Of a DNA stretch of 46,843 nt, positions 1-46,843 are shown one piece after another. Source of the DNA: an uncultured Oscillospiraceae bacterium (lineage in GTDB: Bacteria; Bacillota; Clostridia; Oscillospirales; Oscillospiraceae). The DNA is taken from NCBI GenBank assembly GCA_934597125.1, contig CAKTQM010000012.1, forward strand, positions 1 to 46,843. The letters run 5' to 3'. Numbering within the stretch: the stretch's first letter is position 1; every line of letters begins with the position of its first letter. Below the pieces are notes generated by a model. The model did not search any database, was not told the origin of the DNA, and saw only the letters and a program-made list of their open reading frames with translations. Both the position numbers and the translations under genes were made by a program.

Positions 1-76
1 GAACACGGAAGTTAAGCTCGCTTCTGCCCACAATACTTGGCTGGAGACGGCCCGGGAAGATAGGTAGCGCCAACAC
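1..76 (+). rRNA. rrf: 5S ribosomal RNA, 3' part (5' end outside the window)
   Basis: The first bases read GAACACGGAAGTTAAGC, the conserved 5S loop B/helix III segment, followed by the GGGAAGATAGGTAGCGCC segment typical of the 5S 3' half. About the first 35-40 nt of the gene lie left of the window, so a 16S-23S-5S operon probably ends here. The exact 3' end is not visible; it is placed just before the terminator hairpin. Confidence 0.88.
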
Positions 77-78
77 GG

Positions 79-113
79 AACCCCTGTGACGAAAGTCACG
101 GGGGTTTTGCTTT
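79..113 (+). terminator. Rho-independent terminator of the rRNA operon
   Basis: CCCCTGTGAC (81-90) pairs with GTCACGGGGG (95-104) through ten pairs including one U-G wobble, closed by a GAAA tetraloop and followed by TTTTGCTTTT. It sits directly behind the 5S gene. Confidence 0.9.
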
Positions 114-231
114 TCCTCAGGATAGTTCGGGAATGGCATCCGGCGCCATCTCGTGCGTGGCGTTTGCACGGTTGCAGGCGACCGCTTTTGGTGTAAATCT
201 ACAAAGCAGATGGCGGATATTCTGTCAATCA

Positions 232-290
232 GACAAAATACGCGGTAATTGGGAAAAGGCACTTGCAATTTTTCTGCAGCGTGTTACAAT
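232..290 (+). promoter_or_regulatory. Promoter and conserved upstream block of the first tasA-like gene
   Basis: TTGCAA at 263-268 and TACAAT at 285-290 with a 16-bp spacer form a sigma-A type promoter. A block starting GACAAAAT at 232 lies exactly 31 bp upstream of the -35 box. The second tasA-like gene has the same arrangement (block at 25587, TTGCAC at 25618, TACACT at 25640, also 16-bp spacer), so this control region appears duplicated. Bases 116-231 before it hold nothing I recognise. Confidence 0.68.
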
Positions 291-343
291 ATAAATGAAA
301 TTCTGAGTGATTTCTGCACTTTGCGGTGACAAAATGTTTGGTG

Positions 344-618
344 AAACCCGTTAACGGGTTTTTTGTGCTTTTATAAAAGCACAAGGTGTCTTGATAGAGT
401 GGCAGGGTACGGAGTTTCGAAAATGGCATGAGGGCTGCGGTATGGCCGGAGCCTTGTGCGTCTGACCTCCCCATTATGGGCAGACAGAGAATGGTTGCTG
501 CTCTGTCTGCCCACATCAGACAGGGAGGGCGGGCTTATACAGCGGCGCAGCCGGAGCATGCCGGACGGCTGCGCAGACCCGACGGCAAATATTTTATGAA
601 ACGGGGAGTATACCAACC
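344..618 (+). ncRNA. Structured 5' leader RNA of tasA-like gene 1 (candidate cis-regulatory element)
   Basis: Ordered elements: hairpin A, AAACCCGTTAACGGGTTT at 344-361 followed by U residues (attenuator-like); hairpin B, a 22-nt palindrome at 363-384; hairpin C, 433-440 with 446-453; an H-type pseudoknot in which GTCTGA (460-465) pairs TCAGAC (516-521) and CCTCCC (466-471) pairs GGGAGG (523-528), enclosing a perfect 12-bp hairpin (478-489 with 501-512); and hairpin E, 545-553 with 566-574. The ribosome site GGGGAG is at 603-608. CTCCCC (467-472) can pair with that site instead of with its pseudoknot partner. The leader at 25661-25925 has every element in the same order, several with compensatory base changes. 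I do not recognise a known riboswitch family. Confidence 0.72.
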
Positions 619-2019
619 ATGTCAAACAAAAAAGCTACAAAACGCGCTCTGTTGACCAGTATTTTGGCGATCTGCCTGTGTCTGGTTATGCTGATCGGCT
701 CCACCTTCGCGTGGTTCACCGACACCGCCAGCACTAGTGTCAATCAGATCCAGTCCGGTACGCTGGACGTGGATATCGTGGACAAGGACGACAATAGCCT
801 GACGGGGACAAATGCGAAAAAACTGGAATTCGTAAAGGCAACGGGCGCTCCTGCGGGCGAAGCCGTCCTGTGGGAGCCTGGCGTGACCTATAATACGGCA
901 GTCTTTAAGATTAAAAACGCCGGCAACCTGGCGTTGAAGTGGAAGGTCGAGATTGTTAAGGACGAGATTAAGAATGGTATCGTAGGTTCTGCAGATACGC
1001 CTGCCGTAAGCCTGTTGGAAGTGATTAAGTTCTCTGTTGTGGGGCCTGATGGAAAAGCTGTCGCCATTGAAAATTTTGAAGATCATCTGTCTAAAGGTAC
1101 AACAAGCGGCGAGTACCACCTGCAGGGCCACATGGACGAAAAGGCGGGTAACCAATATCAGGGCTTGACGCTGGACGGTGTGGGGATTAAGGTTTACGCT
1201 ACCCAGTACACCGAGGAATACGACAGCACTACCAACCAGTATGATAAGATGGCGGAATATTCCGATGGCACCAGCGGCGGCAATACCGGCGATGACCCCG
1301 TTGTCGATCCCATTGATGATGCGGAGGCACATCCCACCGACTCGGAGAAGCTGGCTGACTTCCTGCGGCGTACCACGGCAGATGAGGTAACCATCTATCT
1401 GAAGGAAAATACGACTTATGTTCTGCCGAATATCTCCAACAAGAATGTTACCTTTATCGGTGACGGCACCAATCTGATCGACATGGCCAACAGCGCGCTT
1501 ACCATGGGCACCAACGAGAACCTCCAGCTGACCTTCCAAAATACAACCATTCAGTTCAGTGAGACGGACAAGCAGAGCATCCCCGGCGCTGGAAGCGTGG
1601 CCTATGAGAATTGCACGATTGAGGGCCAGTACAGCATGAGCGGTGATCAGGTAAGGGCCGCCGGCTGCATCTTCAATGGCAGTGTTGTCTACACAGGCAC
1701 CGCGGCTGAGACGACTTTTAATAGATGCACATTTAACGTCGCGGAGGGTGCGGCGGTTTACGTCTGCAGCAGCGCGCCGGGCGAGAACTATACGGTGACA
1801 ATAGAGGACTGCAGTTTCAATAATGCCGGGTCTGCCACGAAATCCGCCGTGGTGATCGGCAGCGATAGTGGCAGCAATAATGCGTATGATGTCAAGATAA
1901 ATGGCTGCATGGCTAACGGCTTTGCGGCAGGCGACCGTACTGGCAGCGAGCTGTATGATTGCAGTACAGATGAGACCGTCACAGTTAGTGTGGATGACGT
2001 GCAAGTGTACCAGCGGTAA
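619..2019 (+). CDS. TasA/camelysin-like secreted protein with SipW-type signal peptide and beta-helix C-terminus (466 aa)
   Basis: The ATG at 619 follows GGGGAG (603-608) by 10 nt. Residues 1-38 form a SipW-type signal peptide: basic KKATKR, a hydrophobic core at about 11-28, then TFAWFTD. Residues 40-215 look like a TasA/camelysin domain (LWEPG, NAGNLALKWKVEI, and a GNQYQGL...ATQYTEEYDS stretch). After a Gly/Asp-rich linker, residues about 235-466 carry short beta strands with recurring NCTI, GCIF, RCTF and DCSF motifs, suggesting a right-handed beta-helix with a cysteine ladder. TasA proteins are extracellular fibre or matrix proteins released by SipW; no sipW lies in this window. The closest relative in the window is at 25926-27815. 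The substrate or ligand is unknown. Confidence 0.8.
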   Translation: MSNKKATKRALLTSILAICLCLVMLIGSTFAWFTDTASTSVNQIQSGTLDVDIVDKDDNSLTGTNAKKLEFVKATGAPAGEAVLWEPGVTYNTAVFKIKNAGNLALKWKVEIVKDEIKNGIVGSADTPAVSLLEVIKFSVVGPDGKAVAIENFEDHLSKGTTSGEYHLQGHMDEKAGNQYQGLTLDGVGIKVYATQYTEEYDSTTNQYDKMAEYSDGTSGGNTGDDPVVDPIDDAEAHPTDSEKLADFLRRTTADEVTIYLKENTTYVLPNISNKNVTFIGDGTNLIDMANSALTMGTNENLQLTFQNTTIQFSETDKQSIPGAGSVAYENCTIEGQYSMSGDQVRAAGCIFNGSVVYTGTAAETTFNRCTFNVAEGAAVYVCSSAPGENYTVTIEDCSFNNAGSATKSAVVIGSDSGSNNAYDVKINGCMANGFAAGDRTGSELYDCSTDETVTVSVDDVQVYQR

Positions 2020-2077
2020 TCACCAGCATCTGAAAGCGGGCACACGCAGCCCACAGAAGTACACAATGTAAATAGAA

Positions 2078-2113
2078 AAACAGCGGCTCATCCATACGGA
2101 TGAGCCGCTGTTT
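2078..2113. terminator. Bidirectional terminator between tasA-like gene 1 and the HD-domain gene
   Basis: A perfect 16-bp stem (2078-2093 with 2098-2113) with loop ATAC, starting AAACAGCGG and ending CCGCTGTTT, lies between convergent genes. A/T tracts on both sides let it serve either strand. Confidence 0.9.
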
Positions 2114-2174
2114 GCACGCAAAACCGATTCCATTTTGTAAAATCAAATAGAAATATAACGAATCGTATACGCTT

Positions 2175-2738
2175 TTACTCTCCTCGTGCCACCTTTTCCT
2201 CCGTCTCCCGTCTTACCTCGGCCCGCAGGGCGGTCAGGTAGGGGGAGAAGGCTACGTTGTCGTTGGCGTAGGTCAGGTTCAGCTCATACTCCAGCGGCAG
2301 CCAGGTATCCAGCGGCGACTCGTTGTGGGCGATGACCGCCTCCAGCTTGTCCAGCGCCTTGTAGAGCTGGGCCTCCGGTGTCTTTAGCGCGTCCATTTCG
2401 GCGTACAGCGCCGCCATATCCGCCTGATAGGGCTGGGGCAGGGCGGCTACCCACCGGGCCAGCAGGCCGTCCTCCCTAGTCGTATCCGCCGCCGTTTTCT
2501 CAAAGGACGGGATATCGCCGGTAAAGCACTCCCCAAGGTCGTGGATCAGGCACATTTTCAGCACCTTATCCATGTCCAGCTCAGGGAACTCGTCCCGCAT
2601 CAGATAGGCCATCAGCGCCACCCGCCAGCTGTGCTCCGCCACGCTCTCGTGGCGGCCCCGGGCGGTGTAGCAATGGCGGGTGGTGTCCTTCAGCCGCGCC
2701 GCGGTGTGCAGCACGGTCAGCAGTTCGTTGGGTTGCAT
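2175..2738 (-). CDS. HD-domain phosphohydrolase, YfbR/HDDC2-like 5'-deoxynucleotidase (187 aa)
   Basis: The HD metal-binding set is visible: His36 in SVAEHSW, His66-Asp67 in LIHDLGE, and Asp130 in ALDKLEAV. The length and the EHSWRVA and IHDLGE motifs match the YfbR/HDDC2 family, which removes phosphate from deoxynucleoside 5'-monophosphates and helps balance the dNTP pool. Substrate assignment is family knowledge, not visible here. The start is supported by AGGAGG seven nt upstream of ATG 2738. It lies downstream of ftsZ but is separated by a terminator, so it is probably its own transcription unit, ending at the 2078-2113 hairpin. Confidence 0.78.
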   Translation of the reverse strand: MQPNELLTVLHTAARLKDTTRHCYTARGRHESVAEHSWRVALMAYLMRDEFPELDMDKVLKMCLIHDLGECFTGDIPSFEKTAADTTREDGLLARWVAALPQPYQADMAALYAEMDALKTPEAQLYKALDKLEAVIAHNESPLDTWLPLEYELNLTYANDNVAFSPYLTALRAEVRRETEEKVARGE

Positions 2739-2757
2739 AGGCGTCCTCCTGTCTTGT

Positions 2758-2791
2758 AAAAAGGCCGTTTACCCTGCGGTAAACGGCCTTT
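2758..2791 (-). terminator. Terminator of ftsZ and the dcw cluster
   Basis: AAAGGCCGTTTACC (2760-2773) pairs with GGTAAACGGCCTTT (2778-2791), a 14-bp stem ten bases after the ftsZ stop. Read on the minus strand it ends in a short U tract. Confidence 0.9.
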
Positions 2792-2800
2792 GCTTTTTCG

Positions 2801-3898
2801 TTAGAAATTGTCCTTCTGGAAGATTTTCAGGATGTCGTTGAAGGACTTGTCCATATCGTCGTCGGCCTTTTCGCCCTCAGCAGGCAAGGGATCCAGCTTT
2901 ACACCGTCGGCAGCAGCGCCGTTGGCGGTCTTGACGGCCTGTCCCTCGGTAAAACCGGTGGCGATGACGGTGACGCGGATCTCGTCGTCCAGCGACTCAT
3001 CGAAGGTGGCGCCGAAGATAGTCAGCGCGTCGGGATGTACCGCCTGCTGCACCAGCGTGGCGGCCTGCTCCACCTCCTCCAGACCGATGTCGGTGGAGCC
3101 GGTAATGTTAATCAGCACGCCGCGGGCGCCCTCGATAGAGGTCTCCAGCAGGGGGCTGGAGATAGCCATGCGGGCGGCCTCCTCGGCCTTGCCCTTGCCG
3201 GCGGCGCGGCCCACGCCCATGTGAGCCATGCCCGCGTCCTTCATGATGGCGGTCACATCGGCAAAGTCCAGATTGATGAAGCCGGTGTCGCGGATCAAGT
3301 CGGAGATGGACTGCACCGCCTGACGCAGCACGTCATCCGCGATCTCAAAGGCGTTGGCGAAGGTGATCTTCTGATCGGTGGCGAATTTCAGACGCTCGTT
3401 GGGGATGATAACCAGAGAGTCTACCTTGTCTTTCAGTTCCTCGATGCCGGCCTCGGCCTGCTGGGCACGGCGGCGTCCCTCAAACCCGAAGGGCTTGGTG
3501 ACTACGCCCACGGTCAGCACGCCCAGCTCACGGGCGATCTCGGCCACCACGGGAGCGGCGCCGGTGCCGGTGCCGCCGCCCATACCAGCGGTGACGAAGA
3601 CCATATCCGTCTCCTCCAGCGCCTTGCTGATCTGGTTGCGGCTCTCCTCGGCGGCCTTGCGGCCGATCTCAGGGTTGGAGCCGGCGCCCTTGCCGCCGGT
3701 CAGCTTTTCGCCGATCTGCAGTTTATAGTTGGCGCTGGAAGCGTTCAGCGCCTGCCTGTCCGTATTCACGGCAATAAAATCCACGCCCTGGGCGCCGCTG
3801 CGCACCATGCGGTTCACCACGTTGTTGCCGCCGCCGCCGACACCAACGACTTTGATATTGACTACGTTTTCCACGCCTGTTTCCAGTCCAAAAGCCAT
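2801..3898 (-). CDS. ftsZ: Cell division GTPase FtsZ (365 aa)
   Basis: FtsZ polymerises into the cytokinetic ring and recruits the divisome. The nucleotide-binding [10 protein letters not shown] region (about 17-26), the tubulin signature GGGTGTG (107-113) and the catalytic T7 loop NLDFAD (209-214) are intact. The last residues, [13 protein letters not shown], stand where the C-terminal peptide that binds partner proteins normally lies, but they are not the canonical DIPxFLR form. The ATG at 3898 follows GGAGGG. It is the last gene of the dcw cluster and has its own promoter (3966-3994). No ftsA lies next to it, unlike Bacillus, so membrane tethering probably depends on SepF or another anchor encoded elsewhere (inference). 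Confidence 0.98.
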
Positions 3899-3965
3899 GT
3901 TTGTTCCCTCCGGCAGAAATGGTATAAAAACGACAAACCGTCACTTTGCTAATACTACATCTTGT

Positions 3966-3994
3966 ATTATATTGCTTATCTGCCCGCAGGTCAA
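3966..3994 (-). promoter_or_regulatory. ftsZ promoter
   Basis: On the minus strand TTGACC (3989-3994) and TATAAT (3966-3971) are separated by 17 bp. It lies in the 141-bp gap between ftsQ and ftsZ and leaves a leader of about 60 nt, so ftsZ can be expressed apart from the upstream dcw genes. Confidence 0.85.
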
Positions 3995-4039
3995 GTGGTA
4001 ACGGTCTATTTTCAAAAAAAGTTCACCGGCCGCGGAGTT

Positions 4040-4795
4040 TTAGCCGGGGATGAAGCTGGCTTTGCCGTCCTGCGTCATGTCGATGGCGCCGGTCTCGTTG
4101 ACCTCCAGCCGCTCCACCACCGCAAGAAGGTAATCCAACTTGTAGTCAAAGTCCGCGTCCCAGCGGAATGTCACGTCAAACCGATCCAGATACCGCAGCA
4201 CCACCAGGGCGTCGTCGCTCAGGTCGATGGACTGCACGTCCGCCAGCATGTTCTTGTCCCGCAGCAGGCCCAGCAGCGTCAGCAGCAGCTGGGCGGAGGC
4301 GGTCTCCTCCTCCGGTACCTGAATGTCCGCGCCCACCTGGGGTTCCAGCAGGGACAGGCCCTTGACGCGGGCGTACTGCTTGCCGTCGCCGGCCTGTACG
4401 TCCACGATCTTGCCGTCGCCGGACAGCAGCCAGAGCTTGCCGTCCTGGGAGACGGCGGCGGGCGCGGTACACTCCGTGACCGCCACCACCAGCGTGTCGG
4501 GCAGCTGGCGGCTGATCCGCACCGTCTCCACATAGGGCAGGGCGGCGGTTATTTTTTTGGAGGCGCTGTATTTATTCAGGAAAAACATGTTGTCACCCAC
4601 CTGAATACCGCCGGCCTCCACGATCTGCCGGGGGGTATAGCGGCTGTTGCCGGTGACGGTGACGGTTTCCACCTTGAAGAACAGTGCCAGCGCCACGCCG
4701 ATGGCGCCGCAAATGGCAACAAAGATCAATATTTTATACAGGAACGAAAATTGTCCCTGCCGCCGTTTGCGGGTGTATCTGCGTCGTCTGGCCAT
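4040..4795 (-). CDS. ftsQ: Divisome protein FtsQ/DivIB (251 aa)
   Basis: The layout is FtsQ/DivIB: a short basic cytoplasmic tail (ARRRRYTRKRRQ), one transmembrane helix at about 20-40, and an extracytoplasmic POTRA domain beginning FKVETVTVTGNSRY at about 40 with PRQIVEAGG. The rest matches the FtsQ beta domain in length and position. The protein stabilises FtsL and regulates the septal FtsW-transpeptidase pair. The ATG at 4795 is preceded by AAAGGA. It follows murA by about 20 bp and precedes ftsZ, which has its own promoter. Sequence in this family is weakly conserved; the call rests on topology plus synteny. Confidence 0.88.
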   Translation of the reverse strand: MARRRRYTRKRRQGQFSFLYKILIFVAICGAIGVALALFFKVETVTVTGNSRYTPRQIVEAGGIQVGDNMFFLNKYSASKKITAALPYVETVRISRQLPDTLVVAVTECTAPAAVSQDGKLWLLSGDGKIVDVQAGDGKQYARVKGLSLLEPQVGADIQVPEEETASAQLLLTLLGLLRDKNMLADVQSIDLSDDALVVLRYLDRFDVTFRWDADFDYKLDYLLAVVERLEVNETGAIDMTQDGKASFIPG

Positions 4796-4817
4796 AGTGT
4801 CGTCCTTTCTGTATCCG

Positions 4818-6068
4818 TTACACCTCCGCGGTGATATCGGCGCCCAGCGCCCGCAGGTCGCCGGCGATGTCCTGATAGCCCCGCTGGATGTGGTAAATGT
4901 CGTGTATCAATGTTTCCTCCGGCGCTTGCAGCGCCGCGATCACCAGCGCCGCGCCGCCCCGCAGGTCGGTGCAGCGCACGGCCGCGCCATGAAGGGCGGC
5001 CACGCCGTAGATTAGGGCCACCCGTCCCTCCAGACGGATATCCGCCCCCATCCGCTGCAGCTCCGGCACGTGGCGGTAGCGGCTGTCGAACATGTTCTCC
5101 ACGAACATGGTGGCACCCTGACTGCGCAGCAGCGCCGCCATCAGCGGGGCCTGAGCGTCCGTGGGGAAGCCGGGATAGGGTGAGGTGCGCACCGGCGGAA
5201 TGCCCCGCAGGCTGCCGCCGGAGAGGGTAATGGCGTCCTCATCGCACTGCACGCGGCAGCCTGCCTGCCCCAGCGCCGTGGTGACGGTGGCCAGATGGCG
5301 GTAGTCCACGCCCTGCAGCGTCACCTGCCCGCCGGCGGCGGCCGCCGCGCACAGGTATGTAGCCGCGGCGATCCGGTCGCCGATGCAGCGGTGGGTGCAG
5401 CCGTGCAGCGTGCCGCCGCCGTGAACGGTGATGGTGGAGGTGCCCGCGCCGTGAACGTCCGCGCCCATTTTTTGCAGGAAGTGCTGCAAGTCCACGATCT
5501 CCGGCTCGCGGGCCGCGTTGGAGATCACGGTGACGCCCTGTGCGCCGCAGGCGGCCAGCATGGCGTTTTCCGTGGCGCCTACGCTGGGCAGGGTCAGCAG
5601 AATGTCCGCGCCGTGCAGCGCGTCGGCGCGGCACAGGAGGCTGCCGCCGATCTCGTGGATCTCCGCCCCCAGGGCGCGCAGGGCGGTCAAATGCAGGTCG
5701 ATGGGCCGGGGGCCCAGCTCGCACCCGCCGGGATAGGACAGCTCCGCCTGTCCGCAGCGGCTGAGAATGGCCCCCAGAAAGATGACGGATGAGCGCATCC
5801 GCCGCATCAGCGCCTCCGGAATGTCCCAGCGGGTGACGCGGGCGGCGTCGATCAGCAGGTCGTTTGCCGCCCACTCCGCCTGACAGCCCAGGTGCCGCAG
5901 GATCTCCGCCGCCGTGTCCACATCGCTCAGGCGGGGGCAGTCCACGATGCGGCACTGGCCGCCGGACAGCAGCGCGGCGGCCAGCACAGGCAGCACGCTG
6001 TTTTTGGCGCACTGTACCGTGATGCGGCCGTTCAGCGCACGGCCCCCCTGTATCCTCAGATAAGACAT
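4818..6068 (-). CDS. murA: UDP-N-acetylglucosamine 1-carboxyvinyltransferase MurA (416 aa)
   Basis: MurA transfers enolpyruvate from PEP to UDP-GlcNAc, the first committed step of peptidoglycan synthesis. Lys22-Asn23 (CAKNSVLP) and the catalytic loop YPGGCELGPRP with Cys115 are present at the same numbering as E. coli MurA, and Cys115 implies fosfomycin sensitivity for this enzyme. I start at 6068 (MSYLRIQGG) because GGCGGAG lies just upstream; an in-frame ATG 18 nt earlier has no ribosome site. It sits between murG and ftsQ, where many dcw clusters carry murC or murB instead. Clostridia often have two murA genes; whether this is the only copy cannot be seen. Confidence 0.95.
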   Translation of the reverse strand: MSYLRIQGGRALNGRITVQCAKNSVLPVLAAALLSGGQCRIVDCPRLSDVDTAAEILRHLGCQAEWAANDLLIDAARVTRWDIPEALMRRMRSSVIFLGAILSRCGQAELSYPGGCELGPRPIDLHLTALRALGAEIHEIGGSLLCRADALHGADILLTLPSVGATENAMLAACGAQGVTVISNAAREPEIVDLQHFLQKMGADVHGAGTSTITVHGGGTLHGCTHRCIGDRIAAATYLCAAAAAGGQVTLQGVDYRHLATVTTALGQAGCRVQCDEDAITLSGGSLRGIPPVRTSPYPGFPTDAQAPLMAALLRSQGATMFVENMFDSRYRHVPELQRMGADIRLEGRVALIYGVAALHGAAVRCTDLRGGAALVIAALQAPEETLIHDIYHIQRGYQDIAGDLRALGADITAEV

Positions 6069-6124
6069 ATCGCTCCGCCTTTCCAATGGTTTTACCCATC
6101 CTATGCAAGGCGCAGCTTGCCCCG

Positions 6125-7237
6125 TTACAGCAGGGACAGTAAGGTGCGGTAAATACGCTCCGTGGCGTCGGGGATCCCCAGCGATCCCATGGCTTTCGCC
6201 ATGGCACGGTGCTTTTCGGGGGTTTGCAGAATGTCTCTGGCACTGGCATACAGCGCGTCGCCGGTGGCCTGCTCCTCCGTCAGCACCACCGCGCCGCCGT
6301 GGCTTTCCAGCATGCGGGCGTTTTTCTCCTGATGATTGGCTACCACATAGGGCGAGGGCACCAGAATGGTGGGCATCCCCAGGGCGGTCAGCTCGCTGAG
6401 GGTACTGGCGCCGGCGCGGCTGATGACCAGATCGGCGGCGGCCATCACCACCGCCATGTCATAGATGTACTGCCGCACGTCCAGCAGGGGACTGGAAAGG
6501 TCAAGGCGTGTCAGCTCCTCCGACACGTGGGGCCAGTCGCTCTTTCCCGCGGCGTGGATGTGGTGGAAGGGATAGCCGTCCGCCTGCTCCCGCCGGAAAA
6601 AGTCCAGCATCCGCTCATTCATGGTGGAGGCCCCCAGACTGCCCCAGAAGGACACCACCAGGGGCTTATCGTCGGCAAAGCCCAGCTTTTCCCGGGCCTG
6701 CTGCTTCGTCAGGGTGAAGAAATCCCCCCGCACCGGCGTGCCGGTGACTACCACCTTGTCGGGGTGCTTATAGTGGCGGCGGCAGTCCTCAAACCCCACC
6801 ATCACGCAGTTGACGCAGCCCTCCAGCAGCTTGGTAGTCAGGCCGGGGATCATGTTGGACTCGTGTACGGCGGTGGGAATGTGCCGCCGCGCGGCGGCCT
6901 TTACCGCCGGAAAGCTGGCGTAGCCACCGGTGCCCACCACCAGATCGGGCTGGAATTGGCGCACGATGGCGTCTGCCTCCCGGCGGGAGGAGACCAGAGT
7001 TTTGGCGGTTTTGAAGTTGTGCCGCAGTCCGGCGGGGGAGAGGGAGCGGTGAAAATTGCTGACCTCCACGGCGGCGAAATCATAGCCCGCCTTTTCGATC
7101 AGCCCCCGCTCCATACCGTTGGGCGTGCCCACGAACAGCACGCGGGCGGCGGGATCCTGTTCCCGCAGATAGCCCGCCAGCGCCAGCGCCGGATTCACAT
7201 GTCCGGCGGTGCCGCCGCAGGTAAAGATCACATTCAT
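6125..7237 (-). CDS. murG: Lipid II synthase MurG (370 aa)
   Basis: MurG adds GlcNAc from UDP-GlcNAc to lipid I at the inner membrane face to make lipid II. The N-terminal glycine-rich loop GGTAGHVNPALA (residues 8-19) and the C-terminal donor-binding segment SRAGASTLSELTALGMP are typical of GT28 enzymes. I start at 7237 because AAGGAG stands eight nt upstream of ATG (MNVIFTCGG); the longer frame to 7276 would run through that ribosome site. A 236-bp gap upstream, holding a hairpin repeat, separates it from ftsW. Confidence 0.97.
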   Translation of the reverse strand: MNVIFTCGGTAGHVNPALALAGYLREQDPAARVLFVGTPNGMERGLIEKAGYDFAAVEVSNFHRSLSPAGLRHNFKTAKTLVSSRREADAIVRQFQPDLVVGTGGYASFPAVKAAARRHIPTAVHESNMIPGLTTKLLEGCVNCVMVGFEDCRRHYKHPDKVVVTGTPVRGDFFTLTKQQAREKLGFADDKPLVVSFWGSLGASTMNERMLDFFRREQADGYPFHHIHAAGKSDWPHVSEELTRLDLSSPLLDVRQYIYDMAVVMAAADLVISRAGASTLSELTALGMPTILVPSPYVVANHQEKNARMLESHGGAVVLTEEQATGDALYASARDILQTPEKHRAMAKAMGSLGIPDATERIYRTLLSLL

Positions 7238-7324
7238 AATAAACAGCTCCTTTTGGGAGGGATGGGCAGTACGCACTTTCGCTCCTTGGGGGTCATTGCC
7301 AGGAGAGAGCCGTGCGCATCTATA

Positions 7325-7443
7325 CTTGGCCCCCTTGTGTAAAGGGGCCTGTCAGCGAAGCTGACTGGGGGATTGTCTCCGTAATAGACAACCCCTCTGT
7401 CAACGCTTTGCGTTGACACCTCCCCTTACACAGGGGAGGCTTT
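7325..7443 (-). repeat. MITE-like palindromic repeat, copy 1 (murG-ftsW gap)
   Basis: Read on the minus strand the element starts AAAGCCTCCCCTGTGTAAGG. It has a terminal hairpin (CCTCCCC...GGGGAGG), a second hairpin TGTCAACGC...GCGTTGACA, a central GGGGTTGTC...GACAATCCCC arm, then mirror hairpins GTCAGC...GCTGAC and a C-rich terminal hairpin. Terminal inverted repeats flanked by TA suggest insertion by a transposase supplied in trans. Related copies are at 8727-8899 and 28001-28136. Confidence 0.72.
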
Positions 7444-7473
7444 AGAAGCGGGCTGCCACACCAATAACAGTCA

Positions 7474-8682
7474 CTACCCGTTCCGCGGCGCGGGGATCTG
7501 CCGCGAGACGCTCAGGACAATGCCCATTTCCGCCAGCTGCAGGGCCAGCGCCGTGCCGCCGTAGCTGAAAAAGGGCAGGGAGATGCCGGTGGCGGGGACA
7601 AGGCCGGAAACCACGGCGATGTTGAGGAACACCTGCAGGCCCAGCTGGGTCATGATGCCCACCACCAGCAGCGTGCCGAACCGGTCACGTGCGTGGAGGG
7701 CGATCCAGAAGCCCCGCAGCAGCAGCATGGCGAAGATCAGCATAATGACGCAGGCACCCACCAGACCCAGCTCCTCGCACACCACGGCGAAGATAAAGTC
7801 GTTGTGCTCCTCCGGCAGGTACAGGAATTTCTGCACGCCCTTGCCGAAGCCCTTGCCCAGCAATCCGCCAGAGCCGATGGCAATGAGGCTCTGCACCATC
7901 TGATAGCCGTCGTCGCTGGTGTCCAGCCAGGGATCGTGCCACATGGTGATGCGGCTGGCGCCGTAGGAGATAATGCCGGCCTCCACCGCCTTGACAAACA
8001 GCACCGCCACGGCGGCCACGCCGCCCACGCCCGCGCCGATGAGCCAGCCCTGCATGCCGCCCACCGCCATCATAATGGCGCCGGTGCCCACGATCAGGAT
8101 GGTGCCCGACAGGTGGGGCTCCAGCAGCATCAGAATGGAGAGAACGCCCAGGATCACGGCGTAGGGGACGATGCCCTCCCGCCATTGCAGCATTTTCTCC
8201 CGTTTTTTGGAGATGCTGTCGGCAAAGTAGACGATGACCGCCAGCTTGGCGATCTCCGATGGCTGGAAGGTAAAGACCTGGTCGATACCCAGCCAGCGGC
8301 GGGCGTTGTTGTGGCTGATGCCGATGCCGGGGATCAGCACCAGCATCAGCAGAAAGACGGAGAAGATCAGCAGCAGCCGCGCCGCGCCGCGCCAGCGCTG
8401 ATAGTTGAACTTGGCGGCGAACACCAGACCCACCATACCGATGGCGGCAAAAATGGCCTGCCGTTTGAAGTAGTAGGCGGGATCGCCCTTTTCGTAATAA
8501 GCCGAGGGGAAGCTGGCGGAGAACAGCATCACAAGGCCGATCACTGTCAGCAAAAGGGTCAGCAGCAGAAAGGGAACGTCGATCCGTCCGCCCTTGGCGG
8601 CCAGAAGGTGCTTGCGCTCCACCGCCTTGCGGCGCATTTTTTCCGCGTGCTTCACAGGGGGCTGCGGAGAATGTTGGGGCAT
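7474..8682 (-). CDS. ftsW: SEDS-family septal peptidoglycan polymerase FtsW (402 aa)
   Basis: About ten membrane segments begin at residue 37 after a basic cytoplasmic tail. The SEDS signatures are clear: FQPSEIAKLAVI, GGGLLGKGFGKG-type loop, LPEEHNDFIFAVVCEELG with the catalytic Asp, and FFSYGGTALALQLAEMGI near the end. FtsW polymerises lipid II glycan strands at the septum with its partner transpeptidase, probably the PBP at 11616-13889. SpoVE, the sporulation paralogue, has the same signatures and also sits beside murG in Bacillus, so a sporulation role cannot be excluded. The ATG at 8682 follows AAAGGAGG. Hairpin repeats lie on both sides. Confidence 0.93.
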   Translation of the reverse strand: MPQHSPQPPVKHAEKMRRKAVERKHLLAAKGGRIDVPFLLLTLLLTVIGLVMLFSASFPSAYYEKGDPAYYFKRQAIFAAIGMVGLVFAAKFNYQRWRGAARLLLIFSVFLLMLVLIPGIGISHNNARRWLGIDQVFTFQPSEIAKLAVIVYFADSISKKREKMLQWREGIVPYAVILGVLSILMLLEPHLSGTILIVGTGAIMMAVGGMQGWLIGAGVGGVAAVAVLFVKAVEAGIISYGASRITMWHDPWLDTSDDGYQMVQSLIAIGSGGLLGKGFGKGVQKFLYLPEEHNDFIFAVVCEELGLVGACVIMLIFAMLLLRGFWIALHARDRFGTLLVVGIMTQLGLQVFLNIAVVSGLVPATGISLPFFSYGGTALALQLAEMGIVLSVSRQIPAPRNG

Positions 8683-8726
8683 GTGGCGTTCCTCCTTTCT
8701 GTGAGATGTTGGGGGGTGTGGTATCC

Positions 8727-8899
8727 AAAGCCTCCCCTGTGTAAGGGGAGGTGGCGTGAAGCGCCGGAGGGGTTGAAGCGAGATGGTTCGGTGGATAATT
8801 GCTGGAAGCTACGACGGCATAGCCGCCGAGATCGGCGTTAAAAACATGCCACCGGCATGTTTTCTTAACACGCCGACCCTTTACACAAGGGAGCCTTTG
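8727..8899 (+). repeat. MITE-like palindromic repeat, copy 2 (ftsW-mraY gap)
   Basis: Termini CAAAGCCTCCCCTGTGTAAG and ACACAAGGGAGCCTTTG match copies 1 and 3. This copy is longer: its right half carries an extra palindrome around GGCGTTAA...AACATGCC-ACC-GGCATGTT...TTAACACGCC (about 8840-8877). It occupies most of the 293-bp gap between mraY and ftsW, the place where murD usually lies. No open frame inside it looks real. Confidence 0.68.
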
Positions 8900-8975
8900 A
8901 TTTGTGCTTTTCTGTTGGTGCGGGGGTGTCGAGGATACCACCTGCAAAAGTCGTCAGATTTCATGCCAGTATCTT

Positions 8976-10001
8976 TTACATGGCCAGAAATCTTCCGTTC
9001 ACCGCCACCACGGCCAGCAGGCAGAACAGCAGGCTGACGGTGGAGAACACCGCGACGACCTTCTTTTCGCTCCAGCCGCACATCTCAAAGTGATGGTGCA
9101 GGGGGGCCATTTTGAAGATACGCTTGCCGTGGGTCAGCTTGAAATAACCTACCTGGATGATATCCGACAGGGTCTCGCAGATGTAGACGATGCCCACCAG
9201 GATCAGCACCAGCGGCATGTCGTAGGCAAAGGCCAGCGCCGCCACGGCGCCGCCCAGGAACAGCGAGCCCGTGTCGCCCATGAACACCTTGGCAGGGTAG
9301 TGGTTATACAGCAGAAAGCCCAGCAGTCCGCCGAACAGCGCCGCGCTGAACAGGCTCAGCTGCCCGTAATACACCGGCAGCGCCGCCGCGATGAGATACT
9401 GGGGCATATAGCCGCAGCCCTCCCAGGTGAAGAAGGCGGCCACCGGCAGCGTGACGCTGCTGGACAGCCCGTCGATACCGTCGGTGATGTTGACGGCGTT
9501 GACGGTGCCCACGATGACAAAGGCGGCAAACACCAGATACACGCCCCAGCTTAACACAATGTGCGTGTTGAAAAAGGGCACATACAGGTTGGGGCTCAGC
9601 ATGCCCTCATAGCGCATCAGGCACAGGAAGGCCACTGCCGCCGCCAGCTGCAGAATAAACTTCTGGGGGGCGGTCAGGCCGGTGTTGCGGTGGTTTTTCA
9701 CTTTCTGATAGTCGTCAATGTACCCGATGCCGCCGAATACCAGGGCAAACAGATACACATACAGGTGCTGGAAGCTGCCCTCCAGCATGCCCCGCCAGCC
9801 GCAGATGACGATGGCTACGCCGATGCCGATAATGAACATCAATCCGCCCATAGTGGGGGTGCCCTGCTTGGTCATGTGCCACTTGGGGCCGATCTCCTTG
9901 ATGCTCTGGCCCGCTTTCAGGCGAACCAGCGCGGGGATGAGAAATTTACCCACCACGGCGGTGACGATGAAGCTGACGATGGCAGCCAGAATAATTTCCA
10001 T
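8976..10001 (-). CDS. mraY: Phospho-MurNAc-pentapeptide transferase MraY (341 aa)
   Basis: MraY moves phospho-MurNAc-pentapeptide onto undecaprenyl phosphate, forming lipid I. Visible family motifs are GTPTMGGLMF, the Asp pair in GYIDDYQKV, NAVNITDGIDGL, FMGDTGSL and the HHHFE motif in MAPLHHHFEMCGW, with about ten membrane helices and the usual length. It is 48 bp downstream of murE; murF, which normally lies between them, is absent. The upstream AAAGAGAG supports ATG 10001. Confidence 0.98.
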   Translation of the reverse strand: MEIILAAIVSFIVTAVVGKFLIPALVRLKAGQSIKEIGPKWHMTKQGTPTMGGLMFIIGIGVAIVICGWRGMLEGSFQHLYVYLFALVFGGIGYIDDYQKVKNHRNTGLTAPQKFILQLAAAVAFLCLMRYEGMLSPNLYVPFFNTHIVLSWGVYLVFAAFVIVGTVNAVNITDGIDGLSSSVTLPVAAFFTWEGCGYMPQYLIAAALPVYYGQLSLFSAALFGGLLGFLLYNHYPAKVFMGDTGSLFLGGAVAALAFAYDMPLVLILVGIVYICETLSDIIQVGYFKLTHGKRIFKMAPLHHHFEMCGWSEKKVVAVFSTVSLLFCLLAVVAVNGRFLAM

Positions 10002-10049
10002 GTGAACGACTCTCTTTCTTTGGCCCCGTAGGGGGGCGTTTTCTGTGGT

Positions 10050-11495
10050 TTATCGCATCTCTCTCAGGTGCTGGGCCACGATCTCCCGCTCATCCATGTG
10101 GATGTGGCGGTGGTTGATCTCCTGATAATCCTCGTGGCCCTTGCCGGCCAGCACGATCACATCGCCGGGCTTGGCGTGATCCATGGCGTAGTGGATAGCC
10201 TTGACCCGATCCGGCTCCACGGTGTAGGCGGAGCAGCCCTGCATACCCTGCAGGATGTCATCAATGATAGCCAGCGGCTCCTCGGTGCGGGGATTGTCGG
10301 AGGTCACGATGCTGAAATCCGCCAGACGGGCGGCGATGGCGCCCATGATGGGCCGCTTGGTGCGGTCGCGGTCGCCGCCGCAGCCGAACACCACCACGGT
10401 GCGGCCTTTGGCAAAGCCCCGTACCGATGTCAGCACGTTTTCCAGCGCGTCGGGCTTGTGGGCATAGTCGTTGAGAATGGTAAAGTCCCGGCCGGGAGTG
10501 GGGATGATCTCCATGCGGCCCTTGACGCCGTGGTTTTTCGCCAGCGCGTCGGCACATTCGCCGATGGGCACGCCCAGATTCCAGCAGGCGGCGATGGCAT
10601 CCAGCGTATTATATACGGTAAACATGGCCGGTATGCCCACATGGACGTGCGCCCAGTCCGTGTCCGCCTGGGCGTCGTAGTCCACGCTGCCGGCGTGGAG
10701 CTGGATGCTCTTGGCGCACAGATCCGCTTCTCCCTTGGCGCTGTAGCTGAAGGTGCGGCAGGGACAGTGGGCCAGCATCCGTTCATGCCACGGATCGTCG
10801 GCGTTGTAAATGGCGATGTCGCAGCGGTCGAAGAGGAGGGCCTTGGCGTCGCAATAGGCCTCCATGGTGTGGTGGAAGTCCAGATGATCCTGGCTGAGAT
10901 TGGTGAAGATGCCCACGGCGAAGCGGATGCCGTAGACCCGATCCAGCGTCAGAGCGTGGGAGGAGACCTCCATCACCACATGAGTGCAGCCCGCGTCGGA
11001 CATCTGGCGGAACAGGCGGTGCAGCTCAAAGGATTCCGGCGTGGTGCGCTCGGTGTGCAGCACCTGATCGCCGATCATGTTCTGGATGGTGCCCACCAGC
11101 CCCACCTTGGCGCCGGCCTTCTGCTCTAAAATACTCTTGATGAGGTAGGTGCTGGTGGTTTTGCCGCTGGTGCCGGTGACGCCGATCATGGTCATCTCCC
11201 GTGCGGGATGGTCGAACCAGTTGCCCGCCATCAGAGCCAGCGCCTTGCGGGAGCTGGCTACCTGCACGTAGGGGATATCCCCCTCCGGCGCCTGCTCGCA
11301 GACTACGCATACCGCGCCTTTTTCCAGCGCCATGGGGATAAAACGGTGGCCGTCCACCGCCTCGCCGCTGATGGCGACGAATACGTCGCCCTGCGCCGTG
11401 GTGCGGGAGTCATAGCTCACGCCGGTGATCTCCTGCGCCATGTCGGCGCTGGCGGACAGAATGTCCAGCCCCTTCAATACTTCGTTCAGCTTCAT
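10050..11495 (-). CDS. murE: UDP-MurNAc-tripeptide synthetase MurE, meso-diaminopimelate type (481 aa)
   Basis: MurE adds the third residue of the stem peptide. The ATP loop GVTGTSGKTTSTYL, the central EVSSHAL segment and the substrate-selecting DNPR motif (residues 400-403) are present; DNPR is the signature of ligases that use meso-diaminopimelate rather than lysine, so the wall is probably mDAP-linked. I start at 11495 (MKLNEVL) because AAAGGAG is eight nt upstream; the longer frame to 11561 has no such site. It follows the PBP gene, as in Bacillus (spoVD-murE). Confidence 0.96.
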   Translation of the reverse strand: MKLNEVLKGLDILSASADMAQEITGVSYDSRTTAQGDVFVAISGEAVDGHRFIPMALEKGAVCVVCEQAPEGDIPYVQVASSRKALALMAGNWFDHPAREMTMIGVTGTSGKTTSTYLIKSILEQKAGAKVGLVGTIQNMIGDQVLHTERTTPESFELHRLFRQMSDAGCTHVVMEVSSHALTLDRVYGIRFAVGIFTNLSQDHLDFHHTMEAYCDAKALLFDRCDIAIYNADDPWHERMLAHCPCRTFSYSAKGEADLCAKSIQLHAGSVDYDAQADTDWAHVHVGIPAMFTVYNTLDAIAACWNLGVPIGECADALAKNHGVKGRMEIIPTPGRDFTILNDYAHKPDALENVLTSVRGFAKGRTVVVFGCGGDRDRTKRPIMGAIAARLADFSIVTSDNPRTEEPLAIIDDILQGMQGCSAYTVEPDRVKAIHYAMDHAKPGDVIVLAGKGHEDYQEINHRHIHMDEREIVAQHLREMR

Positions 11496-11615
11496 CGGAT
11501 CGTCTCCTTTGCCTTTTCTTTCAGGCGGCTCTGCCGCTCCATGGCCTATCATAGCAGGCATGAAGGGCGGGCGAAATAGGATAACATGCCTTGTTGCATG
11601 GCAAAAACTGCGGTT

Positions 11616-13889
11616 TTAGTCCCGAACGGTGGTGTCGCCCAGCCGCACGGTGACTACCGTTCCGGCGGGTACCTCGGAACCGGCCTCCAGCTCCTGGCTG
11701 AACACCAGCACCGTGCTGGATTCCAAGCCGGTGGTGCCGGTGAAGCGGATCAGCAGGCCCGCGTTGGCAACGGCGGTGTTGGCCTCGGCGGCGGTGCGTC
11801 CCACCAGAGAGGGCACCTTACACATCTTATCCGGTTTTTCCGCTCCGGCATACAGTACCACGGTGGATTTTCCCGGAATGATGGCGCCGCCCACGGGGGT
11901 CTGGTCGGTGATGGTCTCGCCGTCGCCCTCCACCTTGCAGGCAAAGCCCCGCTCCTTCATGCGCTCCTTGGCCTCCTCCACCGTCATGCCGATGACGTTG
12001 GGCACGGTGGTGTCCACGCCCATCAGCTCCTCGGCGCTGTAGCTGGGCTCGATACCCAGATAGGGCAGGATCTCCGACATGATGGCGCTGGAATAGGGGG
12101 CCACCATGTTGCCGCCGGACACATAGGTGCCGGTGGAGCGGCTGGGGGTGTCCATGGTAATCAGCATCATGATCTGGGGATCGTCCGCCGGCGCAAAGCA
12201 CAGGAAGGACACCACCACGTCGCCGGTCTGGCCCTTATCGGCCGTGCCGGTCTTGCCGCCGATGCGGTAGCCCGCCACCTGGCCGTTTTTGCCGGTGCCG
12301 CTGGCTACCACGTATTCCAGACACTCCCGCACGGTGGCGGAAGTCTCCTCGCTGATGACCTGCCGCACCGGCGTGTCGTCATGCTGCCAGATCACGTTGC
12401 CGTCGCTGTCGGTGATCTGCTGGGCAAAGTGGGGGGTATACAGATACCCGCCGTTGACGCAGGCCGCCTGGGCGGCGATCAGCGCCAGGGGGGTGACGGT
12501 GAAGTTCTGGCCGAAGGCATAGCAGGCCAGATCCAGCTGGGTGAAGTTGGCGTCGGCGGCGAACACGCCGGAGGCCTCGCCCCCCAGATCCACGCCGGTG
12601 GGGGACATGATGCCGAAGGAGCGCATGTATTGATAGAATTTCTCCGTGCCCAGTTTCAGGCCGTAGGAGATGAACGCGGGGTTGCAGGAGTTTCCCACGG
12701 ACTGCTCCAGATTCTGCAGGCCGTGGCCGACTTTGCTGGAGCAGTGGATGGTTTGACCGGAGATCGTCACCGCGCCGCTGCAATTCACGGTGGTGTTCAT
12801 GTCGATCAGCCCCTCATCCAGCGCTGCCGACAGCGTCAGGATCTTGAAGGTGGAGCCGGGTTCATAGGTGTCGTTCAGCGCCTTGTTGCGCCATTGCAGC
12901 TGCTGGGCGTCCGCCAGCTCGATCTCCTCCCGCTCTATCCGCTCCAGCAGGGTCTTGTCGGTCACGGTGGTAAAATCGTTCAGGTCGTAGTTGGGGAAGG
13001 AGGCCATAGCCAGAATACCGCCGTTGCGCACGTCCATCACGATGCCGGTGGCGCCGTTGGCGGGGGAGAAGGCGTCGCACATGTCCTTCATGCCCTTTTC
13101 CAGATAGTACTGCACCGTGGCCTCCAGCGTCACCTGCAGCTCATCGCCGTTTTCGGGGTCGAAGTACTGGGAATACTCGTATAAAAGGTCGTTCTGCCGG
13201 TTGGCCTTGGCGGTGACTACCAGGCCGGACTTGCCCTGTAGCTCCTTGTCGTATTCCGCCTCCAGTCCGAACAGGCCCGTGTAGTCCACGCCCACAAATC
13301 CGATCACCTGGGCGGCCAGGTCGCCGTAGGGATAGTATCGCTTGGCGTCGGTAGTCAGAAAGACACCCTTGACCTTATTGTCGTTGATGTACTGCCGTAC
13401 CTGACTGGCTACGTCCTCCTCCACGCGGAATTTCAGCACCTCGTACATGGAGTCGCTGCGGGCCATTTTCTTCAGGATGCCCTCCTCGCTGATGTCCAGG
13501 ATCTTGGCCAGCGCGCCGGCCAGCACCTCCTTTGTCCAGGCGACGGGGTTCTTTTCGTCGTTCAGTGCGTCGTTGATCTCCTTGGGGGACAGAAAGACAG
13601 TCTCCGCCGTGGAGGAGATAGCCAGAATGTTGCCCGATGCGTCATAGATACTGCCGCGGTTGGCGGTAACCACGCTGCTGCGGGTCTGCTGGCTGACAGC
13701 CTTGGCCTGCAGCTCCTCATGCCGGGTGATCTGCAGGGAGTACAGCTTGAAAAACAGCACGACGAACATGCCGATGCCCATAATCAGCATCAGCACGAAG
13801 GTGCGGCTCTGGATCACGCGGTTGGCACGGCGGATGGACTCATCCTTCCGCTGGTGCTCGGGGCGGTTCTGGGGAAAATTCTGCGGCAT
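11616..13889 (-). CDS. Class B penicillin-binding protein with two PASTA domains, SpoVD/PBP2B-like (757 aa)
   Basis: This is a septal-type DD-transpeptidase. One N-terminal membrane helix (about 30-50) precedes a dimerisation domain and the transpeptidase domain with STFK (Ser346 the acylated serine), SCN (401-403) and KTGT (from Lys546). Two PASTA repeats close the protein (from VPNVIGMTVEEA and VPSLVGRTAAEA). I start at 13889 (MPQNFPQ) on the strength of AAAGGAG. Position between ftsL and murE is that of spoVD (sporulation cortex) and pbpB/ftsI (vegetative septum) in Bacillus. With only one such gene here, a vegetative role with FtsW is more likely, but both remain possible. Confidence 0.92.
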   Translation of the reverse strand: MPQNFPQNRPEHQRKDESIRRANRVIQSRTFVLMLIMGIGMFVVLFFKLYSLQITRHEELQAKAVSQQTRSSVVTANRGSIYDASGNILAISSTAETVFLSPKEINDALNDEKNPVAWTKEVLAGALAKILDISEEGILKKMARSDSMYEVLKFRVEEDVASQVRQYINDNKVKGVFLTTDAKRYYPYGDLAAQVIGFVGVDYTGLFGLEAEYDKELQGKSGLVVTAKANRQNDLLYEYSQYFDPENGDELQVTLEATVQYYLEKGMKDMCDAFSPANGATGIVMDVRNGGILAMASFPNYDLNDFTTVTDKTLLERIEREEIELADAQQLQWRNKALNDTYEPGSTFKILTLSAALDEGLIDMNTTVNCSGAVTISGQTIHCSSKVGHGLQNLEQSVGNSCNPAFISYGLKLGTEKFYQYMRSFGIMSPTGVDLGGEASGVFAADANFTQLDLACYAFGQNFTVTPLALIAAQAACVNGGYLYTPHFAQQITDSDGNVIWQHDDTPVRQVISEETSATVRECLEYVVASGTGKNGQVAGYRIGGKTGTADKGQTGDVVVSFLCFAPADDPQIMMLITMDTPSRSTGTYVSGGNMVAPYSSAIMSEILPYLGIEPSYSAEELMGVDTTVPNVIGMTVEEAKERMKERGFACKVEGDGETITDQTPVGGAIIPGKSTVVLYAGAEKPDKMCKVPSLVGRTAAEANTAVANAGLLIRFTGTTGLESSTVLVFSQELEAGSEVPAGTVVTVRLGDTTVRD

Positions 13890-13995
13890 GATACGACTCC
13901 TTTTGCGACAGGAAAACAGGGATATGGAAAGGCCAAAGCAAGGAGCAAGAAATCGGCTTCTCACTCCTTGCTGTTTGCGTCATTATACGGCTTCC

Positions 13996-14535
13996 TCAGC
14001 GGAAATATTCCCACAGGGACAGGGCTTTGTCCCTGAGGGCGTTCACGGTTTTTTCCACGATGCCGGGCGCGTCGCCGTATACCACGGCGGTGTCCGCCCC
14101 ACTCAGGTCGATGTACTGGATCTGTCCGGCGCTGGGCTTGGACATGCCCGCCTCCTCGGCGGCGGCCTTGATGGTAGCCAGGTCGAAGGTTTTTTCGTAT
14201 TCCGTCAGCAGGGATACGTGCTCCTCCTCCAGCGCGGCCATGTCCTTTTTGATGGTGGACACGTTGCTGGACACGGCGGTCAGCTGCACATAGCCCAGCA
14301 GCAGCACCATCACCAGCGCACCCACCAGCGCGATGCCGCCCACCAACAGGGCCGAGGGCCGTGCCTTGGCCTGTGCCTTGGGCCGGCGCTGGGGCTGCGC
14401 CTGAGGCGGCTGCTCCGTCCGGCGCTCCGGCATGGCGCCTGCTTCCTCCAGCTGCCGTTCGCGTACCAGCGTATCCAAATCATACGCCAGGCTGCCGTAT
14501 ACGATTTTCATATTGCGGCGACGCTCGTCAGTCAT
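13996..14535 (-). CDS. ftsL: FtsL-like divisome protein (179 aa)
   Basis: The topology is FtsL-like: a cytoplasmic tail of about 60 residues rich in Arg, Gln and Pro, one membrane helix (about 62-84, LLVGGIALVGALVMVLLLGYV), then a heptad-rich segment (VSSNVSTIKKDMAALEEEHVSLLTEYEKTF) and a short C-terminal region. It is longer than the usual 100-120 aa. Sequence similarity in this family is low; the call depends on topology and on lying between rsmH and the PBP gene, the fixed place of ftsL. FtsL forms a complex with FtsB/DivIC and FtsQ that activates septal synthesis. Confidence 0.82.
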   Translation of the reverse strand: MTDERRRNMKIVYGSLAYDLDTLVRERQLEEAGAMPERRTEQPPQAQPQRRPKAQAKARPSALLVGGIALVGALVMVLLLGYVQLTAVSSNVSTIKKDMAALEEEHVSLLTEYEKTFDLATIKAAAEEAGMSKPSAGQIQYIDLSGADTAVVYGDAPGIVEKTVNALRDKALSLWEYFR

Positions 14536-14568
14536 GGGGAAGGACTTCCTTTCTTTGGTAAATGGGTC

Positions 14569-15534
14569 TTACAGCTTTTCCGCCACACGCAGCTTGGCAC
14601 TGCGGGCGCGGGGATTTTCGGTCAATTCGGCCTCGTCCGGCACGATGGGCTTGCGCTGCACCAGCTTCATCCGCGGCTTTTTTCCGCATACGCACACGGG
14701 GAAGCTGGGGGGGCAGGTGCAGCCGGTGGACAGCTCCTGCATGGTCTTTTTGATGATGCGATCCTCCAGCGAGTGGAAGGAGATCACCGCCAGCCGCCCT
14801 CCGGTGTTCAGGTGGTCGCACGCGGCGTTCAGCATGGGGGGCAGGGCGTCCAGCTCGCCGTTGACGGCGATACGGATGGCCTGAAAGCTCCGTTTGGCGG
14901 GATGCTGCTTCTCCCGCAGCGCCTGGGGCGGCATAGCGGACTTGATGATGTCTACCAGCTGCAGGGTAGTCTCAATGGGCGCGGTCTCCCGCGTCCGGCA
15001 GATGGCCTTTGCGATGGCGGGGGCGTAGCGCTCCTCACCGAAATCATACAGGATGCGCCGCAGTTCCTCATAGGGCCACTGGTTCACCACCTGATGGGCG
15101 TCCAGCGCCGCCGTGCGATCCATCCGCATGTCAAGCGGCGCATCGTGCATATAGCTGAACCCCCGCGCCGCGTCGTCCAACTGCGGGGAGGACACGCCCA
15201 GGTCGAACAGCATGCCATCCGCGCCGGAGATGTGCAGTTCCTCCAATATCTCGCCGATACGGTCAAAATTGCTGTGTACCAGCGTCACATGATCTAAATA
15301 GTCCCGCAGCCGCTCCTGAGCGGCGGCGATAGCCGTCTCGTCCCGGTCGATGCCGATGAGACGGCCGGTAGTCAGCCGTTTGGCGATCTCCAGCGAGTGG
15401 CCCGCCCGGCCCAGCGTGCCATCCACATACACCCCGTCGGGGCGGATGCACAGGGCGTCCAGACATTCCGCCAGCAGTACCGGCCGGTGGCCGTAGGCCA
15501 GATCCTCCGCGGCGTTGTGATGAAGCTCTGTCAC
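14569..15534 (-). CDS. rsmH: 16S rRNA (cytosine1402-N4)-methyltransferase RsmH (321 aa)
   Basis: RsmH methylates C1402 in the decoding centre. GHRPVLLAECLDAL near the start, the SAM-binding YVDGTLGRAGHS, MLFDLGVSSPQLDDAARGFSY and late motif RLAVISFHSLEDRIIKK are all present. Translation starts at a GTG (15534) that overlaps the mraZ TGA as GTGA, with GGAG eight nt upstream, so it is translationally coupled to mraZ. This mraZ-rsmH-ftsL order is the conserved head of the dcw cluster. Confidence 0.97.
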   Translation of the reverse strand: MTELHHNAAEDLAYGHRPVLLAECLDALCIRPDGVYVDGTLGRAGHSLEIAKRLTTGRLIGIDRDETAIAAAQERLRDYLDHVTLVHSNFDRIGEILEELHISGADGMLFDLGVSSPQLDDAARGFSYMHDAPLDMRMDRTAALDAHQVVNQWPYEELRRILYDFGEERYAPAIAKAICRTRETAPIETTLQLVDIIKSAMPPQALREKQHPAKRSFQAIRIAVNGELDALPPMLNAACDHLNTGGRLAVISFHSLEDRIIKKTMQELSTGCTCPPSFPVCVCGKKPRMKLVQRKPIVPDEAELTENPRARSAKLRVAEKL

Positions 15535-15947
15535 AGTCCCAGCTCCTCCATGGCGGCCTCCAGCGAACCATCGCTGAGGGCGGCCTCCTCAATCTCGGCC
15601 CAGCGCTGGGCGTTCCAGATCTCCACGCGGTCAAACATGCCGATGATGACCACATCCTTTTCCAGCTGGGCCAGCTGCCGCAGCTTCTGGGGCAGCAGGA
15701 TGCGCCCCTGGGCGTCCGGCTCGCAGTCGGCCGCCAGGGCAAACATGGCGCGAAGCGCCTTCACCTTGCTGAAGCTCATGGTTTTCAGCCGGTCTAAAAT
15801 GGCGTTCCAGCTGTCGTCGGAGTACACGGACAGGCACCCATCCTGTCCCACCATCACGTGGAAGGTGCCGCCCAGCTCTTCGCGCAGCTTGGCGGGGATG
15901 AACAGACGGCCTTTGGCGTCGATGCTGTGGGTGTATTGACCTGTCAT
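15531..15947 (-). CDS. mraZ: Transcriptional regulator MraZ (138 aa)
   Basis: MraZ is a ring-forming, AbrB-fold DNA-binding protein that represses its own dcw promoter. Two SpoVT/AbrB-like repeats are visible: TGQYTHSIDAKGRLFIPAKLR at the start and a second unit around CEPDAQGRILLPQKLRQLA. I start at 15947 (MTGQYTHS): the AGGAGG lies eight nt upstream, whereas the ATG at 15953 is too close. Its likely operator is directly upstream (15991-16028). Confidence 0.96.
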   Translation of the reverse strand: MTGQYTHSIDAKGRLFIPAKLREELGGTFHVMVGQDGCLSVYSDDSWNAILDRLKTMSFSKVKALRAMFALAADCEPDAQGRILLPQKLRQLAQLEKDVVIIGMFDRVEIWNAQRWAEIEEAALSDGSLEAAMEELGL

Positions 15948-15990
15948 GCTCATCACCTCCTGCGGATGGAAGGGGAAAGTGTGGGATTAT

Positions 15991-16028
15991 CCCCCACAAA
16001 AGGGGGCACTTCCCCCACAATTCACCAC
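15991..16028 (-). promoter_or_regulatory. Candidate MraZ operator (phased GTGG boxes)
   Basis: On the minus strand GTGG boxes begin at 16028, 16018 and 15997, spaced 10 and 21 bp, about one and two helical turns; the last two are GTGGGGGA. They lie in the leader just after the predicted dcw start site. MraZ proteins bind direct GTGG/TGGG repeats of about 10-bp period, so autoregulation is likely. Confidence 0.65.
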
Positions 16029-16038
16029 TGCGGTTTCA

Positions 16039-16067
16039 AGTATACATAAAACCGCTGTCGATTGCAA
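16039..16067 (-). promoter_or_regulatory. Promoter of the mraZ/dcw operon
   Basis: On the minus strand TTGCAA (16062-16067) and TATACT (16039-16044) are 17 bp apart, and the GTGG boxes follow immediately. Bases 16068-16173 further upstream show nothing I recognise. Confidence 0.75.
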
Positions 16068-16173
16068 GGAGAAATTTTCCGATGAACACAGGGGTTTTCC
16101 GGTAATTTTTCCATCATTTTCCTATTTGCATATCATGAATAAAACCAATGTTTCACTCCAAAAACAGCAAAAA

Positions 16174-16205
16174 AGATCGGGACACAAGATGTTGTGTCCC
16201 GATCT
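16174..16205 (-). terminator. Terminator of the HAD-to-coiled-coil operon
   Basis: A perfect 14-bp stem (16174-16187 with 16192-16205, loop GATG) beginning AGATCGGGACACAA is followed on the minus strand by TTTTTT. It lies about 110 bp beyond the last gene of the operon; the bases between (16206-16312) show no other feature. Confidence 0.93.
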
Positions 16206-16312
16206 GAGAACGCTACAAAATAGCATGTTTCTGTGCAAAACGTAGAAATTTTACGGAAAAAGTTGGGCGTTTTCCACAGCGTGTGCAAAAGTACCACGGC
16301 GGACGATGCCGG

Positions 16313-16846
16313 TTATTTCTCCGCGTTTTTCTGGGCGTCCTGCTTCAGATGATCCTGAGCAGCCTGCATCTGCTCCTGAGAGGCGGAGCGGAACTGAGCG
16401 CGGGAGTTCTGCACCTCCGCCAGCGCGGTCTGAATGGCCTCCTCCGTCCGGCGCAGGGCGTCCTCGGTGTAGGTGTTGGCGACGCGGTACAGCTCGCGGC
16501 TGCGCTCCTCGGCACGGTGGATGATGTCGGCGCTCTTCTGCCGCGCCTGCTGGATGACTTCACTTTCAGAGACGATGGTTTTGGCGTCCAGCTCGGCCTG
16601 ACGCAGCATCTTCTCCACTTCCTTCTTGGCGCCTGCCACGTAGTCGTTGCGGGCGGCGATCAGCTCCTTGGCCTTGTTCAGCTCCAGGGGCAGCTTCGAG
16701 CGCATCTCGTCCAGCAGATCCAGCGCCTCATCGCGGTTGATGGCGCATTTTTCGGCGCTGAACGCCACGCTCTTGGCCTCGTCGATCATGGTATAGAGCA
16801 TGTCGATCAAGCGCTGTACGTCCTTTTCCTCCATGTCAGTGGTCAC
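16313..16846 (-). CDS. Coiled-coil protein, DivIVA/ATP-synthase-B-like, downstream of coaD (177 aa)
   Basis: Almost the whole protein is charged and predicted helical with heptad patterning (LNKAKELIAARNDYVAG, KKEVEKMLRQAELDAKTI, ADIIHRAEERSRELYR). There is no signal peptide, membrane segment or catalytic motif, so a cytoplasmic structural or scaffold protein is most likely. Clostridia often carry such a gene right after coaD, commonly labelled ATPase although no Walker motif is visible here. It overlaps the coaD stop. The start is unsure: GTG 16846 is very close to AAAGGA, while ATG 16834 is 14 nt away from it. Confidence 0.62.
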   Translation of the reverse strand: MTTDMEEKDVQRLIDMLYTMIDEAKSVAFSAEKCAINRDEALDLLDEMRSKLPLELNKAKELIAARNDYVAGAKKEVEKMLRQAELDAKTIVSESEVIQQARQKSADIIHRAEERSRELYRVANTYTEDALRRTEEAIQTALAEVQNSRAQFRSASQEQMQAAQDHLKQDAQKNAEK

Positions 16847-17318
16847 ATCCTTTCATCAATTCCTCCGCCACCGGAGCGGGTACATATTTCGTCAGGGGCT
16901 GACCGTAACGGATCATCTCGCGGGCCATGGTGGAGCTGAAATGCTCAAACTCCGCCCGGGCGGGCAGCAGCAGAGTCTCCAGCGTGCTGTCGATCCCCTG
17001 GTTGATGCGGGCCATCTGCATTTCGGAGTCGAAATCCGTCATGTTGCGGACGCCCTTGACAATGATGTGGGCGTTTTTCTGGCGGGCGTAGTCCGCCAGC
17101 AGGCCGGAAAACAGCTCTGCCTGAGCGTTGGGGATGTGGGCGATGGACTTCCGGATCAGCGTTAGCCGCTTTTCCTGGGTGAACATGGGCTGCTTTTTGT
17201 CGCAGTTGACCATCACACACATGTAGACCTGATCGAAGCACTGGGCGGCACGGCTGAGAATGTCCAGATGCCCCAGAGTGATGGGGTCAAAGCTGCCGGG
17301 GTAAATGGCGATCTTCAT
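16836..17318 (-). CDS. coaD: Phosphopantetheine adenylyltransferase CoaD (160 aa)
   Basis: CoaD makes dephospho-CoA from 4'-phosphopantetheine and ATP, the fourth step of CoA synthesis. The nucleotidyltransferase motif TLGH (14-17) lies in YPGSFDPITLGHLDI, and FSSTMAREMI with KGVRNMTDFDSEMQMA also match. Its length is standard. The ATG overlaps the rsmD TGA as ATGA, and rsmD-coaD adjacency is common in Firmicutes. Confidence 0.97.
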   Translation of the reverse strand: MKIAIYPGSFDPITLGHLDILSRAAQCFDQVYMCVMVNCDKKQPMFTQEKRLTLIRKSIAHIPNAQAELFSGLLADYARQKNAHIIVKGVRNMTDFDSEMQMARINQGIDSTLETLLLPARAEFEHFSSTMAREMIRYGQPLTKYVPAPVAEELMKGCDH

Positions 17319-17872
17319 AGGGTGTCCTCGTTTCCGCTGCGGTGATAGACGCTCAGCTTGATCTTGCCGTACCGGTACTGCCGGTACAGCCCGTAGGGGG
17401 GCGCCAGCGCCGGCAGCTCGGTCTCCACGGCGCTTTCCGCCACAATTATACCATGTTCACGGCAAATGTCAAATGCCGCAATGTCCTCCAGCGCCTTCAC
17501 CAGCAGGCCGGAGGCGTAGGGGGGATCGAGGAAGATCAGGTCGAATTTCTCGCCGCTTTTCAGATAGGCCATGGCGTCGCCGCTGCGGACTACGGCGCGG
17601 TCGGTCAGGCCGCACACGTCCAGATTTTCGCGGATCAGCTTCACGGCGTCATTGCGCTGGTCGATGAACACGCACTGCCGCGCGCCGCGGCTGAGGGCCT
17701 CGATGCCCAGCTGGCCGGTGCCGGCAAACAGATCCAGCACCCGCCGTCCCTCGATATCAAACTGGATGATGGAGAACAGGCTCTCCTTTACCTTGCCGGT
17801 GGTGGGGCGGGTCTCCATGCCCTCCAGCTCCTTCAAACGTCTGCCTCTGGCAGTACCGGTGATGACTCTCAT
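17315..17872 (-). CDS. rsmD: 16S rRNA (guanine966-N2)-methyltransferase RsmD (185 aa)
   Basis: RsmD methylates G966 of 16S rRNA during 30S assembly. The SAM-binding motif DLFAGTGQLGIEAL (49-53 core) and the catalytic DPPY (116-119) are intact, and the start MRVITGTARGRRL is characteristic. It overlaps the upstream phosphodiesterase stop by four bases and couples to coaD in the same way. Confidence 0.96.
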   Translation of the reverse strand: MRVITGTARGRRLKELEGMETRPTTGKVKESLFSIIQFDIEGRRVLDLFAGTGQLGIEALSRGARQCVFIDQRNDAVKLIRENLDVCGLTDRAVVRSGDAMAYLKSGEKFDLIFLDPPYASGLLVKALEDIAAFDICREHGIIVAESAVETELPALAPPYGLYRQYRYGKIKLSVYHRSGNEDTL

Positions 17873-18705
17873 TTCTCTGTCTCCCTCGGGTCGAATTGTT
17901 CAAAGATGGCCAGCGCGCCGCCGGCCTCCGCCGCGTCCATATCGGCGCGGCTGCGGATCGTCCAGCTGAACTCCTGTGCCCCGTACAGCCCGCGGCACAG
18001 CTTCAGCGACAGGCTGCCGCGATCCTCAAACCGGTAGGCGATGAAATGGGGGCGGGCGTAGCAGTTCAGCAGCAGGTTCCCCAGCGCCCAGCGCACCGCG
18101 CCGGGCAGATGTGCCCCGTCGCCGTGGCGGGTGAAATTTTCGGACAGCTGGCCCCGCAGAATGTCGGGCCGGTTGTGCCACAGCCAGGCAAGGCACCGGG
18201 GATCGAAGGACTCCACGCAGTAGTCCACCTTATACTTGTCCAGCAGCTTGCAGGCGGCGGCCGCCAGCGCCTCGGCGTTGCCTCGTTCGGCTTTCAGCTC
18301 CACGATCAGCGGCGCTTTTCCGGCAAAGAGGGGCAGCACCTCCTCCAGCAGGGGAATGTGATACTCCGTGCCCTCCAGCCTGTACTGCGCCAGCTCCTCC
18401 GCCGTCAGATCCTCCACCAGCACGTCCGCTCCGGCGGTGCGCAGCAGGGAGGCATCGTGGATCACCGCCAGGCGGCCATCCTTCATCAAATGCACATCCA
18501 GCTCCGCGCCGAAGCCGCACTGCACCGCCCGCTTGAAGGCGGGGATGGAGTTTTCGGGGATGCGGGGCTTGTCATGAAAGCCCCGATGGGCGAAGCGCCA
18601 GCCGCGGAATTTCGCCCAGTCCCGCCGCCTGCTGCACCGCAGGCACAGCAGATACAGCACGAATACGACGGCCAGTACCAGTAAAATATAAAGTATCCAT
18701 TTCAT
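17869..18705 (-). CDS. Membrane-anchored glycerophosphodiester phosphodiesterase (278 aa)
   Basis: An N-terminal membrane anchor (about 3-22) precedes a GDPD TIM-barrel domain. His40-Arg41-Gly42 in FAHRGFHDKPRIPENS, Glu68/Asp70 in GAELDVHLMKDG, His83 in AVIHD and the later LIVELKAE carry the catalytic acid-base and metal residues. The family hydrolyses glycerophosphodiesters from phospholipid or teichoic acid turnover to glycerol 3-phosphate and an alcohol. Substrate and sidedness are not visible. It lies 1-2 bp after the MFS gene and overlaps rsmD. Confidence 0.87.
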   Translation of the reverse strand: MKWILYILLVLAVVFVLYLLCLRCSRRRDWAKFRGWRFAHRGFHDKPRIPENSIPAFKRAVQCGFGAELDVHLMKDGRLAVIHDASLLRTAGADVLVEDLTAEELAQYRLEGTEYHIPLLEEVLPLFAGKAPLIVELKAERGNAEALAAAACKLLDKYKVDYCVESFDPRCLAWLWHNRPDILRGQLSENFTRHGDGAHLPGAVRWALGNLLLNCYARPHFIAYRFEDRGSLSLKLCRGLYGAQEFSWTIRSRADMDAAEAGGALAIFEQFDPRETEK

Positions 18706-18706
18706 A

Positions 18707-20269
18707 TCAATCCATCTCCAGATCCTGCATGGCTTCCAGCCCCAGATTCAGCTGGGGCTTGCTGTCGCCGTGGTGGACGAACAGCATGGTGACAAAGGAC
18801 AGCGCCACAAACACGGCGGCGTAGGGGAACAGCACCCGCATGCCCCACTTGTCCATCAAAAGACCCGACAGCATGGGCGTGACTACCTGAGCCGCCATGG
18901 AGGCGGTGTAGTAAAACCCCGTGTACTTGCCCACGCTTCCGCCGCTGGACAGCTCCACCACCATGGGGAAGGAGTTCACGTTGATGGTGGCCCAGCCGAT
19001 GCCCGCCAGGGCAAACATCAGGTTCATCAGCAGCGTGGGGCTCTCTGCGTGCAAAAAGCCCGCCACGGTGAAGGCCGCCAGCAGCATGATCACGCCCGCC
19101 TGAATGGCTTTTTTCCGTCCCACCTTGCTGGAGATGACGCCAACCGGCAGATAGGCCGCGATGGCCGCCGCCTGGGCGATGATCAGGGTCAGGTTGTAAT
19201 CCTTGTGCAGAATGTTGCTGGCATACACCGAGTATTTGCTGGTAACGGCATTATAGCCGAAGAACCACAGCACGATACTCAGCAGAATGAAGATCAGGGA
19301 TTTCACCTCGCCAGTAGTCAGCTTCCGCTCCTCCTGAGGTGTGCCGTCCGCCGTCTCCTCCTCAATGCCGTAGCTCACGCTGTCCCGCTGCATCTCCTGG
19401 GCCCACTCCGTTTCCCGCACCGTCAGCAGGAAGATCACCAGCGCCGCCAGCATAATGGCCGCGATGACGGCGAAATAGGCGGTGTAGCTCATCAGCGCGT
19501 TGCGCACCGACGCGGTGGCGAACACCATGCCCAGCGCCAGCACCAGAATACCGCCGGCGCTGCCCATCAGGTTGATGACCGCGTTGGCCTTGGAGCGCAG
19601 GGGCTTCACCGTCACGTCCGGCATCAGCGCCACGGCGGGGGAGCGGAACGTAGCCATGGAGACCAGAATCACCAGCAGCACCGCAATGAAGAACACCAGC
19701 GTGGCGGGATGCGCCGCCGTGACCTGCCAGGCGTAGGCCTGCCGGGCGGGGGTCACGTAGTTGGTGTAGTTGGGATTGGTGACGGCGGTGCCGTCCTCGC
19801 TGATCAGCTGGCTGCGGATGGCGGTGAACTCCTCCTCCGTGAACTGCTGCCGCAGCACGAACTTGTCGCCGTGGGGCGTGATGAGGGTCTCGTCCGCCTG
19901 GCTTTCATAGATGGCCGTCAGGGCGGCGGGATCGTCGATATTGGCGGCGTCCCCCAGATTTTTCAGCTGGGCGCTGTCGATAAAGCTCAGGCAGATCAGC
20001 GCCACAGCGGCGATCAGCGTGCCCAGCACGATAAAGGGCGTGCGCCGCCCCTTCCGGTGGGTACACTTGTCGGAGATGGCCCCGAACAGGGGCAGCATGA
20101 ACAGCGCCAGTACGTTGTCCGCCGCCATGATGACCCCCGACCAGGTCTGGCTCATGCCGAACTTGTTGGTCAGGATCAGGGGAATGGTGTTGTCATAGGC
20201 CTGCCAGAAGGCGCAGATCAGGAAAAAGGCAAAGCCCACCAGAATGGTGCGTTTGTAGTTCAGCTTCAT
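18707..20269 (-). CDS. MFS transporter, GPH/SLC45-like, with large external loop (520 aa)
   Basis: Twelve or so membrane helices and the cytoplasmic loop FGAISDKCTHRKGRRTPFI between helices 2 and 3 point to a major facilitator of the sugar-cation symporter (GPH/SLC45) type; a second-half counterpart is SSKVGRKKA. Between helices 3 and 4 lies an unusual hydrophilic segment of about 95 residues (IDSAQLKNLGDAAN to WQVTAAHP) predicted outside the cell. I start at 20269 (MKLNYKRT), with AAGGAG upstream; this ATG overlaps the HAD gene stop as ATGA. Its substrate cannot be told from sequence. Confidence 0.82.
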   Translation of the reverse strand: MKLNYKRTILVGFAFFLICAFWQAYDNTIPLILTNKFGMSQTWSGVIMAADNVLALFMLPLFGAISDKCTHRKGRRTPFIVLGTLIAAVALICLSFIDSAQLKNLGDAANIDDPAALTAIYESQADETLITPHGDKFVLRQQFTEEEFTAIRSQLISEDGTAVTNPNYTNYVTPARQAYAWQVTAAHPATLVFFIAVLLVILVSMATFRSPAVALMPDVTVKPLRSKANAVINLMGSAGGILVLALGMVFATASVRNALMSYTAYFAVIAAIMLAALVIFLLTVRETEWAQEMQRDSVSYGIEEETADGTPQEERKLTTGEVKSLIFILLSIVLWFFGYNAVTSKYSVYASNILHKDYNLTLIIAQAAAIAAYLPVGVISSKVGRKKAIQAGVIMLLAAFTVAGFLHAESPTLLMNLMFALAGIGWATINVNSFPMVVELSSGGSVGKYTGFYYTASMAAQVVTPMLSGLLMDKWGMRVLFPYAAVFVALSFVTMLFVHHGDSKPQLNLGLEAMQDLEMD

Positions 20270-21069
20270 AGTTCGTTCTCCTTCAGTTCGTGATAGAGCT
20301 TTGCGATGTCCGGATAGACCCATGTGGGGTTGACGCGGTATTTGACGATGTCGCCCACCACGCCCTCACCGCTGAGGACGAAGACACTGTCGATCCCCGC
20401 GTTGACGCCGCAGGCCACGTCGGTATACAGCCGGTCGCCGATGATGACGGCCTGCCGCGCCGCGAAGCCTGTCCGTTCCAGCGCCAGACGCACCATCTCC
20501 GGCTGGGGCTTGCCCAGAAAGCGGGGGCGTTTTCCGGTGGCGCGCATCAGCATCTCGCACACGCTGCCGCAGTCCGGCACCGAGCCGTACCACGTGGGAC
20601 ACACCCAGTCGGGATTGGTAGCCAGCCATGCCACGCCCCGGTTCAGCAAAATGCAGCTGTCCTCTAACTTCTGAAAGGTCAGCTCTGTGTCAAAACCGCT
20701 CAGCAGCACGGTGATATCGTCGGACAGGGCGTCCGTCACGCGGATGCCCGCCTGTTTCAGCTGCTCCCGCAGCGACGCTGTGCCGGAGACGTAGCACCGC
20801 TGCCCCGCAAACTCCGTCAGGAGGGTGTGCTGGGCCGCGTCAGCGGAGGTGAGATAGTCCTCCGGCACCGTTTCGATGCCCAGACGGCGCATCTTGGCGA
20901 TGTAGCCCTCCACGCCGCGGGAGGAATTGTTAGTCAGAAACAGATACCGTCCGCCCTGCCGGCGGATCAGGGAGAGAAACTCCGGCACCTTATCAAATAG
21001 CTGCTCGTCCAGATAGAGGGTGCCGTCCATATCCAGCAAAAAAAGCCGCTTTTCCGCCAGCGATGCCAT
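20266..21069 (-). CDS. HAD-IIA family sugar-phosphatase, NagD-like (267 aa)
   Basis: Motif I is Asp13-Met-Asp15-Gly-Thr (LLDMDGTLYLDEQL), motif II FLTNNSSRG, then GKPQPEM and the acidic motif IIGDRLYTDVACGVNAG. The cap between motifs II and III is the type found in NagD/AraL/PGP-like phosphatases. The natural substrate of these enzymes is varied. I start at 21069 (MASLAEKR) because AAAGGAGG is upstream. It is the first gene of a six-gene coupled operon ending at 16313 and lies divergent to spoVAD. Confidence 0.88.
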   Translation of the reverse strand: MASLAEKRLFLLDMDGTLYLDEQLFDKVPEFLSLIRRQGGRYLFLTNNSSRGVEGYIAKMRRLGIETVPEDYLTSADAAQHTLLTEFAGQRCYVSGTASLREQLKQAGIRVTDALSDDITVLLSGFDTELTFQKLEDSCILLNRGVAWLATNPDWVCPTWYGSVPDCGSVCEMLMRATGKRPRFLGKPQPEMVRLALERTGFAARQAVIIGDRLYTDVACGVNAGIDSVFVLSGEGVVGDIVKYRVNPTWVYPDIAKLYHELKENEL

Positions 21070-21102
21070 AAGCGCCCTCCTTTCGATACCAATACAATTT
21101 AC

Positions 21103-21131
21103 AGAATAGCACATATGGGGAAGGATGGCAA
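21103..21131 (-). promoter_or_regulatory. Promoter of the HAD-MFS-GDPD-rsmD-coaD operon
   Basis: On the minus strand TTGCCA (21126-21131) and TATTCT (21103-21108) are 17 bp apart, about 35 bp before the HAD start codon. Confidence 0.65.
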
Positions 21132-21173
21132 GAATTTGTTATGGTTCCGTTCCCGCAGGGCAAAACGGGCAAA

Positions 21174-21203
21174 CACATATTTTCCTGCTTCCTCCGCATA
21201 CTA
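21174..21203 (+). promoter_or_regulatory. Candidate forespore (sigma-G/F) promoter of spoVAD
   Basis: CATACTA (21197-21203) equals the usual sigma-G -10 consensus. CACATA 17 bp upstream keeps only the ATA of the -35. The distance to the ribosome site (GAGGTG, 21217-21222) suits a short leader, and spoVA genes are forespore-expressed in known spore formers. Confidence 0.5.
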
Positions 21204-21228
21204 CCGGAAAAACTGTGAGGTGAACCAA

Positions 21229-22242
21229 ATGGAAATGCATCGAACGGGCCGCACGGTGGCGTTTTCCGGCGGCGTCAGCGTGCTGTCCTGGGGCAGCATC
21301 GGCGGCAAGCTGGAGGGTCAGGGCCCGCTGGGCAGCTATTTTGACGAGATCGAGCCGGATTCCTTCTGCGGCCAGACCAGCTGGGAAAAGGCGGAGTCCG
21401 CCCTCCAGCAGCGTGCCTTGGGTCACGCCCTCCAGCGGGGCGGCATGACGGCGGAGGACGTGGATCTGGTGCTGGCGGGCGACCTTTTGAACCAGTGCGC
21501 CGCCAGTAATTTCGCCCTGCGCAACCGGCCCTTCAGCGTGGGCGGCCTGTACGCTGCCTGCGCCACCATGGGGGAGGGCCTGTCTCTGGCGGCCATGCTG
21601 CTGCAGGGGGGCGCGGCCGCCACGGCGGCGGTGATGACCTCCTCCCACTACTGCACCGCCGAGCGGCAGTACCGCATGCCCCTGCCCTACGGCTCCCAGC
21701 GCTGTCCCACCGCCCAGTGGACGGCCACCGCCTCCGGCTGCTGCGTGCTGGGCCGCAATGGCGACGGCCCCTATCTGACCCACGCCACCATGGGCCGCGT
21801 GGTGGACATGGGGGTCAATGACGAGTGCAACATGGGCGGGGCCATGGCCCCCGCCGCCATCGACACGCTGGAGACGCTGTTTCGGGATACCCACACCACG
21901 CCCCAGGATTACGACCTGATCGTCACCGGCGATCTGGGCGCGGTGGGCCATCGGGCGGTGCGGGAGCTGATGGGCCGCGACGGCCTTACCATGGACAACC
22001 GCTATACCGATTGCGGCCTGCTGCTGTTCGACCGGCAGAAGCAGGATATGCACGCCGGCGGCTCCGGCGCGGGGTGCAGCGCTTCGGTGCTGTGCGCCTA
22101 TCTGCTGCCGGGGCTGAAGAGCCGCCGGTGGAAGCGGATCATTTTCGCCCCCACCGGCGCCCTGCAAAGCCCCACCACCGTGTTTCAAAAGGAGACCATG
22201 CCCGCCGTGTGCCACGCCGTGGTGCTGTCGGCGGAGCGGTAA
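21229..22242 (+). CDS. spoVAD: Stage V sporulation protein AD (337 aa)
   Basis: SpoVAD has a thiolase-like fold, binds dipicolinic acid and sits on the outer face of the spore inner membrane as part of the SpoVA uptake/release channel. Family stretches seen are GRTVAFSGGVSVLSWGSIGG, CGQTSWEKAE, FALRNRPFSVGGLYAACATMGE, GVNDECNMGGAMAPAA and YDLIVTGDLGAVG. I start at 21229 (MEMHRTGRT) after GAGGTG; the longer frame to 21115 would cross the predicted promoter. spoVAE follows 10 bp later. spoVAC, normally just upstream, is missing here. Confidence 0.95.
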   Translation: MEMHRTGRTVAFSGGVSVLSWGSIGGKLEGQGPLGSYFDEIEPDSFCGQTSWEKAESALQQRALGHALQRGGMTAEDVDLVLAGDLLNQCAASNFALRNRPFSVGGLYAACATMGEGLSLAAMLLQGGAAATAAVMTSSHYCTAERQYRMPLPYGSQRCPTAQWTATASGCCVLGRNGDGPYLTHATMGRVVDMGVNDECNMGGAMAPAAIDTLETLFRDTHTTPQDYDLIVTGDLGAVGHRAVRELMGRDGLTMDNRYTDCGLLLFDRQKQDMHAGGSGAGCSASVLCAYLLPGLKSRRWKRIIFAPTGALQSPTTVFQKETMPAVCHAVVLSAER

Positions 22243-22252
22243 GGAGGATGAA

Positions 22253-22609
22253 ATGGACTATCTGTGGTGTTTTCTCTGCGGCGGACTGCTGTGCGCCGTG
22301 GGTCAGGTGCTCATCGACCTGACGAAGCTGACCCCCGCCCGTATCCTGTCGGGCTATGTGGTGGCGGGCGTGATCCTGCAGGCGCTGGGCCTTTACCAGC
22401 CGCTGGTGGACTGGGCCGGCGCGGGAGCCACCGTCCCACTGACGGGCTTTGGCTACTCCCTGGCTAAGGGCGTGGCAAAGGCGGTGGGGGAGCAGGGCCT
22501 GCTGGGCGTTCTCACCGGCGGGCTGACCGCCACGGCCGGCGGCATCGCCGCGGCGGTGGTGTTTGCCCTGATCATGGCCCTTTTGTGCAAGCCAAAAGAA
22601 AAGCGTTGA
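22253..22609 (+). CDS. spoVAE: Stage V sporulation protein AE (118 aa)
   Basis: This is the small membrane subunit SpoVAE(b): about four helices (YLWCFLCGGLLCAVGQVLID, LSGYVVAGVILQALGLY, a GFGYSLAKGV loop, and GGIAAAVVFALIMALL). It is part of the membrane channel that moves dipicolinic acid with SpoVAC and SpoVAD. AAGGAGG precedes ATG 22253. The csoR promoter overlaps the last codons. Confidence 0.92.
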   Translation: MDYLWCFLCGGLLCAVGQVLIDLTKLTPARILSGYVVAGVILQALGLYQPLVDWAGAGATVPLTGFGYSLAKGVAKAVGEQGLLGVLTGGLTATAGGIAAAVVFALIMALLCKPKEKR

Positions 22610-22634
22610 CAAATACCCTGTGGGGGTATATAAT
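22606..22634 (+). promoter_or_regulatory. csoR-copA promoter with embedded CsoR operator
   Basis: Consensus TTGACA (22606-22611) and TATAAT (22629-22634) are separated by 17 bp. The spacer holds ATACCC-TGTGG-GGGTAT (22613-22629), which closely matches the B. subtilis CsoR operator. Apo-CsoR bound here would block polymerase; Cu(I) would release it. Confidence 0.92.
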
Positions 22635-22648
22635 GCCACCATCAAAAG

Positions 22649-22665
22649 ATACCCCCAGGAGGTAT
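22649..22665 (-). promoter_or_regulatory. Second, inverted CsoR-like operator overlapping the csoR ribosome site
   Basis: ATACCCCCAGGAGGTAT, read on the minus strand, matches the first operator at 14 of 17 positions. It starts 36 bp after the first and includes the AGGAGG (22657-22662) used by csoR. Confidence 0.65.
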
Positions 22666-22670
22666 ACGAT

Positions 22671-22967
22671 ATGGACTGCTGCCATTGCAAAAAGACGAAG
22701 CACCGCTCCGACGAGGAGCAAAAGCGCCTGACAAACCGCCTGAACCGCATCGAGGGTCAGGTGCGGGGCCTGAAGGACATGCTGCAAAAGGACGCCTACT
22801 GCCCCGATATTCTGGTGCAGGTGTCCGCCGTCAGCGCCGCGCTGAACAGCTTCAGCAAGGAGCTGCTGGCCGCCCACATCCGCACCTGCGTGGCGGACGG
22901 CATCCGTCAGGGGGATGACGCGGTCATCGACGAACTGGTGACTACGCTGCAAAAGCTGATGAAATAA
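22671..22967 (+). CDS. csoR: Copper-sensing repressor CsoR (98 aa)
   Basis: CsoR is a helical tetramer that binds its operator when metal-free and leaves it on binding Cu(I). The Cu(I) ligands are at Cys44, His69 and Cys73, with the exact 25- and 4-residue spacing of M. tuberculosis CsoR (36/61/65). NRIEGQVRGLKDML is the family signature. An extra CCHC-type cluster (residues 3-6, CCHC) is at the N-terminus. I start at 22671, nine nt after AGGAGG, rather than the in-frame ATG at 22620 inside the promoter. copA follows 12 bp downstream. Confidence 0.95.
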   Translation: MDCCHCKKTKHRSDEEQKRLTNRLNRIEGQVRGLKDMLQKDAYCPDILVQVSAVSAALNSFSKELLAAHIRTCVADGIRQGDDAVIDELVTTLQKLMK

Positions 22968-22979
22968 GGAGGCAGCGGA

Positions 22980-25475
22980 ATGAAAGAAAAATTCGTGGTA
23001 ACAGGTATGACCTGCGCCGCCTGTTCGGCCCACGTGGAAAAGGCGGCAAGCGCCCTTCCCGGCGTCAGCAACGCGGCGGTGAACCTGATGCTGGGCACCA
23101 TGATGGTGGACTACGATCCGGAAAAGGTGACGCCCCAGCAGATCATCGCCGCCGTGGAGAGCGGCGGCTACGGCGCCAAGCGGGCCGCCGACGTGAAGCG
23201 GAATATCCATCAGGAGCAGGATCAGGCTCTGCTGAACATGCGCCGCCGCCTGATATGGTCGCTGGTGTGTCTGGTGCCCCTGTTCTATATCAGTATGGGC
23301 CACATGATGGGCCTGCCCCTGCCGTCGTTTCTGACGGCCAGCCACCTGACCCACGCCGCCGCCCAGTTGCTATTCTGCGTACCCATTCTGATCCTGAACC
23401 GCAGCTATTTCACCGTGGGCTTCACCCAGCTGTTCCGCCGCAGTCCCAATATGGACACGCTGGTGGCGCTGGGCGCCAGCGCGGGACTGGTCTACAGTCT
23501 CATTGAAATGGCCCGCCTTGCGGCGGGACAGGTCACCGGCATGCCCCAGCTCTATTTCGAGTCGGCGGGCATGATCTGCGCGCTGGTTACCGTGGGCAAA
23601 TATCTGGAGGAGCGCAGCAAGGGAAAGACCACCGACGCCATCTCCGCCCTGCTGGCTCTGGCGCCCGACAGCGCCGTGGTGAAGCGTGACGGCGCGGAGG
23701 TCACCATTCCGGCGGAGGATATCCGGACGGGCGACATCGTGGTGGTGCGTCAGGGAGGCAAGATCCCCGTGGACGGCGTGGTAGTCAGCGGCAGCGGCTC
23801 CGTGGACGAGTCCGCCATCACCGGCGAGAGCCTGCCGGTGGAGAAGGCGGTGGGCGACGCCGTTACCTCCGCCACCGTGAACCAGAGCGGCTATCTGGAG
23901 CTAAAGGCTACCCGCGTGGGCGCCGACACCACCCTGTCCCAGATCGTGAAGCTGATGGAGGAGGCCTCCTCCAGTAAAGCCCCCATCTCCCGTCTGGCCG
24001 ACAGGATCAGCGGCGTGTTCGTGCCGGTGGTTATGTCCATCGCCCTGCTGGCGGCGCTGCTGTGGGCCTTTGCGGGGGGGCAGAGCGTGCAGTTCTGCCT
24101 GTCGGTGGGCATCGCCGTGCTGGTGATCTCCTGCCCCTGCGCCCTGGGTCTTGCCACCCCCGTGGCGATCATGGTGGGCACCGGCAAGGCCGCCGAAAAC
24201 GGCATCCTCGTCAAATCCGCCCAGTCGCTGGAGCTGATGGGCCGCGTGGATACCGTGGTGCTGGATAAGACCGGCACCGTCACCCGGGGCAAGCCCCGCC
24301 TCACCGATTGCTTCGCCGCCGACGGCGTCACCGAGGAGGAGCTCCTCTGCGTGGCCGCCAGCGTGGAGCAGCCCAGCGAGCATCCCCTCAGCCGCGCCGT
24401 CACCGAGGCGGCAGGGGAGCGGCACATCCCCCTGTGCGATGTGTCCGATTTCGCCGCCGTCCCCGGCGGCGGTGTCCGCGCGGTGCTGCATGACGCCGCC
24501 GTCTTCGCCGGAAACGCCGATTACATGCGGCAAAACGGCGTCCCCATCGACGCCCTGACCCCGCAGGCGGAGCGCTGGGCCGAGGATGGCAAGACCGTCC
24601 TCTACTTCGCCCAGCAGGGCCGCCCTCTGGGGATGCTGGCGGTGGCCGACACCGTCAAGCCCGACAGCGCCGCCGCCATCGCCGCCCTGAAGCGTTCCGG
24701 CTGCCGCGTGGTGCTGCTGACCGGCGACAATACCCGCACCGCCAACGCCATCGCCCGCCAGGTGGGCGTGGATCAGGTCATCGCCCAGGTGCTGCCCCAG
24801 GATAAGGCCGCCTGCGTGGAGAAGCTGCAGAAGGAGGGCCGTCTCGTCGCCATGGTGGGCGACGGCGTCAACGACGCCCCCGCTCTGGTGCAGGCGGACG
24901 TGGGCCTTGCCATCGGCGCGGGCACCGATATCGCCATCGAGTCGGCGGATATCGTGCTGATGAAAAGCAGCCTTGCCGATGTGGCCGCCGCCGCGGAGCT
25001 CAGCCGCGCCGTGCTGCGGAATATCCGCCAGAATCTGTTCTGGGCCTTCTTCTATAACAGCGTGGGCATCCCCATCGCGGCGGGCGTGTTGTATCCGTCC
25101 CTGCAGCTGCTGCTGGATCCCATGATTGCCGCCGCCTGCATGTCCCTGAGCAGCGTGTGCGTGGTGTCCAACGCCCTGCGCCTGCGGCTGTGGAAGCCCA
25201 AGACCAGACCCGTACCCCATGCCGCGCCCGCGGCAGAAGAAAATACAGCCGTTCAAGAGGAGGAACCCCCTATGAAAAAGACCCTGACGATCGAGGGCAT
25301 GATGTGCGCCCACTGTGTGGCCCACGTGGAAAAGGCCCTGTCCGCCGTGTCCGGCGTCCAGTCCGTCGCCGTTGACCTGACCTCCGGCACCGCCGCCGTC
25401 ACCGGCGATGCCCCCGACGACGCCCTTCGCGCCGCCGTTACCGGGGCGGGCTATACGGTGAAGGATATCCGGTAA
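22980..25475 (+). CDS. copA: Cu(I)-exporting P1B-type ATPase CopA with a C-terminal CopZ-like domain (831 aa)
   Basis: CopA pumps Cu(I) out of the cell. An N-terminal HMA domain has CAAC (12-15), followed by membrane helices, the actuator TGES, the intramembrane Cys385-Pro-Cys387 ([10 protein letters not shown]), the phosphorylated Asp429 in DKTGT, the SEHPL motif and [10 protein letters not shown]. After the last helices a linker (about 745-764) leads to a second complete HMA domain with CAHC (776-779). Met765, the first residue of that domain, is preceded by GAGGAGG (25257-25263) with 8-nt spacing, a sign that the domain may also be made separately or that a copA-copZ pair became fused. Confidence 0.95.
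25257..25475 (+). other. Internal ribosome site and CopZ-like reading frame inside copA
   Basis: GAGGAGG (25257-25263) lies 8 nt before an in-frame ATG at 25272. Initiation there would give a 67-aa protein, [15 protein letters not shown] onward, with the full length and motif of a CopZ copper chaperone. The site is as strong as those of the genes around it. Whether it is used is inference. Confidence 0.6.
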
Positions 25476-25488
25476 TTTCAGTAAATCA

Positions 25489-25526
25489 GCAACAAAGGCC
25501 CCCTCGTCAGAGGGGGCCTTTGTTGC
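25489..25526 (+). terminator. Terminator of csoR-copA
   Basis: A perfect 17-bp stem (25489-25505 with 25510-25526, loop GTCA), GCAACAAAGGCCCCCTC with its complement, sits 14 bp after the copA stop. The U tract is weak. Confidence 0.85.
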
Positions 25527-25586
25527 CTTATTGCACCGGCGCTTTGTGCAATTTCTCCAATGTCACCACAAATTTTTTGCCATTCT

Positions 25587-25645
25587 GACAAAATGTGCGG
25601 AAAACGGCAAAAACGCATTGCACTTTTCGAAGAAAGTGCTACACT
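25587..25645 (+). promoter_or_regulatory. Promoter and conserved upstream block of the second tasA-like gene
   Basis: TTGCAC (25618-25623) and TACACT (25640-25645) with a 16-bp spacer. The GACAAAAT block begins at 25587, 31 bp before the -35, the same geometry as at 232-290. Sequence between block and -35 aligns without gaps with the first locus. Confidence 0.68.
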
Positions 25646-25660
25646 ATATTTATATATGCC

Positions 25661-25925
25661 CAAACCCTATAGGGTTTGCTGTTTTTTCTGAAAGAAAAAA
25701 CAGCAGGTGAGGTGTGTTCGAATTTCAGTTGGCATAACGGTCGCGGGTGGCAATGCCGCGGCCTTTGTGCGTCTGACCTCCCCGTAATGGGCAGACAGAG
25801 CGTTGGTTGCTTGCTCTGTCTGCCCCATCAGACCGGAGGACAGGCCATAAGCGGCGTCTGCGCGGAATGCCGGAGCGCAGGCGTTTGACCCGCCGGTAAA
25901 TTTTGAATGGGGAGGACATGTACAT
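25661..25925 (+). ncRNA. Structured 5' leader RNA of tasA-like gene 2 (candidate cis-regulatory element)
   Basis: Same order of elements as 344-618: hairpin A (25661-25678), hairpin B (25678-25688 with 25694-25704, loop TGAAA), hairpin C (25739-25746 with 25756-25763), pseudoknot GTCTGA/TCAGAC (25771-25776, 25828-25833) and CCTCC/GGAGG (25777-25781, 25835-25839) around the identical 12-bp hairpin (25789-25800 with 25814-25825), and hairpin E (25855-25863 with 25875-25883) with the shared loop ATGCCGGA. The ribosome site GGGGAGG (25909-25915) is a perfect 7-bp complement of CCTCCCC (25777-25783). Stems A, B, C and E differ in sequence from copy 1 but keep pairing. Confidence 0.74.
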
Positions 25926-27815
25926 ATGTCAACCAAGAAAGCAACAAAACGCGCATTGCTAACCAGTATTCTGGCGATCTGCCTGTGTCTGGTTATGCTG
26001 ATCGGCTCCACCTTCGCGTGGTTCACCGACACCGCCAGCACCAGCGTCAACAAGATCCAGTCCGGTACGCTGGATGTGGGTTTGGAGATGAAAGACGCTG
26101 ATGGCAAATGGGTTTCCGCCGAGGGCAAGACCCTTACCTTCAAGACAAAAGACAACAGAGCAGCAGACCAGATCCTCTGGGAGCCGGGCTGCACCTATGA
26201 GCTGCCCGAACTGCGCGTAGTCAACAACGGCAATCTGGCGCTGAAATACAAGGTGGAGATCACCGGTATTGTCACGAATTCCGCGCCTGTAGCGGGGAGT
26301 CCGAATCTGAATGATGTTATTACATGGACGATCGTTACCAGTGATAGAAATGAGGCTAAGGATGAAAGTGGTAACGTTCTTTCTGGGCAATACTATCTGC
26401 TGCCTGCCAATACCACTACCGCTCCTCTGACCATCAAAGGTCACATGAAGGAAGATGCCGGTAACGAATATCAGGGGCTGTCCATTGAGGGCATTTCCGT
26501 CACCGTCTATGCTACTCAGTATACTTACGAATACGACAGCAGCAATAACCAGTACGATAAGGATGCTGCTTACAAGGGCTCTCAGGAATTCACCAGCGGC
26601 ACACACGTTCTGGATAAGGGCGGCGTGGCTCTGGCGACCGATGCACGTCCGGTAGCCGTGTATGCAACCGGTAGTGACACTAATGTTACCATCACCGGCG
26701 GTTATTATGACGGCGGTTCCGGCGGCGAATATAACGTAGCTGTTTGGGCGAATGACGGAGCGACGGTTACCATCAAGGACGGCTACTTCACCGTAGGCGC
26801 CGATAAGAATGGGGAAGCCAACTCGGTTATCTATTCTACTGGCGGCACCATCATCATTGAGGGCGGCTTCTTCCAGACGGATTATAGCTGGAATGGCAAG
26901 TATTATGTCCTGAACCAGCAGAACAATACCCCCGGCACTATTACCGTTAAGGGCGGTACTTTCGTCAACTATGACCCCTCCAAGGGCGATGACAACCTGG
27001 GCGGCAGCTTCGTGGCCGACGGCTATTCCGTCATCTCCGAGAAGCATGGCGAAGATACATGGTACACCGTGGTTAAGGGCACCGGCGCTGTCGCTGGTAC
27101 GCAGGAAGATCTGAACAACGCTATTAGAAACAACACTTCTGCCACCATCAAGCTGTCCACCGCTGGCACCTACACCCTGCCATCTCTGGATAACAAAGAC
27201 ATCACCGTCAAAGGCACCAAGGACACCGTGGTGGATATGACGAGCGCAGGCAATAATACTACCGGAGCGGTTATCAACAAGGCCGACAGCGCTCAATTTG
27301 AAGGCGTGACCGTCAAATTTGATGAGGATACTAATTATACAGGCTTCCAACACACGAATAAACTCGTTTACAAGGATTGTACCATCATCGGCAGACAAAC
27401 GCTGTACGCCGACAATGTAGAGTTTATCAATTGCAAATTCGTTCAGGATAAAGCTGATGCTTACCATGTCTGGACATACGCAGCGAAGAATGTAACCTTT
27501 ACCGATTGCGAATTTACCAGTACCGACTGCAGCAAGGCTGTGCTTTGCTATTGGGATGCTGGCGATGGTTATACCTTGACTCACACCTTTAATGACTGCA
27601 AATTTACATGTAATGGAACGGCGGAGAAGTCTGCTATTATGATCAATCCGTCGGCAAATGGCACGAATACTTATGTCATTAGCATCAACAATTGCACCGC
27701 TACTGGTTATGCCCAAAATGGCATCACTGATCAGACAATCGTTGGTGTGAAGGAGACGGTCAAGGACACCATTACTGTCAACATCAATAATGCAACTGTC
27801 TACACCAACCCCTAA
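25926..27815 (+). CDS. TasA/camelysin-like secreted protein with SipW-type signal peptide and extended beta-helix (629 aa)
   Basis: This is the larger paralogue of the gene at 619-2019. Signal peptide and first mature residues (1-50, with TFAWFTD) are almost the same, down to 69 identical consecutive nucleotides. A TasA-like domain follows (ILWEPGCTYELPELRVVNNGNLALKYKVEI; GNEYQGLSIEGISV; ATQYTYEYDS). Residues about 215-385 are an insert absent from the smaller paralogue with ITGGYYDGG, IKDGYFTVG, IEGGFFQTD and VKGGTFVNY turns. The C-terminus from about 390 is shared and carries DCTI, NCKF, DCEF, DCKF and NCTA repeats. It is probably an extracellular beta-helix protein of fibre or matrix type. 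The ATG follows GGGGAGG by 10 nt. Confidence 0.8.
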   Translation: MSTKKATKRALLTSILAICLCLVMLIGSTFAWFTDTASTSVNKIQSGTLDVGLEMKDADGKWVSAEGKTLTFKTKDNRAADQILWEPGCTYELPELRVVNNGNLALKYKVEITGIVTNSAPVAGSPNLNDVITWTIVTSDRNEAKDESGNVLSGQYYLLPANTTTAPLTIKGHMKEDAGNEYQGLSIEGISVTVYATQYTYEYDSSNNQYDKDAAYKGSQEFTSGTHVLDKGGVALATDARPVAVYATGSDTNVTITGGYYDGGSGGEYNVAVWANDGATVTIKDGYFTVGADKNGEANSVIYSTGGTIIIEGGFFQTDYSWNGKYYVLNQQNNTPGTITVKGGTFVNYDPSKGDDNLGGSFVADGYSVISEKHGEDTWYTVVKGTGAVAGTQEDLNNAIRNNTSATIKLSTAGTYTLPSLDNKDITVKGTKDTVVDMTSAGNNTTGAVINKADSAQFEGVTVKFDEDTNYTGFQHTNKLVYKDCTIIGRQTLYADNVEFINCKFVQDKADAYHVWTYAAKNVTFTDCEFTSTDCSKAVLCYWDAGDGYTLTHTFNDCKFTCNGTAEKSAIMINPSANGTNTYVISINNCTATGYAQNGITDQTIVGVKETVKDTITVNINNATVYTNP

Positions 27816-27832
27816 CCCCAATCTCAAATTAC

Positions 27833-27864
27833 CCCCCGCTCCCCTGCAAGGGGAGCGGGGGTTT
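27833..27864 (+). terminator. Terminator of tasA-like gene 2
   Basis: CCCCCGCTCCCCT (27833-27845) pairs with AGGGGAGCGGGGG (27849-27861), 13 bp, followed by TTT. It starts 18 bp after the stop codon. Confidence 0.87.
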
Positions 27865-27866
27865 CC

Positions 27867-27925
27867 TGTACCAATAACCCCGTTTTATGTACCAAAAGTG
27901 TACCCATAACAGGCATTAATGTACC
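27867..27925. repeat. Two tandem 27-bp units with helically phased TGTACC
   Basis: TGTACC occurs at 27867, 27888, 27899 and 27920, with spacings 21, 11 and 21 bp. The two units (27867-27893, 27899-27925) share TGTACC-x-ATAAC at one end and ATGTACC at the other. They lie between convergent transcription units with no gene of their own. A protein-binding array is possible. Confidence 0.5.
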
Positions 27926-27938
27926 GATAAAACAGGCA

Positions 27939-27966
27939 AAAACGCTCCCTCAAGGGGGAGCGTTTT
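27939..27966. terminator. Terminator-like hairpin between convergent units
   Basis: AAAACGCTCCC (27939-27949) pairs with GGGAGCGTTTT (27956-27966). T tracts on both strands make it a possible terminator for the minus-strand polA-rimI-tsaD operon. Confidence 0.68.
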
Positions 27967-28000
27967 CAGCTTGCCGAAAAATGCTGCGGGGTACGCAGAA

Positions 28001-28136
28001 AAAGGCTCCCCTGTGTAAGGGGAGCTGGCACGGCGCAAGCCGTGACTGAGGGGTTGCCCCGAAAAGCAGAAGCCGTTCAGAACAATCCCCCAGTCTCGCT
28101 GCGCTCGACAGCCCCCTTTACACAAGGGGGCCTTTG
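28001..28136 (+). repeat. MITE-like palindromic repeat, copy 3 (downstream of tsaD)
   Basis: AAAGGCTCCCCTGTGTAAGG at the left and ACACAAGGGGGCCTTTG at the right form the terminal inverted repeats, each folding on itself. Inner parts include CACGGC-GCAA-GCCGTG and GAGGGGTTG...CAATCCCCC. The plan matches copies 1 and 2. It lies about 30 bp after the tsaD stop. Confidence 0.72.
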
Positions 28137-28166
28137 GTGCGCTGCATGGCGGTTTTTGTTTCGGCT

Positions 28167-29183
28167 TTAATACACCAGCCGATCCAATTCCATCGTGGCG
28201 AACCCGTTCAATGTCAGATCGCCCCGCACGCCGGACAGGTACTCGTAATAGCCCTGTGCGCCGATCATGGCGCCGTTGTCGCCGCACCATTTCAGGGGCG
28301 GCAGATAGAGCTTCACGCCCCGCTTTTGGCACAGCGTTTGCAGGTCGGCGCGGATGATGGAGTTGGCGGCCACGCCGCCTGCCGCCACCAGAACCCTCCG
28401 TCCCGTCTGCTCCAGCGCCAGCGCCGCCCGCTCCGTCAGCTCGTCGCTGACGGCTTGGGTGAAGTCCCGCGCCAGCGCCGCCTCGTCCAGCGCCTCGCCC
28501 TTTTGCGCCGCGTTGTGCGATAGATTCACCACGGCGGTTTTCAGGCCGGAAAAGCTCATGTCCAGCGGCGCGCCGTCCACATGGGCACGGGGCAGGTCGT
28601 ACACCCCGCCCGCCGACTGCTGGGCCAGCTGATCCATGGGCCTGCCGCCGGGGTAGGGGAGACCCAGCACACGGGCGGCCTTGTCGAAGCACTCGCCCGC
28701 CGCGTCGTCCCGGGTGGCGCCCAGCACCGTCATGTCCGTATAGTCCGCCACATCCACGATCAGCGTGTTGCCGCCGGAGATAGCCAGCGCCAGAAACGGC
28801 GGCTCCAGCTCCGGAAAGGCCAGATAGTTGGCGGCGATGTGCCCCCGCACGTGGTGTACCGGCACCAGCGGCACCCCCAGCGCCCAGGCGACGGACTTGG
28901 CAAAGCTGACGCCCACCAGCACCGCGCCGATGAGCCCCGGGGCGTAGGTGACGGCTACCGCGTCGATGTCCCGCTTCGTCAGTCCCGCCTCCCGCAGCGC
29001 CTGCTCCGTCAGTCCCGCGATGGCCTCCACATGCTTGCGGGAGGCGATCTCCGGCACCACGCCGCCGTACAGGGCGTGCATGTCCGCCTGGGACAAGATG
29101 GCGTCGGACAGCACCTGACGGCCATCCCGCACCACCGCCACGGCGGTCTCGTCGCAGGAGGATTCAAACGATAGAATGTTCAT
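28167..29183 (-). CDS. tsaD: tRNA N6-threonylcarbamoyladenosine transferase TsaD (338 aa)
   Basis: TsaD moves the threonylcarbamoyl group onto A37 of ANN-decoding tRNAs. The start MNILSFESSCDETAVAVV, the metal-binding HVRGH (111-115), VVPEIASRKH and the later ISGGNT and SFSGLKTAV motifs are all family hallmarks, and the length is normal. ATG 29183 overlaps the rimI TGA. rimI-tsaD adjacency is usual in Firmicutes; tsaB and tsaE are not in the window. Confidence 0.98.
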   Translation of the reverse strand: MNILSFESSCDETAVAVVRDGRQVLSDAILSQADMHALYGGVVPEIASRKHVEAIAGLTEQALREAGLTKRDIDAVAVTYAPGLIGAVLVGVSFAKSVAWALGVPLVPVHHVRGHIAANYLAFPELEPPFLALAISGGNTLIVDVADYTDMTVLGATRDDAAGECFDKAARVLGLPYPGGRPMDQLAQQSAGGVYDLPRAHVDGAPLDMSFSGLKTAVVNLSHNAAQKGEALDEAALARDFTQAVSDELTERAALALEQTGRRVLVAAGGVAANSIIRADLQTLCQKRGVKLYLPPLKWCGDNGAMIGAQGYYEYLSGVRGDLTLNGFATMELDRLVY

Positions 29184-29653
29184 GCCTGCTCCTCCTCACC
29201 AAAATCCCGCGTCAGGATCAAAGCGTCCTCCTTGGGAAGGTCGTAATAGTTGCGCCGCCGTCCCCGCTCCGTAAAACCGAAGGCGGTGTACAGGGCGATG
29301 GCCGCCGCGTTGCTGGGCCGCACCTCCAGCGTCAGAAACGCCAGATGCTGCCCCGCCGCGAAATTGCAGAACACCTGCAGCAGCTGCCCCGCGATGCCCT
29401 GACGGCGGTATTCGGGGAACACGGCCACGTTGGTGATGTACCCCTCGTCCGCCGCCACCAGCAGCCCCGCGTAGCCCACCACCTTGCCGCTTTGGGCGTC
29501 CAGCGCCGTCAAAAACGCGGCGCACTGGTTTTCCAGCTCCTCCGCCAGCATGTTCCGCGACCAGGGGCGGGAGAAACACGCCCGCTCCAGCGCCGCGATC
29601 TCGTCCAGATGGTCGGCGTTCATGGGGACAATCTTTATCTGTGTTTTTTCCAT
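29180..29653 (-). CDS. rimI: Ribosomal protein S18-alanine N-acetyltransferase RimI (157 aa)
   Basis: A GNAT acetyltransferase: the acetyl-CoA loop is in FPEYRRQGIAGQLLQ, with ACFSRPWS near the start and LEVRPSNAAAIALYTAFGF in the second half, the characteristic RimI stretch. RimI acetylates the N-terminus of S18. I start at 29653 (MEKTQIKIV), with AGGG nine nt upstream; the longer frame to 29740 reaches back into the intergenic region. It is coupled to tsaD by an ATGA overlap. Confidence 0.92.
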   Translation of the reverse strand: MEKTQIKIVPMNADHLDEIAALERACFSRPWSRNMLAEELENQCAAFLTALDAQSGKVVGYAGLLVAADEGYITNVAVFPEYRRQGIAGQLLQVFCNFAAGQHLAFLTLEVRPSNAAAIALYTAFGFTERGRRRNYYDLPKEDALILTRDFGEEEQA

Positions 29654-29736
29654 AATGTTTACCCTGCTTTTTTCAGATTTTTGGGTGCCGCTGTGCGGGG
29701 AACGCATGTAGGGGAGGGGCTGAACCCCGCCCCGAC

Positions 29737-32406
29737 TCAACCTTTTGCTTCCAGCCAGTTTTTGCCGCTGTGGGCTTCGGCGATCAGGGGGACGGACAGG
29801 GCCGCCACCTGCTCCATCTCCTGCCGCAGCAGGGTCTCTACCGTCTCCCGCTCGGCCTCAGGGCACTCCACGATCAGCTCGTCATGCACCTGCATGATGA
29901 GCTTCGCGCGCAGTCCCTCCCGCCGCAGCCGGTCGTGCACCCGCAGCATGGCAAGCTTCATGATATCCGCCGCCGTGCCCTGGATGGGCATGTTCATGGC
30001 AACCCGCTCGCCAAAGGCGCGGCGGGCGAAGACGGGGGCTTTCAGCTCCGGCAGCGCCCTGCGCCGGTGGTACAGCGTCTCCACATAGCCCTGGGCCTTG
30101 CCCTGGGCCACGATGTCGGTCATATACTGCTTCACCCCGGGATAGGTGGCGAAATAGCTGGCCTTGTAGCTCTTGGCCTCCGCCATGGTCACCTGCAGAT
30201 CCTGACTCAGGGAAAAGCTGGACATGCCGTACACGATGCCGAAGTTCACCGCCTTGGCGCGGGAGCGCATCTGGTGGGTCACCTCCGCCTCCGGCACGTG
30301 GAAGACTCTGGCCGCCGTCACCGTGTGGAAGTCCTGACCGGAGCGGAACGCCTCGATCATGGCCTCGTCCCCCGCCATGTGGGCCAGCAGCCGCAGCTCG
30401 ATCTGGGAGTAGTCGGCGTCCACCAGCACGTTGCCCTCGTCGGCGATGAACACCCGCCGCATCTCGCTGCCCAGCTGGGTGCGGGTGGGGATGTTCTGCA
30501 GGTTCGGCTCGGCGGAGCTCAGGCGGCCGGTGGCCGTCACCGTCATCTGGAAGCGGGTGCGCACCCGCCCATCCCGCGACACGGCCCGCAGCAGGCCATC
30601 GGCGTAGGTGCTTTTCAGCTTGGCGTACTGGCGGAACTCCAGCACGCGGCTGACGACAGGCGATTCGTACCGCAGCTTTTCCAGCACCTCGGCGTTGGTA
30701 GACCAGCCGGTCTTGGTCTTCTTCCCGTGGGGCAGCAGCAGCTCATCGAACAGCACCGTGCCCAGCTGCTTGGGGGAATTGATGTTGAACCGGTGGCCCA
30801 CCATGTCGTAGATGGACTGCTCCAGCTCGTCTGTGTGGCGCTGCAGCTCCTGACCCAGCCGCGCCAGAGCGCTGCCGTCGATGCGGAAGCCCGTTAGCTC
30901 CATCTCCGCCAGCACGCGGCACAACGGCAGCTCCATCTCATGCAGCAGCGCCGTCATGTTCAGGGCCTCCAGCTTTGTTTCCAGCACCTGGTACAGCGCG
31001 TCTACCGCGCTGGTGTAGCTGCACAGGGAGGCCTCCGCGATGCGGTCGTCCCCCAGCAGGGAGAAGGCCTCCGGATCCAGATGGGCCGCCGGCGGCAGCT
31101 CCGCGCCGCAATAGGCCATAAACAGCCGCGGCAGGTCATAGCTGCCCGCTGTGGCGTCCAGCAGATAGGCCGCCAGCGCCGTGTCGAACACGAAGCCCTC
31201 GGCGTGCAGGCCGCGCTCCAATAGTGTACAGGTCAGATCCTTTACATTGTGGGCCGCCTTGCGGATATCCGCGGAAAACAGGGCGTCCAGCAGGCTGTCC
31301 CAGTCGCCGGTAAAGCGATCAGACCGCAGGATGGCTGTCACGCCGTGCTGATCGTCGGCGTCGCAGTCCACGGCCAGCACGCTCAGATCCTCCAGGGTAT
31401 ACACCGCCACGTGGGCGGCGCCGCGCCACAGCGACAGCAGGCGCGCGGCGTCCGCATCCGTCTCCGCGGTCTCCACGGTGACGGTGTAGTCCTCCCGCGT
31501 GGCGGCGGCTGCCGCCGCCGGCTCCGCCGCCGCGGGCGCGGGGGTCAGACCGTATTTTTTAATGAGCTTGGTGAATTCCAGCTTCACAAACAGATCATAC
31601 AGCTCCGGCCGGAAGGGCTGGCGCAGCGCGTCCTCCGGGTCGAACTCCAGGGGCGCGTCGGTGACGATGGTAGCCAGCCAATAGCTGCGGCGGGCGGATT
31701 CCTCGCCCTCGGCCAGCTTGCGCAGGGCGGCGGGCTTCAGCTCCACATCCGGCATGGCGGCGTACAGAGCGTCGATGCTGCCGTAGCGCTGGATCAGCGC
31801 CATGGCGGTCTTTTCCCCGATGCCCGGCACGCCGGGGATGTTGTCGCTGCTGTCGCCCATCAGGGCTTTCAGGTCGATCATATGGATGGGGTCAAAGCCG
31901 TACTGGGCGCGGAAGGTCTCCTCCGTCATGTCGGCGGTGGTGGTCTTTCCCATGTGGGAGCTGACCAGCTTCACCCGCGTGGTGGCGGTGATGAGCTGCA
32001 GGCTGTCCCGGTCGCCGGTGACTACCACACACTCCCAGCCCCGCTGCTGACAGCGGCGGGCGATGGTGCCCAGCAGGTCATCCGCCTCGTACCCCACCAG
32101 CTCGTAGCAGGGGATGGACATGGCCGACAGCACCTGCTTCATCACCGGCATCTGCTGTGCCAGCTCCTCCGGCATCTTCCGGCGGGTGGCCTTATAGGCG
32201 GCGTCCGCCTCGTGGCGGAAGGTGGGCTCCTTCCGGTCAAAGGCCACGCACAGCGCGTCGGGCTGCTCCTCGTCCACAAAGCGCCCCAGCATGTTCAAAA
32301 AACCCAGTATGCCGTTGGTGTACAGCCCCTCCTGGGTAGTCAGCGTCTTCAGGCCGAAGAAGGCGCGGTTGATGATGCTGTTGCCGTCAAGAACCATCAG
32401 TTTCAT
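29737..32406 (-). CDS. polA: DNA polymerase I (889 aa), proofreading domain apparently inactive
   Basis: PolA fills gaps and removes RNA primers. Residues 1-290 form the 5'-3' exonuclease/flap domain (LMVLDGNSIINRAFFG, GVPGIGEKTA). Residues about 310-480 hold the 3'-5' exonuclease fold, but where the active enzyme has DxE this one reads VAVYTLED, so the metal site appears lost, as in Bacillus and Thermus enzymes. The polymerase motifs are intact: DYSQIELR from Asp665, RSRAKAVNFGIVYG, and HDE with Asp842. I start at 32406 after GAGGAG; the frame to 32469 overlaps the promoter. An Ala/Glu-rich linker at about 300 joins the first two domains. Confidence 0.97.
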   Translation of the reverse strand: MKLMVLDGNSIINRAFFGLKTLTTQEGLYTNGILGFLNMLGRFVDEEQPDALCVAFDRKEPTFRHEADAAYKATRRKMPEELAQQMPVMKQVLSAMSIPCYELVGYEADDLLGTIARRCQQRGWECVVVTGDRDSLQLITATTRVKLVSSHMGKTTTADMTEETFRAQYGFDPIHMIDLKALMGDSSDNIPGVPGIGEKTAMALIQRYGSIDALYAAMPDVELKPAALRKLAEGEESARRSYWLATIVTDAPLEFDPEDALRQPFRPELYDLFVKLEFTKLIKKYGLTPAPAAAEPAAAAAATREDYTVTVETAETDADAARLLSLWRGAAHVAVYTLEDLSVLAVDCDADDQHGVTAILRSDRFTGDWDSLLDALFSADIRKAAHNVKDLTCTLLERGLHAEGFVFDTALAAYLLDATAGSYDLPRLFMAYCGAELPPAAHLDPEAFSLLGDDRIAEASLCSYTSAVDALYQVLETKLEALNMTALLHEMELPLCRVLAEMELTGFRIDGSALARLGQELQRHTDELEQSIYDMVGHRFNINSPKQLGTVLFDELLLPHGKKTKTGWSTNAEVLEKLRYESPVVSRVLEFRQYAKLKSTYADGLLRAVSRDGRVRTRFQMTVTATGRLSSAEPNLQNIPTRTQLGSEMRRVFIADEGNVLVDADYSQIELRLLAHMAGDEAMIEAFRSGQDFHTVTAARVFHVPEAEVTHQMRSRAKAVNFGIVYGMSSFSLSQDLQVTMAEAKSYKASYFATYPGVKQYMTDIVAQGKAQGYVETLYHRRRALPELKAPVFARRAFGERVAMNMPIQGTAADIMKLAMLRVHDRLRREGLRAKLIMQVHDELIVECPEAERETVETLLRQEMEQVAALSVPLIAEAHSGKNWLEAKG

Positions 32407-32442
32407 GGCGTATCTCCTCACTGGTCGGTGATATAGACTACT

Positions 32443-32471
32443 ATTATAGTCCATTTTCCGGCAAAACACAA
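32443..32471 (-). promoter_or_regulatory. Promoter of polA-rimI-tsaD
   Basis: On the minus strand TATAAT (32443-32448) lies 17 bp after TTGTGT (32466-32471). It is divergent to the MFS promoter. Confidence 0.6.
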
Positions 32472-32480
32472 CCTCCGGTC

Positions 32481-32508
32481 TTGACAGTTTTTGCTTTTGT
32501 GATAGACT
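32481..32508 (+). promoter_or_regulatory. Promoter of the MFS-AEC transporter pair
   Basis: TTGACA (32481-32486), 16-bp spacer, TAGACT (32503-32508), about 38 bp before the start codon at 32546. Confidence 0.62.
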
Positions 32509-32545
32509 GAAATGACGTTATACAATATATAATGAGGGAGCCGCC

Positions 32546-33748
32546 ATGGACAAGCTTTCCGCAAAAGTCAATATCCATCACGCCGTCATCGAGGGCAGCT
32601 ATTTCATCGCCTTTTCCGCTGCCATCGGCTTCGGCCCCGTGCTGCTGCTGCATCTGGGACTGAGCAACAGCGTGCTGGGAGCCGTCACTTCGCTGGCGCT
32701 GCTGCTGCCGCTGCTGGTGCAGCCGGCGCTGGCGGCGGTGTCGGACGCCGACCGGCGCTGGACAAGCCGCCGCATCGCTCTGGCCCTGTCGGTGCTGACG
32801 CTGATCGCCGCGGCGGCCATGACGGCGTGTACGGGGCGGAAGACCGTGCTGCTGGCGGCCTACGCCGTGCTGTGCGTGCTGCTGGTGTGCGTGGCGCCGT
32901 TTTTCAACAGCATGGTGATGGAGTTCCACCTGCGGGGCGTGTCCGTCAATTACGGTTTGGGCCGCGGCACCGGCTCCACCACCTACGCCATTGTGGCGCT
33001 GGTGCTGGGCTTTGTGCTGGAGCGCCGCCCCCCCACGGTGATGCTGCCGGTGCTGCTGGCGGCGCTGGCGGCGCAGATCCTGTCGGTGTGGAGCTTCCGC
33101 TATCCGCTGCCCCCCGCGGCGGAGACGGCGGAGCGGGCCGCCCCGCCGGTGCTGAGCCTGCGGGCGCTGCTGCGGAAGTATCCCGCCTTCGCGGTGCTGC
33201 TGCTGGGCTGCGCGCTGCTGCAGGGCAGCCACAACGCCTGCAATACTTATATGATCCACATTGCCGCCAAGGTGGGGGCGGGCGAGGGGCTGATGGGCAC
33301 GATCCTGGCCCTGTCGGCCTTTATGGAGCTGCCGTCCATGGCGCTGTTTCCCCGTATCCGCCGCAGGCTGTCGCTGGAGGCGCTGTTCCGGCTCTGCGCC
33401 GCTGCGTTCGTGGCGCGCAATGTGCTGTTTCTGCTGGCCGCCTCGCCGGTGCTGCTGTACGTGGCGGCGGTGATCCAGTTTGTGGAGTTCGGCATCTTTC
33501 TGCCGGCCACGGTTTACTACGTGGCTGAGAAGCTGGACGCCGCCAACCAGGTGAAGGGTCAGGGGCTCATCCACGTGTTTTCCAACGGCCTGGGCCCGGC
33601 GGTGATGACCGCCGCGGGCGGCCGCCTGATCGACAGCGGCGGCATCAACGCCATGCTGTGGTTCACCTCCGCCGGCGCCGCGCTGGGCTTTGTGGTGGTA
33701 CTGGCGGCCACCTCGCATTTTTTAGATCGCAGGAGTAATGAGACATGA
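32546..33748 (+). CDS. MFS transporter, LacY-like MFS_1 family (400 aa)
   Basis: About twelve membrane helices over the whole length. The first helix pair and loop LSAVSDADRRWTSRRIALAL-like segment and the two six-helix halves separated by a short cytoplasmic loop (RYPLPPAAETAERAAPP) suit a small MFS carrier of the LacY/nucleoside-permease type. No substrate motif can be named. GAGGGAG precedes ATG 32546. The stop overlaps the next gene as ATGA, so the two transporters are made together. Confidence 0.78.
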   Translation: MDKLSAKVNIHHAVIEGSYFIAFSAAIGFGPVLLLHLGLSNSVLGAVTSLALLLPLLVQPALAAVSDADRRWTSRRIALALSVLTLIAAAAMTACTGRKTVLLAAYAVLCVLLVCVAPFFNSMVMEFHLRGVSVNYGLGRGTGSTTYAIVALVLGFVLERRPPTVMLPVLLAALAAQILSVWSFRYPLPPAAETAERAAPPVLSLRALLRKYPAFAVLLLGCALLQGSHNACNTYMIHIAAKVGAGEGLMGTILALSAFMELPSMALFPRIRRRLSLEALFRLCAAAFVARNVLFLLAASPVLLYVAAVIQFVEFGIFLPATVYYVAEKLDAANQVKGQGLIHVFSNGLGPAVMTAAGGRLIDSGGINAMLWFTSAGAALGFVVVLAATSHFLDRRSNET

Positions 33749-34671
33749 TCGCTTCTTTTTTAACGGTGGGGCAGCAGGTGCTGATCCTGTTCGCCCTGAT
33801 GGCCGTGGGCTTTGTGCTGGGCAAGACCGGCCGGATGGACGACAGGGGCAGCCTGACCATGACAAATCTGGTGATCTACGCGGTCTCGCCCGCCATGATG
33901 GTGGTGGCCTTTCAGCGGGAAAAAAACGGGACGGATCTGCATAACTTTATGGTGTGTCTGCTGCTGGCTGTGGCAGTCCACGCGGCGGGCATCCTGCTGG
34001 CCTATGTCCTGCTGCGGGGGAAGGATCGCGCCTGCGGCGCCATGCGCTTTGCCGCGGTGTTCTCCAACTGCGGCTTCATGGGCTATCCGCTGATGACGGC
34101 GCTGCTGGGCAGCATCGGGGTGTTTTACGGCTCGGCCTACGTGATCGTGTTCACGGTGCTGGCCTGGACGGCGGGCGTCTACATGGTGACCCACGACGCC
34201 CACAAGCTGGGACTGAAGGCCATCGTGCTGAATCCGGGCGTCCTCAGCGTTATCGTGGCCATGACGCTGTATCTGCTGGCGGTGCGCCTGCCGGAGCTTG
34301 TGATGACGCCGCTGCAGTATCTGGCCGACATGAATACGCCCCTGCCCACCATCGTTGTGGGGTATCAGCTCAGCCATGCCGATTTCCGCCATACCTTTAC
34401 CGATCGCCGCGCCTGGATCGCGCTGGCCCTGCGTCTGGCGGTGATCCCGCTGCTGACGGTGGCCCTGTGCTGGGGCCTGCGGGTGGACAGCGCCGTGGCG
34501 CTGGTGACGGTCATCGCCGCCAGCACGCCCACCGCCGCGCTGCTGAGCATGTTCGCCCAGAAATTCGGCAATGATACCCGTTTGGCCGCCAGCATGGTGT
34601 CGGTGTTCACCGCCATCTCTGTGCTGACGATCCCGCCGGTGGTGGGGCTGGCTCAGTACCTGATGGGCTGA
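33745..34671 (+). CDS. AEC-family transporter (auxin efflux carrier type, 308 aa)
   Basis: Ten membrane helices in two inverted halves, with the family features LVIYAVSPAMMVVAF, FAAVFSNCGFMGYPLMTALLG and the second-half ASTPTAALLSMFAQKFGND. Bacterial AEC proteins move organic acids such as malate or malonate; the substrate here is open. It starts inside the stop of the MFS gene (ATGA). A weak hairpin, AAACCGC-GTTT-GCGGGTTT (about 34765-34784), may end the transcript. Confidence 0.87.
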   Translation: MIASFLTVGQQVLILFALMAVGFVLGKTGRMDDRGSLTMTNLVIYAVSPAMMVVAFQREKNGTDLHNFMVCLLLAVAVHAAGILLAYVLLRGKDRACGAMRFAAVFSNCGFMGYPLMTALLGSIGVFYGSAYVIVFTVLAWTAGVYMVTHDAHKLGLKAIVLNPGVLSVIVAMTLYLLAVRLPELVMTPLQYLADMNTPLPTIVVGYQLSHADFRHTFTDRRAWIALALRLAVIPLLTVALCWGLRVDSAVALVTVIAASTPTAALLSMFAQKFGNDTRLAASMVSVFTAISVLTIPPVVGLAQYLMG

Positions 34672-35267
34672 AAAATTTTTGACAGAAAAGAGAAATTTTT
34701 TATGACAGAGAAAATGCTTATATGAGGTATTATGTAAAGTAAATGGGCGGGGGAGAAAAGATGCAAACCGCGTTTGCGGGTTTTCCAAAAAGCGGAAAAA
34801 TGCGCCAAAACCCGCGTTAATACTGGGCTTTCCACGCGGTGGAAAAAGGTGTGGAAAGTGTGGATAACTCCTTGTAGAAGTTATGCGGCAATCAATTATG
34901 TCAACGAAATGTAAAGGGAAACCCCTGTCGAAAAACGGCGGAAAAATACGGAAAATCCGGTAAAGAGCGGGGCGGGCGCGATTTTTGTCGATTGGTGATT
35001 TTGCCGAAAAAGAACACAGCGCCCCGAAAAAAGGCAGCACTCTGCCAGAAAACTTTCATCTTTCGACAGATGATTACCCAATGTATTTCCCGCGGGGAAA
35101 TGGGGAAATACCCGCCCCTTTTTTCCAAGGGCTCCCAAATAAATGTGGCATTTTTCCCATAGATATGGTATACTGTATACGCTGCATACACAGTTCAGCT
35201 GATAACAAATCGTACTTTTTCCGCCGGATATGACAAATGGTATCCGATTGTGACATGAGGTGACACT
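34672..35267. other. 596-bp gene-free region with hairpins and DnaA-box-like repeats
   Basis: No convincing coding frame. Visible: a stem TTTCCAC-GCG-GTGGAAA (34829-34845); GTGGAAA at 34839 and 34851 followed by a perfect DnaA-box 9-mer TGTGGATAA at 34859-34867; a stem pairing GTATTTCCC (35083-35091) with GGGAAATAC (35103-35111) and followed by a C-rich stretch and TTTTTT; and the uppP promoter at the right end. An unrecognised small RNA is possible. Confidence 0.45.
35145..35174 (+). promoter_or_regulatory. Promoter of uppP-ftsK
   Basis: TATACT (35169-35174) stands 18 bp after GTGGCA (35145-35150). The -10 is part of a near palindrome GTATACTGTATAC, which could also bind a regulator. Confidence 0.55.
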
Positions 35268-36095
35268 ATGACCTATTTTTCCTCCTTCCTGCTGGGACTG
35301 GTGCAGGGCCTTGCGGAGTTTCTGCCCATCTCCAGCTCCGGCCATCTGTCCATCGCCCAGAACCTGTTGAAGATCGACACGGCGGTGCCGGAGTTTTTTG
35401 ATGTGCTGCTGCATCTTGGCACGCTGGTGGCCGTGTTCGTGGCCTACTGGCGCGACATCTGCGACATGGTGCGGGAGCTGATCCACGGCGTGGGCGATCT
35501 GGCCCACGGCACCACGCCCCGGCAGGTGCCGCCCGCCCGCCGTCTGATCCTGCTGATCATCATTGGCACGCTGCCCCTGTTTGCCGTGCTGCCCATCCAT
35601 AGGCAGGTGCAGGCTCTGAGCAGCAACATGGTGTTCATCGGCGCGGCGCTGGTGGTTACCGGCTTTTTGCTGTTCGCCTGCGACCTGGTGCGCAAGGGCA
35701 ATAAGACCGAGCGCAGCGCCACCGTGCTGGATGTGCTGATCGTGGGCGCCGGCCAGGCCATCGCCACCATGCCGGGCATCTCCCGCTCCGGCATGACCAT
35801 CACCACCGGCTGCTTTGTGGGATTTGAGCGGAAGTTTGCCGTGCGTTTCTCCTTTTTGCTGTCCATTCCCGCTGTGCTGGGCGCCAATATCCTCAGCCTG
35901 AAGGACGCCATCGAAGCGGGGATCATCTGGGCCGAGGTGCCCATGTATCTGGTGGGCGTCGTCACCGCCGCGGTGGTGGGCTACGCCTGCATCCGTCTGC
36001 TGCGTCTGGTGGCGGAAAAGGGCCGTTTCGGCGCGTTTGCGTACTATTGCTGGGCGGTGGGTCTGCTGACCCTGCTGCTCAATGCCGTCAAGTGA
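35268..36095 (+). CDS. uppP: Undecaprenyl-diphosphate phosphatase UppP/BacA (275 aa)
   Basis: UppP dephosphorylates undecaprenyl diphosphate so the lipid carrier can be reused by MraY. Motif 1, QGLAEFLPISSSGH (Gln13-Glu17 being the acidic/amide pair), and motif 2, PGISRSGMTI, are intact among about eight helices. Family members confer bacitracin resistance when abundant. TGAGGTG precedes ATG 35268. It is 9 bp upstream of ftsK. Confidence 0.96.
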   Translation: MTYFSSFLLGLVQGLAEFLPISSSGHLSIAQNLLKIDTAVPEFFDVLLHLGTLVAVFVAYWRDICDMVRELIHGVGDLAHGTTPRQVPPARRLILLIIIGTLPLFAVLPIHRQVQALSSNMVFIGAALVVTGFLLFACDLVRKGNKTERSATVLDVLIVGAGQAIATMPGISRSGMTITTGCFVGFERKFAVRFSFLLSIPAVLGANILSLKDAIEAGIIWAEVPMYLVGVVTAAVVGYACIRLLRLVAEKGRFGAFAYYCWAVGLLTLLLNAVK

Positions 36096-36104
36096 GGATC
36101 GACC

Positions 36105-38651
36105 ATGGCGAATACACCAAAGAAAAAATCCACCGCCGCCAAAAGCGGCGGCGCCAAACGCCGCGTCGCCCCGCCGCCTCCGGCCTATAACGCCCAGGCG
36201 CGGATCATCGGCGGCGTGGTGTGCCTGCTGCTGGCTCTGTGCGTGCTGGTGACCTATTTTAATGTGGACGCCATTTTGCTGGCGTTTCTGGCTAACGTGC
36301 TGAAGGGCTGCATCGGCTATGGCTACTGGCTGGCCGCCCCCGCGCTGCTGTACGCCGGCATCATTCTGCTGAACCATCAGGGCCGCCCCGTGAAGCTGCG
36401 CACCACCTGCACGCTGCTGCTGCCGGTGCTGCTGGGCATGGTGCTGCACCTGCTCCTCAGCCGGGGGGACTACGCTTTCTCGCTGGAGGCCATCAAGCCC
36501 ATGTGGCAGGACGGACAGTCCCTGCGGTGCGGCGGCGCGGTGTCCGGCGCGCTGGCCGTGGGGGCCGAGGCCCTTCTCAGCCGTGTGGTGTCGCTGATCC
36601 TGACCATTATTCTGACGCTGCTGGCCGTGCTGGGAGCGCTGCACATCAAGCCCGCCGATCTGGCGGCGGAGATGAAGCGCCGCGCCGAGGAGCGCGCCCA
36701 GTGGGCGGAGGAGGACGATTACGAGGACGCGCCGCCCGCGCCGCCTGCAAAGCCTGTGAGAGAGACGCCCGCCGCCCCTGCCCGCAGGCGGCGGCCCAGT
36801 ATCGACATCCCTCTGGATGACGAGCCCCCCGCCAGCCGTGAAGCGGCGGCGCTGAATACCGCCCCCGCGCCCCTGTTCCAAAGCCGTCCCAGCGATGTCA
36901 AGACCCCGGCGGAGCTGCTGGATCCCACGCTGGCCGCCGCGGAAGTCCCGCCCCAGCCGGAGCCCGCACCCGCTCCCGTCAAGGAGCCGCTGACCGAGAA
37001 GCAGCGCAAGCAGGCCGTCCGCGCCGAGGTGGAGACCGCCACCGCCGAGGTCAGCGAAGCCATCGAGAAGGAGCTGGCGGAGGGGGAGGGCGCTTACCGC
37101 TATCCCCCCATCACCCTGCTGGACGAGAATACCGACGACAACCATCAGGAGGTGGGCACCGAGCTGCGGCTGAATTCCCAGCGGCTGGCGTCGGCTCTGG
37201 CCTCCTTCGGCGTGGACGCCCACCCGGGCGAGGTAGTTCACGGCCCCAGCGTCACCCGCTATGAGTTCACCCTGGATCAGGGTGTGAAGCTCAGCAAGCT
37301 CACCAACCTCAGCGATGATATCGCTTTGGCGCTGGGCGCCACCGGCGTGCGCATCGCCCCCATCCCCGGCAAGATCTCCGCCGTGGGCATCGAGGTGCCC
37401 AACCGCGCCGTCACCGCCGTCCGCATCCGTGACGTGATCGAATCACGGGAGTTCACCAACCACCCCAGCACCGTGGCCTTTGCCGTGGGCAAGGACATCG
37501 GCGGCAGCGCCATCGTGGGCAACATCGCCCGCCTGCCCCATGTGCTGATCGCCGGCACCACCGGCTCCGGCAAGTCCGTGTGTACCAACTCTCTGATCGT
37601 CAGTCTGCTGTATAAATCCACCCCCGATGAGGTGCGCTTTATCATGGTGGATCCCAAAATGGTGGAGCTGGCCCCCTATAACGGCATCCCCCACCTGCTG
37701 ATCCCCGTGGTTACCGACCCGAAAAAGGCCGCCGGCGCCCTCCAGTGGGCGGTATACGAGATGATGAAGCGGTATAAGATGTTCTCCGAGCGGGGCGTCA
37801 AGGATCTGGCGGGCTTCAACGCCCTGTGCGAGAGCGATCCCGAACTGAAAAAGCTGCCCACCGTGGTGGTGGTTATCGACGAGCTGGCGGATCTGATGCT
37901 GGTGGCCGCCAAGGAGGTGGAGGAATCCATCTGCCGCGTGGCCCAGATGGGCCGCGCCGCCGGTATGCATCTGGTTATCGCCACCCAGCGTCCCTCCGCG
38001 GATGTCATCACCGGATTGATGAAGGCCAATATCCCCAGCCGCATCGCCTTCGCCGTGGCGTCGTCCATGGAATCCCGCATCATTCTGGATACCACCGGCG
38101 CGGAAAAACTGGTGGGTAAAGGCGATATGCTTTACTTCCCGCTGGGCAACCAGAAGCCCACCCGCGTCCAGGGCTGCTTTATCACGCCGGAGGAGATCGA
38201 GCGGGTGGTGAACTTCGTCAAGGAGAGCGGCGCCGCCGACTACTCCGACGAGGTCATGGAGAAGATCGAGGAGGTCATGAAGCAGAGCGAAAAGGGCGGC
38301 GGCAAGTCCGGCGGCAATGCCCCCGCCGACGGCGACGAGGGCTGCGACGAGCTGCTCAGCGCAGCCGTGGAGGTCATTCTGGAGACGGGACAGGCCAGCG
38401 TGTCCATGCTGCAGCGGCGGCTGAAGCTGGGCTATTCCCGCGCCGCCCGTCTGGTGGATCAGATGGAGGAGCGGGGCATCGTGGGGCCCTTCGAGGGCAG
38501 CAAGCCCCGCCAGCTGCTGATCACCCGCGAACAGTGGCAGGAGCTGAAAATGAAAGGCGCTTTCGACGCCGCGTCGCCGGAGCCGGAAAGCCCGCCCGAC
38601 CCCTACGGCAGCATCAGCGATGTGTTCAACAGCCATGACGCACTGGAGTAA
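36105..38651 (+). CDS. ftsK: DNA translocase FtsK/SpoIIIE (848 aa)
   Basis: FtsK/SpoIIIE pumps DNA through the closing septum, both at division and into the forespore. Four N-terminal membrane helices (about 34-175) are followed by a Pro/Ala/Glu-rich linker (about 200-330), the alpha/beta motor with Walker A GTTGSGKS (484-491) and Walker B VVVIDELADLM, and a C-terminal winged-helix gamma domain (about 745-810: ILETGQASVSMLQRRLKLGYSRAARL split over DNA-reading helices). Only one homologue is here, so it cannot be told whether it serves as FtsK, SpoIIIE or both. Confidence 0.96.
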   Translation: MANTPKKKSTAAKSGGAKRRVAPPPPAYNAQARIIGGVVCLLLALCVLVTYFNVDAILLAFLANVLKGCIGYGYWLAAPALLYAGIILLNHQGRPVKLRTTCTLLLPVLLGMVLHLLLSRGDYAFSLEAIKPMWQDGQSLRCGGAVSGALAVGAEALLSRVVSLILTIILTLLAVLGALHIKPADLAAEMKRRAEERAQWAEEDDYEDAPPAPPAKPVRETPAAPARRRRPSIDIPLDDEPPASREAAALNTAPAPLFQSRPSDVKTPAELLDPTLAAAEVPPQPEPAPAPVKEPLTEKQRKQAVRAEVETATAEVSEAIEKELAEGEGAYRYPPITLLDENTDDNHQEVGTELRLNSQRLASALASFGVDAHPGEVVHGPSVTRYEFTLDQGVKLSKLTNLSDDIALALGATGVRIAPIPGKISAVGIEVPNRAVTAVRIRDVIESREFTNHPSTVAFAVGKDIGGSAIVGNIARLPHVLIAGTTGSGKSVCTNSLIVSLLYKSTPDEVRFIMVDPKMVELAPYNGIPHLLIPVVTDPKKAAGALQWAVYEMMKRYKMFSERGVKDLAGFNALCESDPELKKLPTVVVVIDELADLMLVAAKEVEESICRVAQMGRAAGMHLVIATQRPSADVITGLMKANIPSRIAFAVASSMESRIILDTTGAEKLVGKGDMLYFPLGNQKPTRVQGCFITPEEIERVVNFVKESGAADYSDEVMEKIEEVMKQSEKGGGKSGGNAPADGDEGCDELLSAAVEVILETGQASVSMLQRRLKLGYSRAARLVDQMEERGIVGPFEGSKPRQLLITREQWQELKMKGAFDAASPEPESPPDPYGSISDVFNSHDALE

Positions 38652-38685
38652 AAAAACCGTGTACCCCTTCGGGTACACGGTTTTT
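38652..38685 (+). terminator. Terminator of uppP-ftsK
   Basis: AAAAACCGTGTACCC (38652-38666) pairs with GGGTACACGGTTTTT (38671-38685) around a CTTC loop, directly after the ftsK stop. Confidence 0.93.
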
Positions 38686-38721
38686 CCGTTTGTCGAGAGA
38701 TGACGATATGACACAGCTTTC

Positions 38722-38752
38722 AAAGGTTCCCCTTGCAGCAAGGGGAGCCTTT
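38722..38752 (-). repeat. Solo hairpin related to the MITE-like repeat ends; possible terminator
   Basis: AAAGGTTCCCCTT (38722-38734) pairs with AAGGGGAGCCTTT (38740-38752) with one G-U pair. The CAAAGG...CCTTT ends resemble the terminal hairpins of the larger repeats. It lies 27 bp after the minus-strand gene at 38780 and may end its transcript. Confidence 0.55.
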
Positions 38753-38779
38753 ATTATGTCCCGCAAGAAAGCCTTTCCC

Positions 38780-39478
38780 TTAAATAAAGAACTTCCGGTG
38801 CAGCGACCGCTGCAGGGGTTTGCAGATAGCCACCACCAGCAGCATGATGCCCAGGATCACGCCGGCCGTCAGCGGATACAGCGACCAGAAGAAGGTTTCA
38901 TGCAGTTGGAAGGTCAGGTTGATGAGAAACTCGATCAGCACCGCCAGCCCGCCGGAGAGCATCAGCGCGCCGCTGAACACATACAGGTGACCGCCCGGCA
39001 GATACCGCAGCAGCGCCACCATGGCCGTTACCAGCAGGCCGATGGCTCCCGTGACGGGGAAAGCGAAGGACAAAAACCAGTGTCCCCCCGTGGCGAAATT
39101 GATATACAGCAGGTAAAGCCCGATGGCCGCAAAGTCGATGGGCACAAAGATCACCGGATTGGGGCGGCGGAACCACAGGGGCAGCGCCACCAGCACATAC
39201 AGCAGCGCCACGCCGCCGGAGGCGTACCCCGACCAGACGATGTGCCCGTTGATGCGCCAGTCGCACAGAATAAACAGCACCGCCGGCAGCAGCGCCAGCA
39301 CCGTCAGCAGAAACAGGATGCCGGAACGGCTGACCTCCTCTGCGTGGGGACGGCGGTCGGCGGGATAGGGCGGCTGGCCCTGCTGGGGCGGCATATCCGG
39401 ATGGAAGGCCCGTGTGCCGCACAGGGGACACACCTTCTCGCTCTCCGCCAGCTCCACGCCGCATTTCACACAATACAT
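38780..39478 (-). CDS. Zinc-ribbon membrane protein, DUF6320-like (232 aa)
   Basis: An N-terminal zinc ribbon (Cys3-x2-Cys6 and Cys17-x2-Cys20 in MYCVKCGVEL and CPLCG) is followed by a Pro/Gln-rich linker and about six membrane helices to the end. Proteins of this plan, which I recall as DUF6320, are found beside alcohol-acetyltransferase-like genes in Firmicutes, as here. The function is unknown. It begins 20 bp after the fusion gene at 39498 and is probably in its operon. Confidence 0.66.
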   Translation of the reverse strand: MYCVKCGVELAESEKVCPLCGTRAFHPDMPPQQGQPPYPADRRPHAEEVSRSGILFLLTVLALLPAVLFILCDWRINGHIVWSGYASGGVALLYVLVALPLWFRRPNPVIFVPIDFAAIGLYLLYINFATGGHWFLSFAFPVTGAIGLLVTAMVALLRYLPGGHLYVFSGALMLSGGLAVLIEFLINLTFQLHETFFWSLYPLTAGVILGIMLLVVAICKPLQRSLHRKFFI

Positions 39479-39497
39479 AACGCGCTCCTTTCCCGTT

Positions 39498-41660
39498 CTA
39501 CCGCTGGTTGCTCTCCACCTTTACGGGGAGGCCCAGGCGGTGCAGCACCTGATAGAACCGCAGCTCCAGCTCCGGTTCCCGTATGCTGCGGATGCAGTTG
39601 ATATACACGGTGTCGTTCCAGGTCAAAACGCCGCAGTCGTGGGGGGCGTTGGCCTGTACGCCGATGATGAAATCCATCCGCGCCACATAGGGGGTCATTA
39701 CCTCCGGCAGGCGCACCACCCCCAGATTGGACAGACACAGGCAGGACTTGCACTCGCCCACCGTGTCAAACACCGCCTTCATAGCCAGATTCTTGATAAA
39801 CAGCGGCATCACCCGCAGCAGGGGCGAGCGCTCGCTGGCTACGTTGGCGGCGAATTTGGCCCGCATGGTGTGGGGGTTGTTCTCCAGCCCCATCCGGTGG
39901 TGTACGGCGGCGCAGATCTCGTCAAAGGTATAGTCCCCCATGCGGGGATCCACCTCCGGCGTGATGTAGGAGGCGAAGTTCCGCAGCGTCCGGCTGGGGA
40001 ACAGGTTCCGCAGGTTCACCGGCAGCAGCACCTTCACCGGTCTGCGGCGGCCGCGCTGGGGGATCTTCTCCGCCTGCAGCCGGCAGATGGCCTGCATCAT
40101 GGCGGCGCACAGCAGCTCCGTCACCGTCACGCCGTGGGCTTTGGCGCAGTCCTTTAACGCCGGGGCGGGGATCATCATGGTTACCAGATTCTTGAAGCCG
40201 TCCTTCTCCGGCGTACCCGTCAGATGCCAGGCGGTGGCCTCCTTCCGGCTGGCTTTCACGTCGCCGGCATAGCGCAGGAAGCTGTCCTCCAGCTCCTCCT
40301 CGTCCGGCTCCTCCAGCCGTCCCAGCACCCCCTCCATGGCGGGAATGGACAGGCCGTGCTTCTGGCTGAGATACTCCGCCAGCAGGGTCTTGACGAAGAT
40401 CAGCGCGCCGGTGCCGTCCGTCAGCGCGTGGAAGAACTCCACGGCGAACCGGTCGTGATACACCAGCACACGGAAGGCGCACTGGCGCACCTCGTGGAAC
40501 GGCGCGTGGGCCAGGGGACAGCTCTTCTCCTGCTGGATGTCCGGCAGGTGGGGCACCTGCTCCAGATAGTACCAGAACACGCCCCGCCGCAGCCGCACGG
40601 CGATGGAGGGGAACCGCCGCGCCGTCACGTCTAGCGCGCTGCGCAGCACCGCTGTGTCGATGGGCTCTGTCAGCGTGGCGGAGATGCGGAAGAAGTTGTT
40701 CCAGTTCCGCCGCTTGGCGGCGGGATAGATCTTGGCGGCGTTGTCCAGCTTCATCCACCGCAGGCTGCGGGCGGGGGAGAGGACGCTGTCCATAAAGTGG
40801 TTGATGGCCTCAAAGTCCCGGGGCATATTCTCGCTGAGACAGTACAGCACGTAGGCGTGCCACCGCTCCGGCGCCACGATCAGCTTGCTGCGGCAGCCGC
40901 TTTTCACCAGCTTTTCATGCAGCAGCCGCGTGTCGTCCAGCATCACCTCATCCCCGCCCACAAACAGCAGCGACGGCGGAAAGCCCGTCACATCGCCCAA
41001 CAGGGGCGAGCACAGGGGATCGGTGGGATCGTCGGTATAGCATTTGGCGTAAAATTGCAGCAGCTCCGGCGACATGGAGGGGTCGATCTCCCGATTCTCC
41101 TCATAGGATTTCCCCGAGCCGGTCAGATCCGTCCAGGGCGAAATGCCGATCAAGCCGCAGGGCAGGGGGATGCCCAGCTCCCGCAGCTTCAGGCACAGGG
41201 CGTAGATCAGTCCGCCGCCGGCGCTTTCGCCGCACAGCAGGATCTGCCGCGGCGCGTAGCCCTTTTTCAGCAGGTATTGATATGCCTCCAGCGCGTCCTC
41301 CAGCGCCGCGGGATAGCGGTGCTCCGGCGCAAGACGGTACGCCGCGCAGAACACCCGCACGCCGCACTCCGCCGCCAGCACCGAGGAGAAGCCCTTGGCG
41401 TATTCCAGACTGCCGCAGGTATAGCCGCCGCCGTGGAGATACAGCACCACGCCGCCCCGCCGCTGATCCTGAGGCATGATCCACGCCCCCTGAAAGCGGC
41501 CGAAATCATGCTCCTTTGCCATGATCTCGCTCCGGTGCAGGGCGGTCATCAGTTCGCCCAGCTTGTCCTGCCCCTTCCGGCTGGCCTCCAGCGAGCAGCT
41601 GGTCATGATGGGCTTGAACAGATTCAGTTGTGCCCGCACCCGCTTGGCGTGAAGCTCCAT
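39498..41660 (-). CDS. Fusion of an alpha/beta-hydrolase (HSL-type esterase) and an alcohol-acetyltransferase-like domain (720 aa)
   Basis: Residues 1-295 are an HSL-family hydrolase: oxyanion HGGG (76-79), nucleophile Ser146 in GESAG, Asp237 in FVGGDEVML and His268 in ERWHAY. From about 303 the protein becomes a condensation/CoA-acyltransferase fold of the AATase type with His411-x3-Asp415-Gly416 (FFHALTDGTG) and a late NLRNLFPSRTLRNF stretch. The first half would hydrolyse or transfer ester acyl groups, the second would acylate an alcohol. No secretion signal is seen. GGAAAGGAG precedes ATG 41660. Both active sites look intact. The natural substrate is unknown. Confidence 0.8.
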   Translation of the reverse strand: MELHAKRVRAQLNLFKPIMTSCSLEASRKGQDKLGELMTALHRSEIMAKEHDFGRFQGAWIMPQDQRRGGVVLYLHGGGYTCGSLEYAKGFSSVLAAECGVRVFCAAYRLAPEHRYPAALEDALEAYQYLLKKGYAPRQILLCGESAGGGLIYALCLKLRELGIPLPCGLIGISPWTDLTGSGKSYEENREIDPSMSPELLQFYAKCYTDDPTDPLCSPLLGDVTGFPPSLLFVGGDEVMLDDTRLLHEKLVKSGCRSKLIVAPERWHAYVLYCLSENMPRDFEAINHFMDSVLSPARSLRWMKLDNAAKIYPAAKRRNWNNFFRISATLTEPIDTAVLRSALDVTARRFPSIAVRLRRGVFWYYLEQVPHLPDIQQEKSCPLAHAPFHEVRQCAFRVLVYHDRFAVEFFHALTDGTGALIFVKTLLAEYLSQKHGLSIPAMEGVLGRLEEPDEEELEDSFLRYAGDVKASRKEATAWHLTGTPEKDGFKNLVTMMIPAPALKDCAKAHGVTVTELLCAAMMQAICRLQAEKIPQRGRRRPVKVLLPVNLRNLFPSRTLRNFASYITPEVDPRMGDYTFDEICAAVHHRMGLENNPHTMRAKFAANVASERSPLLRVMPLFIKNLAMKAVFDTVGECKSCLCLSNLGVVRLPEVMTPYVARMDFIIGVQANAPHDCGVLTWNDTVYINCIRSIREPELELRFYQVLHRLGLPVKVESNQR

Positions 41661-41692
41661 AGGCCACGGCTCCTTTCCATTGATATCTTATT

Positions 41693-41721
41693 ATTATAGC
41701 ATTTGCGGAAACCTTTGTAAA
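41693..41721 (-). promoter_or_regulatory. Promoter of the esterase/acyltransferase-DUF6320 unit
   Basis: On the minus strand TTTACA (41716-41721), 17-bp spacer, TATAAT (41693-41698), about 32 bp before the start codon. It lies just after the bioY stop. Confidence 0.82.
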
Positions 41722-41732
41722 TACACCGCCGC

Positions 41733-42269
41733 CTACCGGGAGGCGGCCATCCGCTTCTGCAGCAGGGGGCACAGGGCCGCCGTTACGGCGATCTTGATGG
41801 CGTCGCCGGGCAGAAAGGGGATCATGCCCGCCCATAAAAGGGCGGAGAGGGACATGTTTTTCCCCATATAGCCGTTCAGGATCAGGGCCATGTAGGGCAC
41901 GCCCACGGCGTACAGCACCGCCAGCCCCGCGGCGCAGGCCAGGGCGATGCGCAGGGGAGAGGGGCTTTTGCCGCTGATGGCGCCGATGACGGCGGCGGCG
42001 GGGATCAGTCCCAGCAGAAAGCCGAAGGTGGGCTGCAGCACATAGCCAAGGCCGCCGCCGGTGGTGAAGATGGGCAGGCCAAGCAGCCCCAAAGCCACAT
42101 ACACCCCCTGGCTCAGCGCGCCGCCGCCCGCCCCCAGCAGCACGCCCGCCATGGCCGTGAACAGAAACTGCAGCGTGATGGAGGACACCCCCAGGGGGAT
42201 GCGGATAAAAGCGCCCGCCGCCGTCAGCGCGGCCAGCAGCGCGGTATAGACCAATTTTCGTGCCGTCAT
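41733..42269 (-). CDS. bioY: Biotin transporter substrate-binding subunit BioY (178 aa)
   Basis: BioY is the membrane S-component of an ECF biotin importer. Six helices and the family stretches PLGVSSITLQFLFTAMAGVLLG, LPIFTTGGGLGYVLQPTFGFLLG and PFLPGDAIKI are visible. No ECF ATPase genes are near, so it probably shares a common energising module. Divergent transcription from the biotin ligase fits a biotin-supply locus. Confidence 0.95.
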   Translation of the reverse strand: MTARKLVYTALLAALTAAGAFIRIPLGVSSITLQFLFTAMAGVLLGAGGGALSQGVYVALGLLGLPIFTTGGGLGYVLQPTFGFLLGLIPAAAVIGAISGKSPSPLRIALACAAGLAVLYAVGVPYMALILNGYMGKNMSLSALLWAGMIPFLPGDAIKIAVTAALCPLLQKRMAASR

Positions 42270-42304
42270 GCAACGTCCCTCCTGTTTTGGGAAAGAATGG
42301 TGTT

Positions 42305-42334
42305 ATGATAGCCCGCCCGCCGCGCCGCTGTCAA
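42305..42334 (-). promoter_or_regulatory. bioY promoter with inverted repeat
   Basis: On the minus strand TTGACA (42329-42334) and TATCAT (42305-42310) are 18 bp apart. The -35 is one arm of TGTCAA-GAGCGG-TTGACA (42329-42346), a possible operator. Confidence 0.65.
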
Positions 42335-42356
42335 GAGCGGTTGACAATTTTTTTAC

Positions 42357-42385
42357 TTTACGGCGGGGGAAAAACGTGGTAATAT
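42357..42385 (+). promoter_or_regulatory. Promoter of the biotin ligase-chromate transporter unit
   Basis: TTTACG (42357-42362), 17-bp spacer, TAATAT (42380-42385), with the ribosome site about 12 bp later. Both hexamers are degenerate. Confidence 0.45.
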
Positions 42386-42414
42386 ATGGGCCAAAAAGGG
42401 GAGGAGGCGCACCC

Positions 42415-43161
42415 ATGGAGCAGCCGGCCATTTACCGCTATGAAACGGTGGATTCCACCAATACCGTGTGCAGGACGCTGGCGCAGGAGGGCGCGCCCGA
42501 CGGCACCGCCGTCATCGCCCGCCGCCAGACGGCGGGGCGGGGCCGCATGGGGCGGGGGTTCGAATCCCCCGCGGGTCTGGGGCTGTACCTGTCCATGCTG
42601 TGGCGGCCCGTGTCCTCACCGGAGGGGCTGCTGCCCCTGACGGCCATGGCGTCTGCCTCCGCCGCGCTGGCGCTCCGCCGTGCCGCCGGCGCGGATGTGC
42701 GCATCAAATGGCCCAACGATCTGGTGCTGCACGGTAAGAAGCTGGCGGGCATCCTGACGGAGGCGACGCTGTCCGGCAGCGGCGTGGATCACGTGGTTAT
42801 CGGCGTGGGCGTCAACCTGCGCCAAACGCCTTCCGATTTTTCGCCGGAGGTGGCGCGGACGGCCACCTCGCTGGAGGCGGAGGGCTGCGCGGCGGATCAG
42901 GCCGCGCTGGAGACCGCGCTGGTGGACGCCCTGCGGCAGGCCTTCCGCCACCTGTGCGCGCCGGAGACCTATGTGGACGATTACCGGAAGCTGTGTCTGA
43001 CGCTGGGGCAGCCGGTGCGCATCCTGCAGACGGGACAGCAGGTGACGGCGCTGGACATCGACCCCCTGTACGGCCTTGTGGTGCGCCATGAGGACGGGAG
43101 CAGGGAAACCCTGCGCTGCGGCGAGGTATCGGTGCGCGGCCTGTACGGCTACGCGGAATAA
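42415..43161 (+). CDS. Biotin--[acetyl-CoA-carboxylase] ligase, without DNA-binding domain (248 aa)
   Basis: The enzyme joins biotin to the biotin-carrier protein. DSTNTVCR, the biotinyl-AMP loop RRQTAGRGRMGRGFESP, the IKWPNDLVLHGKKLAGILTE stretch and the C-terminal SH3-like end are present. I start at 42415 (MEQPAIYRY) after GGGGAGGAGG. With this start there is no N-terminal helix-turn-helix, so it is a ligase only and does not repress bioY itself. It is followed 31 bp later by the chromate transporter genes. Confidence 0.93.
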   Translation: MEQPAIYRYETVDSTNTVCRTLAQEGAPDGTAVIARRQTAGRGRMGRGFESPAGLGLYLSMLWRPVSSPEGLLPLTAMASASAALALRRAAGADVRIKWPNDLVLHGKKLAGILTEATLSGSGVDHVVIGVGVNLRQTPSDFSPEVARTATSLEAEGCAADQAALETALVDALRQAFRHLCAPETYVDDYRKLCLTLGQPVRILQTGQQVTALDIDPLYGLVVRHEDGSRETLRCGEVSVRGLYGYAE

Positions 43162-43192
43162 GAATAGAACCATACAAAAGAGGTGTTTTGAT

Positions 43193-43735
43193 TTGAAAGA
43201 GTTTCTGGAACTGTTTCTGACCTTCGCCAAGGTGGGCGTGATGACCTTTGGCGGCGGCATGGCCATGCTGCCCATTTTGCAGCGTGAGGTGGTGGAGAAC
43301 AAGGGCTGGGCCACCGACGAGGAGCTGACGGACTATTTCGCCATTGGCCAGTGTACGCCGGGCATCATCGCCGTCAATACCGCCACCTTTATCGGCCAGA
43401 AGCGAAAGGGCATTCTGGGCGGCATTGTTGCCACGCTGGGCATCGTGTTTCCCTCGCTGATTATTATCACGCTGCTGGCGGGCCTTATCACCAGCTTTTC
43501 TCATCTGGAGTGGGTGCAGAACGCCTTTGCCGGTATCCGGGTGTGCGTCTGCGTGCTGATCTTCAACGCCACGCTGAAGCTGTGGCAGGGCGCTGTCAAG
43601 GACGTGTGGGGGACGCTGATCTTCGCGGCGGTGCTGGCCGCCTCGCTGCTGACGGATCTGTCGCCGGTGCTGTTCGTGCTGGCCGCCGCCGTGGCGGGCA
43701 TTATCCTGCGCAGTGTGGGAGGTGCGAAGAAATGA
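43193..43735 (+). CDS. Chromate transporter, N-type half (CHR domain, 180 aa)
   Basis: A single CHR domain of about six helices: FAKVGVMTFGGGMAMLPILQ and AIGQCTPGIIAVNTATFIG are family motifs. Short CHR proteins work in pairs. I use the TTG at 43193 as start because AGAGGTG lies seven nt upstream; upstream ATGs in this frame lie inside the ligase gene. The stop overlaps the partner ATG as ATGA. In anaerobes the physiological anion is often unknown; chromate is family naming. Confidence 0.85.
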   Translation: MKEFLELFLTFAKVGVMTFGGGMAMLPILQREVVENKGWATDEELTDYFAIGQCTPGIIAVNTATFIGQKRKGILGGIVATLGIVFPSLIIITLLAGLITSFSHLEWVQNAFAGIRVCVCVLIFNATLKLWQGAVKDVWGTLIFAAVLAASLLTDLSPVLFVLAAAVAGIILRSVGGAKK

Positions 43736-44292
43736 TCTATTTGCAGCTGTTTTACGAGTTTTTCAAGACGGGCCTGTTCGCCATCGGCGGCGGCCTTGCC
43801 ACCCTGCCCTTCCTGTCGGACATGGCCGAGCGCACCGGCTGGTTCACCCAGGCCCAGCTGGCGGACATGCTGGCCGTCAGCGAATCCACCCCGGGCCCCG
43901 TGGGCGTCAACATGGCCACCTATGTGGGCTTTGAGACGGCGGGCATCCTGGGGGCGGTCATCGCCACGCTGGGGCTGGTGGCCCCGTCCATCATCGTCAT
44001 CCTCATCATCGCCAGCTTCCTGAAGGCCTTCCGCGACAACAGGTATGTGGACGCCGCCTTCTACGGTCTGCGCCCTGCCTCCACCGCCATGGTGGCCTCC
44101 GCCGGTATCGGCGTGGTGCTGCTGAGTCTGGTGAACACAGAGGCCGCAGGGCTTGCCTTCTTCCGCTGGAAGGAGATCGCCCTGGCGGCTGTGATCCTGG
44201 TGCTGACCCGCTGGGTGCCCTTCACCAAAAAGCTGCACCCCATCGTGTTCATCGCCGCCGCCGCGGTGGTGGGCGTGCTGCTGAAATTCTGA
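43732..44292 (+). CDS. Chromate transporter, C-type half (CHR domain, 186 aa)
   Basis: The partner CHR domain with FFKTGLFAIGGGLATLPFL, AVSESTPGPVGVNMATYVGF and ATLGLVAPSIIVI. Six helices. Translational coupling by ATGA suggests equal amounts and a heterodimer of opposite topology. A terminator follows at once. Confidence 0.87.
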   Translation: MIYLQLFYEFFKTGLFAIGGGLATLPFLSDMAERTGWFTQAQLADMLAVSESTPGPVGVNMATYVGFETAGILGAVIATLGLVAPSIIVILIIASFLKAFRDNRYVDAAFYGLRPASTAMVASAGIGVVLLSLVNTEAAGLAFFRWKEIALAAVILVLTRWVPFTKKLHPIVFIAAAAVVGVLLKF

Positions 44293-44299
44293 TATGCCA

Positions 44300-44334
44300 A
44301 AAGCACACCTTATGCGTTGGATAAGGTGTGCTTT
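44300..44334 (+). terminator. Terminator of the biotin ligase-chromate transporter unit
   Basis: AAAGCACACCTTAT (44300-44313) pairs with ATAAGGTGTGCTTT (44321-44334), 14 bp, followed by CTTCCTT. Confidence 0.92.
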
Positions 44335-44396
44335 CTTCCTTGTGGAAACCGTCAAAACCGAAGTTTTTATGGGGGAAAAGTTATCGTATTTGTCAG

Positions 44397-44425
44397 TTGT
44401 AATTTATTTCCCCACAGGGTATCAT
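44397..44425 (+). promoter_or_regulatory. Promoter of xpt-guaA
   Basis: TTGTAA (44397-44402), 17-bp spacer, TATCAT (44420-44425). It leaves a leader of only about 25 nt before ATG 44458, too short for a purine riboswitch. Confidence 0.7.
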
Positions 44426-44457
44426 TAGAGTAAACTATTATAAGGAGGAATATTCCC

Positions 44458-45042
44458 ATGGAGCAGTTGAAGGAACGCATCCGCCGCGAGGGCAAGGTGC
44501 TGCCGGGCAATATCGTCAAGATCGACGGATTTTTGAATCATCGGGTGGACACAAAGTTATTAAGCGACATCGCGGATGAATTCGCCAAGTATTTCGATAC
44601 CAGCAAGGCCACGGTGGTGCTGACCGCCGAAGCCAGCGGTATCGCTCTTGCCACCGTGTGTGCCGAACGGTACGGCGTTCCCATGCTGTTTGCCAAAAAG
44701 GCCAAAAGCGACAACATCGAAAGCGGCCTGATCCAAAGTGAGATCTTCTCCTATACGTACAAAAAGAAAGTGACGCTGCTGGTGTCTCAGGAATGGCTCA
44801 GCGAAAACGATCGCGTGCTGATCATCGACGACTTTATGGCCAACGGCTACGCCATGGGCGGCCTGGTGGACATCGTCAAAAAGGCCGGCGCCCAGCTGGT
44901 GGGCATCGGCGTGGCGGTGGAAAAGGGCTTCCAGGGCGGCGGCGACAAATTCCGCGCCATACCCGACGTGCCCTATAAGGCGCTGGCCGTCATCGAGTCC
45001 GCCAGCGCGGAGAACGGCTTTACCTTCCGGGAGGACGACTGA
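44458..45042 (+). CDS. xpt: Xanthine phosphoribosyltransferase (194 aa)
   Basis: Xpt makes XMP from xanthine and PRPP, feeding GuaA next door. The PRPP-binding motif [35 protein letters not shown] and [12 protein letters not shown] match the family, and the length is standard. AAGGAGG precedes ATG 44458. It overlaps nothing but lies 2 bp before guaA, so salvage and GMP synthesis are coupled. Confidence 0.96.
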
Positions 45043-45044
45043 CG

Positions 45045-46574
45045 ATGAAGAAAGTTCTGGTCTTAGACTTCGGCGGCCAGTATAATCTGCTGGTGGCCCG
45101 CCGCGTCCGCGAATGCGGCGTGTATTGCGAGATCAAATCCTTCCGCCTGTCCCTGGCGGAGATCCGCGCCTTTGCCCCCGACGCGCTGATCTTCACCGGC
45201 GGCCCCGCCACGGTGTTTGAGCCCAACGCCCCCATGGTGGACAAGGCGCTGTTCGAAATGGGCATCCCCGTGCTGGGCATCTGCTACGGCCAGCAGCTGA
45301 TGATGCACCTGCTGGGCGGCCAGTGCCGCAAGGCCGAGACCCGCGAATACGGTAAGGTGGAGCTGACACACAAGGCGTCCCCGCTGTTTGATAACGTGCC
45401 GGAAACGGCCGTCTACTGGATGAGCCACGGCGTGGAGGTGGAGCGCATGGCTCCGGGCTTCGAGATCATCGGCTCCACCGACGGCTGCCTTCACGCGGCG
45501 GTGCAGCAGGCTGACAAGAAGCTCTACGGCGTCCAGTTCCACCCCGAGGTGCTGCATACGGAATACGGCACCCAGATCCTGAAAAACTTCCTGTACACCA
45601 TCTGCGGCTTCCAGCCGGAGTGGACGATGGCCTCCTATCTGGAGGAGGCGGTGGCCGAGTGCCGCCGCCAGATCGGCAGCGGCCGCGTGCTGCTGGCCCT
45701 GTCCGGCGGCGTGGACAGCTCCGTGGCCGCCGCCCTGCTGCAGCGCGCCGTGGGGGATCAGCTGACCTGCATCTTCGTGGATCACGGCCTGCTGCGCAAG
45801 GACGAGGGCGATCAGGTGGAGCAGGTGATGAAGCACCAGTTCCACGTGGATGTCCGCCGCGTCAATGCCGGCCCCCGCTTCCTGGCCAGGCTGGCGGGCG
45901 TGACCGAGCCGGAGCGCAAGCGCAAGATTATCGGCGAGGAGTTCATCCGCGTGTTTGAGGAGGAGGCCAAAAAGATCGGCGCCGTGGACTTCCTGGCCCA
46001 GGGCACCATCTATCCCGACGTGGTGGAGTCCGGCCTGGGCGGCGAGAGCACCGTTATCAAGAGCCACCACAACGTGGGCGGCCTGCCCGACTGTGTGGAT
46101 TTCAAGGAGATCGTGGAGCCCCTGCGCCGCCTGTTTAAGGACGAGGTGCGCCAGCTGGGCACCGAGCTGGGTCTGCCCGACGAGCTGGTGTGGCGCCAGC
46201 CTTTCCCCGGCCCCGGCCTTGCCATCCGCGTCATCGGCGATATTACCGAGGAAAAGCTCTCCATCCTCCGCGACGCCGATGCCATCTTCCGCGAGGAGAT
46301 GCGCCTTGCCGGTCTGGATCGTACCACCAGCCAGTTCTTCGCCGTGCTGACCGATCTGCGCAGCGTGGGCGTCATGGGCGACGAGCGGACGTATGACTAT
46401 ACCTTGGCGCTGCGTGCCGTCCAGTCCCAGGATTTCATGACCGCCACGTGGTCGCGCCTGCCCTACGACCTGCTGGACAAGGTGTCGGGCCGCATCGTGG
46501 GCGAGGTCAAGCACATCAACCGCATCTGCTACGACATCACCTCCAAACCACCCGCAACGGTGGAGTGGGAATGA
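45045..46574 (+). CDS. guaA: GMP synthase (glutamine-hydrolysing) GuaA (509 aa)
   Basis: GuaA converts XMP to GMP. The glutaminase half carries Cys80 in GICYGQQLM and the His/Glu of [13 protein letters not shown]; the ATP pyrophosphatase half has [11 protein letters not shown], and the dimerisation end finishes [11 protein letters not shown] as usual. Its ribosome site GGGAGG lies within the last codons of xpt, so the two are translationally close. Confidence 0.98.
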
Positions 46575-46720
46575 TTTTGAGGTTGTTAAAAAAACAGTAT
46601 TTATGCGGTTTTTTTGAGAATTTTAAAAGGCAAATTGATAGTAAAATAACAGCAAACTATCAGGTTGTTTCAGTCTAAACAGACCAAGTGGCTTGCGAAT
46701 AGATTATCTTAAATACTAAA

Positions 46721-46760
46721 AAGGCATTACTGACTTTTTACAGTCGGTAATGCCTCTTTT
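46721..46760 (+). terminator. Terminator of xpt-guaA
   Basis: GGCATTACTGAC (46723-46734) pairs with GTCGGTAATGCC (46743-46754) with one G-U pair, flanked by AAAAA and TCTTTT. It lies about 150 bp after the guaA stop in AT-rich sequence; bases 46575-46720 hold no convincing gene. Confidence 0.88.
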
Positions 46761-46832
46761 CTATGCTTATTTAATGTGCACTGAATAATAGAAAAAGCCT
46801 TATATTTCAATCCATAGAGGCCAATCCGTGGT

Positions 46833-46838
46833 ATAATT
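46833..46838 (+). promoter_or_regulatory. Promoter-like -10 box at the window edge
   Basis: GTGGTATAATTGG gives a perfect TATAAT, inside CCAAT...ATTGG. No good -35 is seen 17 bp upstream. It may start a unit that lies beyond the window. Confidence 0.35.
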
Positions 46839-46843
46839 GGAGC

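Follow-up and report, generated by a model that had tools for sequence, protein, structure and literature searches.

What are the structured leaders that precede two genes of this uncultured Oscillospiraceae bacterium, and what might they do for the genes that follow? The window, that is the whole stretch of 46,843 nucleotides analysed here, contains two genes for SipW-dependent proteins. Both products are TasA/camelysin-like, with an overall protein identity of 45%, and the TIGR04088 cognate_SipW signal scores above its cut-off of 19 in each of them (Table 1). The structured leader is real as observed: one with paired changes precedes both genes, as the initial annotation had claimed, and stems A to E are found in the same order in the two copies, at the places given for them there.

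Table 1. Elements of the two leaders and their genes, by position in the window.
Copy	Feature	Position	Strand	Description
1	Candidate promoter	263..290	+	TTGCAA, 16 nt, TACAAT; consensus scan, weak
1	Hairpin A	344..361	+	Perfect palindrome AAACCCGTTAACGGGTTT
1	Hairpin B	363..384	+	Perfect palindrome, 1 nt 3′ of A; then AAGGTG
1	P1, stem closing 3′ domain	414-425/590-602 (414..602)	+	Minimum-energy fold; adjoins Shine-Dalgarno
1	Hairpin C	426..459	+	
1	Nested helix round hairpin D	460-464/530-534 + 466-471/523-528 (460..534)	+	
1	Proposed pseudoknot stems	S1 460-465/516-521, S2 466-471/523-528	+	
1	CCUCCCC	466..472	+	Complementary to Shine-Dalgarno 603-608, 6 pairs
1	Hairpin D	477..513	+	13 pairs; loop 490-500
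1	Hairpin E	545..574 (545-553/566-574)	+	Loop holds ATGCCGGA
1	Shine-Dalgarno GGGGAG	603-608	+	Start codon at 619
1	D-loop target CAACCAU	614-620	+	Overlaps start codon 619
1	SipW-dependent protein gene	619..2019	+	466 aa; PF12389 24.5 bits; TIGR04088 33.7 bits
2	Hairpin A	25661-25678	+	Perfect palindrome
2	Hairpin B	25679-25703	+	Abuts A, no linker
2	Hairpin C	25732..25770	+	
2	S1	25771-25776/25828-25833	+	
2	Nested helix	25771-25775/25841-25845 + 25777-25781/25835-25839	+	
2	CCUCCCC	25777-25783	+	
2	Predicted lock	CCUCCCCGU 25777-25785 with AUGGGGAGG 25907-25915 (Shine-Dalgarno)	+	Minimum-energy fold
2	Hairpin D	25789-25825	+	
2	Hairpin E	25855-25863/25875-25883 (25855..25883)	+	
2	SipW-dependent protein gene	25926..27815	+	629 aa; PF12389 24.1 bits; TIGR04088 30.4 bits
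2	D-loop target CAACCAA	25930-25936	+	Codons 2-4 of gene

Each leader folds more stably than its own dinucleotide shuffles, with z = −4.72 for copy 1 (300–618; 0 of 100 shuffles as good) and z = −6.61 for copy 2 (25653–25925; 0 of 200). Stems A, B, C and E had been described as differing in sequence between the copies yet remaining paired, and this is borne out. With pairing kept, three of seven pairs are changed on both sides in stem A, five of nine in stem B (compared from the loop) and six of nine in stem E, whose positions had been correctly placed. The upper part of C has three such pairs of eight, and one G–G mismatch in copy 1; in P1 there are two of ten, these pairs having been hand-picked against copy 2. 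The loops TGGTTGCT and ATGCCGGA are kept, each being present in both copies. The four pairs of lower C are identical between copies. So are those of D (12/12), S1 (6/6) and S2 (5/5 compared), and these three elements thus have no covariation support. Hairpin D was anticipated as an insert of 12 bp; the hairpin is present, but it has 13 pairs in copy 1. A single comparison, between the two copies, supplies all the leader covariation. As C-D-E was found nowhere else, the support for its pairing rests on this comparison, between copies with near-identical signal-peptide DNA. Over their first 51 codons the two genes have 39 identical codons, 10 synonymous differences and 2 residue changes. Codons 17–38 (668–737 and the counterpart within 25926–26100) are identical as DNA, which points either to a fairly recent duplication or conversion of the 5′ parts of the genes or to constraint on them.

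One part of the initial annotation has to be given up. We reject an H-type pseudoknot as the main fold, because its stems show no covariation (all S1 pairs, and all S2 pairs compared, are unchanged), its spacing would probably be strained and the sequence offers a competing nested helix. There are 0 nt between the 5′ strands of S1 and S2 and 1–2 nt between their 3′ strands, with which simultaneous formation of the two stems would be strained. The nested helix uses the 5′ strand of the proposed pseudoknot and is present in the minimum-energy fold of copy 1; copy 2 could form the same pairs, one of them changed from U–G to U–A. The word pseudoknot is therefore the name of a complementarity here, and not of an observed fold. 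On sequence and computed energy, CCUCCC has two mutually exclusive partners, 523–528 or 603–608, and the equivalent holds in copy 2. Forced folds, computed without pseudoknot energies, give −127.0 (S2), −121.5 (S1) and −120.2 kcal/mol (Shine-Dalgarno paired) for copy 1, and −128.2, −121.8 and −131.9 kcal/mol, respectively, for copy 2. The computed preference is thus opposite in the two copies, favouring S2 pairing in copy 1 and Shine-Dalgarno pairing in copy 2. As modelled, a CCUCCC with two rival partners is the arrangement that marks a Shine-Dalgarno-sequestering switch.

The loop of D has a complement of its own near the start codon. AUGGUUG (491–497) of copy 1 is complementary over 7 nt to CAACCAU, whose last two bases, A and U, belong to the start codon; in copy 2, UUGGUUG (25803–25809) likewise complements CAACCAA over 7 nt. 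The two targets sit at different places relative to the start, and the outer pair is A–U in one copy and U–A in the other. A 7-nt match arose with shuffled start regions in 668 of 20,000 trials for copy 1 and 707 for copy 2, and in 19 for both copies at once, a figure whose true weight is lower since the match was spotted after the fact among about five loops.

How general is the leader? The initial annotation knew of no riboswitch class with such a layout, and Rfam 15 agrees: across the whole window no match reached its gathering score, and so neither leader has one. At E up to 5 there were none at 250–640 and five sub-threshold matches at 25600–25960, the best of them mir-3170 (E 0.0042, opposite strand) and mir-BART19 (E 0.0053); a wcaG match there scored 18.6 bits against a gathering score of 42. 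Searches by DNA similarity with the whole leader or C-D-E, scoring two first-look candidates per genome, gave short matches in 2 of 394 sampled genomes of the order and 3 of 300 sampled from the family. All of these short matches were rejected on reading: L138 and L141 resemble 23S rRNA, L139 and L140 resemble coding DNA, and L132 and L133 have the look of a terminator or promoter region.

The same absence is seen closer to the window. By DNA polymerase I, compared over 13 genomes, G960 is the closest (82%), followed by G958, G964, G953, G938 and G350 (67–68%), these six being of one genus. The closest proteins, P0001–P0004, are 75–92% identical over their full length. With all candidates scored, C-D-E was not found in 32 genomes of this genus; matches at E up to 0.5 occurred in 22 of them (best E 9.3e-4), and none of the four loci read (L163–L166) is a leader. 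Two pattern scans of viral contigs returned 39 and 14 stretches, which on reading all lacked the remaining structure, and a protein scan of these contigs gave 59 pattern matches and no relative. No leader match came from phages and plasmids. A first scan of genome contigs found no relative; a second kept 78 TasA-like loci, with best segments up to 59% identical, against which blastn with both leaders gave one match, L087, at the start codon. Among the literature matches listed, structured-RNA surveys included, there was no SipW/TasA leader RNA. The main text of one human-microbiome survey (PMC8040213) does not contain the words SipW, TasA or camelysin; an unnamed candidate in its supplements could overlap. 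Judged from its sequence, this is probably a new cis-regulatory leader of putative function.

The expectation of further homologues upstream of tasA-like genes held for the A+B part; for C-D-E and the whole leader none was found. A+B is a recurring element of two hairpins lying 0–1 nt apart. Genome G350 has eight SipW-type matches, and on reading seven of its leaders have two abutting hairpins a short way after a −10-like box; the SipW-type locus L152 has no abutting hairpins. A strict scan on both strands (A a perfect palindrome, B with at least 8 Watson–Crick pairs, linker 0–1), covering the window and 800 kb of G350, gave five places, all before SipW-dependent genes. These 800 kb are two 400 kb blocks of 2,553,728 bases, chosen to include four of the seven A+B loci, of which the scan recovers three. 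It gave none in the viral contigs (438,197 bases) and two in the TasA-like loci (699,456 bases), one at L067 and one at L093, the latter preceding an open reading frame with a SipW-like signal by reading. Of 118 distinct SipW-type upstream regions, 14 contain A+B by a descriptor that finds 0–1 in each of 20 shuffled sets; these are the 2 of the window, 7 of G350, L067 and 4 doubtful cases. An earlier detector (6/118, shuffles 0–3) failed to pick up copy 2 and G350, and gave way to this descriptor. The 14 A+B sequences that we tabulated were chosen for forming hairpins, so that 14/14 paired is no test. Whether A is a palindrome depends on the cut (L151 is palindromic at 16 nt, not at 18), and one base of L200 is common to both A and B. 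A+B is often directly followed by a Shine-Dalgarno-like AAGG(A/U)G, which some cases lack, e.g. L067 and L303.

Within G350, stem A covaries: it has six doubly changed cells, and for these and the covariation score 0 of 500 shuffles were as high; the three pairs with a double change were reached by 30 of 500 and the five further pair types by 227 of 500. Stem B hardly varies among these copies. A tandem-hairpin model over all lineages was discarded. MAFFT misaligned A in the all-lineage alignment, and model R1 was therefore restricted to the seven G350 leaders and includes no window sequence. With 150 of 438 first-look candidates scored, R1 gives strong matches at seven places in G350 (E up to 1.6e-11), which are the same seven leaders; its eight other matches overlap these on the opposite strand. 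Run unfiltered on the window and ten loci, it ranks 343–386 first of five window hits (14.8 bits, E 0.14) and 25661–25707 third (9.6 bits, E 2.5), both weak; with default filters there was no window hit.

Copy 1 of the window lies downstream of an apparent 5S rRNA end (1 to ∼85; by reading, the gene being cut off), and the L150 gene of G350 lies downstream of 23S and 5S rRNA genes. The two may be positional counterparts in which A+B has been kept and the remaining leader is different. L150 (G350:C1:260618-261220) is a SipW-type paralogue in which TAG replaces the conserved Trp codon of the signal; its promoter side and A+B are intact.

A+B is also found beyond TasA-like genes. In G948 it stands before a gene for a sipW-type signal peptidase, which scores 81.7 bits with TIGR02228 (cut-off 51.85) and falls short of the cut-off for the Bacillus SipW model. 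Two genes with SipW-like signals by reading follow, and TIGR04088 gave no match in that genome. In G945 it precedes a TIGR02228 gene of 105.7 bits, and it lies before secreted-looking proteins in G948 (DUF5648) and G946. An A+B-like pair occurs at 9 of 57 sipW-system starts, taken from 60 loci of two family searches; six were accepted, four of them G350 leaders already counted, which by our own count leaves 51 of 57 without A+B. A family search of 400 genomes with stricter filters matched seven genomes at E up to 0.01. In three of the six other than G350, an A+B-like pair precedes a lipoprotein-like, a transporter-like and an unassigned reading frame, respectively; the remaining three resemble terminators or other sequence, although one of them, L216, passes the strict scan. 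A+B is thus enriched before SipW-system genes without being exclusive to them, and the majority of those genes are without it.

Other features were seen in these regions. A run of at least 7 G occurs in 15 of the 118 SipW-type upstream regions. In 13 cases (L057, L066, L069 (2), L099 (2), L104, L109, L113 (2), L114, L160 and L162), ∼146–172 nt before the genes, the run is within a short reading frame with a Shine-Dalgarno sequence, M(Q/K)..Q..., ending in Gly codons, suggestive of a leader peptide that slippage could vary. A TTGTAA-hairpin-TTACA motif lies 29–83 nt before SipW-type genes in L062, L065 and L072 (2 places), and also occurs in L060; on reading it is often near CAAAGGGCAT...GCCTTTTG inverted repeats. 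L308, L309 and L310 have in common a folded-looking stretch ACAGGGTGG...CCCTG before sipW-type genes, unlike A+B. In the window, 7398–7440 (+) and two places on the − strand have paired hairpins with CCTCCCC...GGGGAGG, resembling what is presumably a repeated intergenic element of gut Clostridia.

How might the leader act? We give about even chances to a leader of two modules, comprising a stabilizing 5′ A+B and a 3′ domain that locks the ribosome site in cis. Transcription would begin at an upstream promoter, placing A+B near the presumed 5′ end of the mRNA. Promoter scans are weak; the consensus scan found one before copy 1 against 0.7 per shuffle, no better than chance, and none before copy 2, where TTGCAC-16-TACACT is seen by eye. 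A+B would most likely protect the 5′ end of the mRNA, and the 3′ domain (P1, C, D and E), adjoining the Shine-Dalgarno sequence, would set translation. The putative lock would have two contacts, one of CCUCCCC with the Shine-Dalgarno sequence and one of the D loop with the region of the start codon, and would open when CCUCCC pairs with GGGAGG/GGAGG 3′ of D. This is like Shine-Dalgarno-sequestering translational riboswitches and thermometers, in that CCUCCCC would cover either the Shine-Dalgarno sequence or an internal partner, and unlike them in the additional contact from loop to start codon.

Several known systems share some of these features. In the STAB-SD of cry3A a Shine-Dalgarno-like sequence holds a 30S subunit and blocks RNase J1 (PMC4113751). 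As there, the element here would lie close to the 5′ end of the mRNA for an abundantly produced extracellular or crystal protein, and in many cases a non-initiating Shine-Dalgarno-like stretch follows B; unlike there, the common part is two abutting hairpins, and the stabilizing role is putative. The sipW-bsaA system of Clostridium perfringens is a clostridial SipW matrix system under post-transcriptional control, its operon being temperature-controlled through the 5′ UTR of another gene (PMC7395162). It too has a 5′-proximal stem–loop thought to stabilize mRNA, but the 5′ UTR in question is that of pilA2, a gene acting on the sipW promoter. The hairpin bound by LoaP is likewise in a 5′ leader, but is a single UNCG-type hairpin (PMC12691694), a kind to which neither A nor B belongs; on reading, their loops are TTAA, TATA, CATG, CGTG, GTAC and CCAG, with B loops of 3–5 nt, and none is UNCG. 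CsrA binding was considered and rejected, the E loop having no ANGGA by reading.

Could the leader instead be a ligand-binding riboswitch, with C, D and E forming a pocket from the conserved loops and binding selecting the partner of CCUCCCC? Two rival partners of near-equal computed energy, and conserved loops within changing stems, are what it would have; but no C-D-E homologues were found, no Rfam family reaches its gathering score and, to our knowledge, structural proteins are untypical targets of ligand feedback, which we count against it, so that we regard a riboswitch as unlikely. We are similarly doubtful that 445–535 is just a duplicated or converted repeat and not selected RNA, D and S1 being simply inverted repeats. 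The near-identity of this block between copies, and of codons 17–38 at the DNA level, is consistent with such an origin, but the flanking A, B, C and E have changed on both sides and yet pair, and the window holds no further copy of the block.

Two more explanations concern the 5′ hairpins. Hairpin A might be a DNA operator, its palindrome bound by a dimeric regulator just after the promoter. A is in many cases a perfect palindrome, centre included, and AAACCC...GGGTTT is common to both window copies. The half-sites are, however, 6 nt apart in one and 4 nt in the other, the arms of A differ in sequence among paralogues within a single genome, and A always has another hairpin directly beside it; an operator is therefore improbable. 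There is also a small chance that A+B is a put-like antitermination element, binding RNA polymerase so that it passes the structured leader. It has two abutting stem–loops near the presumed transcript start, as HK022 putL does immediately downstream of its promoter (PMC9378689), a likeness of layout only. The put RNA described there is ∼70 nt long with a triplex region, and its stems are bulged with polymerase-contacting bases, whereas A and B are short perfect stems of varying sequence; we claim no sequence relation, and no terminator has been shown between A+B and the genes.

Our analysis shows that a recurring tandem-hairpin module, joined to a so far private ribosome-site domain, fits better than a pseudoknot riboswitch. 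More tentatively, the two-module leader may be a new class of leader RNA in the SipW/TasA-type matrix system of gut-type Oscillospirales. In such a class a mostly palindromic A+B would mark and stabilize transcripts, and in this lineage a hairpin serving as a built-in antisense would hold the Shine-Dalgarno sequence and start codon together until CCUCCC takes its internal partner. Little is known of the control of SipW-dependent matrix proteins in uncultured gut Clostridia, and a recognizable 5′ element would allow the genes of the system to be traced from sequence alone.
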